A DNA stretch of 44,775 nt from Rhodospirillaceae bacterium (GTDB lineage: Bacteria; Pseudomonadota; Alphaproteobacteria; JAEULC01): the NCBI GenBank assembly GCA_023266845.1, contig JAHFPH010000001.1:1-44775 (forward strand), in the 5' to 3' direction. A program made the translations under genes and the position numbers. The notes beneath the pieces are model-generated. The model did not search any database. It had not been told where the DNA came from and saw only the letters and a list, made by a program, of their open reading frames with translations. Shown one piece after another: positions 1 to 44,775 of this stretch (positions are counted from its first letter, which is position 1; each line of letters begins with the position of its first letter).

Positions 1-352
1 CGGCGAACGCGCCGGCAAGCCCATCGGCGCCGATGGGGAACGCGCCGTTATCCGCGCCGGGCTGGGCGGGGCGCTTCAGCGCGATCGACAGCCCGAGCGC
101 GATCAGCGCGATGCCGCCGCCGAGCCTGAGCCAGCCCTGCTGTGCCACCAGGAACGACGACACGGCGGTAAGCCCGAACGCGGCGACCGCGCCGTAAAGC
201 CCGTCGGCCGCGGCCGCGCCGAGGCCGGTGGCGAAGCCCGGCGCGAACCCGCCCGCGAGCGACCGGCGGATGCACAAAAGCCCGATCGGCCCCACGGGCG
301 CGGCGATCGCGAACCCGATCAACAGCCCGCGGAGGAAGAAGGGAGAGTCCAT
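1..352 (-). CDS. LysE family amino-acid exporter, N-terminal part (cut by window edge)
   Basis: This is an inner-membrane exporter of the LysE/RhtB superfamily, which exports amino acids and related small molecules; the substrate cannot be read here. The frame opens with MDSPFFLRGLLIGFAIAAP and continues VGPIGLLCIRRSL, the family's hallmark first helix with its Pro-Gly turn. Hydrophobic segments around residues 8-28, 40-62 and 72-92 fit the first three of six helices. The frame stays open to base 1, so about 117 of roughly 200 residues are present. The start is the ATG at 352, the first in frame before the family motif. It diverges from the restriction-modification genes that follow. The family assignment is confident; the missing C-terminus prevents finer placement. 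Confidence 0.85.
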   Translation of the reverse strand, partial: MDSPFFLRGLLIGFAIAAPVGPIGLLCIRRSLAGGFAPGFATGLGAAAADGLYGAVAAFGLTAVSSFLVAQQGWLRLGGGIALIALGLSIALKRPAQPGADNGAFPIGADGLAGAFA

Positions 353-521
353 GTGCCGTGCCTATATTCAAGCATGACCATAACCCGCCGCGCGGCCGGG
401 TGGCGGGCACGGCGACAGGCCCAAAGGCAACGCCTGGGAGCAGGGGAGAAACCTGGGGACAGAATCAAGATTTAGGTGGGACGAGGTCCGAACCTTCGAT
501 ATTTTGTGGTTTGTTCCGCCG

Positions 522-550
522 TTGACTGGAACATAAAGAGAACGTATTTT
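522..550 (+). promoter_or_regulatory. Predicted sigma-70 promoter of the restriction-modification genes
   Basis: TTGACT at 522-527 and TATTTT at 545-550 are separated by exactly 17 bases, close to the housekeeping sigma-factor consensus and unusually AT-rich for this genome. Transcription would start near 557, about 20 bases before the methyltransferase ATG at 578. Inferred from sequence only. Confidence 0.55.
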
Positions 551-577
551 CTGCATTGGCCTTGCGGGTAGTCCTCG

Positions 578-1498
578 ATGACCGAACAGTTTCAAGACCT
601 CATGTGGTCTGAACGTCACTCGCCAAGTGACAGCGCGATACCGTCCAGGCACGTCATCAAATCATTGCCTTGCGTCGTGAAATGCGAGGACAACCGCACA
701 TTCCTGCAAAAGCTTCCTAGCTCTTCGATGGCGCTGATCGTCACCTCGCCGCCATACAATATCGGCAAGGCGTACGAGAAGCGTTCTTCACTGGAAAGTT
801 ATGTCGAGCAGCAGAAGGAAGTTATCGCGGAATGCGTTCGCTTGCTTAAGGACCGCGGTTCCATTTGCTGGCAGGTCGGCAATCATGTCCAATCCGGCGA
901 GATATTTCCACTCGACACGATTCTTTATCCGATTTTCAAGTCGCACGGACTGAAACTGCGCAATCGCATCGTCTGGCATTTCGAGCATGGACTGCACTGT
1001 TCCAAGCGCCTTTCCGGCAGATACGAAACGATTCTTTGGTTCACGAAGACGGATAACTACACGTTCAATCTCGATCCGATTCGCGTTCCATCGAAGTACC
1101 CAGGCAAGAAGTATTTCAAAGGACCAAAAGCAGGCCAGCTTTCCTGCAACCCGCTTGGAAAGAATCCGGGCGATGTGTGGATTTTCCCGAACGTGAAGAA
1201 CAATCACGTCGAAAAAACGCCCCATCCCTGCCAGTTCCCGGTCGAGCTCGTCGAGAGACTCGTTCTCGCCCTAACCAAACCCGCGGAGAATGTCCTCGAT
1301 CCATATATGGGTGTCGGCTCGACGGTGATAGGCGCATTGAAGCACGGGCGGGGCGGATATGGCTGCGATATCGAATCAAAATACGTTCAGATTGCGAATG
1401 ACCGCGTGAAGAAGCTTCGTGCAGGCACTCTGCGCACGCGGCCTTTGGACAAGCCGGTCTATGACCCGTCGCTTCCCAACGGCGGGCATCGGCGATGA
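578..1498 (+). CDS. Type II DNA methyltransferase, beta class (probable N4-cytosine)
   Basis: This is a 306-residue site-specific DNA methyltransferase that should protect host DNA from the endonuclease encoded next to it. The catalytic motif IV, TSPPYN, is at residues 56-61. The AdoMet-binding motif I, DPYMGVGST, comes late, at 241-249. This IV-before-I order defines the beta class. An SPPY core is typical of N4-cytosine enzymes, which suits a BglII/BstYI system, whose known partner methylases modify cytosine N4. An N6-adenine product cannot be excluded. The gene overlaps the nuclease gene by four bases (ATGA), implying translational coupling. GC content is visibly lower than in flanking genes, a sign of transfer. 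No controller-protein gene is seen. The family is certain; the target base is inferred. Confidence 0.93.
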   Translation: MTEQFQDLMWSERHSPSDSAIPSRHVIKSLPCVVKCEDNRTFLQKLPSSSMALIVTSPPYNIGKAYEKRSSLESYVEQQKEVIAECVRLLKDRGSICWQVGNHVQSGEIFPLDTILYPIFKSHGLKLRNRIVWHFEHGLHCSKRLSGRYETILWFTKTDNYTFNLDPIRVPSKYPGKKYFKGPKAGQLSCNPLGKNPGDVWIFPNVKNNHVEKTPHPCQFPVELVERLVLALTKPAENVLDPYMGVGSTVIGALKHGRGGYGCDIESKYVQIANDRVKKLRAGTLRTRPLDKPVYDPSLPNGGHRR

Positions 1499-2106
1499 GG
1501 ATTGTCGAGGTTTATTCCCACCAGCATGCGTTGGAATATCTGAAGGTCCATAAGCGACGGCTCTGGAATGAAATCAATTCTGCAATCAAGGCCGTCGACG
1601 CGCATACATGCAAGACTAAGAAATCGAAAGAAAAAACAAAGCTCGGTCGGATTCTGTACTCTCCCATCGAAATGAACAAGAAGATGGCGATTGAGTTCAG
1701 CCGCCGTGATTGGTCAATGCGAAAGGTAAACTATTGGGTTACCTCGGATGCCGGCGTTATCCGCGAGACAATGAAATTGGAGCCAGAAAGACAAAAGAGA
1801 GTGATTGCGATGAGGGGCCACGTCCCTATTAAATCATCCAATCAAACCGATTTCGTGAAGGACAAGGTTGCTGTTGAAGTCCAGTTTGGGAAATACGCGT
1901 TCGTCGCGTTCGATTTGTTCGTCAAGCACATGGCATTCTATGTCAGCGACGTGATCGACATTGGAATCGAAATTCTTCCGGTAAAGGAGCTTTCAGAGGA
2001 AATGTCGTCCGGCGTCGCATATTATGAACGCGAGTTGTACAACCTTGTTCGCCAGGGACGCGGTATTCCCGCCGTTCCATTGGTATTGATCGGCGTTGCG
2101 CCATAG
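1495..2106 (+). CDS. BglII/BstYI family type II restriction endonuclease
   Basis: This 203-residue protein is a likely type II endonuclease of the BglII/BstYI family, which cuts AGATCT or RGATCY in unmodified DNA. The segment KDKVAVEVQFGKYAFVAFDL (122 onward) matches the family core. D119, E128 and Q130 have the same spacing as D84, E93 and Q95, the metal-binding active site of BglII (a PD-(D/E)xQ variant). The N-terminal half is basic and helical, as expected for DNA binding. The start codon lies inside the methyltransferase stop (ATGA overlap). Length is close to the roughly 200-220 residues of characterised members. Lower GC than neighbours supports acquisition together with the methylase. 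The recognition sequence is an inference from family membership. Confidence 0.88.
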   Translation: MRIVEVYSHQHALEYLKVHKRRLWNEINSAIKAVDAHTCKTKKSKEKTKLGRILYSPIEMNKKMAIEFSRRDWSMRKVNYWVTSDAGVIRETMKLEPERQKRVIAMRGHVPIKSSNQTDFVKDKVAVEVQFGKYAFVAFDLFVKHMAFYVSDVIDIGIEILPVKELSEEMSSGVAYYERELYNLVRQGRGIPAVPLVLIGVAP

Positions 2107-2245
2107 TCGCTCATTTGTGTGCGGCTATTGGGTGTAAAAAGTGCATCCAGGCTGCTACCCCTGACTTCCTTCCCCTCCCTCCCCATATGACTGACATGCT
2201 CGGCTATCGTATCCTGCCGCGATGAAACTCACGGAACCCCTCCCC

Positions 2246-2273
2246 TTATTCCCCTCCCTCAAGGGGAGGGGAG
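2246..2273. repeat. C/G-rich intergenic palindrome, copy 1
   Basis: Arms of CCCCTCCC and GGGGAGGGG flank a short centre. A second copy lies at 4251-4276, also just before a start codon. Both sit 10-20 bases upstream of an ATG, so the right arm may double as a purine-rich ribosome-binding region. Confidence 0.6.
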
Positions 2274-2289
2274 ACGGAATGAGAGCCGC

Positions 2290-4188
2290 ATGAGTCCCCC
2301 GCATCCCCTGTCGCCCTCCGGTCCGGCCGGCGCGCCGCAGCGCCAGGCGTTCCAGTTGGGCGCGATCAAGACGCTGCTGCCGCATCTGTGGCCCGCGAGC
2401 GAGCCGGCGTTGCGCCTGCGCGTGGTGCTGGCGCTGGCCTGCCTGGTCATAGCCAAGCTCGCCAATGTGTGGGTGCCGATCTTCTACAAGCACGCGATCG
2501 ACGCCTTAAGCCCCACCCATCAAACCACTGCCGCCGCGGCGGTACTCGCCCTGCCCGTGGGCATGATCCTGGCCTATGGCGCGGCGCGCGTGCTGTCGCA
2601 GATGTTCGCCGAGTTGCGCGACTTCGTGTTCGCCCGCGTGCAGGCGCGCGCCATCCGCACCGTGGCCCTGGGGGTGTTCCGGCATCTGCACGAATTGAGC
2701 CTGCGCTTCCATCTGGAGCGCCACACCGGCGGCCTGTCGCGCGCGATCGAGCGCGGCGCCACGGGCATCGAGAATTTGCTCAGCTTCACGCTGTTCAACA
2801 TCGCGCCCACGCTGTTCGAGATTCTGCTGGTGTGCGGCGTGCTGTGGGGGCTTTACGACATCAGCTTCGCCGCCGTCACCTTCGTCACCATCGCGGGCTA
2901 CATCGCCTATACGCTGGGCGTCACCGAATGGCGCATCAAGTTCCGCCGCGCCATGAACGAAAGCGACATGGACGCCAACACCAAGGCGATCGACAGCCTG
3001 CTCAACTACGAAACGGTCAAGTATTTCGGCAACGAAGACCACGAGGCGCGGCGCTACGACAAGGCGCTGATCCGCTACGAGGCCGCGTCGATCAAAAGCC
3101 ACACCACCCTGTCGCTGCTGAACATCGGCCAGGGCGCCATCATCGCGCTCGGCGTGACGGTCATCATGCTGATGGCGGGCCAGGGGGTGGTGGCCGGCCG
3201 GCTGACGCCGGGCGATTTCGTGCTGGTGAACACCTATTTGATCCAGCTCTACATGCCGCTCAATTTCCTGGGCTTCGTGTACCGCGAGATCAAGCAGTCG
3301 CTGATCGACATGGAGGCGATGTTCAAGCTCTTGGACGTGCCGGCCGAGGTCGCCGACCGGCCGGGCGCGCCGGGCTTGCAGGTGGCGGGCGGGGCGGTCG
3401 AGTTCCGCAACGTCTCGTTCCGCTACGACCAGCGCCGGCCGATCCTGAAGGACGTGTCGTTCGCCGTGCCGCCGGGCAAAAGCGTGGCGCTGGTGGGCGC
3501 GTCGGGCGGCGGCAAGTCGACCGTCGCGCGGCTTCTGTTTCGCTTCTACGACGTGGCGGAGGGCGCGATCCTGATCGACGGGCAAGACATCAGGGAAGTC
3601 ACCCAGGCGAGCCTGCGCGCCTTGATCGGCGTGGTGCCGCAGGACACGGTGCTGTTCAACGACTCGATCTATTACAACATCGCCTATGGCAAGCCCGACG
3701 CGTCGCGCGCGGAGGTCGAGGCCGCGGCCCGGCACGCGCATATCGACGCCTTCGTGCAGGGCCTGCCCGACGGCTACAAAACCCAGGTCGGCGAGCGCGG
3801 CTTGAAGCTGTCGGGCGGCGAGAAGCAGCGCGTGGCGATCGCACGCACGATCCTCAAGTCGCCGCGCATCCTGTTGTTCGACGAGGCGACCTCGGCGCTC
3901 GACTCGGGCACCGAAAAGGAAATCCAGGCGAATTTGCAGGAAATTTCCGCCGACCGCACCACGCTGGTGATCGCGCATCGGCTTTCCACCATCGTCGACG
4001 CCGACGAGATACTGGTGCTGGAGCAGGGCGAGGTCGTGGAGCGCGGGCGGCACCACGATCTGCTGCGCCGGGGCGGCAAATATGCCGGAATGTGGAAAAA
4101 GCAGCAGGACGCGGCGGCGCGCGGGGAACTGGTGCGCGACGAGCCCGTGCCCGCGCCCGAGCCCGCGCCGGTCAAGGCGGCGGAGTAG
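2290..4188 (+). CDS. Atm1/HMT1-like ABC exporter (fused permease-ATPase)
   Basis: This is a 632-residue half-transporter with six membrane helices followed by one ATPase domain; it works as a homodimer in the inner membrane. Its closest known relatives are the Atm1/Hmt1 group (ABCB7-like), which export glutathione-linked compounds in iron-sulfur and heavy-metal homeostasis. The transmembrane part spans about residues 30-330. The ATPase has Walker A GASGGGKST, signature LSGGEKQR, Walker B ILLFDEATSALDS and H-loop IAHRLST, all intact. NYETVKYFGNE in the intracellular loop is typical of Atm1 proteins. The Pro/Ala-rich C-terminus is unremarkable. A C/G palindrome lies just upstream. The subfamily is likely; the substrate is inferred. 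Confidence 0.92.
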   Translation: MSPPHPLSPSGPAGAPQRQAFQLGAIKTLLPHLWPASEPALRLRVVLALACLVIAKLANVWVPIFYKHAIDALSPTHQTTAAAAVLALPVGMILAYGAARVLSQMFAELRDFVFARVQARAIRTVALGVFRHLHELSLRFHLERHTGGLSRAIERGATGIENLLSFTLFNIAPTLFEILLVCGVLWGLYDISFAAVTFVTIAGYIAYTLGVTEWRIKFRRAMNESDMDANTKAIDSLLNYETVKYFGNEDHEARRYDKALIRYEAASIKSHTTLSLLNIGQGAIIALGVTVIMLMAGQGVVAGRLTPGDFVLVNTYLIQLYMPLNFLGFVYREIKQSLIDMEAMFKLLDVPAEVADRPGAPGLQVAGGAVEFRNVSFRYDQRRPILKDVSFAVPPGKSVALVGASGGGKSTVARLLFRFYDVAEGAILIDGQDIREVTQASLRALIGVVPQDTVLFNDSIYYNIAYGKPDASRAEVEAAARHAHIDAFVQGLPDGYKTQVGERGLKLSGGEKQRVAIARTILKSPRILLFDEATSALDSGTEKEIQANLQEISADRTTLVIAHRLSTIVDADEILVLEQGEVVERGRHHDLLRRGGKYAGMWKKQQDAAARGELVRDEPVPAPEPAPVKAAE

Positions 4189-4250
4189 GAAGCCGGTCGC
4201 GTTGCGAGCGTCGGCGTTGGGGGAAGCGTGAAAGCCTGTCCTATTCAGAG

Positions 4251-4276
4251 TCCCCCCTCCCTCGAGGGGAGGGGGG
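4251..4276. repeat. C/G-rich intergenic palindrome, copy 2
   Basis: The same motif as at 2246-2273, here nearly perfect around a central CTCGAG. The right arm GGGGAGGGGGG ends seven bases before the meaB ATG and includes the likely ribosome-binding purines. Confidence 0.6.
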
Positions 4277-4282
4277 ACACAG

Positions 4283-5287
4283 ATGCAGACTGACGGCGCA
4301 AAGGCCCTGCTCGCGGGCGAGCTTGCGGGTCGGATCGCCTCCGGCGATCGGCGCGCGCTGGCGCGGGCCATCACGCTGGTGGAATCGACGCGCGCGGAGG
4401 ACCGCGAGAAGGCCGACGCGCTGCTGGCCACGATTCTGCTTAAGACCGGCAAATCGATCCGCATCGGCATTTCCGGCGCGCCCGGCGTCGGCAAGTCCAG
4501 CTTCATCGAGGCATTCGGGCTCCACGCGATCTCTAAAGGTCATCGCGTGGCGGTCCTGGCGGTCGATCCGTCCTCGCGCAGGGGCGGGGGATCCATCCTC
4601 GGCGATAAAACGCGCATGGCCGAGCTGTCGAAGCACGGCGGGGCCTTCGTGCGGCCCTCGCCCTCGGGCGGCACGCTGGGCGGCGTGGCGCGGCGCACGG
4701 CCGAGGCGATCCTGGTCTGCGAGGCGGCGGGCTTCGATACGGTGATGGTGGAAACCGTGGGCGTCGGCCAGTCGGAAACCGCGGTCGCCGACATGACCGA
4801 CCTGTTCCTGCTGCTGCTGGCGCCGGGCGCGGGCGACGAGTTGCAGGGCATCAAGCGCGGCGTGGTCGAGCTCGCCGACCTGATCGCGGTCAACAAGGCC
4901 GACGGCGCCACGATCGAGGCGGCCGGCCGCACCGCCGCCGATTACGCCAATGCCGCGCGCCTGCTGCGCCCGCCCACCCCGTGGTGGCAGCCGCGCGTGC
5001 TGACCTGCTCGGCCATCACCGGCGCGGGCGTGGCCGAGATCTGGCGGGCGGTGGAGGAGTTCAGGAAAGCCGGCGGCGTCCAATCGGGCATCAAAAAGCG
5101 GCGTTCCGCCCAGGCCAAGGCGCGGTTGTGGACCGAGATTTCCGACGCGCTGATGGCGTCGTTCAAATCCGACCGCGCGGCGGCCAAGCTGATCCCCGCG
5201 CTCGAGGCGAAAATCGATTCCGGCGCGATCACGCCCGGCGCCGCCGCGCGCGAATTGCTCGCCGCTTTTCGCGGCAGGAAACCCTAG
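4283..5287 (+). CDS. meaB: Methylmalonyl-CoA mutase-associated GTPase MeaB
   Basis: MeaB is a G3E-family P-loop GTPase that gates cobalamin loading of methylmalonyl-CoA mutase and protects the enzyme from inactivation. The 334-residue length is normal. The P-loop GAPGVGKSS is at about 65-73, followed by AVDPSS, then ILGDKTRM and the conserved GGTLGGVARRT stretch. VETVGVGQSE supplies the switch region and NKADG the guanine-specificity motif. The mutase gene is not in this window. The cobalt-insertion genes cobS/cobT lie 2-5 kb downstream, so two steps of B12 metabolism are neighbours but not in one operon. The start at 4283 follows a strong purine run. The gene was formerly labelled argK in some genomes. 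Confidence 0.95.
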   Translation: MQTDGAKALLAGELAGRIASGDRRALARAITLVESTRAEDREKADALLATILLKTGKSIRIGISGAPGVGKSSFIEAFGLHAISKGHRVAVLAVDPSSRRGGGSILGDKTRMAELSKHGGAFVRPSPSGGTLGGVARRTAEAILVCEAAGFDTVMVETVGVGQSETAVADMTDLFLLLLAPGAGDELQGIKRGVVELADLIAVNKADGATIEAAGRTAADYANAARLLRPPTPWWQPRVLTCSAITGAGVAEIWRAVEEFRKAGGVQSGIKKRRSAQAKARLWTEISDALMASFKSDRAAAKLIPALEAKIDSGAITPGAAARELLAAFRGRKP

Positions 5288-5296
5288 CCTAAAGGC

Positions 5297-5656
5297 TCAG
5301 TGCCAGCCGCCGGGCGTCCAGTGCCAGCCATCGGGATAGCTCGCCCAGTGACCCGGCACCCAGATCGCCTCGTGGCGCGGGCGCTCCACGTAATGCCCGG
5401 CGATCCACACCCAGCCGCGCCCGTCCCAATGCCAGTGGCCGGGGTCCCAGACCAGCACCTCGCGCCGGTGATAGGGCGGCGGCGGAATGTATTCGTAGCG
5501 CGTGCGCGGCGGCTCGGCCGGCACGATGATGATGCCGATGCCCTGCGCATGGGCCATGGGCGCGATCGCGGCAACGCCGCCGGCCAGCGCGAGAGCGGAC
5601 AATCCCGATTGCAGCAGGAAACGGCGCGAGACGATGGACATAGGGCCATGCTCCAT
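5297..5656 (-). CDS. Secreted YXWGXW/W-P-G-H-W repeat protein
   Basis: This is a small exported protein of unknown function, 119 residues from the first ATG. A twin-arginine-like leader (SRRFLLQSGLSALALAGG) precedes a probable cleavage after AHA. The mature part is rich in Trp, Pro, Gly and His. It contains recurring W-x-PGHW units (VWDPGHWHW, WIAGHYVE, WVPGHWASY, WTPGGWH), the pattern of the YXWGXW family often seen in proteobacterial envelope proteins. Two starts are plausible: ATG at 5656 (GGGGA five bases upstream) and ATG at 5641 (GGAG nine bases upstream, giving MSIVSRRF). It converges on meaB with only nine bases between stops. Confidence 0.8.
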   Translation of the reverse strand: MEHGPMSIVSRRFLLQSGLSALALAGGVAAIAPMAHAQGIGIIIVPAEPPRTRYEYIPPPPYHRREVLVWDPGHWHWDGRGWVWIAGHYVERPRHEAIWVPGHWASYPDGWHWTPGGWH

Positions 5657-5832
5657 GCAAATCCCCGATATATTTCCCGCTTGATGCTAGGCACCCTGCC
5701 CGGCCTCCCGTCAAGCCTTGGCGTGCGCTTGACGGGCCGCGCTTGACGTAAATGGGCGATTGGCCTAAAAGCCCGCGTTCAGGCGCCGGGTTGAAGCCCC
5801 GCGTTTTCAAGCAAATCCAAGGATTTAGCGTC

Positions 5833-6138
5833 ATGACGCGTCACTGTTTCGTCACCGGCAAGGGCCCGATGAGCGGCAACAATGTCAGCCATTCCAAGCG
5901 CCGCACGCGCCGCCGGTTCCTGCCCAATCTGCAGCACACCAGCATGGTCAGCGACGCGCTGGGCTTTCCGGTGCAGTTGCGCCTGACCACGCGCGGCATC
6001 CGCACGGTCGAGGCCAATGGCGGCATCGACGCCTGGCTCATGGCGACGCCCACCCGCAAGCTGACGGTCGAGGCGCGGCAGCTCAAGCGCCGCATCGCCA
6101 AGGCGGCCAAAATCCGCGCGGCCGCCTCGGTAAGCTGA
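5833..6138 (+). CDS. rpmB: 50S ribosomal protein L28
   Basis: L28 is a small basic protein of the large ribosomal subunit. The 101-residue product begins [20 protein letters not shown] and continues with [10 protein letters not shown], the family signature. The start is placed at 5833 because L28 proteins begin just before the Cys-x-x-TGK motif; an upstream in-frame ATG at 5752 would add 27 unrelated residues. The C-terminal half is Lys/Arg/Ala rich. A BIME-like repeat lies in the 3' region. The gene is single and not in an obvious operon, as is common for rpmB in alphaproteobacteria. Confidence 0.95.
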
Positions 6139-6153
6139 AGCTCCTTCTTCGCC

Positions 6154-6277
6154 CGTTATGGCCGGCCTCCGTGCCGGCCATCCACGTCGTCAAGTCGCCG
6201 AGATCCGCGAAGTTCAAGCGCCATCCATTCAGCTTTGGCCGACCGACGTGGATGACCGGGACAAGCCCGGTCATGAC
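6154..6277. repeat. BIME-like paired inverted repeat, copy 1
   Basis: The left unit GTTATGGCCGG..CCGGCCATCCACG and the right unit CGTGGATGACCGGG..CCCGGTCATGAC are reverse complements of each other and each is itself a hairpin. The element lies between rpmB and upp. Related copies are at 11085-11189, 18221-18328 and 20228-20334. Confidence 0.75.
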
Positions 6278-6357
6278 GATCGAATACTTGGGCAAGGCAC
6301 CTTTTTCGTCACCGCCACAACGGCTAAGCTTCGCCCGGCATCCGGGGGAGCCAGGCG

Positions 6358-7008
6358 ATGCAGGCGCACAAGGATCATCCGAATCTTTTCGTGCTCGACC
6401 ATCCGCTGATCCAGCACAAGCTGACGATCATGCGCGACAAGACCACCTCGACCGGCGAGTTCCGCCGGCTGTTGAAGGAAATCGCGCTGCTGATGGGTTA
6501 CGAGGTCACGCGCGACCTGCCTAGGACCACCAAGCGCATCGAAACGCCGCTGGCGGCGATGGACGCGCCGGTGATGGCCGGCAAGAAGGTCGCCGTGGTG
6601 CCGATCCTGCGCGCAGGCCTGGTGATGGCCGAGGCGCTCAACGAGCTGATGCCCTCGGCGCGCGAAGGGCATATCGGGCTCTACCGCGACCACGAGACGA
6701 AAAAGCCCGTCGAGTATCTGGTCAAGCTGCCGGCGGCTGATGGGCGCATCTTCATCCTGGTCGACCCGATGCTCGCCACCGGCAACTCGGCGGTGCACGC
6801 GGCCGACGTGGTGAACCGCCACGGCGTGCCGGACGAGCGCATCCGCCTGATGGCGCTGGTCTCGGCGCCCGAGGGCGTCAAGACCTTCCACAAGGCGCAT
6901 CCCAAGGTGAAAGTGTTCACCGCCGCGCTCGACAGCCACCTCAATTCGAACGCCTATATCGTGCCCGGCCTGGGCGACGCCGGCGACCGGCTGTTCGGAA
7001 CGAAATGA
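6358..7008 (+). CDS. upp: Uracil phosphoribosyltransferase
   Basis: This enzyme converts uracil and PRPP to UMP in pyrimidine salvage, in the cytoplasm. The 216-residue protein has the N-terminal family pattern [19 protein letters not shown], the loop [13 protein letters not shown] and the PRPP-binding motif [11 protein letters not shown]. The C-terminal [17 protein letters not shown] forms the uracil pocket. The start at 6358 has GGGGGAG upstream. It ends three bases from the convergent cobT stop. With the nucleoside importer and phosphorylase at 30-35 kb the cell appears equipped for base and nucleoside salvage, though the loci are far apart. Confidence 0.96.
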
Positions 7009-7011
7009 GAA

Positions 7012-8892
7012 TCAGTGCGCCTTGCGCTTTTTCGGGCGGCCGACGGGTGCTGTCTCTTTCGGCTCCTCGTCGAACATCTCGGCCAGCTTGTCCATCATCG
7101 CGCCGCCCAGCTGTTCGGCGTCGACGATGGTCACCGCCTTGCGGTAATAGCGCGTGACGTCGTGGCCGATGCCGATGGCGATCAGCTCGACCGGCGAGCG
7201 CTGCTCGATGTAATGGATCACGTCGCGCAAATGGCGCTCCAGATAGTTGCCCGGATTGACCGACAGGGTCGAGTCGTCGACCGGCGCGCCGTCCGAGATC
7301 ACCATCAGGATGCGGCGCTCCTCGGTGCGCGCCAACAGGCGGTCATGCGCCCATAGCAGCGCCTCGCCGTCGATGTTCTCTTTCAGGATTCCTTCGCGCA
7401 GCATCAGGCCGAGCGACTTGCGCGCGCGCCGCCAGGGCGAATCGGCTGGTTTGTAGACGATATGGCGCAGATCGTTGAGCCGTCCCGGATTGGGCGGCTT
7501 GCCGGCGGCGATCCATTTCTCGCGGCTTTGCCCGCCCTTCCACATGCGGGTGGTGAAGCCGAGAATCTCGACCTTCACGCCGCAGCGCTCCAGCGTGCGC
7601 GCCAGTATGTCGGCCGACATCGCGGCGATGGTGATCGGCCGGCCCCGCATGGATCCCGAGTTATCGATCAGCAGCGTCACCACCGTGTCGCGGAACTCGG
7701 TGTCGCGCTCGCGCTTGAAGGACAAGGGCGTGGTGGGGTTGACCACGACGCGCGACAGCCGCGCCGTGTCCAGAATGCCCTCTTCCAGGTTGAACTCCCA
7801 GGCGCGGTTCTGCTTGGCGAGCAGGCGGCGCTGCAGGCGGTTGGCCAGGCGCGCGACCACGGCCTGGAGGTGCGACAATTGCTGGTCCAGCATCTGGCGC
7901 AGTCGGTCGAGCTCTTCCGCGTCGCACAGGGCCGCGGCCTGCACCACCTCGTCGTACTGCACGGTGTAGGCCTGGTATTGCGGAATATCGGGATCGTTGC
8001 GGCCGCGCAGATCGGGGCGCAGGCGGTTGCCGGGCGTCGCGGTGTCGCTGTCGCCGCCGCCCGGCATCATCTCGTCGTCGCTGGCCTCGGCCGGGCGTTC
8101 GGCGCCGTCCTCCGACGCGTCGCCCGTGGGCTCGCCCTCGGCCAGCTGATAGGCGCCGGCCTCGGTGTCCTCGCCGCCGCGCGACTGCTTGTCGCTGTCC
8201 GCCTGCTCGTCCTGCTGGCCGGCCTGGTCCTGGTCGGGATCGCCTTCGTTTGCCGTTTCGTCGGCGCTTTCCAGCTCCAGATCCTCGATCAGCTTGCGCG
8301 CGGCGCGGGCATAGGCCTCCTGGTCGTTGACCGAGCGCGCCAGCGCCGCCAAATCCTCGGTCAGCTTCTCGCCGATCACCTGGCGCCACAGCTCGACGAC
8401 CTTGCGCGCCGAGGCCGGCGGCAGGTCGCCGGTCAGCTTCTCGCGCGTCAGCAGGCGAACGACCTCGGCGAGCGTCGATTCGTCGCGCTCGGCCACGCGT
8501 TCGTAGCCCTGGCGGTGATAGCGTTCCTCGAGCGCGGCGGCGAGGTTGCCGGCCACGCCCGGCATGCGTTTTGATCCCAAAGCTTCCACCCGCGCCTGCT
8601 CGACCGCGTCGTACACCGCGCGCGCCACCTCGCCCGCGGGCATGCGGCGCGCGTGCTTCCTGGTGTCGGTATGACGCAGCTTGAGCGCGATCGCGTCGGC
8701 CTCGCCGCGCACCTGGTTGCGCTCGCTCTCCGGCAGCTGGCGCGAGGGCAGGGGAAGCCGCGCCTGGTTGCCGGCCAGCAGCGCCTGGTCGGCGGCGTAG
8801 GCGACCTCGATATCCGCGCGGTGCGCGATGGCGCGCAGCGCCGCCGCGTTGGCGCGCTTGAATACCTCGAGCGGCGTTTCGGCCGCGGCCAT
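7012..8892 (-). CDS. cobT: Cobaltochelatase subunit CobT
   Basis: CobT is the VWA-containing subunit of the aerobic ATP-dependent cobaltochelatase (CobNST), which inserts cobalt into hydrogenobyrinic acid a,c-diamide during B12 synthesis. The 626-residue protein has an N-terminal helical domain, a highly acidic low-complexity linker (about 215-300, rich in Glu, Asp and Gln) and a C-terminal von Willebrand A domain with the metal-binding motif DNSGSM at 410-415. The tail is Lys/Arg rich. It lies four bases after the cobS stop, so the two are co-transcribed. The large subunit cobN is not in this window. No cobalamin riboswitch was recognised upstream of cobS. Confidence 0.95.
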
Positions 8893-8896
8893 CGGC

Positions 8897-9889
8897 TTAG
8901 ACGAGCTTCGCTTTGGTGTTGGCCGGGGTCAGCTCGCGCCCCATGCAGCGCTGGTAGTATTCGGCCACGGTCGCGCGCTCGGTCTCGTCGCATTTGTTGA
9001 GGAACGTGACGCGGAACGCGAAACCGATATCGTTGAAGATGCGCGCGTTCTCGGCCCAGGTCATCACGGTCCTGGGCGACATGACGGTGGAGATATCGCC
9101 GGCGATGAAGCCCGCGCGCGTCAGGTCGGCCAGCTGCACCATCGCGCCGATCGTGGGACGGCCCTTGTCGCTGTCGTAGTGCGGCACCTTCGACAGCACG
9201 ATGCGCACTTCGTCGTCGTGCGACAGGTAGTTCAGCACGGCCACGATGTTCCAGCGGTCCATCTGGCCCTGGTTGATCTGTTGCGTGCCGTGATACAGGC
9301 CCGAGGTATCTCCCAAGCCAACCGTATTGGCGGTGGCAAAGAGCCGGAAGGCGGGGTGCGGGCGGATGATGCGGTTCTGATCGAGCAGCGTCAGCTTGCC
9401 CTCGACCTCGAGCACGCGCTGGATCACGAACATCACGTCCGGCCGCCCGGCGTCGTATTCGTCGAACACCAGGCAGGTGGGGTGCTGCAGCGCCCAGGGC
9501 AGGATGCCCTCGCGGAACTCGGTCACCTGCTTGCCGTCGCGCAGAACGATCGCGTCCTTGCCCACCAGGTCGATGCGGCTGATATGGCTGTCCAGGTTGA
9601 CGCGCAGGCACGGCCAGTTGAGGCGCGCGGCGACCTGCTCGATATGCGTCGACTTACCCGTGCCGTGATAGCCCTGGATGATGACGCGGCGGTTGTAGGC
9701 GAAGCCCGCCAGGATCGCCAGCGTCGTGTCGTGGTCGAAGCAATAGGCCTCGTCCAGCGTCGGCACATGCTCGCGCGGCTGGCTGAAGGCCGGCACCTGC
9801 ATGTCGCAGTCCAGCCCGAAAGTCTGGCGGACCGAGATGGTGATGTCCGGCGTATCCGCGGCGGCGCCGACGGTCTGGGTGGCAGGCAT
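8897..9889 (-). CDS. cobS: Cobaltochelatase subunit CobS (AAA+ ATPase)
   Basis: CobS is the AAA+ motor of cobaltochelatase; it forms a two-tiered ring complex with CobT and uses ATP to drive cobalt insertion by CobN. The 330-residue product carries Walker [10 protein letters not shown] (about 74-82), Walker [13 protein letters not shown] and sensor motif [12 protein letters not shown]. The N-terminal section ([16 protein letters not shown]) is typical of CobS. The start at 9889 gives MPATQTV, the usual length. It is immediately upstream of cobT and downstream of a J-domain gene transcribed in the same direction. Confidence 0.96.
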
Positions 9890-10018
9890 GGCAGGTTCCG
9901 TATGGTCCCGTATATTGCGTTGCGGAATAAGGTTTTACGTTACCCGAGGGGGCCAAGTCACGCCCGATTTCCGCATATCAGGCAAGGCCTTGGCGTAGGC
10001 CAGGCCCAAAACCGGCAC

Positions 10019-10678
10019 CTAGGATATGGGGACGGGCTGCGGCAAGTAGAAGCCCTTCAGCACCGTATAGGCCTCGTTGATGGTCTTGAGGCGCTCTTCC
10101 GCCGCGCGGTCGCCGCCATTGGCGTCGGGGTGGTGGCGCTTTACCAGTTGCTTGTAGCGCGCCTTGACCGCCTTGAACTCGATCGGCGGCTCCAGGTCCA
10201 GCACCGCGAAGGCGCGGCGCAGATGCTCGCCCAGCTTCGCGCCGCCGCCGCCGTTGGCTTGTTTCTGCTTGCCGTCGAAGCGCCCGTTCGCGCGGTTCAC
10301 GCCCTGGATCTCGATGTCGTCAAGGATACCCATGCCGTCGAACAGATCGAAGCGAATCGGCTTGCGCGGCCTGTCCTTGCCGTTGGCGGCGCTCGTGGCG
10401 CCGCCGAGCGGCCAGCTCGGCCGGCGCCAGGTGGTGTCGGCGCGGCGATGCGCCTCGATCTCCTCGGGACTCATCCCGGCGTAATAGTTCCAGGCCGCGT
10501 TGTAATCGCGCACGTGCTCAAGGCAGAACCAATAATACTGGTCCAGCTTGTCGCGCGCCTTGGGGGCGCGGTGCTCGCCCGTCTCCTTGCAGCCCGGCAC
10601 GTCGCAGGCGCGCTTCAAGGGGCGCGGCTCGGTCTTGCGCGGCAGGGGCGATATTTTCGCAACCCGCTTCTTCGGCAT
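10019..10678 (-). CDS. J-domain (DnaJ-like) protein
   Basis: This is a 219-residue J-domain protein, a co-chaperone expected to stimulate an Hsp70 such as DnaK. The J domain is at the C-terminus (about 155-210) with the essential HPD in KRHHPDANGGD. The N-terminal half has a conserved alphaproteobacterial region with CDVPGC and WFCLEHVRDYN, whose Cys/His spacing could bind a metal. The start is the ATG at 10678 (MPKKRVAK); the frame extends upstream but there it overlaps the divergent bolA gene and lacks similarity. No Gly/Phe or zinc-finger region as in true DnaJ is present. It precedes cobS by about 130 bases; whether it assists the chelatase is unknown. Confidence 0.88.
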   Translation of the reverse strand: MPKKRVAKISPLPRKTEPRPLKRACDVPGCKETGEHRAPKARDKLDQYYWFCLEHVRDYNAAWNYYAGMSPEEIEAHRRADTTWRRPSWPLGGATSAANGKDRPRKPIRFDLFDGMGILDDIEIQGVNRANGRFDGKQKQANGGGGAKLGEHLRRAFAVLDLEPPIEFKAVKARYKQLVKRHHPDANGGDRAAEERLKTINEAYTVLKGFYLPQPVPIS

Positions 10679-10793
10679 CGTGCGAGTATGCGAGGGTCGG
10701 CCGCCAGTGGCAAGTTTCCGGGCCGTTCGGGCGGCGGCCGGGGCGAAGATTAATCGCTTGAAATCCATTCGGCTTTCGGGGAACCCTAACGCC

Positions 10794-11081
10794 ATGAGCG
10801 TGGCCGGCCGGATCACCGAGAAACTCACGCGCGCGCTGGCGCCCCTGCGCTTGCAGGTGCGCGACGATTCGGCGCGGCATTCCGGCCATGCCGGATCGCG
10901 GCCGGGCGGCGAGACGCATTTCCAGGTCGAGATCGTGTCGGCGGAATTCGCCGGGCTGTCGCGGGTCGCGCGGCAGCGTCTTGTCCATAAGGCGCTGGCC
11001 GAGGAACTGGCCGGGCCGGTGCATGCGCTGGAACTGAAGACGCTCACGCCGGAAGAGGATAAAGCACTTACCCAACACTAA
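10794..11081 (+). CDS. bolA: BolA family protein
   Basis: BolA proteins bind monothiol glutaredoxins and [2Fe-2S] clusters and take part in iron and stress responses. The 95-residue product has the class II-like KH fold pattern: the N-terminal helix RITEKLTRALAP, then HSGHAG, HFQVEIVS and the C-terminal RLVHKALAEEL with GPVHALELKTLTP, all in normal order. The start at 10794 (MSVAGRITEK) is chosen by alignment to the family; an upstream in-frame ATG at 10548 would overlap the J-domain gene on the other strand. Divergent transcription from the J-domain gene leaves a 115-base shared promoter region. Confidence 0.92.
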   Translation: MSVAGRITEKLTRALAPLRLQVRDDSARHSGHAGSRPGGETHFQVEIVSAEFAGLSRVARQRLVHKALAEELAGPVHALELKTLTPEEDKALTQH

Positions 11082-11084
11082 ACC

Positions 11085-11189
11085 GTCATGGCCCGACTTG
11101 ATCGGGCCATCCACGCCGGAACGATGCGTAGCCGCTCAATAATTCAATAATAAAGCGTGGATGGCCGGGTCAAGCCCGGCCATGATGAC
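11085..11189. repeat. BIME-like paired inverted repeat, copy 2
   Basis: The left unit GTCATGGCCCGA..TCGGGCCATCCACGC and the right unit GCGTGGATGGCCGGG..CCCGGCCATGATGAC flank an AT-rich centre. It sits between the convergent bolA and DUF2889 genes and could end transcription from both sides. Confidence 0.75.
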
Positions 11190-11209
11190 AATCGGTATGC
11201 GTGACGGCC

Positions 11210-11773
11210 TTACTTCGGCCCGGTATAGAAATCCGGCCAGAAGCGCTTCACCACCTCGCCGTCCGCGGCCAGCGCGTGGCAGGTGTCGATGATGCGCGGC
11301 CTTTTCTTCGCCGCCGCCGGATCGGCCGCGGCGCGCTTTTGGCGTTCGCGCCGCGAATGGATGGTCTGGAACGCGGTGGTCGCGACCGGCCCCAACAGCT
11401 CGACCAGATGCGTGCAGCCCTCGGTGCCGCCCAGAAGCTCGCGCGTCTTGACGGTGAAGCCCGGCACCATGCGCAGGCCCACCAGCTTCTGGAACGCCGG
11501 CGCGATGTCGCCGCAGATGCGATAGGGGCTGTGGTCGGTCTTGGCCTCGACCGCCCTAATGGTCAGCGTGTCGTCCACCGTCAGCCTGATCCACATCTCG
11601 TGTACCGGCGTGCCCGCTTCCACGCGCCCGCGCCATTCGTTGTCGAACGCATAGGTCTTCACGTCGACGATGCGGCCTTCGATCTCCCATAAGCCATCGG
11701 GCCGGCGGAAGCCCTGGCACTGGACGTTGCGTGTGTGCAGATGCTCGCGCTGGCCGGCTGGCGAAAGCGGCAT
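11210..11773 (-). CDS. DUF2889 family protein
   Basis: This 187-residue cytoplasmic protein matches the DUF2889 family, whose function is unknown. Typical features are HTRNVQCQGFRRPDGLWEIE at the N-terminus, then IEGRIVDVKTYAF, HEMWIRLTVDD, AVEAKTDHSPY and the central GCTHLVELLGPVATTAFQT. The conserved His and Cys residues in GCTHLVEL suggest a catalytic or metal site, which is inference. The start at 11773 is preceded by GGAGGAT at good spacing. There is no signal peptide or membrane segment. It stands alone between two repeat elements. Confidence 0.88.
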   Translation of the reverse strand: MPLSPAGQREHLHTRNVQCQGFRRPDGLWEIEGRIVDVKTYAFDNEWRGRVEAGTPVHEMWIRLTVDDTLTIRAVEAKTDHSPYRICGDIAPAFQKLVGLRMVPGFTVKTRELLGGTEGCTHLVELLGPVATTAFQTIHSRRERQKRAAADPAAAKKRPRIIDTCHALAADGEVVKRFWPDFYTGPK

Positions 11774-11850
11774 GTCCCGATCCTCCGTTGGAGTCAGACG
11801 GGACTATCTATAAGGCCATGCTGCGGTGCGTCAATGAGTCGAGGAAGATC

Positions 11851-11949
11851 AACCACAGAGACACAGAGGCACTGAGAAGAGCTGGAGATTGCGGCCGAAG
11901 GCCGCGGAAAGCCCCTATCCTCTCGGTGTCTCCGAGTCTCTGTGTGGTT
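11851..11949. repeat. CACAGAGACACAGAG-type intergenic inverted repeat
   Basis: The left arm AACCACAGAGACACAGAGGC and the right arm CTCTCGGTGTCTCCGAGTC followed by TCTGTGTGGTT are imperfect reverse complements about 40 bases apart. This sequence type is widespread between genes in proteobacteria. A lone half-copy (CACCACAGAGACACACAGG) is at 18137-18155. Confidence 0.6.
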
Positions 11950-11981
11950 CTATTTGTCCTAGCGCCGCGCCCTCGCCACGC

Positions 11982-12434
11982 CTAAGGCGTGGCGCCATAC
12001 CCAGCGTCTTGGATATACGCGTCGCGCTCCTTGAGCTCGTCCTCGAGCTGCCGCCGCACGACCGCGTTCAGGTCGCGCAGCGCCACGATGCCGGCGACCT
12101 TTCCGTCCTGGCCCACGACCGGAAGATGGCGGAAGCCGCGCGCATGCATGCGCTCCAGCGCCTCGTTGGCGGTCTGGTTGGGCGACACGGTCTCGGGATC
12201 GGGCGTCATCACGCGGTGAAGCGGCGTCTGATCGGGATCCAGGCCCTTGGCGACCACGCGCATCAGCAGGTCGCGTTCGGAGAAAATGCCGGTGATCCTG
12301 CCGTCTTTTCCGATCAGCACCGCGCCGATCTTACGGATCGCCATGTAGCGTACGGCGTCCATCACCGTGGCATCGGCCGATATCAGCACGACCTTCTGAT
12401 CGTGGACCACATCGGGAATGATGCGGTACTGCAT
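11982..12434 (-). CDS. Tandem CBS-domain protein
   Basis: This 150-residue protein is built of two CBS motifs, which bind adenosyl ligands such as AMP, ATP or NAD and act as sensors. CBS1 includes VVLISADATVMDAVRYM and KIGAVLIGKDGRITGIFSERD; CBS2 includes ETVSPNQTANEALERM and LPVVGQDGKVAGIVALRD. A charged helix (RRQLEDELKERDAYI) ends the protein. The ATG at 12434 is preferred over the GTG at 12437 because AGGAGGG lies five bases upstream of the ATG. There is no partner domain or adjacent channel gene, so the regulated target is unknown. Confidence 0.9.
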   Translation of the reverse strand: MQYRIIPDVVHDQKVVLISADATVMDAVRYMAIRKIGAVLIGKDGRITGIFSERDLLMRVVAKGLDPDQTPLHRVMTPDPETVSPNQTANEALERMHARGFRHLPVVGQDGKVAGIVALRDLNAVVRRQLEDELKERDAYIQDAGYGATP

Positions 12435-12613
12435 CACGACCCTCCTTTCGGGCGGGTTGGTTTACCTTCCTTCGCTGCAGAGAACGAGGCCGGCCACCCC
12501 CAGGCGGCAAGGCTCGCATCGCGAAAGGCTCTGCCTTGCTGCGCCGCGTTGTCAACCGCGATCATTCGACGTTTTCGAGAAAAGCCTGGAATACCTGATG
12601 CCAGAGGCGGTTT

Positions 12614-12884
12614 TCAGCCCAATACCGCCAATAACAACAGGGGCAAGGCCAGGAAAGAGAGCAGCATAGAGATCACCACCCTGCCCGCGACCGCTTCCGG
12701 GTCGCGTTTATATTGCTGTGCAAAAAGGTAGTTGAACACCGCCACGGGCATGGCGCTCTGGATGACCAGCACGCCGCGCGCAAGCTCGCCAGCGCCACGC
12801 CCAGCCCCGTCCCGCGCCGGCGAATACCGGGGCGATCACCGCGAACAGGTCGGACATCAGCTTGAGCGTGTCGCCGGAGATCAT
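12614..12884 (-). pseudogene. AEC family transporter remnant (large out-of-frame internal deletion)
   Basis: The N-terminus MISGDTLKLMSDLFAVIAPV, typical of auxin-efflux-carrier (AEC) proteins, starts at 12884. Within about 25 residues it is followed, in another frame, by the AEC C-terminus: GVLVIQSAMPVAVFNYLFAQ, then an RDPEAVAG stretch and a hydrophobic final helix ending at a TGA at 12614-12616. Some 230 residues of the roughly 310-residue family length are missing and the frame is broken: the N-terminal frame meets a TAA within the C-terminal half. The start overlaps the stop of the upstream CNNM-type gene (ATGA), showing the intact gene was the last member of the aroK operon. No function is expected now. 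Confidence 0.8.
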
Positions 12885-14191
12885 TCCTCTTCCGGCTTGG
12901 GTGGAATGACGCGGATCTGCGTCACCTGGTTGCGCTGGCGGCGCATGATCTCGAAGCGGAAGCCGTGGAACTGGAACACCTGGCCGACCGAGGGGATCAT
13001 GCGCGTCTCGTGCAGCACCAGGCCGGCGATGGTGGCGGCGTCCTGGTCGGGCAGGCCCCAGTCGAACTCGCGGTTCAGGTCGCGGATCGCCACCGTGCCG
13101 TCGACCGCGTAGCTGCCGTCGCCCTGCTTGCGCACGCCCTGCAGCGGGCTGACCGCGGCGGTCGGCGGCGCGCCCATGTCGCCCACGATCTCGGCCAGGA
13201 TGTCTTGCAGCGTGACCGCGCCCATCAGCGCGCCGTATTCGTCCACCACCAGGGCCAGGCCCGCGCCGCCGCGGTGGCGGAAGGATTGAAGCTGGTCCAG
13301 CAGCGTGGTCGATTCCGGCACGTACCAGGGCTTATCGGCCAGCGCCGGCACGTCCAGCCCCTCGGCCGATCCGCCGCGCGCGACCACTTCGCGCACCAGC
13401 GCGGCGGTCGCGATCACGCCGACTATGTTGTCCTGCGCGCCGCGCGTCAGCGGCACGTGCGTGTGTCCGCTGCCCAGCACCTGGTCGACGATCGCCTTGG
13501 CCGGCTCGTCGGCGTCGACCGCGACCAGGTTGCGGCGATGCGTCATCACCTTGGCCACCGTTACCTCGCCAAGGTCCATCACCCCGCGCAGCATGGCGCG
13601 CTCATGCCTGATTTCGGGCTCGGGGCCGGCATGCAGGTCGATCACGCCGCGCAGCTCTTCATCGGTCGTGCCGATCCGGTAGTCGTCCGGCAGCTTGGCG
13701 CCGAACAGATTGAGGGTGAAGCGCACGACCATGCGCACGGCCGAAACCAGCGGATTCAGCACCGTGACCACGAACAGCGTCGGGCGCGCCAGACGCAGCG
13801 CCAGCTTGTCGGCGTGGTTGATGGCGTAGGTCTTGGGCATCACCTCGGCGAACACCAGCACCAGCACGGTCATCACGATAGTGGCATAGGCCACGCCCGC
13901 CTCGCCGAACACGCCGATCAAAAGCGCGGTGGCGATGGCCGAGGCGCCGATATTGGCCAGGTTGTTGCCCAGCAGCATTGCGCCGATCATCCTCTCGCGC
14001 TGTTCCTGCAGGCGCTTGACGATGGCGGCGCGGCGGTCGCCGTCCTGGGCCATCTGATGCATGCGCGGCCGCGAGGCGGCGGTCAGCGCCGTTTCGGCGC
14101 CGGCGAAGAACGCCGAGGCCATGAGCTGGAACAGGATGGTCAGAAGCGAAACCCAAATCCCGCCGATATGCGCCAGAGTGTCCCGTATCAT
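12881..14191 (-). CDS. CNNM/CorC-type membrane protein (DUF21-CBS-CorC_HlyC)
   Basis: This 436-residue protein belongs to the family often labelled 'hemolysin', now linked to Mg2+/Co2+ transport (CNNM/CorC/YfjD). It has an N-terminal DUF21 membrane domain with helices around 10-32, 62-83, 90-112 and 130-150, including SAFFAGAETALTAAS and MLLGNNLANIGASA. A CBS pair follows (about 205-325, VMTHRRNLVAVD and VVDEYGALMGAVT), then a C-terminal CorC_HlyC domain (YAVDGTVAIRDLNREF). The start overlaps the aroB stop (ATGA) and the stop overlaps the AEC remnant start. Membership of the shikimate operon is positional and need not imply a shared pathway. Confidence 0.92.
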   Translation of the reverse strand: MIRDTLAHIGGIWVSLLTILFQLMASAFFAGAETALTAASRPRMHQMAQDGDRRAAIVKRLQEQRERMIGAMLLGNNLANIGASAIATALLIGVFGEAGVAYATIVMTVLVLVFAEVMPKTYAINHADKLALRLARPTLFVVTVLNPLVSAVRMVVRFTLNLFGAKLPDDYRIGTTDEELRGVIDLHAGPEPEIRHERAMLRGVMDLGEVTVAKVMTHRRNLVAVDADEPAKAIVDQVLGSGHTHVPLTRGAQDNIVGVIATAALVREVVARGGSAEGLDVPALADKPWYVPESTTLLDQLQSFRHRGGAGLALVVDEYGALMGAVTLQDILAEIVGDMGAPPTAAVSPLQGVRKQGDGSYAVDGTVAIRDLNREFDWGLPDQDAATIAGLVLHETRMIPSVGQVFQFHGFRFEIMRRQRNQVTQIRVIPPKPEEE

Positions 14192-15324
14192 CGGCCGGGC
14201 CCGGCGATCTCCCGGTCCAGCAGCGCCGCGACATCCGCCACCGGCACGTCGCGCGCGGTGAAGGCGCTGCCGATGCCCCGGGTCAGCACGAAGGCGATGC
14301 GCCCGTCGCGCACCTTTTTGTCGCGCGTCATGTGCTCGATCAGCTTGGCCGAGCTCCAGGTGTATTGCGGCAGGCGGGCAAAGCTCGTGGGCAGGCCGCA
14401 AGCGGCAAGGTGCCGCGTCACGCGCTCGCAATCGCCTGTGGGGCACAGGCCGCGCGCAGCCGACAGCCGCGCGGCCAAGGCCATGCCGAATGCCACCGCC
14501 TCGCCATGCAGCAGGGCGTCGGAGAATCCGGTCTCGGCCTCGAGCGCGTGGCCGAAGGTGTGGCCGAAGTTCAAGGCCTCGCGCAGGCCCGCCTCGCGCT
14601 CGTCCTGGGCCACGACCCGCGCCTTGGCCTTGCAGCTCACCGTCACGGCGTGGACCAGGGCGGCCGGATCGCCCGCGATCACTTTCGCGCCGTTGGATTC
14701 CAGCCAGGCGAAGAAATCGGCGTCGCCGATGATCCCGTATTTGACCACCTCGGCATAGCCCGCCAGCACCTCGCGCCGGGGCAGGGTTTTCAGCACGTCG
14801 CAATCCGCCAGCACCAGGCGCGGCTGATAGAAGGCGCCGACCAAGTTCTTGCCATGGCGCGTGTTGATCGCGGTCTTGCCGCCCACGGAACTGTCGACCT
14901 GCGCCAAAAGCGTGGTGGGGATCTGCACGAAATCCACGCCGCGCAGCGCGATCGCGGCGGCGAAGCCGGCAAGGTCTCCGATCACCCCGCCGCCCAGCGC
15001 GACCAGCGCGTTGGAGCGTTCCAGCTTGCGGTCCAAAAGCTCGTCCATGAGGCGCGCGAGATGCGAAAAATCCTTGGTCGCCTCGCCGGCCGGCAGCACC
15101 ACGGCGTCGTGCGCGATGCCCGCGCGCGTGAACGCGGCGGCGAGCGCGGGCAGATGCAGGTCCGCCACCGTCGCGTCGGTCACGACGATGGCGCGCGGCG
15201 ATTTCAGCGCCGGGCGGATCAGCCGCCCGGCCTCGGCCAACAGGCCCGGCCCGACCAGGATGTCGTAGCCGCGGTCGTTCAGCTCGACGCGGATCGTGGC
15301 GGGCGGTTGTGCGCGGGGCGTCAT
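14188..15324 (-). CDS. aroB: 3-dehydroquinate synthase
   Basis: AroB converts DAHP to 3-dehydroquinate, the second step of the shikimate pathway to aromatic amino acids. It uses NAD+ and a divalent metal. The 378-residue protein shows the NAD-binding ALGGGVIGDLAGFAAA, the substrate loop IPTTLLAQVDSSVGGKTAIN, and the metal ligands in YAEVVKYG (Glu), LNFGHTFGHALE (His) and LLHGEAVAFGM (His). The ATG overlaps the aroK stop and its own stop overlaps the next gene's ATG, so translation of the whole run is likely coupled. aroK-aroB is a classic pairing. Confidence 0.97.
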   Translation of the reverse strand: MTPRAQPPATIRVELNDRGYDILVGPGLLAEAGRLIRPALKSPRAIVVTDATVADLHLPALAAAFTRAGIAHDAVVLPAGEATKDFSHLARLMDELLDRKLERSNALVALGGGVIGDLAGFAAAIALRGVDFVQIPTTLLAQVDSSVGGKTAINTRHGKNLVGAFYQPRLVLADCDVLKTLPRREVLAGYAEVVKYGIIGDADFFAWLESNGAKVIAGDPAALVHAVTVSCKAKARVVAQDEREAGLREALNFGHTFGHALEAETGFSDALLHGEAVAFGMALAARLSAARGLCPTGDCERVTRHLAACGLPTSFARLPQYTWSSAKLIEHMTRDKKVRDGRIAFVLTRGIGSAFTARDVPVADVAALLDREIAGPGR

Positions 15325-15905
15325 GACGCATGCTTCCGTTCGAGCAATTGCGCTAGCGCGTCGATCACGCGCTGCACCGTCACCTCGGGCGGGCCGTCGG
15401 TGCTGTCCACGGTGATGTCGGCCGTGGCGTAGACTGGATAGCGCAGCGCCATCAGCCCGGTCAGCACCTCGGCGGGGTCCTTGTCCTTCAGCAGCGGGCG
15501 GTTGCCGCGGCGCGCGGTGCGGCGCAGCAGCACGTCGATATCGGCGCGCAGCCAGACCGAGATGCCGCGCTCGGCGATCAGCCGGCGCGTGTCGGGGTCC
15601 ATGAACGCGCCGCCGCCGGTCGACAGCACATGCACGGGGTCGGCCAACAGGCGCGCGATCACCCGGCGCTCGCCGTCGCGGAAATAGTCCTCGCCGTGCG
15701 CGGCGAATATCTCCTCGATCGTTTCGCCGGCCGCGCGCTCGATCTCGGCGTCGGCGTCGACGAAAGGCAGGCCCAAGCGCTGGGCGAGCCTACGCCCGAT
15801 CGCCGATTTGCCCGCGCCCATCAGCCCGACCATGACGACGGTCTTGGGCACGCGGGCAAGCCCGGCCGGCAGATCGGGCGAAGGAGGGGCGGAAGGAAGG
15901 GTCAT
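15321..15905 (-). CDS. aroK: Shikimate kinase
   Basis: AroK phosphorylates shikimate with ATP, the fifth step of the shikimate pathway. The 194-residue product has Walker A GLMGAGKSAIG (27-37), the shikimate-binding DADAEIE and STGGGAF, and a lid region with RTARRGNRPLL. The start at 15905 (MTLPSAPPSP) is chosen because the conserved domain begins at residue 21; the frame is open further upstream but the extra residues are not family-like, and no strong ribosome-binding site marks either. First gene of the run aroK-aroB-CNNM-AEC remnant. Confidence 0.95.
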   Translation of the reverse strand: MTLPSAPPSPDLPAGLARVPKTVVMVGLMGAGKSAIGRRLAQRLGLPFVDADAEIERAAGETIEEIFAAHGEDYFRDGERRVIARLLADPVHVLSTGGGAFMDPDTRRLIAERGISVWLRADIDVLLRRTARRGNRPLLKDKDPAEVLTGLMALRYPVYATADITVDSTDGPPEVTVQRVIDALAQLLERKHAS

Positions 15906-16106
15906 GGGATCGTGTCGATCGGCGTTGATCGCAAAATGCGCGGTCCTGCAGCTTGTTTGCGCGGCGGGTGAACGCGTTGTTGTTGTACCAAGCCCCGACG
16001 AGGGATAGTCTGCCGCATTGTCGCCACACTCGAAATCTAGCATAGCAACCCGTCGCGTCGCCACGGCGATGGCGGCCACCGAGGCCTCACTAGCCCGCCG
16101 AGCCGC

Positions 16107-16250
16107 ATGCGCCTACGCATCCTGTCGACCCTGATCCTCGCCCTGCTGCTGGCGCTCGGCGCCGGCGCCGCGTTCCTGGTGCTGTGGGAGCCCAAGGCGC
16201 CCACGCGCGTGATCGAGCGAACCATCCCCGATGACAAGCTGCCGCGCTGA
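16107..16250 (+). CDS. Small single-pass membrane protein (47 residues)
   Basis: A short open frame begins MRLRILSTLILALLLALGAG: a basic N-terminus and one hydrophobic helix (about 5-30). A Pro-containing tail follows, ending VIERTIPDDKLPR. The composition is that of a real membrane peptide, and its 3' end overlaps the start of the next gene by 20 bases in another frame, suggesting translational coupling. It is divergent from aroK. I do not recognise a named family. The helix could be a signal anchor or an uncleaved lipid-proximal segment. Confidence 0.62.
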   Translation: MRLRILSTLILALLLALGAGAAFLVLWEPKAPTRVIERTIPDDKLPR

Positions 16251-18123
16251 GCGCATCGCGCTTATGGCGGGCCTAGCGCTGGCGCTGGCCCACGCCGTCC
16301 TGGCGCAAGGCGCGTTGGCGCAGAGTGTGCCCCTGCCGCTCAACAACCCGCCGCCGCGCGCGCCGTATACCGCCGCGCCGATCACCGGCACGCCGTTCGA
16401 AGCCCAACCCCTGCCGCCGTTGGCGCCGATCGCGCCGCCGGGAACGCAAGCCCGGCCGCAAGCGCAGGCGCCGACGCCGGTCGAGGCGCCGCAAACCGGC
16501 GAGACCGCGAAACCGGGCGAGGCGAGCGTGCTGCCCGTGACCGGCAACAGCCTGCCGCCGGTCGATGTCGAATCGCTGGGGGTGCTGTCGGAATCGAACG
16601 GCGGGTTCGGCGTGAACCTATGGGCCGAGACCCGCCGCGACGTAATCGAGGCGCTGCTGCCGCGCCTGCCCGCGGCGCTGGCGGCGCCGTCGCTGCGAAG
16701 CCTGGAGCGCCGGCTGCTGCTGTCGATCGGCGGACCGCCCGAGCCGGCCCAGCCCGGCCGCGGCCTGATGCCCGTGCGCGTCGAGCGCTTGCTGGCGATG
16801 GGCGATCTGGGCGGGGCGCTGGAGCTGATCCGCGCCATGCCCGCGCGCGCGGTGGATTCCCGCATGGCCGAGACGCGCGCCAACGCGCTGCTGATCGCCG
16901 ACGACGTGGCCGCTTCCTGCCAGGAGGCGCGCGAGCGCCTGGCCTCCACGCCGGGACTTTTCTGGGACAAGTTGAATGTGTTTTGCGACCTGGCGGCGCG
17001 CGACGTGCCGCGCGCGCAATTGGGCGCGACCATGGTGCGCGACCAAGGCGACAAGGACGCGGCGTTCTTCACGCTGGCCGACGCGCTGTCGGGCAATAAG
17101 ACCGCGCAGGTGAAATCGCTGCCCGACGCCACGCCCCTGACTCTCGCCATGATGCGCGCTTCCGGCCAGCCGCTGCCGGCCGACGCGGGCCCGCGCGACA
17201 AGCCGCCGATCTTGCGCGGCATCGCGCTCGCGCCCAACACGCCGGCGCCGCTGCGCCTGGAGGCCGCGCATCGCGCCGCGCTCTACGGCGCCGTGACGCC
17301 GGAGGAACTCGCGAAAATCTTCGAGCAAACGAATTTTAGCCCCGCGCAGCTCGCCGGCGCCTTCAGCGAGGCGACCAAGCTCGGGCCGGCGCCGGCGCGC
17401 GCGCTTTTGTATCGCGCCGCCAAGGACCAGACCAAGCCGCAGGGGCGCGCCGAGGCGCTGCGCGCGCTGTACGCGCTGGGCCGCCAGGACGGCGATTTCG
17501 CGCTGTTGGTGCGGGTGACGCAGCCCTTGTTGCTGGAAATGCCGGCGGCGCGCGACCAGGCCTGGTTCGCGGCCGACGCGGCGCGCGCGCTCTATTCCGC
17601 GCGCAATCTGCCGGTCGCCAAGGCGTGGCTCGACATCGCGCTGTCGGCCGCGGCCAACGACCGCGACGCGGCGGCGGCAACGACGATGCTCTGGCCGCTG
17701 GCGCGCCTGGCCGACGGCGACGCGGCCGCTTCCTGGGACGCCGAGAAGCTCGCGCAATGGCGTGGCGCGGTCGAGGCTGGCAAATCCGACAATGCGCCGC
17801 AGCGCATCGCCATGGCGCTGGCGCTGCTCGACGCGCTCGGCGATCCGGTGATCGGCGCGGATTGGCAGCCCCTGTTCAAGGGCGCGACCACCATCGCCGG
17901 CACGATTCCATCGCCGATGGCGTGGTTCGGCCTGCGCGCCGCCGCGTCGGAAAAGCGCCTGGGGCTGACCGTGCTCTACGCGCTGACCGTGCTGGGCGAG
18001 GCCGATCCGGGCCGGCAGAACCCGGTGACGGTGGGCGCGGCCGTGCAGGCGCTGAAAGCCGCCGGCCTCGAGCGCGACGCGCGCGCGCTGGCCGTGGACG
18101 CCGCCATCGCGGCGGGGCTGTAA
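16231..18123 (+). CDS. Secreted helical-repeat-like protein of unknown function
   Basis: This 630-residue exported protein has a signal peptide in the first 31 residues (ALMAGLALALAHAVLAQG, likely cut after ALAQ). A Pro/Ala/Gln-rich linker (about 32-105) follows, then a long Ala/Leu-rich helical region to the end that looks like an alpha-solenoid. No catalytic motif is evident. NLWAETRRDVIEALLPRLPA marks the start of the folded part. Automated pipelines sometimes call such proteins 'antifreeze' because of Ala content; I see no support for that. The ATG at 16231 overlaps the 47-residue gene; an alternative ATG at 16264 would still leave a complete signal peptide. A periplasmic scaffold is one possibility, as inference. 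Confidence 0.85.
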   Translation: MTSCRAERIALMAGLALALAHAVLAQGALAQSVPLPLNNPPPRAPYTAAPITGTPFEAQPLPPLAPIAPPGTQARPQAQAPTPVEAPQTGETAKPGEASVLPVTGNSLPPVDVESLGVLSESNGGFGVNLWAETRRDVIEALLPRLPAALAAPSLRSLERRLLLSIGGPPEPAQPGRGLMPVRVERLLAMGDLGGALELIRAMPARAVDSRMAETRANALLIADDVAASCQEARERLASTPGLFWDKLNVFCDLAARDVPRAQLGATMVRDQGDKDAAFFTLADALSGNKTAQVKSLPDATPLTLAMMRASGQPLPADAGPRDKPPILRGIALAPNTPAPLRLEAAHRAALYGAVTPEELAKIFEQTNFSPAQLAGAFSEATKLGPAPARALLYRAAKDQTKPQGRAEALRALYALGRQDGDFALLVRVTQPLLLEMPAARDQAWFAADAARALYSARNLPVAKAWLDIALSAAANDRDAAAATTMLWPLARLADGDAAASWDAEKLAQWRGAVEAGKSDNAPQRIAMALALLDALGDPVIGADWQPLFKGATTIAGTIPSPMAWFGLRAAASEKRLGLTVLYALTVLGEADPGRQNPVTVGAAVQALKAAGLERDARALAVDAAIAAGL

Positions 18124-18445
18124 TCCCCCTTAATATTCACCACAGAGACACACAGGTCAGAACTAGGTTTAAGCGCGCTTGGGCCGCGCCACGGAATCTC
18201 CCTATCGCCCTTTCCTCCAGCGTTATGGCCGGGCCCAGACCCGGCCATCCACGCTTCAATTCAATTCTCAAACCCAGGCGTGGATGCCTGGGTCACGCTC
18301 GCTAAGGCTCGCGGCCCGGGCATGACGGCCTGGGAATGGCGCCGGATATGGACAGCATGGACAGCCCGGGCAAATTTCTCTAATTAAGCCCGTCCGTAAC
18401 GAAAAACTACGTACCAACCCAGGCCGCTAGCGCGGCCGTCTGGAT
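18124..18445. other. Gene-free stretch before tRNA-Phe
   Basis: These 322 bases hold a half-copy of the CACAGAG repeat (18137-18155) and BIME-like repeat copy 3 (18221-18328). An AT-richer stretch at about 18370-18420 may carry the tRNA promoter. No open frame with coding character is seen. Confidence 0.6.
18221..18328. repeat. BIME-like paired inverted repeat, copy 3
   Basis: The left unit CGTTATGGCCGGG..CCGGCCATCCACGC and the right unit GCGTGGATGCCTGGGTCACG..GGCCCGGGCATGACGG. The right unit carries an inserted CGCTCGCTAAGGCTCGCGG arm, shared in form with copy 4. Confidence 0.75.
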
Positions 18446-18521
18446 GCCCAGGTAGCTCAGTTGGTAGAGCACGTGACTGAAAATCACGGTGTCGCTGGTT
18501 CGATTCCGGCCCTGGGCACCA
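18446..18521 (+). tRNA. tRNA-Phe (anticodon GAA)
   Basis: A 76-base cloverleaf. The acceptor stem GCCCAGG pairs with CCTGGGC. The D arm contains AGCTCAGTTGGTAGAGC. The anticodon stem-loop is CGTGA-CTGAAAA-TCACG with GAA at positions 34-36. The T arm has GGTTCGATTCC. CCA is encoded in the DNA at 18519-18521. No integrase or attachment-site repeat is evident next to it. Confidence 0.97.
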
Positions 18522-18612
18522 TCGCCGCTCCACTTCGGAATTGAAACTCGCCTATACTCGTTCTCCATCTAGGGCCGCCCGGCGAAGGGCCGGCCGCATG
18601 GGGGAGGAGCGA

Positions 18613-20208
18613 ATGCGCGCGGGATATATCGCATCGGGATTGTTTGTGGGCCTCGCCGTCGCTTTGGCGGCGGGGGGCGTTGCGGCGCAGACCCAGGAAA
18701 CGCCACGGAAGGGCGGCACCCTGATCTTCGGAGTCGACGCCGATCCGCCGAATTACGATTGCGCGGGCACGACCACCTTCGTCGCCATGCAGACCTTGAG
18801 TCCGCATTACTCCACCCTGCTTAAATTCGATCCCGACAAATACCCGCAAGCCAAGGGCGACCTGGCGCAGTCCTGGACGATCTCGCCCGACGGGCTAACT
18901 TATACCTTCAAGCTCAAGCCCGGCGTCAAGTTCCACGACGGCGGCGCGCTGACGGCCGAGGACGTGAAGGCCACGTTCGACCGCATCCGCAATCCGCCAC
19001 CGGGCGCGGTGTCGGTGCGCCAAGCCGATTACGGCGACATCGCGAGCATCGAGACGCCCGACCCGCAGACCGTGGTGTTCAAGCTCGGCAAACCCGCGGC
19101 GTCGATGATCAACAACTTCGCCAGCCCCTGGAACTGCGTGCTGTCGGCAGCGAAACTCAAGTCCGACCCGGAATACCCGAAGAACAGGATCATGGGCTCG
19201 GGCGCCTTCAAGTTCGTCGAGCACATCAAGGGCTCGCATTGGGTGGGCGCACGCAACGACAGCTATTTCGAGAAGGACAAGCCGTATCTCGACGGGTTCC
19301 GCATCGTGTTCATCAAGGGCGCGCCGATGCTGAACGCGCTGCAAGGCGGGCAGATCATGGCCGAGTTCCGCGGCCTGGCGCCGGCCGAGCGCGACCGGCT
19401 GAAGCAGACCGTGGGCGACAAGCTTAGGGTCGAGGAGATGCCCTGGCTGTGCAAGTTCGACCTGTTCTTCAACGTGCAGAAACAGCCCTGGTCGGACATC
19501 CGCGTGCGCCACGCGCTCAGCATGGCGGTCGACCGCTGGAAAGGGGCGGAAGCCCTGTCGCGCACCGCCTTCGTGCGCGCGGTCGGCGGCACGCTCAGGC
19601 CCGGTTACGGGTTGGCGATCAAGGACGACGAGCTCGCCAAGCTGCCGGGTTTCGGGCGCGACGGCGCCGCCGCCAAGGCCGAGGCGAAAAAACTTTTGCA
19701 GCAAGCGGGCGCGCAGAACCTGAAATTCACGTTGCTCAGCCGCTCGGTGCCGATGCCCTACGAGCCGGTGGGCATTTATCTCGTGGACCAATGGCGGCAG
19801 ATCGGCGTGACGGTCGAGCTTTCGCCCCGCGACGTGGCGCAGCAGAAGGCCGCGATGATCGCCGGCAATTTCGACGTGGTGCTGGACGCCAATTGCTACG
19901 ACACGGACGAGCCCGACAACCAGCTTCGCCTCTACATCTCGAACGACAAATCGCCGGTCAATGTCAGCCACGCGATCGACCGCGATCTGGACGACCTGTT
20001 CGAAAAGCAGAAGCGCGCCACCAACGAAGCCGAGCGCGCCAAGTTCATCCGCGCGTTCGAGAAGCGCGCGATCGAGCAAAGCTATACCGTGCCCGTGGTG
20101 TGGTGGCACCGCATCGTGGCCCGCGACGCGCGCATCCGGGGCTGGAAAATGTCGCCCAGCCATTATTTGAACCAGGACTTGGCGGCGGTCTGGCTGGCGG
20201 AGAAGTGA
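18613..20208 (+). CDS. ABC transporter periplasmic substrate-binding protein (SBP family 5, peptide/nickel type)
   Basis: This 531-residue extracytoplasmic solute receptor belongs to the DppA/OppA/NikA cluster. The signal peptide is MRAGYIASGLFVGLAVALAA with cleavage near VAAQ. The mature protein starts with KGGTLIFGVDADPPNYD and continues with LAQSWTISPDGLTYTFKLKP and VKFHDGGALTAEDV, the family signature. The start at 18613 is fixed by GGGAGGAG seven bases upstream; ATGs at 18541 and 18598 have no such site. No permease or ATPase gene is adjacent: a BIME-like repeat and a convergent oxidase follow. It is therefore an orphan receptor, and its substrate (peptide, opine, nickel complex or other) cannot be told. 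Confidence 0.93.
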   Translation: MRAGYIASGLFVGLAVALAAGGVAAQTQETPRKGGTLIFGVDADPPNYDCAGTTTFVAMQTLSPHYSTLLKFDPDKYPQAKGDLAQSWTISPDGLTYTFKLKPGVKFHDGGALTAEDVKATFDRIRNPPPGAVSVRQADYGDIASIETPDPQTVVFKLGKPAASMINNFASPWNCVLSAAKLKSDPEYPKNRIMGSGAFKFVEHIKGSHWVGARNDSYFEKDKPYLDGFRIVFIKGAPMLNALQGGQIMAEFRGLAPAERDRLKQTVGDKLRVEEMPWLCKFDLFFNVQKQPWSDIRVRHALSMAVDRWKGAEALSRTAFVRAVGGTLRPGYGLAIKDDELAKLPGFGRDGAAAKAEAKKLLQQAGAQNLKFTLLSRSVPMPYEPVGIYLVDQWRQIGVTVELSPRDVAQQKAAMIAGNFDVVLDANCYDTDEPDNQLRLYISNDKSPVNVSHAIDRDLDDLFEKQKRATNEAERAKFIRAFEKRAIEQSYTVPVVWWHRIVARDARIRGWKMSPSHYLNQDLAAVWLAEK

Positions 20209-20227
20209 CGGCCGCTTCGTTCTATAT

Positions 20228-20334
20228 CGTTATGGCCGGGCTTGACCCGGCCATCCACGCTTGCTTGCAACATAATTAAGACCGGCGTGGATGCCCGGGT
20301 CACGCTCGCCGAGGCTCGCGGCCCGGGCATGACG
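20228..20334. repeat. BIME-like paired inverted repeat, copy 4
   Basis: The left unit CGTTATGGCCGGGCTTGACC and CCGGCCATCCACGC, and the right unit GCGTGGATGCCCGGGTCACG with a GCTCGCCGAGGCTCGCGG arm and CCCGGGCATGACG. It lies between the convergent binding-protein and oxidase genes and could act as a bidirectional terminator. Confidence 0.78.
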
Positions 20335-20361
20335 TTGAGGGGGCGATAAGCGGAGCTTTCC

Positions 20362-21786
20362 TCAAACCACCCTGATATGCGCCATCATGCCGCCCTGCTG
20401 GTGATCCAGGATGTGGCAATGGAACATCCATAGGCCCGACTCGCCGGCGACCAACGCGATGTCCATGCTTTCCTTCGGTCCCATCAGGACCGTGTCGCGC
20501 CAATCCTGCGTTTTGAGCGCCGCGCCGCCCTCGGCGATCACGCGGAAGAAATGCCCGTGCAGATGCACGGGATGGTGCCAGGCCGTGTCGTTGGCGATTT
20601 GCAGCACCGCGCTCGTCCCGCGCTTCAGGGTCAAGAGCGGCGCGCCATGTGCGTGCGCCGAATGGTCGCCCGCGACGATACCGTTGATCGCCCAGAACTT
20701 GCCGCGCCCGGCCAGCGCGCGCGGATCGAGCGTCGTGCCGTCGAGCACCGCCTCGAACGGCCCGCCCATCATGCCGCCGGAGAAGCGCACCGCGAAACGC
20801 TCGGCCTGCGCCAGGTCGGGCTCGGGCAGCGCGTTGGCGGCAAGGCGCGGCGGGGGGCCGAACGCGGCTTGGCGCAACGGCGCGCCGTCATAGACCAGAT
20901 CGACCAGCCGGTACGCGGCGCGCGGATCGAACGCGTCGATCACGCTCGAGCGCTGGCCGGGTTTTCCCACCGCGTCGAGGATGATGTCCGCGCGCTCGGC
21001 CGGCGACAGCACCACGCGGCCACCCGCCGGCTCGCGCGGCTCGACCGCTTGGCCGTCCAGCGCGATCACGACGGGTTTGTGGTCCTTGAACTCGAGCGCG
21101 AAGATGCGCGCCGACGCCGCGTTGATCAGGCGCAGCCGCACCCGCTCGCCCGCGCGCAGGCGCCATTCCTCGGCTTCGCTGCCGTTGATCGTGACCGTGT
21201 TGCCCAGGCGCCCGTCGTGGCTCATATCGCGGAAATTGCCGAAATCGGCGGTTAGCTTGGCTTGATCGTCCAAACGCCAGTCCGCCAGCACCCAGACCTC
21301 GTCGCGGTCGACCTTGGGCGGCTCGGCTTCCTCTACGATCAGCGCGCCGTGCAAGCCGCGCGGCACTTGCTCGAAGCTTCTGTGGTGCGGGTGGTACCAA
21401 TAGCTGCCCGCGTCGGGCAAAGCGAATTCGTAGACGAAGCTCGCGCCCGGGGCGATCGGCTTTTGCGTCAGGTACGGCACGCCGTCCATCGCGTTGGGCA
21501 CGCGGATGCCATGCCAATGCACGGCGGTCTCTTCGGCCAATTTGTTTTCGACCGTGATCCGCAGTTTGTCGCCCACGCGCGCGCGAATCGTGGGGCCGGG
21601 CACCGCGCCGTTGAAGGCCCAGACATCGGTCGAGGGGAATTTCTCGCCCACCAGCTTTGCCTGCGCGGGCGCGGCGACGAGCTTCAATTCATGAAGCCGA
21701 GGCGCGGCGCGGGCGGGCAGGGACGCCACTAAGGGTAGCGCCGCCGAGGCCTGCAGCAGTCTTCGCCGGGTTAGGCGCATATCCAT
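20362..21786 (-). CDS. Multicopper oxidase, Tat-exported
   Basis: This is a three-cupredoxin-domain oxidase of the CueO/bilirubin-oxidase/SufI-like group; such enzymes oxidise Cu(I), metals or phenols with O2 in the periplasm. A Tat leader with RRRLLQASAALPLVASLPA is at the N-terminus. All four copper-ligand clusters are seen: HWHG (about 90-93), WYHPHH (130-135), HPVHLHGHFF and MFHCHILDHQQGGMM near the C-terminus. The last supplies the type 1 Cys-His pair and axial Met, so the enzyme should be active. There is no CueO-type Met-rich insert, so copper tolerance is not specifically indicated. Start ATGs at 21786 and 21780 are both possible; neither has a clear ribosome-binding site. Confidence 0.93.
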   Translation of the reverse strand: MDMRLTRRRLLQASAALPLVASLPARAAPRLHELKLVAAPAQAKLVGEKFPSTDVWAFNGAVPGPTIRARVGDKLRITVENKLAEETAVHWHGIRVPNAMDGVPYLTQKPIAPGASFVYEFALPDAGSYWYHPHHRSFEQVPRGLHGALIVEEAEPPKVDRDEVWVLADWRLDDQAKLTADFGNFRDMSHDGRLGNTVTINGSEAEEWRLRAGERVRLRLINAASARIFALEFKDHKPVVIALDGQAVEPREPAGGRVVLSPAERADIILDAVGKPGQRSSVIDAFDPRAAYRLVDLVYDGAPLRQAAFGPPPRLAANALPEPDLAQAERFAVRFSGGMMGGPFEAVLDGTTLDPRALAGRGKFWAINGIVAGDHSAHAHGAPLLTLKRGTSAVLQIANDTAWHHPVHLHGHFFRVIAEGGAALKTQDWRDTVLMGPKESMDIALVAGESGLWMFHCHILDHQQGGMMAHIRVV

Positions 21787-21835
21787 AACGTAGGACTGCA
21801 ACCCTGCCGCGTGGCAAGGTCAAGTCGCGGTGTGG

Positions 21836-22876
21836 TCAAGCCTTGCGCGACGCCATATACGCCTGGAGGCCGGGGTGCTTCAACACCTCGCTGTTGACGA
21901 TGAAGGTCGGGGCCTCCCCGCGCGCCAAGGACAGGGCCGCGCCGATGGCGTCCGAGGCGATGTTGCGAAAGCATTCGTCGGTATGGCAGAGCGAATGCGG
22001 GGTTACGATCACGCTGTCGAGCTTGAGCAGCGGATTGTCCGGCGCCACCGGTTCCTGCTCGAACACGTCAAGCGCCGCGCCCGCGATGCGCCGGTCTTTC
22101 AGCGCCGCGTACAGCGCCGTTTCGTCCACGGTCTGGCCGCGCGAGGTGTTGATGAGATAAGCCGTGGGCTTCATCAGCTTCAATTCGCGCTCGCCCACCA
22201 GCTTGGTGGTCTCGGGCGTCAGCGGCGTGCTGATGGAAACGAAGTCGGCTCGGCTGAGCAGCGCGTCCTTTTCCACCAGCGCGACGCCGATCTCCTTCAT
22301 GTCCTCAGGTCTCGCATAGGGGTCGCAGCCCATATGTGTCATGCCGAGCGGCTTCAACAGCCGGAACGTCTCCTTGCCGATGCTGCCCACGCCGAACGAG
22401 CCGAAGGTCTTGCCGATCAGCCCCACGCCCATGTCGTCGTGGCGTTCGGCCCAGCGCCCCGCGCGGGTCAGGCGGTCGAGCCGGAACATCTTCAGCGACA
22501 GCGCCATGACGAAGCCCAGGATGATCGTCGCCACCGGCCGGCGCACCGCCTCGGGCGTGTTGCACACCAGCACGCCGGCCCGGGTGCAGGCCTCCACGTC
22601 CACGTTGTCGAAGCCCACGCCGAAGCGCGCCACCAGCTTCAGGCGCCGGTCGGCGCGCGCAAGCGAGGCCGCCTCGGTGCGCGGGCGCATGGTGACGATC
22701 GCGTCGTAGCGCGCGGCCTGGTCCGGCGTGATCGCCGGCGTGGCCAAGTCAATGAACTCGAAGGCCACGCCAAGCGCGGCCTTAAGCCGCTCGAGCACGA
22801 CGGGGTCGAAGGCCGGCTTGCCGTCCGCCCCGATGCAATCGCGCGTGAAGCCGACGCGGAATGGTTCCACGGTCAT
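21836..22876 (-). CDS. D-isomer-specific 2-hydroxyacid dehydrogenase
   Basis: This 346-residue NAD(P)-dependent dehydrogenase belongs to the phosphoglycerate/glyoxylate/formate dehydrogenase superfamily and interconverts a 2-oxoacid and a D-2-hydroxyacid. The substrate-domain motif is KLVARFGVGFDNVD. The Rossmann motif is FGSFGVGSIGKETF (G-x-G-x-x-G). The catalytic Arg is in NTSRGQTVDE, the Glu in DVFEQEPV and the His in VTPHSLCHTDE. The insert with KMFRLDRLTRAGRWAERHDD is slightly longer than usual. The substrate is undetermined. It is downstream of HU on the same strand and upstream of the oxidase, with no overlaps that would prove an operon. Confidence 0.93.
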   Translation of the reverse strand: MTVEPFRVGFTRDCIGADGKPAFDPVVLERLKAALGVAFEFIDLATPAITPDQAARYDAIVTMRPRTEAASLARADRRLKLVARFGVGFDNVDVEACTRAGVLVCNTPEAVRRPVATIILGFVMALSLKMFRLDRLTRAGRWAERHDDMGVGLIGKTFGSFGVGSIGKETFRLLKPLGMTHMGCDPYARPEDMKEIGVALVEKDALLSRADFVSISTPLTPETTKLVGERELKLMKPTAYLINTSRGQTVDETALYAALKDRRIAGAALDVFEQEPVAPDNPLLKLDSVIVTPHSLCHTDECFRNIASDAIGAALSLARGEAPTFIVNSEVLKHPGLQAYMASRKA

Positions 22877-22996
22877 CGGAGCCTGCCTTGTCTGGACCTA
22901 TGGCTTGAACGGATCGTGTGACTTGGCGGTCGCCGCGAGACTCGTTTTGCGGTCCATGTGCCGTTCTCCCCGGCGCGATCTTAGGGGCAAAACGCA

Positions 22997-23027
22997 CCGG
23001 GCGCGACCCGATCAGGATCGCGCCCGG
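22997..23027 (-). terminator. Rho-independent terminator after HU
   Basis: A perfect 10-base stem, CCGGGCGCGA (22997-23006) with TCGCGCCCGG (23018-23027), and an 11-base loop lie just past the HU stop. On the minus strand the stem is followed by TGCGTTTTGCC, a weak T-tract. Confidence 0.7.
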
Positions 23028-23085
23028 ATGGAATATGGACCGACAGCAGCGCCGCCGGGTTGCAACCGGCGGGTCGAAAAACGAT

Positions 23086-23361
23086 CTAGCGCTTGTTGAG
23101 CGTGTCCTTCAGCGTCTTCGAGGCCTTGAAGCGGATGGTCTTGCTGGCCCTGATCTGGATCGCCTCGCCCGTTTTCGGGTTGCGGCCCATGCGGGCGCCG
23201 CGCTTGCCAAGTACGAAGGTGCCGAGCGTGGTGCGCACGCCCTTGCCTTTGACCAGCGAGTCCCCGATCGAGCTCAGCACGGCCTGAAGCGCGCTCTTGG
23301 AGTCCTTGGCGCTGAATCCGGTTTTCTTTGCTACTGCGGCGACGAGTTCGGTTTGGTTCAC
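23086..23361 (-). CDS. HU family histone-like DNA-binding protein
   Basis: HU bends and compacts DNA without strong sequence preference and works as a dimer. The 91-residue product has the family's N-terminal helices (ELVAAVAKKTGFSAKDSKSA), LGTFVLGKRGARMGRNPKTG spanning the signature and start of the DNA-binding arm, then IRASKTIRFKASKTLKD. The arm reads GRNPKTGEAIQI rather than the common GRNPQTGEEI. The start is taken as the GTG at 23361 (VNQTEL): it gives the normal length, begins exactly where the HU fold begins, and has GGGGAA upstream. An ATG at 23424 would add 21 residues. A strong hairpin follows the gene. Confidence 0.93.
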   Translation of the reverse strand: MNQTELVAAVAKKTGFSAKDSKSALQAVLSSIGDSLVKGKGVRTTLGTFVLGKRGARMGRNPKTGEAIQIRASKTIRFKASKTLKDTLNKR

Positions 23362-23690
23362 GTTGGTATTCCCCGAGCGAGTGTGTTGTGCCAACCCTAG
23401 TATGGGTTTGAGCTTGATACCCAATCCCTAGACGAATGCAAGCGAGTATGCGGACTTCGCGCATCGCCCTACGGCGAACCCCAGGCATTCCAAGGCTGCG
23501 CGCGTTGCAGCATGCGTCGATCAGCCTGGCATCCCAGTCGGCCGGTCGCAGGCGCCGCGCCGCTATTCGGGCGGCTCGATTCGCCGAATACAGCCCGGCC
23601 AGAGGCCTTATTTTGACCGAATATTAACTATTCGTGCCTATTTTCCCACGCCTAAGGCATTGGCCCCTACTGGGGCGCGACGGGACTCGC
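23362..23690. other. Divergent intergenic region between HU and the sensor kinase
   Basis: These 329 bases should hold the promoters of both genes. On the minus strand, CATACTAG about 40 bases upstream of the HU GTG could be a -10 region. AT-rich TATTTTGACCGAATATTAAC at about 23609-23628 may belong to the kinase promoter. No coding frame or structured RNA was recognised. Confidence 0.4.
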
Positions 23691-27455
<3,765 letters not shown>

Positions 27456-27689
27456 ATTCGGCGCTCCCCGCCGGGCCTCGCGGCCATCCAAGCCTTTCCC
27501 CGACTTCGATCTCTTCTATTGGTCCAGCGCATGGCGCCGTGCTAGAAACCGCCGCCGCGGTGACGTGTGACGCGAGCGCGGGGCCTAGAAATTCGCCCTG
27601 GCGGCTAGGTCGACAATCCGGGCCGGATCGCGCATAACTGGCGCGTCGAAAAAGGGCTTAAGGGCTGCCGAGCGTCAGGCAGGTAGGGA

Positions 27690-27959
27690 ATGGCGGAAAT
27701 CGCTGAGAAAATCATGGATATCGTCGCCAGGGAGGCGAAGCTCGATCGCGCCAAGTTGGCGCTCGACACGCGCCTGGACGCACTCAAGATCGAATCGCTC
27801 GACCTGGTGCAGATCCTGTTCGCGATCGAGGACGAGTTCGACGTTTACGTTCCTTACAACGACGAATCCTACAAGCTCGAGACGCTGAGCGACGTGGTGA
27901 ACGGCGTGAACCGCCTGATCGCCGAAAAGCAACCGGAAGCCGCGGCCGGCCAGAACTGA
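27690..27959 (+). CDS. Acyl carrier protein (specialised, not the housekeeping AcpP)
   Basis: This 89-residue carrier protein needs a 4'-phosphopantetheine arm on S36 in LKIESLDLVQIL. The motif reads E-S-L where housekeeping AcpP has D-S-L. Helices follow the ACP order, ending in LETLSDVVNGVNRLIAEKQ. The acidic FAIEDEFDVYVPYNDES (helix II and following) would dock to a ketosynthase. It ends seven bases before the ketosynthase gene, so the two form an operon and probably a working pair. A ribosome-binding site (AGGTAGGGA) precedes the ATG. The acyl chain it carries is unknown; typical fatty-acid genes (fabD, fabG) are not beside it. Confidence 0.9.
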   Translation: MAEIAEKIMDIVAREAKLDRAKLALDTRLDALKIESLDLVQILFAIEDEFDVYVPYNDESYKLETLSDVVNGVNRLIAEKQPEAAAGQN

Positions 27960-27966
27960 AACCTTC

Positions 27967-29190
27967 ATGACCGGCATGCATCGCGTCGCGATCACGGGTC
28001 TCGGCTGCATCGCGGCCCCGGGCAACGACGTGCCGTCCTTCTGGGCGGCGCTCAAGGAAGGCCGCGGCGGCATCGGGCCGGTCGCTTCGGTGCCGCACGA
28101 CAAGCTCAACATCCGCATCGCCGCCGAGGTCAGGGATTTCGACCCGGCCAGGCATTTCGACGAGCGCAAGCTGATGCTGCTCGACCGCTTCTCGCAGTTC
28201 ACGCTCGTCGCCGCGCGCCAGGCGGTCGCCCAATCCGGGCTCGATTTCAAATCGGGGCTGGGGCGTGAAACGGCGGCGATCATCGGCACCGGCGCCGGCG
28301 GCATGAATACGATCGAGGACGCCTATACGCGGCTGTTCGGCGGCAACGGCGGCTCGTCGCGCCAGATTCCGCTGACCATTCCGCGCCTGATGATCAGCGC
28401 TGCCTCGAGCCACGTGACCATGGAATTCGGCATCACCGGCCCGTCCTTCGCGGTGTCCAGCGCCTGCTCCTCGGCCAACCACGCGCTCGGCGAGGCGTTC
28501 TGGATGGTGAAATCCGGCCGCGCCCGCGCCGCGGTGTGCGGCGGATCCGAGGCCTGCATCACGTTCGGCACGATGAAGGCATGGGAGGCGCTGCGCGTGC
28601 TGGCGCCCGATGCCTGCCGGCCGTTCAGCGGCGGGCGCAAGGGCATGGTGCTGGGCGAGGGCGCGGCGGTCGCGGTGCTGGAACGGCTGGACGAAGCCAA
28701 GGCGCGCGGCGCCGCGATCATCGCCGAGCTCGCGGGCTTCGGCATGACCGCCGACGCGGGCGACATCGTGCAGCCGTCCGAACAGGGTGCGTCCGACGCG
28801 ATGAACCTGGCGCTCAAGGACGGCGGCCTGAAGCCCGAGGAGATCGGCTATGTCAACGCGCATGGCACCGGCACGCTGGCCAACGACGCGACCGAGACCC
28901 GTGCATTGAAGCGCACGTTCGGCGCGCATGCCGCCAAGCTGATGGTGTCGTCCACCAAGTCGATGCACGGCCACACGCTGGGCGCGGCCGGGGCGGTGGA
29001 GCTGGTGGCGGCGGCGATGGCGCTGAAGGACGGCGTGGCGCCGCCCACGGCGAATTACCAGCGGCCCGACCCGGCTTGCGACCTGGATTACGTGCCCAAC
29101 ACCGCGCGCCAAGCGAAGATCGGCGCGGCGCTGTCCAATTCCTTCGCGTTCGGCGGACTCAACGCGGTGCTGGCGCTGCGCGCGGTTTGA
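27967..29190 (+). CDS. Beta-ketoacyl-ACP synthase (FabF/KAS II-like)
   Basis: This 407-residue condensing enzyme extends an acyl chain by decarboxylative Claisen condensation on the adjacent carrier protein. The thiolase-fold residues are complete: nucleophile C167 in VSSACSSANHALGEA, H299 in NAHGTGTLANDATE, and K331 with H336 in KSMHGHTLGAAGAVELV. The N-terminus RVAITGLGCIAAPGND is typical. It sits seven bases after the ACP gene. Overall it looks like the FabF-like enzymes that serve specialised lipids or polyketides (NodE, lipid A very-long-chain acyl or aryl-polyene types) as much as housekeeping FabF; which one cannot be decided. A hairpin terminator follows at 29199-29224. Confidence 0.93.
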   Translation: MTGMHRVAITGLGCIAAPGNDVPSFWAALKEGRGGIGPVASVPHDKLNIRIAAEVRDFDPARHFDERKLMLLDRFSQFTLVAARQAVAQSGLDFKSGLGRETAAIIGTGAGGMNTIEDAYTRLFGGNGGSSRQIPLTIPRLMISAASSHVTMEFGITGPSFAVSSACSSANHALGEAFWMVKSGRARAAVCGGSEACITFGTMKAWEALRVLAPDACRPFSGGRKGMVLGEGAAVAVLERLDEAKARGAAIIAELAGFGMTADAGDIVQPSEQGASDAMNLALKDGGLKPEEIGYVNAHGTGTLANDATETRALKRTFGAHAAKLMVSSTKSMHGHTLGAAGAVELVAAAMALKDGVAPPTANYQRPDPACDLDYVPNTARQAKIGAALSNSFAFGGLNAVLALRAV

Positions 29191-29198
29191 AAACGAAA

Positions 29199-29224
29199 CG
29201 CCCGCGATCTTTCGACCGCGGGCG
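29199..29224. terminator. Bidirectional terminator between convergent genes
   Basis: A perfect stem, CGCCCGCG (29199-29206) with CGCGGGCG (29217-29224), and a 10-base loop lie between the ketosynthase and the glycine-zipper gene. On the minus strand it is followed by TTTCGTTTTC, so it suits the minus-strand gene best. Confidence 0.7.
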
Positions 29225-29256
29225 CTTCCAGGAAAAAACGAAACGTTAGGCGCGGG

Positions 29257-29862
29257 TCAATTGACTTCACGCCAAGTGCCGTCCGGCTGGCGGCAGGCCG
29301 TGCCGGTGGACGTGTAGTTCTGGCCGCCGATATTCGTCGTCTTGGTGAACTGGCGGCAATAGCTGGTGTCGTAGGCCTGCTGCGGCGCGGGCTGCTGGTA
29401 GTAGCCCTGCGGCGCCGGCTGAGCCGGCTGATAGGCCGGTTGCGCGGGTTGATAACCCGGAGGCGGCGCCTGATAGGCCTGCGGCTGCTGCTGGTACGGA
29501 TCGGGCGGCGGCGCATAGGCCGGCTGTCCATAGCCAGGCGTCGGCTGATAGCCCGGGGGCGGCGGCGCATAGGCCGGCTGGCCGTAACCCGGCGGTGGCG
29601 GGGGTGGCGGCGCGTAGCTCGACTGCGGCGGCGGATCGTCCTGCCTGCCGATCAGATGGCCGCTCAGCGCGCCCACGCCCAGGCCCAGAATGCCGCCCAC
29701 GGCTGCGCCCTTGGCGCCGCCCAGGCCATAGCCGATGCCGGCGCCGGCGGCGCCGCCGACTCCGGTGCCCAAAAGCGTGCTGTCCTGCGCGCGCGCCTGG
29801 CCGGCTGCCGCGACGAACGCGGCGACCGCTAGAGCCGCGAAAATCCTGGACAAGCTGGTCAT
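29257..29862 (-). CDS. Secreted glycine-zipper protein with Pro/Tyr/Gln-rich repeats
   Basis: This 201-residue envelope protein has a signal peptide MTSLSRIFAALAVAAFVAAA with cleavage near ARA-Q. A glycine-zipper segment follows (about 30-70, GVGGAAGAGIGYGLGGAKGA) that could span or insert into a membrane, as in outer-membrane lipoproteins of the SlyB/Rick_17kDa type. Next is a long disordered region of GYGQPAYAPPP-like and YQPAQPA repeats (about 75-165). The C-terminal module has two Cys (SYCRQFTKT and GTACRQPDGTWREVN), likely disulfide-bonded; the same ending occurs in RT0821/Lpp0805-type surface proteins. The start at 29862 has GGAGGAGGT upstream. No lipobox Cys is seen. Function unknown. 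Confidence 0.85.
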   Translation of the reverse strand: MTSLSRIFAALAVAAFVAAAGQARAQDSTLLGTGVGGAAGAGIGYGLGGAKGAAVGGILGLGVGALSGHLIGRQDDPPPQSSYAPPPPPPPGYGQPAYAPPPPGYQPTPGYGQPAYAPPPDPYQQQPQAYQAPPPGYQPAQPAYQPAQPAPQGYYQQPAPQQAYDTSYCRQFTKTTNIGGQNYTSTGTACRQPDGTWREVN

Positions 29863-30084
29863 CGTAACCTCCTCCACCCCAGGCAAAATCCCCGATCTTA
29901 ATATTGTAACCGAATATGGCCGATTTAGGGAGTGACCTGGATCATACCATCCAAGACCCGCGCGAAAGCGTGGGAATCCGGCGGAATCGACGCGGGGCGG
30001 CGTTTTTGTCATGATTGCGGCGGACCGGACGCGCAGCCATTTCGGCGGCGCTTATCCGGCGGGGGCGATAAGGGAGCCAATCAG

Positions 30085-31095
30085 ATGATCACTAGGCGGC
30101 ATTGCGCGGTTACCGCGCTGCTGGCGGCGGGCGTATTGGCGCAGGGCCAATGGGCTGCGGCGCAGGAATTCGTGCCCGCGGTCGTGTTCGACATGGGCGG
30201 CAAATTCGACAAATCCTTCAACGAGGCCGCGTATAACGGCGCGGAGAAATTCAAGAAGGACAGCGGCATCGCGTATCGCGATTTCGAGGTGACGAACGAA
30301 GCGCAACGCGAGCAGGCCTTGCGCAACACCGCGCGGCGCGGCGCCTCGATCATCATCGCCATGGGCTTCGCCCAGGCCACGCCGCTGCTGACCGTCGCCA
30401 AGGAATTCCCGACCATCAAGTTCACCATCATCGATGCCGAGGTCGACCTGCCGAACGTCCAATCGGTGAAATTCAAGGAAGAGGAAGGCTCGTACCTCGT
30501 CGGCATGCTGGCGGCGCTGTCGTCCAAAACCGGCAAGGTCGGCTTCGTCGGCGGCATGGACATTCCGCTGATCCGTGCCTTCGCCTGCGGCTATGGCCAG
30601 GGCGCCAAGGCCGTGAACGCCAAGGTCGAGGTGTTCCAGAACATGACCGGCACCACGCCGGCCGCGTGGAACGACCCGACCAAGGGCGGCGAGCTCGCGC
30701 GCAGCCAGTTTGATCGCGGCGCCGACGTGGTGTACGCGGCGGCGGGCGCCACGGGCCTGGGCGTGCTGCAGGCCGCCAAGGACCTCGGCAAGCTTTCGAT
30801 CGGCGTCGACAGCAACCAAAACCATCTGCATCCCGGCTCGGTGCTGACCTCGATGACCAAGCGCGTCGACGTGGCGGTGTACGACGCGTTCAAGACCGCC
30901 AAGGACGGCTCGTGGAAGCCGGGCTTGAAGGTGCTGGGTCTGGCCGAGCAGGGCGTGGGCTGGGCGCTGGACGACAACAACCGCAAGCTGGTCTCGGCCG
31001 ACGCCGAGGCGAAGCTCAAGGCCGCCGAAGCCGACATCAAGGCGGGCAAGATCAAGGTGGTGGACTACCGCGCCGCCAATTCCTGCCCGAACTGA
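30085..31095 (+). CDS. BMP family nucleoside-binding protein of an ABC importer
   Basis: This 336-residue periplasmic receptor of the BMP/Med/PnrA family binds purine nucleosides for ABC import. The signal peptide MITRRHCAVTALLAAGVLAQ is cut near AAAQ. The mature start FVPAVVFDMGGKFDKSFNEA is the family hallmark; later segments include EEEGSYLVGMLAALSSKTGK, GFVGGMDIPLIRAFACGY and YAAAGATGLGVLQAAKD. The start at 30085 is backed by AAGGGAG upstream. It is first in an eight-gene operon: 22 bases precede the ATPase gene, and a purine nucleoside phosphorylase is fifth, strongly supporting nucleosides as substrate. It diverges from the glycine-zipper gene, with 222 bases between. Confidence 0.94.
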   Translation: MITRRHCAVTALLAAGVLAQGQWAAAQEFVPAVVFDMGGKFDKSFNEAAYNGAEKFKKDSGIAYRDFEVTNEAQREQALRNTARRGASIIIAMGFAQATPLLTVAKEFPTIKFTIIDAEVDLPNVQSVKFKEEEGSYLVGMLAALSSKTGKVGFVGGMDIPLIRAFACGYGQGAKAVNAKVEVFQNMTGTTPAAWNDPTKGGELARSQFDRGADVVYAAAGATGLGVLQAAKDLGKLSIGVDSNQNHLHPGSVLTSMTKRVDVAVYDAFKTAKDGSWKPGLKVLGLAEQGVGWALDDNNRKLVSADAEAKLKAAEADIKAGKIKVVDYRAANSCPN

Positions 31096-31117
31096 TCTTA
31101 AGGGCGGAGCCAGGCCG

Positions 31118-32680
31118 GTGACGGCCAACGGGGCTCAGGCGCCGGCGGTGAGACCGCCGGCGATCGAGCTCAAGAACATCGACAAGCGGTTTGGCCCGGT
31201 TCACGCGAACCGGGCCATTTCGCTATCGGTTCCCGCCGGCACGATCCACGGCATCGTCGGCGAGAACGGCGCCGGCAAATCCACCCTGATGAGCATCCTG
31301 TACGGCTATTACCAGGCCGATTCGGGAGAAATCTGGGTGGACGGCAAGCTCACCAAAATCGACGATCCGGGCGACGCGATCGCGGCCGGCATCGGCATGG
31401 TGCACCAGCATTTCATGCTGGTGGACACGTTCACGGTGCTGGAGAACGTGGTGCTGGGCGTGGAGGGCGGGTTGCTGCTGCGCGCGGGCATGGACAAGGC
31501 GCGCAAGGAACTGAAGCGCCTGGAACGGGAATACAAGCTCGAAGTCGATATCGACGCGGTGGTCGGCGACCTGTCGGTCGGCCTGCGCCAGCGCATCGAG
31601 ATCCTGAAGGCGCTGTTTCGCGGCGCCAATGTACTGATCCTGGACGAGCCGACCGGCGTGCTGACGCCGGCCGAAGCCGACCATCTGTTCCGCATCCTGC
31701 GCGTGCTGAAGCAGGAAGGCAAAACCGCGATCCTCATCACCCACAAGCTGCGCGAGGTGATGGCGGCGACCGACAACGTGTCGGTGATGCGCCGGGGCGA
31801 AATCGTGGGCTCGGTCAGGACCGCCGACACCAGCCCGCCGCAACTGGCCGAGATGATGGTGGGCAGGAAGGTGCTGCTGCGAGTCGAACGCAGACCGGCC
31901 AAGCCCGGCCGCACGGTGCTCGAGGTCGACGGCCTGGCGGTCATCGACGGCCACGGCGTCGAACGCGTGAAGGGCGTGTCGTTCCAGGTCCGCGCGGGCG
32001 AAGTGGTGGGTATCGCCGGCGTCGCCGGCAACGGGCAGAGCGAGCTGATCGAGACCATCGCCGGCATGCGCGCGCCGAGCGGCGGGCGCATTCTTTTGAA
32101 CGACAGGGAAATCTCGTCGCCGAAATCGCACCTCAGCCCGCGCGACTTGCGCGGCCTGAGGCTGGCGCATATTCCCGAGGACCGCCTGCGCATGGGGCTG
32201 ATCGCGCCCTTCGCCGCGCATGACAGCGCGATCCTGGGCCAGCAGGGGCGCGACGTGTACAATCGGAACCTGATGCTGAATCAAGGCGCGATCGTCACGT
32301 CCTGCGCCGACAACATGCAGCGCTACGACGTGCGCCCCAGCGACCCCAAGCTCGCCAGCATCAATTTTTCCGGCGGCAACCAGCAGAAAATCGTGCTGGC
32401 GCGCGAAATCGAGGTCGATCCCGAAATGCTGCTGGTCGGCCAGCCGACGCGCGGCGTCGATATCGGCGCGATCGAGTTCATCCATCGCCGCGTGCTGGAA
32501 TTGCGCGACGCCGGCAAGGCGATCCTCTTGGTCTCGGTCGAGCTTGACGAGATCATGGGCCTGGCCGACCGCATTTTGGTGATGAACGAGGGCCGCGTGG
32601 TCGGCGAGCTCAAGTCCGAAGACGCCGACGAGAACAAGCTGGGCCTGCTGATGGCCGGCATTTCCAGCAAGGCAGCCTGA
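31118..32680 (+). CDS. Nucleoside ABC importer, double ATPase subunit
   Basis: This 520-residue protein carries two ABC ATPase domains, the layout of the sugar/nucleoside class (RbsA, NupA, YufO). Domain 1 has Walker A GENGAGKST, signature LSVGLRQR and Walker B VLILDEPTGVLTP. Domain 2 has the altered P-loop GVAGNGQSEL, signature FSGGNQQK and LLVGQPTRGVDIGA. That altered second site is normal for the family, so one catalytic site per protein is expected. The start is a GTG at 31118 with GGAGCCAGG upstream. Seven bases separate it from the first permease gene. It energises uptake through the two permeases that follow. Confidence 0.95.
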   Translation: MTANGAQAPAVRPPAIELKNIDKRFGPVHANRAISLSVPAGTIHGIVGENGAGKSTLMSILYGYYQADSGEIWVDGKLTKIDDPGDAIAAGIGMVHQHFMLVDTFTVLENVVLGVEGGLLLRAGMDKARKELKRLEREYKLEVDIDAVVGDLSVGLRQRIEILKALFRGANVLILDEPTGVLTPAEADHLFRILRVLKQEGKTAILITHKLREVMAATDNVSVMRRGEIVGSVRTADTSPPQLAEMMVGRKVLLRVERRPAKPGRTVLEVDGLAVIDGHGVERVKGVSFQVRAGEVVGIAGVAGNGQSELIETIAGMRAPSGGRILLNDREISSPKSHLSPRDLRGLRLAHIPEDRLRMGLIAPFAAHDSAILGQQGRDVYNRNLMLNQGAIVTSCADNMQRYDVRPSDPKLASINFSGGNQQKIVLAREIEVDPEMLLVGQPTRGVDIGAIEFIHRRVLELRDAGKAILLVSVELDEIMGLADRILVMNEGRVVGELKSEDADENKLGLLMAGISSKAA

Positions 32681-32687
32681 GGCGCGC

Positions 32688-33806
32688 ATGGCCGCGTCGC
32701 GCGACACGCCCGCCTGGGTCGATCTGGTGTTGTTGCCGGCGCTCAACCTGGCGGCCGCCTTCGTGGTGGCGGGGCTGGTGATCCTGGTCCTGGGCGAGAA
32801 CCCAGTGAAGGCGATGGGAATTCTGTTCTACGGCGCCTTCGGCTACGGCGAGGCGGTCGGCTTCACCCTTTATTACGCCACCAGCTTCGTGTTCGCGGGT
32901 CTGGCCGTGGCGGTCGCGTTCCATGCCGGGTTGTTCAATATCGGCGGCGAGGGCCAGGCCTATCTCGGCGGGCTGGGCGCGGGGCTGGTGTGCCTGTTCC
33001 TCGGCGGCTTGCCGCCGATCCTGGTGGTGCCGCTGGCGATGGTCGCCTCGGCGCTGTTCGGCGCGGCCTGGGCCTATATCCCCGGCTATCTGCAGGCCCG
33101 GCGCGGCAGCCATATCGTCATCACCACGATCATGTTCAATTTCATCGCCGCCGCGCTGATGACCCATCTGATGGTCAACGTGCTGATCAAGCCTGGCCAG
33201 CAATCGCCCGAAAGCCGCGAGTTCGACCCCGGCACCTGGATGCCTTTTGTCCACGAGCTCGCCGCCAAGTTCGCCATCGCCGTCGCCAAGTCGCCGCTGA
33301 ATCTATCGATCGTGTTGGCAATCGCGGTGTCGATTTTCGTGTGGCTGTTCCTGTGGCGCACGCGCTGGGGCTATGCGCTGCGCGTCGTGGGCCACAACGA
33401 GACGGCGGCGGTCTATGGCGGCATCGCGCCGGCCAAGGTGATCATCGGCGCGATGGCGCTGTCCGGGGCGCTGGCGGGGCTGGTGGGCGTCAACGAGATC
33501 ATGGGCGTGCAGCACCGGCTGATCCTGAATTTCACCGGCGGCGTGGGCTATGTGGGCATCGCGGTGGCGCTGATGGGCCGCAACCATCCGATCGGCATCG
33601 CGTTGGCGGCGCTGCTGTTCGGCGCGCTTTACCAGGGCGGGACCGAGCTCAGTTTCGACATGCCGAAGCTGACCAAGGAAGTGGTCGTCGTGATCCAGGG
33701 CCTGGTGATCCTGTTCTGCGGCGCGTTCGAGGGCATGTTCCGCCCGCAAATCCTGGCCATGCTGCGCCGCCGGCGCCTGCAGGCGGCCGCGGCCGCGGGG
33801 GCGTGA
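32688..33806 (+). CDS. Nucleoside ABC importer permease 1 (BPD_transp_2)
   Basis: This 372-residue integral membrane permease is of the branched-chain/sugar type used with BMP receptors (NupB/YufP-like). Hydrophobic helices occur throughout (e.g. about 20-42, 62-82, 95-120 and 200-225). FHAGLFNIGGEGQAYLGGLG and GYLQARRGSHIVITTIMFNF are conserved family segments that contact the ATPase and form the pore. It pairs with the next gene as a heterodimer. The ATG at 32688 follows the ATPase stop by seven bases. The C-terminal tail (LRRRRLQAAAAAGA) is a basic extension. Confidence 0.94.
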   Translation: MAASRDTPAWVDLVLLPALNLAAAFVVAGLVILVLGENPVKAMGILFYGAFGYGEAVGFTLYYATSFVFAGLAVAVAFHAGLFNIGGEGQAYLGGLGAGLVCLFLGGLPPILVVPLAMVASALFGAAWAYIPGYLQARRGSHIVITTIMFNFIAAALMTHLMVNVLIKPGQQSPESREFDPGTWMPFVHELAAKFAIAVAKSPLNLSIVLAIAVSIFVWLFLWRTRWGYALRVVGHNETAAVYGGIAPAKVIIGAMALSGALAGLVGVNEIMGVQHRLILNFTGGVGYVGIAVALMGRNHPIGIALAALLFGALYQGGTELSFDMPKLTKEVVVVIQGLVILFCGAFEGMFRPQILAMLRRRRLQAAAAAGA

Positions 33807-33811
33807 GCGCC

Positions 33812-34783
33812 ATGTCGGACTGGCTGCTTCTGATTCTGACCATGATCGACGCCACGGTGCGCGTGGCCACACCTCTTGTATTGGCGGCTCTGGCGGGATT
33901 GTTCTCGGAACGCTCGGGCATCGTCGATGTCGGCCTGGAGGGCAAGATGCTGGGCGCGGCGTTCGCCGCCGCCGCCGTGGCCTATGTCACCGGCTCGCCG
34001 TGGCTGGGCCTCGTGGCGGCCATCGCCGCGGCCACGGCGCTGGCGATGGTGCACGGGCTTGCCTGCATCACCTTCAACGGCAACCAAGTCGTTTCGGGCA
34101 TGGCGCTGAACATATTGATGGCCGGGCTTGCGCCGACGCTCGCCTTCGCCTGGTTCAGCCAGGGCGGGCAGACGCCGCTGCTCGGCCCCGGCCGGCGGTT
34201 CGAGCCGATCGCGTTGCCCTTCGCCGACGCCTTCGCGCAGATTCCGGTGCTGGGTGAGATTTACGGGCGCATCACCGGCCACAACATCCTGGTCTACGCC
34301 GCCGCCGTTTCGGTGCCGCTGGTCGCCTGGGTGATCTATCGCACGCGCTTCGGGCTGCGCCTGCGCGCGGTCGGCGAGAATCCCTCGGCGGTGGACACGG
34401 CCGGCATCTTCGTCGGCGCGCTGCGCTATCGCGCGCTGTTGTGTAACGGATTGCTATGCGGACTGGCGGGCGCGTATCTGTCCACCGCCCACGGCGCGGG
34501 CTTCGTGCGCGACATGACCGCGGGCAAGGGATATCTGGCGCTGGCCGCGCTGATCTTCGGCAAATGGAAGCCCTTGCCCACGCTGCTCGCCTGCCTGTTG
34601 TTCGCTTTCACGGATGCGCTGCAGGCGCGCTTGCAGGGCGTGTCGCTGCCGGTGTTGGGCCAGGTGCCGGTGCAGGCGATCCAGGCTTTGCCGTATCTCT
34701 TGACCGTGCTGCTGCTGGCCGGGTTCGTGGGCCGCGCCATGGCGCCCAGGGCGATCGGCATCCCGTATGTGAAAGAGCGATGA
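33812..34783 (+). CDS. Nucleoside ABC importer permease 2 (BPD_transp_2)
   Basis: The 323-residue second permease of the importer (NupC/YufQ-like). RVATPLVLAALAGLFSERSG followed by IVDVGLEGKMLGAAF is the classic N-terminal region. VHGLACITFNGNQVVSGMAL and LRLRAVGENPSAVDTAGI are conserved cytoplasmic loops. About nine hydrophobic segments are visible. The start is ATG at 33812; a GTG at 33803 overlapping the previous stop would add three residues. Its TGA overlaps the phosphorylase ATG, so import and phosphorolysis are translationally coupled. Confidence 0.94.
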   Translation: MSDWLLLILTMIDATVRVATPLVLAALAGLFSERSGIVDVGLEGKMLGAAFAAAAVAYVTGSPWLGLVAAIAAATALAMVHGLACITFNGNQVVSGMALNILMAGLAPTLAFAWFSQGGQTPLLGPGRRFEPIALPFADAFAQIPVLGEIYGRITGHNILVYAAAVSVPLVAWVIYRTRFGLRLRAVGENPSAVDTAGIFVGALRYRALLCNGLLCGLAGAYLSTAHGAGFVRDMTAGKGYLALAALIFGKWKPLPTLLACLLFAFTDALQARLQGVSLPVLGQVPVQAIQALPYLLTVLLLAGFVGRAMAPRAIGIPYVKER

Positions 34784-35610
34784 GCCGCGCAGCGCTCGAC
34801 GCGGCGGTCGCGGCGGTGCGTTCGCGGTCGGGCGGACGGTCGCCCAAGCTCGGCATCGTGATCGGCTCGGGCCTGGGTGCCGCGACCGGGCGCATAGCCG
34901 ACGTCACGCGGATCCCCTTCGGCGAGATTCCCGGATTTCCCGTCTCCAGCGTTCCGGGGCATGAAGGCGCGCTGCTGCTGGGCAAGCTCGGCGGCAAGCA
35001 GGTCGCGGTCCTGAGTGGCCGCGCCCATGCCTATGAAGGCCACGGGCCGGAGGCGATGCGTCTTCCCCTGCGCGCGTTGAAGGCGCTGGGCTGCCGCGCG
35101 GTGATTCTGATCTCCGCCGTGGGCTCGCTGAACCGCAAAATCCCGCCGGGACGCCTTGCGCTGGTCAGCGACCATGTCAACATGACGGGGTACGATCCGC
35201 TGACCGGGCCGAACGACGATTCGATCGGCCCGCGCTTTCCGGCGATGAACGCGGCCTACGATCCGGCCTTGCGCAAGCTGGCGCGAGGGGCGGCGAAGAA
35301 CATCAAGCTGAAGCTGGCGGAAGGCGTGACGGTGTTCCACGCCGGCCCCGGCTTCGAAACCCCGGCTGAGGTCCGCATCTACCGGAGGTTGGGCGGCGAT
35401 ATGGTGGGCATGTCGATGCCGCCCGAGACGGTGGTGGCGCGCCATTGCGGCCTAAGGGTGCTGGGCATCGGCGCGGTCACCAACATGGCGGCGGGGATCG
35501 GCGGCGCGGTGCCGAGCCACGCCGAGACGCTGAAACAGGGCGGGGCCATGAGCGCGGACCTTGCGCGGCTGCTCGCGGCGCTGCTGGAGGCCTGGAACGA
35601 TGCGGTTTAG
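34780..35610 (+). CDS. Purine nucleoside phosphorylase (trimeric type)
   Basis: The enzyme splits inosine, guanosine or related nucleosides with phosphate to base plus ribose 1-phosphate. The 276-residue protein has the phosphate site VIGSGLGA, the loop SVPGHEGALLLGKLGGK, LSGRAHAYEGHG, the base-binding FHAGPGFETPAEVR (usually GPSFETPAE; here Gly replaces Ser), VGMSMPPETVVARHCGLRVL and VTNMAAG, whose Asn contacts the purine. Methylthioadenosine phosphorylase is the alternative but is less likely beside a nucleoside importer. The ATG overlaps the permease stop by four bases, and its end overlaps the DUF1007 gene by eleven. Confidence 0.93.
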   Translation: MSRAALDAAVAAVRSRSGGRSPKLGIVIGSGLGAATGRIADVTRIPFGEIPGFPVSSVPGHEGALLLGKLGGKQVAVLSGRAHAYEGHGPEAMRLPLRALKALGCRAVILISAVGSLNRKIPPGRLALVSDHVNMTGYDPLTGPNDDSIGPRFPAMNAAYDPALRKLARGAAKNIKLKLAEGVTVFHAGPGFETPAEVRIYRRLGGDMVGMSMPPETVVARHCGLRVLGIGAVTNMAAGIGGAVPSHAETLKQGGAMSADLARLLAALLEAWNDAV

Positions 35611-36205
35611 CCGCCTGCCGGCGCTCGCGGTTTGCCTCGGGCTGTTGGGCGCGCCCGATGCCGCCCAAGCGCATCCGCATGTGTTCATCGACAACGTCGC
35701 CACTTTCGTGTTCGACCAGCGCGGCGTGGCGGCCATACGCCTGCGCTGGACCTTCGACGAGATCTTCAGCGCCAGCATCATTTCGCAGTTCGACCGGAAC
35801 AAGGACAAAAGCTTCGACGCCGAGGAGCTGAAGGCGCTCAAGGCCGGCGCTTTCGACAATTTGCAGAATTTCGGCTATTTCAGCCATATCGACGTCGACG
35901 ACAAGCCCGTGCCCACGAAGCGCGTGACCGGATTCAAGGCGGAAATCGTGAAGGACCAGCTGGTGTACGAATTCACCGTGCCGCTGGACGCCGCCGTCGA
36001 TCCGCGCCGCCAGCACCTGGTGGTCGGCATCTACGACCCGGAATATTTCGTCGACATCGACGTCGCCGGCAAGGATGCGGTGCGCTTCGAGGGCAATGCG
36101 GGAATATCCTGCACCGCGCCGGTGCTGGAAAATCCGCGCAAGCCGATCTATGGCGGCATGGTGTTTCCGGTCGAGCTGCACCTGACCTGCAAGGGCGCGC
36201 CGTGA
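35600..36205 (+). CDS. DUF1007 family periplasmic protein
   Basis: This 201-residue exported protein has the signal peptide MRFSRLPALAVCLGLLG, with cleavage near AQA. The mature protein starts with HPHVFIDNVATFVFD, the DUF1007 signature whose His pair may bind metal. It contains an EF-hand-like acidic loop, DRNKDKSFDAEE (residues about 67-78), a plausible calcium or metal site. DUF1007 proteins are almost always encoded next to NicO/RcnA-type metal exporters, as here, and probably assist them from the periplasm. It overlaps the phosphorylase end by eleven bases and the exporter start by four. Confidence 0.92.
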   Translation: MRFSRLPALAVCLGLLGAPDAAQAHPHVFIDNVATFVFDQRGVAAIRLRWTFDEIFSASIISQFDRNKDKSFDAEELKALKAGAFDNLQNFGYFSHIDVDDKPVPTKRVTGFKAEIVKDQLVYEFTVPLDAAVDPRRQHLVVGIYDPEYFVDIDVAGKDAVRFEGNAGISCTAPVLENPRKPIYGGMVFPVELHLTCKGAP

Positions 36206-37149
36206 GCTTGCGCGCGATCGTTCTGGCGGCGATGCTGGCGGCGATGTGCTTCGCCGGCGAAAAGGCCGCGGCGCAGGGCAATCCGTTCTCGCCCGGGGCC
36301 AAGCCCGCCGAAACCGCCGCCCCGGCTCAGGCGGCGCCGTCCGCCGCATCCCTCACCGGCGGCGGGTATTTCGCCGATCTGCAGCGCCAGGTGAGCAAGC
36401 AGCTGAACCAGCGCCTGTCCGAGATCAATCGCGGCTCGCCCTCGGCCGTGCTGATCGGCGTGGTGCTGGCGTTCCTCTATGGCGTGTTCCATGCCGCCGG
36501 GCCCGGCCACGGCAAGGTCGTGGTGATGTCGTATTTTCTGGGCCGCGACGCGCATCCCTGGCGCGGCGTGCTGATGGGCGGGCAGATCGCGCTGGTGCAT
36601 GTCGGCGGCGCCATCGTCATCGCCGTGCTGGCGACGCTGATCCTGACCGGCGCGGGACCGCCCTCGGTCGAGGACATGCGCGAGGTCAAGCTCGCCTCTT
36701 ACGCGGCAGTGGCGGCGATCGGCGCGTGGCTGCTGATCGCCGAGCTCAGCGGCCAGGGCCATGCGCATCACCACGACCACGGCCACGCGCACGATCACGG
36801 CCGCGATCATGCGCACGACCATGGGCAGGACAACCGGCGGGGCGGCATCGCGCTGTCGCTGGTCGCGGGCGCGGTGCCCTGCACCGGGGCGGTGCTAGTG
36901 CTGCTCTACGCCATCGCCAACAACATTCCGGTCCTGGGACTGGTGCTGGTGCTGATGATCGGGTTGGGCATGGCGGCGACCTTGGCCGGTTTCGGGCTTG
37001 TCGGCATGTTCGCGCGCCGCCGCGCGCTGGACTATGCGAAGCGAGGCGAAAAGCAAGAACGCCCGGCGCGCTGGCGCCGCGTGCTGGACCTGGGCGCGCC
37101 GGTCCTGATCGTGCTGCTGGGTGTCGCCCTGTTCATCGGGGCTTACTGA
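36202..37149 (+). CDS. NicO/RcnA-type nickel-cobalt exporter
   Basis: This 315-residue inner-membrane metal-efflux protein has an N-terminal signal or helix (AIVLAAMLAAMCFAGEKAA), a Pro/Ala spacer, and about six helices from residue 85 on. The family motif is FHAAGPGHGKVVVMSYFLG. A His/Asp-rich cytoplasmic loop (about residues 188-210, with some ten His including HAHHHDHGHAHDHG) should bind Ni, Co or Zn. AGAVPCTGAVLVLLYAIANN is the second conserved motif. The start is the GTG at 36202 in GTGA overlap with DUF1007. Its place in a nucleoside-salvage operon is unusual. Since the same genome makes cobaltochelatase, cobalt homeostasis is a possible role, by inference. Confidence 0.93.
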   Translation: MSLRAIVLAAMLAAMCFAGEKAAAQGNPFSPGAKPAETAAPAQAAPSAASLTGGGYFADLQRQVSKQLNQRLSEINRGSPSAVLIGVVLAFLYGVFHAAGPGHGKVVVMSYFLGRDAHPWRGVLMGGQIALVHVGGAIVIAVLATLILTGAGPPSVEDMREVKLASYAAVAAIGAWLLIAELSGQGHAHHHDHGHAHDHGRDHAHDHGQDNRRGGIALSLVAGAVPCTGAVLVLLYAIANNIPVLGLVLVLMIGLGMAATLAGFGLVGMFARRRALDYAKRGEKQERPARWRRVLDLGAPVLIVLLGVALFIGAY

Positions 37150-37153
37150 TCCC

Positions 37154-37951
37154 GTGCTGATCGCGCAGATCACCGACCTGCATGTCAGGCGCGAAGGCGA
37201 GCTGATCTACGGCTGCGTCGACACGCTGCCGATGCTGGAACGCGCCGTGGCGCATTTGCTTCGCCTCGATCCGGCACCCGATATCGTGCTGTTGACCGGC
37301 GATCTGGTCGATTCGGGCCATCCCGGGGAATACGCGCGGCTGCGCCGGGCGTTGGCGCCGCTGACGCAGGCGATCTATGCGATTCCCGGCAATCATGACG
37401 AACGTGGGGCGTTCCGCGCCGCGTTTTCGGACCACGCCTATCTGCCCAGGACGGGCGAGTATCTGCACTACACGGTCGAGGATTGGCCGGTGCGCCTGGT
37501 CATGCTCGACACGCTGCTGCCGGGCAGCGCCGGCGGGCGCATGGACGAGGCGCGCTGCGCCTGGCTCGACGCGCGGCTGCAACAGGCGCCGGATCGCCCG
37601 ACGCTGGTGGCGATGCATCACCCGCCCTTCATCTTCGGCGTCGACCATATGGACGAAGTGGGGCTGGAGAACGCCGAGGCGTTCGGCCAAGTGCTCCAGC
37701 GCCACCCCCAGGTCGAACGCGTGATCTGCGGCCACTCGCACCGCGCCATGGCGTTGCGCTGGCGCGGCACCACCGTCACGGTCTGCCCCTCGACCGCGCA
37801 CCAATTCGCGCTCGATTTCCGCCCCAAAAGCCCGGCGATCTTCACCTTCGAGCCGCCTAGCTTCGCGCTGCACGACTGGCGGCCCGGCGTTGGCTTGGTC
37901 ACCCACACGCTCGCGGTCGGCGATTTCGAGGCGCGCAGGACGCGGGAGTAG
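37154..37951 (+). CDS. Metallophosphoesterase, class III cyclic-nucleotide phosphodiesterase type (CpdA-like)
   Basis: This 265-residue calcineurin-like phosphoesterase has the complete two-metal site: ITDLHV, LTGDLVDSG, IPGNHDE, AMHHPPF and CGHSHRA. This layout matches CpdA/Icc 3',5'-cAMP phosphodiesterases. The long VDHMDEVGLENAE segment before the last His motif is typical of them. The GTG at 37154, four bases after the exporter stop, puts the DLH motif at the usual distance from the N-terminus; an ATG at 37121 inside the exporter gene is an alternative. As the last gene of the nucleoside operon it may turn over cyclic or other nucleotides, but that link is inference. Confidence 0.9.
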   Translation: MLIAQITDLHVRREGELIYGCVDTLPMLERAVAHLLRLDPAPDIVLLTGDLVDSGHPGEYARLRRALAPLTQAIYAIPGNHDERGAFRAAFSDHAYLPRTGEYLHYTVEDWPVRLVMLDTLLPGSAGGRMDEARCAWLDARLQQAPDRPTLVAMHHPPFIFGVDHMDEVGLENAEAFGQVLQRHPQVERVICGHSHRAMALRWRGTTVTVCPSTAHQFALDFRPKSPAIFTFEPPSFALHDWRPGVGLVTHTLAVGDFEARRTRE

Positions 37952-37972
37952 TCCGGTCCAACTAGGCCGCCT

Positions 37973-38431
37973 TCATCGCCCTGCGAAATGCTTGCGCAAT
38001 CGCGCCTCTACGTTATCGGCGCTCCAGGCGGCGGCGCACTCGAGTTTCGATACGTCTTCATCAGTCACTGGAAAAAATTTGCCTTCAAAGTAAATGTCGA
38101 TATGGCCGGTGATTATGTCCTTTCTGTAAAACTTCTGCGGCTGACTAAGATGCTCTTCGAGCGGCCTGTGTCCGATGACCTTCCATCGGTCCGTCACGTA
38201 TTCGTCGTAGTTTACCGGGACGATAAACAGCACCGATAAAGCCACTATCTTCTCCAACGGAAGAATGTCGGGCGACTTGGCGTCATAGCAGGCCAAAAAG
38301 CCGTTTCTGACGATGCGTGCGTAGACATATTTGTCGTCGAGCGGAATCGCCAGGAAGTCGCCGATTCTTCCTTCGAGAAACCTCTGAAATCTCCTGTGAC
38401 TCATTCGGCTCGGTTTTCCGGAAAAGATCAT
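37973..38431 (-). CDS. Imm26 family immunity protein
   Basis: This 152-residue cytoplasmic protein matches the Imm26 family of polymorphic-toxin immunity proteins. GRIGDFLAIPLDDKYVYARI near the N-terminus, a middle with FIVPVNYDEYV and WKVIGHRPLEEHLSQPQKFY, and the short strand pair before FEGKFFPVTDEDV follow the family pattern. It presumably binds and neutralises the toxin encoded immediately upstream. Its ATG overlaps the toxin stop (ATGA). An internal ATG at 38404 (MSHRRFQ) is another possible start. Pipelines sometimes call this family 'phosphotriesterase HocA'; no hydrolase motif is visible. GC is lower than in flanking genes. Confidence 0.82.
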   Translation of the reverse strand: MIFSGKPSRMSHRRFQRFLEGRIGDFLAIPLDDKYVYARIVRNGFLACYDAKSPDILPLEKIVALSVLFIVPVNYDEYVTDRWKVIGHRPLEEHLSQPQKFYRKDIITGHIDIYFEGKFFPVTDEDVSKLECAAAWSADNVEARLRKHFAGR

Positions 38432-39417
38432 TTCTCGTTTTCCTTCAACTTTTGCAAAGCTCCGAATTCAGCTTCAGCATTCCGCATATAGTAATTTCGG
38501 AGTGGGTTCTTAACCCAAATGCTGTTGATTCGATTTTCCAAAATCCCAAGGCGACGCAAAAACTCTATCACCTGTTGTTCTCGACCCCGGATCGCAGAGT
38601 ATTGGTTCGATGAACGATCGAGGCTTGCGGGTTCGAAATCCGCTGAAGGGTACTTTGCTGCATCTCGCTTAGCAACGTTGTCGACCGGCAAGTCGAAACC
38701 ACTGGTCATGCCAGAATAATATCGATCCAGGGCGAGTTTCTTTTTGGTATAGCTTTGAAAACTTCTACCGCCTAAACCTCTTAGGGCGTCATTCATTTCT
38801 CCCAAAGTTTGTTGAGCTTCGGTGACGGGCCATCTTGCAGGGATTTGGTCTGGGTTGCCAATTTGCTCTGGTCCATAAGGCGATGACAAAGACGTATTCG
38901 GCGCCGGAGCGCCGGCTGAATCGGTTTGATCTTGTGAGGGAGGCAGGAATTTGTGCGGTTTTAGGGCTTCGAATAGCTCTTTTGTCGTCGGTAGCCGCCC
39001 GAGCCGGTTCATGAACGAGCGCGAAATCGCCGCCGCCGCCTGTTCCGCTTCGGTGCTAAGCGCGCTAAGAGAGGATATTCCCTGCCGTCCCATTCGCACA
39101 GCAAAGGGCAGCAGGCGTCCCACCCCACCGCCCGCCGCGAGCAGCACCATCTCGTCGCCCAGGCTGTTGATCGCGTCGCGGGGTGGCCCAGGAGCGTCGA
39201 GGCCCGACTGGGGCTCAAAGTATTCTCTTCGGTACACGCCCGCGCCGCGTTGGCTCTCGCTCGCGGGCGGCTCATACATGGATCGACTTCCATACTCGGC
39301 GGCGTCAGCCGCGGGCGACCCTTCGGTTGGGGGTCCGAGCCTGCGCAAAATCCAGTCGATCCGTTCCCAGTCGTTGCGCGGCTCGGCCGTTTCGCCGCCG
39401 GGTGAATACAAATCCAT
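38428..39417 (-). CDS. Putative polymorphic toxin with C-terminal nuclease-like domain
   Basis: This 329-residue protein is paired with an Imm26 immunity gene. The N-terminal part has no signal peptide; a hydrophobic Gly-rich segment at 83-106 (VLLAAGGGVGRLLPFAV) resembles pre-toxin linkers. The C-terminal domain (about 220-320) contains RYYSGMTSG, VAKRD, LDRSSNQYSAIRGREQQVIE and NPLRNYYMRNAEAEFG. That order (Y-x-G strand, Arg helix, Glu helix, Asn) recalls GIY-YIG-like nuclease toxins found at the ends of Rhs and related proteins, but is divergent. The ATG at 39417 is chosen because a palindrome lies just upstream; a GTG at 39489 would add 24 residues. Secretion route and target are unknown. 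Confidence 0.6.
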   Translation of the reverse strand: MDLYSPGGETAEPRNDWERIDWILRRLGPPTEGSPAADAAEYGSRSMYEPPASESQRGAGVYRREYFEPQSGLDAPGPPRDAINSLGDEMVLLAAGGGVGRLLPFAVRMGRQGISSLSALSTEAEQAAAAISRSFMNRLGRLPTTKELFEALKPHKFLPPSQDQTDSAGAPAPNTSLSSPYGPEQIGNPDQIPARWPVTEAQQTLGEMNDALRGLGGRSFQSYTKKKLALDRYYSGMTSGFDLPVDNVAKRDAAKYPSADFEPASLDRSSNQYSAIRGREQQVIEFLRRLGILENRINSIWVKNPLRNYYMRNAEAEFGALQKLKENEK

Positions 39418-39461
39418 GGTCTCTAAATAGCCCAAAGCCAACTCCCGTAAACCAGTTACAA

Positions 39462-39476
39462 TGTATCGACGATACA
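39462..39476. promoter_or_regulatory. Perfect 15-base palindrome, candidate operator of the toxin/immunity genes
   Basis: TGTATCG-A-CGATACA reads identically on both strands and lies 45-59 bases upstream of the preferred toxin ATG, in an AT-richer patch. Its placement suits a repressor binding site over the promoter. The regulator is not encoded nearby. Confidence 0.45.
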
Positions 39477-39694
39477 CATAAGGATACACGCCGCATCAGC
39501 GTCCGTGCAATACTGTTTTGCAACGCCTTGAATTCGCTACCCTCGCCGCAGCCAAATCGGCCGCTTGAGCCTTTACGCCCGGACCTATATAAACCCGCCT
39601 CCCGCCGTCCCTTGGAAAGCCCGGGGCGGCTCCCGACATCGCGCTTGGACCGGCCCTCTAGGATGGGGCCCGGAGCCTTGAACAAGAAACGGTC

Positions 39695-41515
<1,821 letters not shown>

Positions 41516-41528
41516 GGTGGGCCGAGTT

Positions 41529-41617
41529 ATCCTCATGCTTCGCCCTTCGACAAGCTCAGGAGGCTCAGCATGAGGACAATTATTTCCGCCTTATCCTGAG
41601 CCTGTCGAAGGATGAGG
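41529..41617. repeat. CCTTCGACAAGCTCAGG-type intergenic inverted repeat
   Basis: The left arm CCTCATGCTTCGCCCTTCGA followed by CAAGCTCAGG and the right arm TTATCCTGAGCCTGTCGAAG followed by GATGAGG are imperfect reverse complements. This repeat type is widespread between genes in alphaproteobacteria. It lies just after typA and may end its transcript. Confidence 0.65.
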
Positions 41618-41701
41618 CCGCCACGGACCTGCGCGATCCCCGAACCCTGTGCTTGAACCGGGGCGAAACCACCGTGTAACGTGCGGCCCGGGGGGCGCGG
41701 A

Positions 41702-44383
41702 ATGGCGGCGCAGCAGAACTTCGACACCAGTCTTTTCAAGTACATCCTGCGCTATAGCTGGAAGGCGCAGATCTTCATCGTCATCGTGACGCTGGTCTCG
41801 CTGCCGTTTTACTACGCCTCGCTCGACGTTCCCAAGCAGATCATCAACAAGGTGCTGGACACCAAGCACCGCGACTACCTGCAGTCGCCCAAGTTCTTCG
41901 GCGTCGGGCTGGACCTGTTCCAGGGCGACAAGATCTGGCTGCTGGTGTTTTTCTGCTTCATCTTCTTTTGCTTCGTGCTGATCAACGGCGGTTTCAAGCT
42001 CTATATCAACGTGCTGAAGGGCAAACTGGGCGAGCGCATGCTGCGCCGCCTGCGCTACCAGCTCTACGACACTATCCTGCGCTTCCCGCTGCCGCATTTC
42101 CGCAAGACGTCCGAGGGCGAGCTGATCAACATGATCACCGCCGAGGTCGAGCCGGTCGGCGGCTTCATCGGCGACGCCTTCGTCACGCCGCTGTACCAGG
42201 GCGGGCTGCTCCTGACCGCGATCTTCTTCATCTTCATGCAGGACTGGAGCATGGGCCTGGCCTCGGTCGCGCTGTACCCGATCCAGGGCTACCTGATCCC
42301 GAAACTGCAGCGCAAGGTGCGCGCCTTGGGCCGCGACCGCGTGCGCGAGATGCGGAAAGTGAGCGAGCGCATCGGCGACACGGTCAATCTGGCGCGCGAA
42401 ATCCGCGCCCACCAGACCGGCGACTACGAACGCGCGGATTACGCCGACCGCATGGGCCGCGTGTTCGACATACGCTTCAAGATCTACAACCTGAAATTCT
42501 TCGTGAAGTTCCTCAACAACTTCCTGACCCAGATGACGCCGCTGATGTTCTTCGCGTTCGGCGGCTATCTGGTGATCCAGGGGCAGTTGAGCCTGGGCGC
42601 CCTGGTCGCGGCGCTGGCGGCGCAAAAGGACCTGCTTTCGCCGTGGAACGAATTGCTGAACAACTACCAGATCCAGCAGGACTCGCAGCAGAAATACGAG
42701 CAGGTCGTCACCGCCTTCAACATCGACGGCACGCTGCCGATGGAAAAGCCGATCGACCGCGTCGAGCCGTTGAAGGGCGAGATCGCCGCGCGCGACGCCA
42801 CCGTCACCGACGAGGGCGTGACGCTGCTGGAGCGCGTCAGCTTCGGCATGCAGCTGACCGAGCGGGTGGCCGTGGTCGGCGCGGGGTCCAGCGGCAAGGA
42901 TGTGCTGGCGCAGATGGTGGCGGGGCTGGTGCGGCCGTCGAGCGGCTCGTTGCGCATCGGCGGGCGCGATATCAACGAGCTGCCCTCGGCGGTGCTGGGG
43001 CGGCGCATCGCCTATGTCGCCGCGGATAGCGGGCTGATGACCGGAACGGTCGGCGACAATCTGCACTACGTGCTGAAGCACCGGCCGGTAAAGCCCGCCG
43101 ACTACGACCCCGGCGAGGCGGCGTTGCGCCGCAGCGCGCTGGCCGAGGCGGCGATCGCCGGCAACGCGACCGACGATATCCGCGCGGGCTGGATCGATTA
43201 CGACGTGTTGGGCGTGAAGGACGAAGCCGGGCTGAAACAGGCGACGCTGACGGCGCTGCGCATGGCCGACACGCTTGACGACGTGTACCAGCTCGGCCTG
43301 CGCGTCACCATCGACGTCAAGCGCCAGCCCGAGCTGGTGGCGCGGCTGATGAAGGCGCGCGCCGCGATGCGCGCACGCCTGGCCGACGCGGCCAACGCGG
43401 CGCTGGTCGAGCCGTTCGACCCCGCGGCGTTCATCATGAACGCCTCGCTGGCCGAAAACATGTTCTTCGCCACGGCCGCCGCCGCCGCGTTCGATCCCGA
43501 CAAGCTGGGCGAGAACGCCTATGTGCTGGCGGTGCTGCAGAAGACCGGGTTGGAAGACGAGTTCATGCAGATCGGGCTCGGCGTGCTCGGCAACCTGCTG
43601 GAATTGGCGGGCGACGGCGGCGCGGGCGGCGCGCTGCTCGCCGATGTCAGCGTCGTGAAGCTGGACGAGCTGCCGGACTACAAGCCCCTGGTCGACAAGG
43701 CCAAGCGCGACGGCGCCAAGGCGCTGGACGGCGAAGAGCGCGCGATGATCCTGTCGGTGCCGTTCAAGCTGGTGCCGACGCGCGAGCGCCATGTCGAAAT
43801 CTCGGACGCCTTCAAGGCCAGGATGCTGGAAGCGCGCAAGGCGTTCGCCGACGGTCTGCCGGAAAAGCTCAAGGGCAGCGTCGAGTTCTTCGACCCGGAA
43901 AAGTTCAACACGCAGTTGACGCTGCGCGACAATATTCTGTTCGGCAAGGTCGCGCTCAATCAGGCCCAGGCGGCGCAGCACGCCAACGCCATGATGGCCG
44001 ACGTGATCGCCGAGTTGGAATTGCACGACGCGATCATCGAGGCGGGTTTCGGCTTCCAGGTCGGCACGCGCGGCTCGCGCCTATCGGCGGCGCAGCGCCA
44101 GAAGCTGGCGGTGGCGCGCGCGACCCTCAAGCGCCCCGATTTGCTGGTGCTGGCCGAGGCCACCACGGCGCTCGATTCCGCGTCGGACGCGCGGGTGGTG
44201 GACGCGGTGTTGAAGGAATTCAAGGACAGGGGCGTGCTGTGGGCGGTGCAGAAAGCGTCGACCGCCAGGCGCTTCGACCGCGTCGTCGTGATGGCCGACG
44301 GCCGCGTGGCGGAAGAAGGCGCCTTCGCCGAGCTGGAAAAGAAGGAAGGCTCGGCGCTCTCCGCGCTGCTGAAGGCGGAATAG
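41702..44383 (+). CDS. ABC exporter with degenerate, internally duplicated ATPase domain
   Basis: This 893-residue protein has an exporter-type membrane domain (helices about 23-45, 78-100, 162-200 and 268-310), then an abnormal ATPase domain. Walker A is GAGSSGKD (393-400; Asp replaces Ser/Thr). The Q-loop reads AYVAADS (Gln lost). The signature is LSAAQRQ (794-800, for LSGGQ). Walker B is LLVLAEATTALDS (Ala818 replaces Asp; Glu819 kept). The H-loop position is Gln850. Walker A and signature are about 395 residues apart instead of about 110, because of an insertion with a tandem duplication (about 500-640 versus 660-800). It is likely an ATPase-deficient or regulatory transporter. The frame is intact, so it is not a decaying gene. 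The ATG at 41702 is preferred over a GTG at 41681. Confidence 0.88.
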   Translation: MAAQQNFDTSLFKYILRYSWKAQIFIVIVTLVSLPFYYASLDVPKQIINKVLDTKHRDYLQSPKFFGVGLDLFQGDKIWLLVFFCFIFFCFVLINGGFKLYINVLKGKLGERMLRRLRYQLYDTILRFPLPHFRKTSEGELINMITAEVEPVGGFIGDAFVTPLYQGGLLLTAIFFIFMQDWSMGLASVALYPIQGYLIPKLQRKVRALGRDRVREMRKVSERIGDTVNLAREIRAHQTGDYERADYADRMGRVFDIRFKIYNLKFFVKFLNNFLTQMTPLMFFAFGGYLVIQGQLSLGALVAALAAQKDLLSPWNELLNNYQIQQDSQQKYEQVVTAFNIDGTLPMEKPIDRVEPLKGEIAARDATVTDEGVTLLERVSFGMQLTERVAVVGAGSSGKDVLAQMVAGLVRPSSGSLRIGGRDINELPSAVLGRRIAYVAADSGLMTGTVGDNLHYVLKHRPVKPADYDPGEAALRRSALAEAAIAGNATDDIRAGWIDYDVLGVKDEAGLKQATLTALRMADTLDDVYQLGLRVTIDVKRQPELVARLMKARAAMRARLADAANAALVEPFDPAAFIMNASLAENMFFATAAAAAFDPDKLGENAYVLAVLQKTGLEDEFMQIGLGVLGNLLELAGDGGAGGALLADVSVVKLDELPDYKPLVDKAKRDGAKALDGEERAMILSVPFKLVPTRERHVEISDAFKARMLEARKAFADGLPEKLKGSVEFFDPEKFNTQLTLRDNILFGKVALNQAQAAQHANAMMADVIAELELHDAIIEAGFGFQVGTRGSRLSAAQRQKLAVARATLKRPDLLVLAEATTALDSASDARVVDAVLKEFKDRGVLWAVQKASTARRFDRVVVMADGRVAEEGAFAELEKKEGSALSALLKAE

Positions 44384-44394
44384 CGGTCCGCCCG

Positions 44395-44775
44395 ATGCTC
44401 GCCGTTCATGCCTATATCGAAGTAACGGATGCGGCGCGCGGGATCGAGTTTTATTGCCAAGGACTCGGCCTCAGGCTTAAGCGTAGGCTCAGCCCCAGAT
44501 GGTTTGAGCTCGATGGCGCCAACCTGCCCATCTTCCTTCTGGCGAACCGGCCCGAGATCGCCGATTTGGGCACCAAAAAAGTGCGGCGCAGCTATGAGCG
44601 GCACTGGACACCGGTTCACTTGGATTTCGTCGTCGGCGATCTGGATGCGGCCGTGTCGCGGCTGGCGGCCCTGGGCGGATCGCTCGACCGGGACATCAAG
44701 GCACGCGAATACGGCCGCATCGCGAACATGGCCGATCCGTTCGGCAACGGTTTCGACCTGATCGAATTCTCCGGC
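44395..44775 (+). CDS. VOC family protein (glyoxalase/bleomycin-resistance fold), cut by window edge
   Basis: This protein is of the vicinal-oxygen-chelate superfamily. The frame starts MLAVHAYIEVTDAARGIEFY and continues with FELDGANLPIFLL, HWTPVHLDFVVGDLDAAVS, and ADPFGNGFDLIEFSG at the edge, covering both beta-alpha-beta-beta-beta halves of a VOC module. Candidate metal ligands are the His in VHAYIEV, the His in PVHLDF and the Glu in LIEFSG. The 127 residues seen are nearly the full family length; the stop codon lies outside. Eleven bases separate it from the ABC exporter stop, so co-transcription is likely. The substrate is unknown. Confidence 0.88.
   Translation, partial: MLAVHAYIEVTDAARGIEFYCQGLGLRLKRRLSPRWFELDGANLPIFLLANRPEIADLGTKKVRRSYERHWTPVHLDFVVGDLDAAVSRLAALGGSLDRDIKAREYGRIANMADPFGNGFDLIEFSG

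Follow-up and report, generated by a model that had tools for sequence, protein, structure and literature searches.

ATP hydrolysis is the defining trait of ABC exporters, and the gene considered here raises the question of what such a protein does once most of its ATP-site residues have gone. It lies in a stretch of 44,775 nucleotides from a Rhodospirillaceae bacterium, which was analyzed as a whole and is called the window below. The reading that we favor, with a probability of roughly one-half, is that the protein belongs to a class-wide family of pseudo-ATPase exporters or flippases of the glycan type, controlled by a cyclic nucleotide (cNMP) and powered otherwise than by their own ATP sites.

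The gene is a single open frame of 893 residues, running from an ATG at 41702 to a stop at 44383. The sole earlier in-frame start is a GTG at 41681, and ortholog alignments begin at about residue 5–8. The GC content at codon positions 1, 2, and 3 is 0.655, 0.385, and 0.925, respectively (window:41702-44383), and the whole length appears to be coding, since GC3 stays between 0.90 and 0.94 in every domain. The open and GC-typical frame given in the preliminary description is thus borne out, with no internal stop and with GC3 even along the gene. The Pfam match to the ABC ATPase domain, PF00005 (E 1.5e-16), is split into two stretches, and the order PF00664 then PF00005 is found in the window protein and in all 54 of the 54 family members compared with Pfam.

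ATPase motifs were scored by column alignment to a canonical exporter that the window also encodes (window:2290-4185). The motifs of this control read GKS, VPQ, LSGGE, DE, and H, and it retains 7/7 core residues. The window protein keeps two of the seven, the Walker A Lys399 and the catalytic Glu819, and the D-loop Asp825 is also retained (Table 1). The complete Walker A, Q-loop, signature, Walker B, and H-loop set of type IV exporters is absent from it. Five motif changes had been reported earlier (GKD, no Q-loop Gln, LSAAQ, the Walker B Ala, and the H-loop Gln), and all of them were reproduced in the alignment to the control; the retention of Lys399, Glu819, and Asp825 and the enlargement of the nucleotide-binding domain (NBD) had not been mentioned, nor had the Q-loop repeats, the glycosyltransferase and cNMP neighbors, the NBD-less sister family, and the TM6 charges described below.

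Table 1. Features of the exporter-like gene, with positions in the window
Feature	Position	Strand	Basis
CDS, pseudo-ATPase ABC exporter-like protein, 893 aa	41702-44383	+	Open frame; orthologs in 138/386 genomes
Transmembrane domain, residues 1-345, PF00664 (E 2.6e-26)	41702..42736	+	Pfam; long helices in AlphaFold2 model
TM6 motif K309-D310-xxx-P314-W315-x-E317, charges near-invariant; motif absent from the genome's canonical exporters	42626..42652	+	Family alignment
Degenerate Walker A GAGSSGKD (Lys399 kept, Asp400 replaces Ser/Thr)	42878..42901	+	Alignment to control
First Q-loop-like segment RRIAYVAADSGLMTGTVGDNLHYVL, Gln absent (A441 at its column)	43001..43075	+	Alignment
NBD insertion, residues 457-726 (~270 aa), mostly helical	43070..43879	+	AlphaFold2; absent from canonical exporters
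Second Q-loop-like repeat EPFDPAAFIMNASLAENMFFATA; family FDxxxYNxNATxAENLLFG	43409..43477	+	Alignment, hhalign
Third Q-loop-like repeat VEFFDPEKFNTQLTLRDNILFGKV	43880..43951	+	Alignment, hhalign
Degenerate signature LSAAQ, versus LSGG(E/Q)	44081..44095	+	Alignment
Degenerate Walker B LLVLAE (Ala818 replaces Asp, catalytic Glu819 retained)	44141..44158	+	Alignment
D-loop Asp825, conserved in 100/105 homologs	44174..44176	+	Alignment
H-loop position, Gln850 in place of His	44249..44251	+	Alignment

Incomplete ATP Sites throughout the Family

The 138 alphaproteobacterial genomes with an ortholog, among 386 sampled, usually carry one full-length copy, and most orthologs are 880–1,100 residues long. 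A scan of the collection gave 80 named loci, including Azospirillum, Inquilinus, Nisaea, Tistrella, Thalassobaculum, Sneathiella, Geminicoccus, and many MAGs, to which plasmid records add Rhizobium (143), Sinorhizobium (79), Ensifer, Ruegeria, and others. In a sample of the phylum (299 genomes), all 23 matches fell within Alphaproteobacteria; the collection scan also gave a few MAGs labeled Gammaproteobacteria or Anaerolineae, labels that are repeated as given and may reflect mis-binning. Members are annotated publicly as "ABC transporter ATP-binding protein" or "ABC transporter transmembrane domain-containing protein." No description of the family was found in the open-access literature, whether on ABC exporters of degenerate or pseudo type, on rhizobial locus tags, or on glycan exporters linked to cNMP. 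The homolog of Sinorhizobium meliloti is split into frames of 237 and 762 residues in the record of strain 1021 (NC_003078.1:841000-845400) and is one intact frame of 916 residues in strain 2011 (NC_020560.1:841000-845400), a difference due either to a mutation of the reference strain or to an error in its sequencing. The homolog is not the msbA2 gene of this species (SMb21191), which is a separate locus about 100 kb away. In R. etli CFN 42 the homolog is RHE_RS24195.

None of the 105 aligned homologs keeps all seven core residues; the number retained ranges from zero to five, compared with 7/7 in the control. The loss exceeds what chance would give, since every one of the 105 lacks at least two of the seven. 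The P-loop Ser/Thr is present in only 13 homologs, and in 72 an acidic residue (Asp or Glu) stands in its place. The Q-loop Gln is found in 26 and the H-loop His in 35. The Walker B Asp survives in 15 and has given way to Asn in 58; the second signature Gly, retained in 14, is most commonly replaced by Ala or Val. In the Rhodobacterales member from Ruegeria and similar sequences practically every motif has disappeared and the length is still full.

Other residues persist. The Walker A Lys is found in 60 of the 105 homologs and Arg takes its place in 31, the catalytic Glu at the position of Glu819 is kept in 62, and an intact Lys-Ser/Thr P-loop survives in seven; residual nucleotide binding is therefore possible. 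These residues form the basis of the main rival to our reading, namely that the protein is a nucleotide-dependent exporter with atypical sites, which would engage ATP through the Lys and Glu, slowly or as a sensor, so that the NBD acts as a switch responding to the ATP level. The near-invariance of the D-loop Asp and the strong conservation of the post-signature residues RQKLAIAR fit such a switch. The residue that should hold Mg2+, however, is most often acidic, placing a negative charge beside the phosphates, the Walker B Asp and the second signature Gly are the exception, and several lineages have lost the Lys and the Glu too while remaining full length. We regard an ATP switch as rather unlikely, although it is the competitor to be taken most seriously.

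An Enlarged Nucleotide-Binding Domain and a Charged TM6

The NBD spans ∼550 residues, as against ∼250 in canonical exporters, owing to a long insertion between the Q-loop and the signature. Two further copies of the segment after the Q-loop strand are found within the domain ("ENLLFG" and "DNILFGK"). Repeats two and three share homology across 62 columns (hhalign E 1.5e-11), and copy one, at the canonical position, matches each of them weakly. In the AlphaFold2 model the NBD is predicted with high confidence (mean pLDDT of the whole chain 84, pTM 0.79), and each repeat opens with a strand-loop-helix. In Foldseek the model aligned over its full length with TmrAB, MsbA, and PCAT1, at a target-normalized TM-score of ∼0.6; for TmrAB the E-value was 2.5e-18, the alignments covering ∼890–900 columns against chains of ∼580 residues.

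The window protein thus resembles the type IV exporters MsbA, TmrAB, and PCAT1 in the fold of the transmembrane (TM) domain, in that of the NBD, and in its PF00664 and PF00005 matches. In contrast to them, its family has lost the ATP-site residues throughout, it has an insertion of ∼270 residues with Q-loop repeats, and its TM6 is charged. Its score against the NCBIfam model for MsbA is 218 bits, with a cut-off of 602.

The charges of TM6 are nearly fixed. K309 is found in 103 of 105 homologs, D310 is Asp in 98 and Glu in seven, and E317 is Glu in 95 and Asp in five; in canonical exporters the three positions are mostly uncharged. The fair canonical set for this comparison, and for that with the sister family described below, is CTRL and L161–L164; the canonical neighbor T_L156 was disregarded, and some control rows are not exporters.

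The genome to which the window belongs also encodes a protein of 377 residues whose match is confined to the TM half and whose chain stops at the point where an NBD would start (L002:1195-2328; G000:C5:5660-6790). This NBD-less sister family was found in 33 of the 386 Alphaproteobacteria, all 33 of which also carry the pseudo-ATPase exporter, and it is missing from 105 of the 138 genomes with the exporter. The two families share K99, E148, R218, K265, W315, and an acidic residue at 317, most of which are absent from canonical exporters.

An ABC exporter fold that works without ATP has a precedent in the SLiPT family members SbmA and BacA, which have neither NBD nor ATP requirement, run on protons, and carry acidic membrane residues; an ABC ancestor from which the NBD was lost has been proposed as the origin of SbmA (PMC13316013). 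The NBD-less sister family resembles SbmA/BacA in architecture. The latter, however, belong to another TM sequence family and possess a glutamate ladder, whereas the window protein retains a pseudo-NBD and matches PF00664; no Pfam match to SbmA/BacA was obtained for the window protein or for the sister protein. Acidic residues in the membrane are also present in the window family, at 310 and 317 of TM6, and may or may not be counterparts of the glutamate ladder. The pseudo-ATPase family is therefore not a member of SbmA/BacA, as its NBD is kept and different models are matched.

Gene Neighborhood and Candidate Function

Genes neighboring the 80 named loci were clustered, and cluster representatives were identified by Pfam. 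Immediately downstream and in the same orientation, 63 of the 77 loci with room for it have a gene for a cNMP-binding protein of ∼150 residues; in six more loci, and also in Ruegeria, the cNMP domain is fused to the C terminus of the exporter. Its phosphate-binding cassette, GEIAILCDVPRTAT (the GExA...PRTAT pocket motif), is intact in 57 of 67. Some of the fusions (the C termini of L107, L081, and L112) carry a GGDEF-like domain after the cNMP domain. In L107 this part is a second degenerate enzyme domain of the same polypeptide; the match lacks the GGDEF letters, and synthesis of cyclic-di-GMP is not claimed for it.

Upstream and usually divergent are GT28-like and GT4 glycosyltransferase genes, often followed by more glycosyltransferases and a histidine phosphatase; in 52 of 74 loci it is the GT28-like gene that directly adjoins the exporter gene on this side, in divergent orientation. 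The GT28-like gene and the exporter each occur in 138 of the 386 genomes, and 134 genomes have both, a co-occurrence explained in part by shared ancestry, by which its p-value is inflated. An ABC exporter beside glycosyltransferases recalls the PglK-type flippase of lipid-linked oligosaccharides. PglK is an active ATPase, and the window protein scores 90.8 against the NCBIfam model for PglK, the cut-off being 1000. The order in R. etli is a peptide-type ABC importer, three glycosyltransferases, the exporter gene, and the cNMP protein. Such an importer (SBP, two permeases, and ATPase) is linked to glycosyltransferases and exporter in Azospirillum thermophilum, R. etli, and S. meliloti, which suggests uptake and export of related compounds.

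In the genome of the window the GT4, GT28, cNMP, and methyltransferase genes lie in their usual order on another contig (G000:C58; L152:1-3744) with no exporter between them, and the exporter gene adjoins typA, apart from this cluster. In the sister species, too, the exporter gene and the GT and cNMP genes are on separate contigs. The gene has therefore moved in this genus and yet been kept, as the rest of the cluster persists elsewhere without it; the cNMP domain with intact cassette, linked or fused to the exporter in relatives, is here linked to the glycosyltransferases instead. Elsewhere in the window, an AT-richer patch (window:37973-39489; GC ∼0.50–0.57) encodes an Imm26-like immunity protein beside a protein of 353 residues without a Pfam match, possibly a toxin-immunity pair on an island.

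On the reading that we favor, the protein would originate from a type IV (MsbA/P-glycoprotein-like) ABC exporter, and its NBD, with two extra Q-loop/helical copies, would be a pseudo-ATPase serving as a regulatory and structural platform and not as a motor. It would work with the divergently encoded glycosyltransferases, so that a glycan, or else a lipid or peptide in glycosylated form, is the likeliest cargo. Control would be exerted by the cNMP-binding protein encoded directly downstream or fused C-terminally, and the suggestion in the preliminary description that the exporter is ligand gated gains support, at the level of sequence, from this domain. Its own sites would probably not supply the energy by hydrolyzing ATP; the likeliest replacement would be either the proton-motive force, with the charged TM6 motif as its point of action, or downhill release, and the TM6 charges could also bind substrate instead of protons. 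The survival of the Walker A Lys and the catalytic Glu in many members, the separation of the window's own gene from the cluster, and the contribution of shared ancestry to the co-occurrence all count against this reading.

The tight linkage with glycosyltransferases and cNMP protein, together with the lost motor and the existence of an NBD-less sister family, would also suit a protein that does not transport at all and serves as a membrane scaffold or regulator joining the glycosyltransferases to the cNMP sensor. Selection, estimated by a simple counting method among three congeneric genomes, argues otherwise: the TM domain is the most conserved part of the protein (dN/dS ∼0.2, 87% identity within the genus), and near-invariant charges inside TM6 exceed what an anchor needs. 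A pure scaffold is unlikely in our view.

Heterodimeric exporters with one degenerate site, such as TM287/288, TAP, MRP1, and Pdr5, are well known, and one canonical site is kept in them (PMC7756269). Replacement of Walker, signature, and H-loop residues is common to these proteins and the window protein, which might accordingly be one half of a heterodimer, with an active half-transporter encoded elsewhere, or the NBD-less sister, supplying the good site or a second TM half. The presence of the exporter gene in every genome with the sister would accord with such pairing. Unlike the TM287/288-type heterodimers, however, the window protein has no linked partner half-transporter: no second exporter half is conserved beside the gene in the 80 loci or in the annotated loci of R. 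etli, S. meliloti, and Ruegeria. Neighbors of 640 residues in L067 and L079 were considered as partners and, judged by eye, are not ABC exporters. With no partner linked to the gene, a homodimer would have two degenerate sites; in a heterodimer, too, every composite site would be short of the P-loop Ser/Thr and the Walker B Asp or else of the signature Gly. The sister, absent from most genomes with the exporter, would bring no ATPase. The earlier proposal of an active partner subunit thus draws no support from the gene neighborhoods, and we consider a heterodimer improbable.

The motif losses of the window copy could suggest a decaying exporter pseudogene, a reading whose chance is now negligible and which the conservation data already refute, given a full-length open frame, like losses throughout the class, and a dN/dS of 0.36–0.38 for the gene, close to the 0.33–0.36 of the canonical exporter in the same three genomes. 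The dN/dS of the ATP-binding lobe is higher (0.57–0.75) and was rejected as evidence of relaxed selection, as the same lobe of the canonical control is also high (0.48–0.69). Intact motif sets, which would have pointed to decay of this copy alone, were searched for among the homologs and none was found. The purifying selection, the spread of the family, and its incomplete motifs together support, as far as sequences can, the initial description of the protein as a conserved pseudo-ATPase exporter. As to whether the substitutions themselves are conserved, motif loss is family-wide and selection purifying, but the exact substitutions vary and the residues lost differ by lineage.

An ABC exporter whose ATPase has been converted into a cNMP-controlled gate, which transports without ATP and has a sister branch without the ATPase domain, would be an undescribed kind of transporter. 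We put this forward tentatively, as a possibility for which the odds are on the unfavorable side; the case for novelty would be stronger if ATP-independent, cyclic-nucleotide-gated transport proved true. Were the ATPase indeed to have become a cNMP gate, the family would represent an extant stage between primary and secondary transporters. Pseudo-NBD and NBD-less forms stand side by side in it. As a class-wide family that includes Rhizobium, Sinorhizobium, and Azospirillum and keeps the whole architecture without a complete site, it would make a change of energy source in ABC folds directly testable, and the label "ABC transporter ATP-binding protein" is misleading for its members. In the plant symbionts among them, the family points to an uncharacterized glycan pathway, probably under cNMP control.
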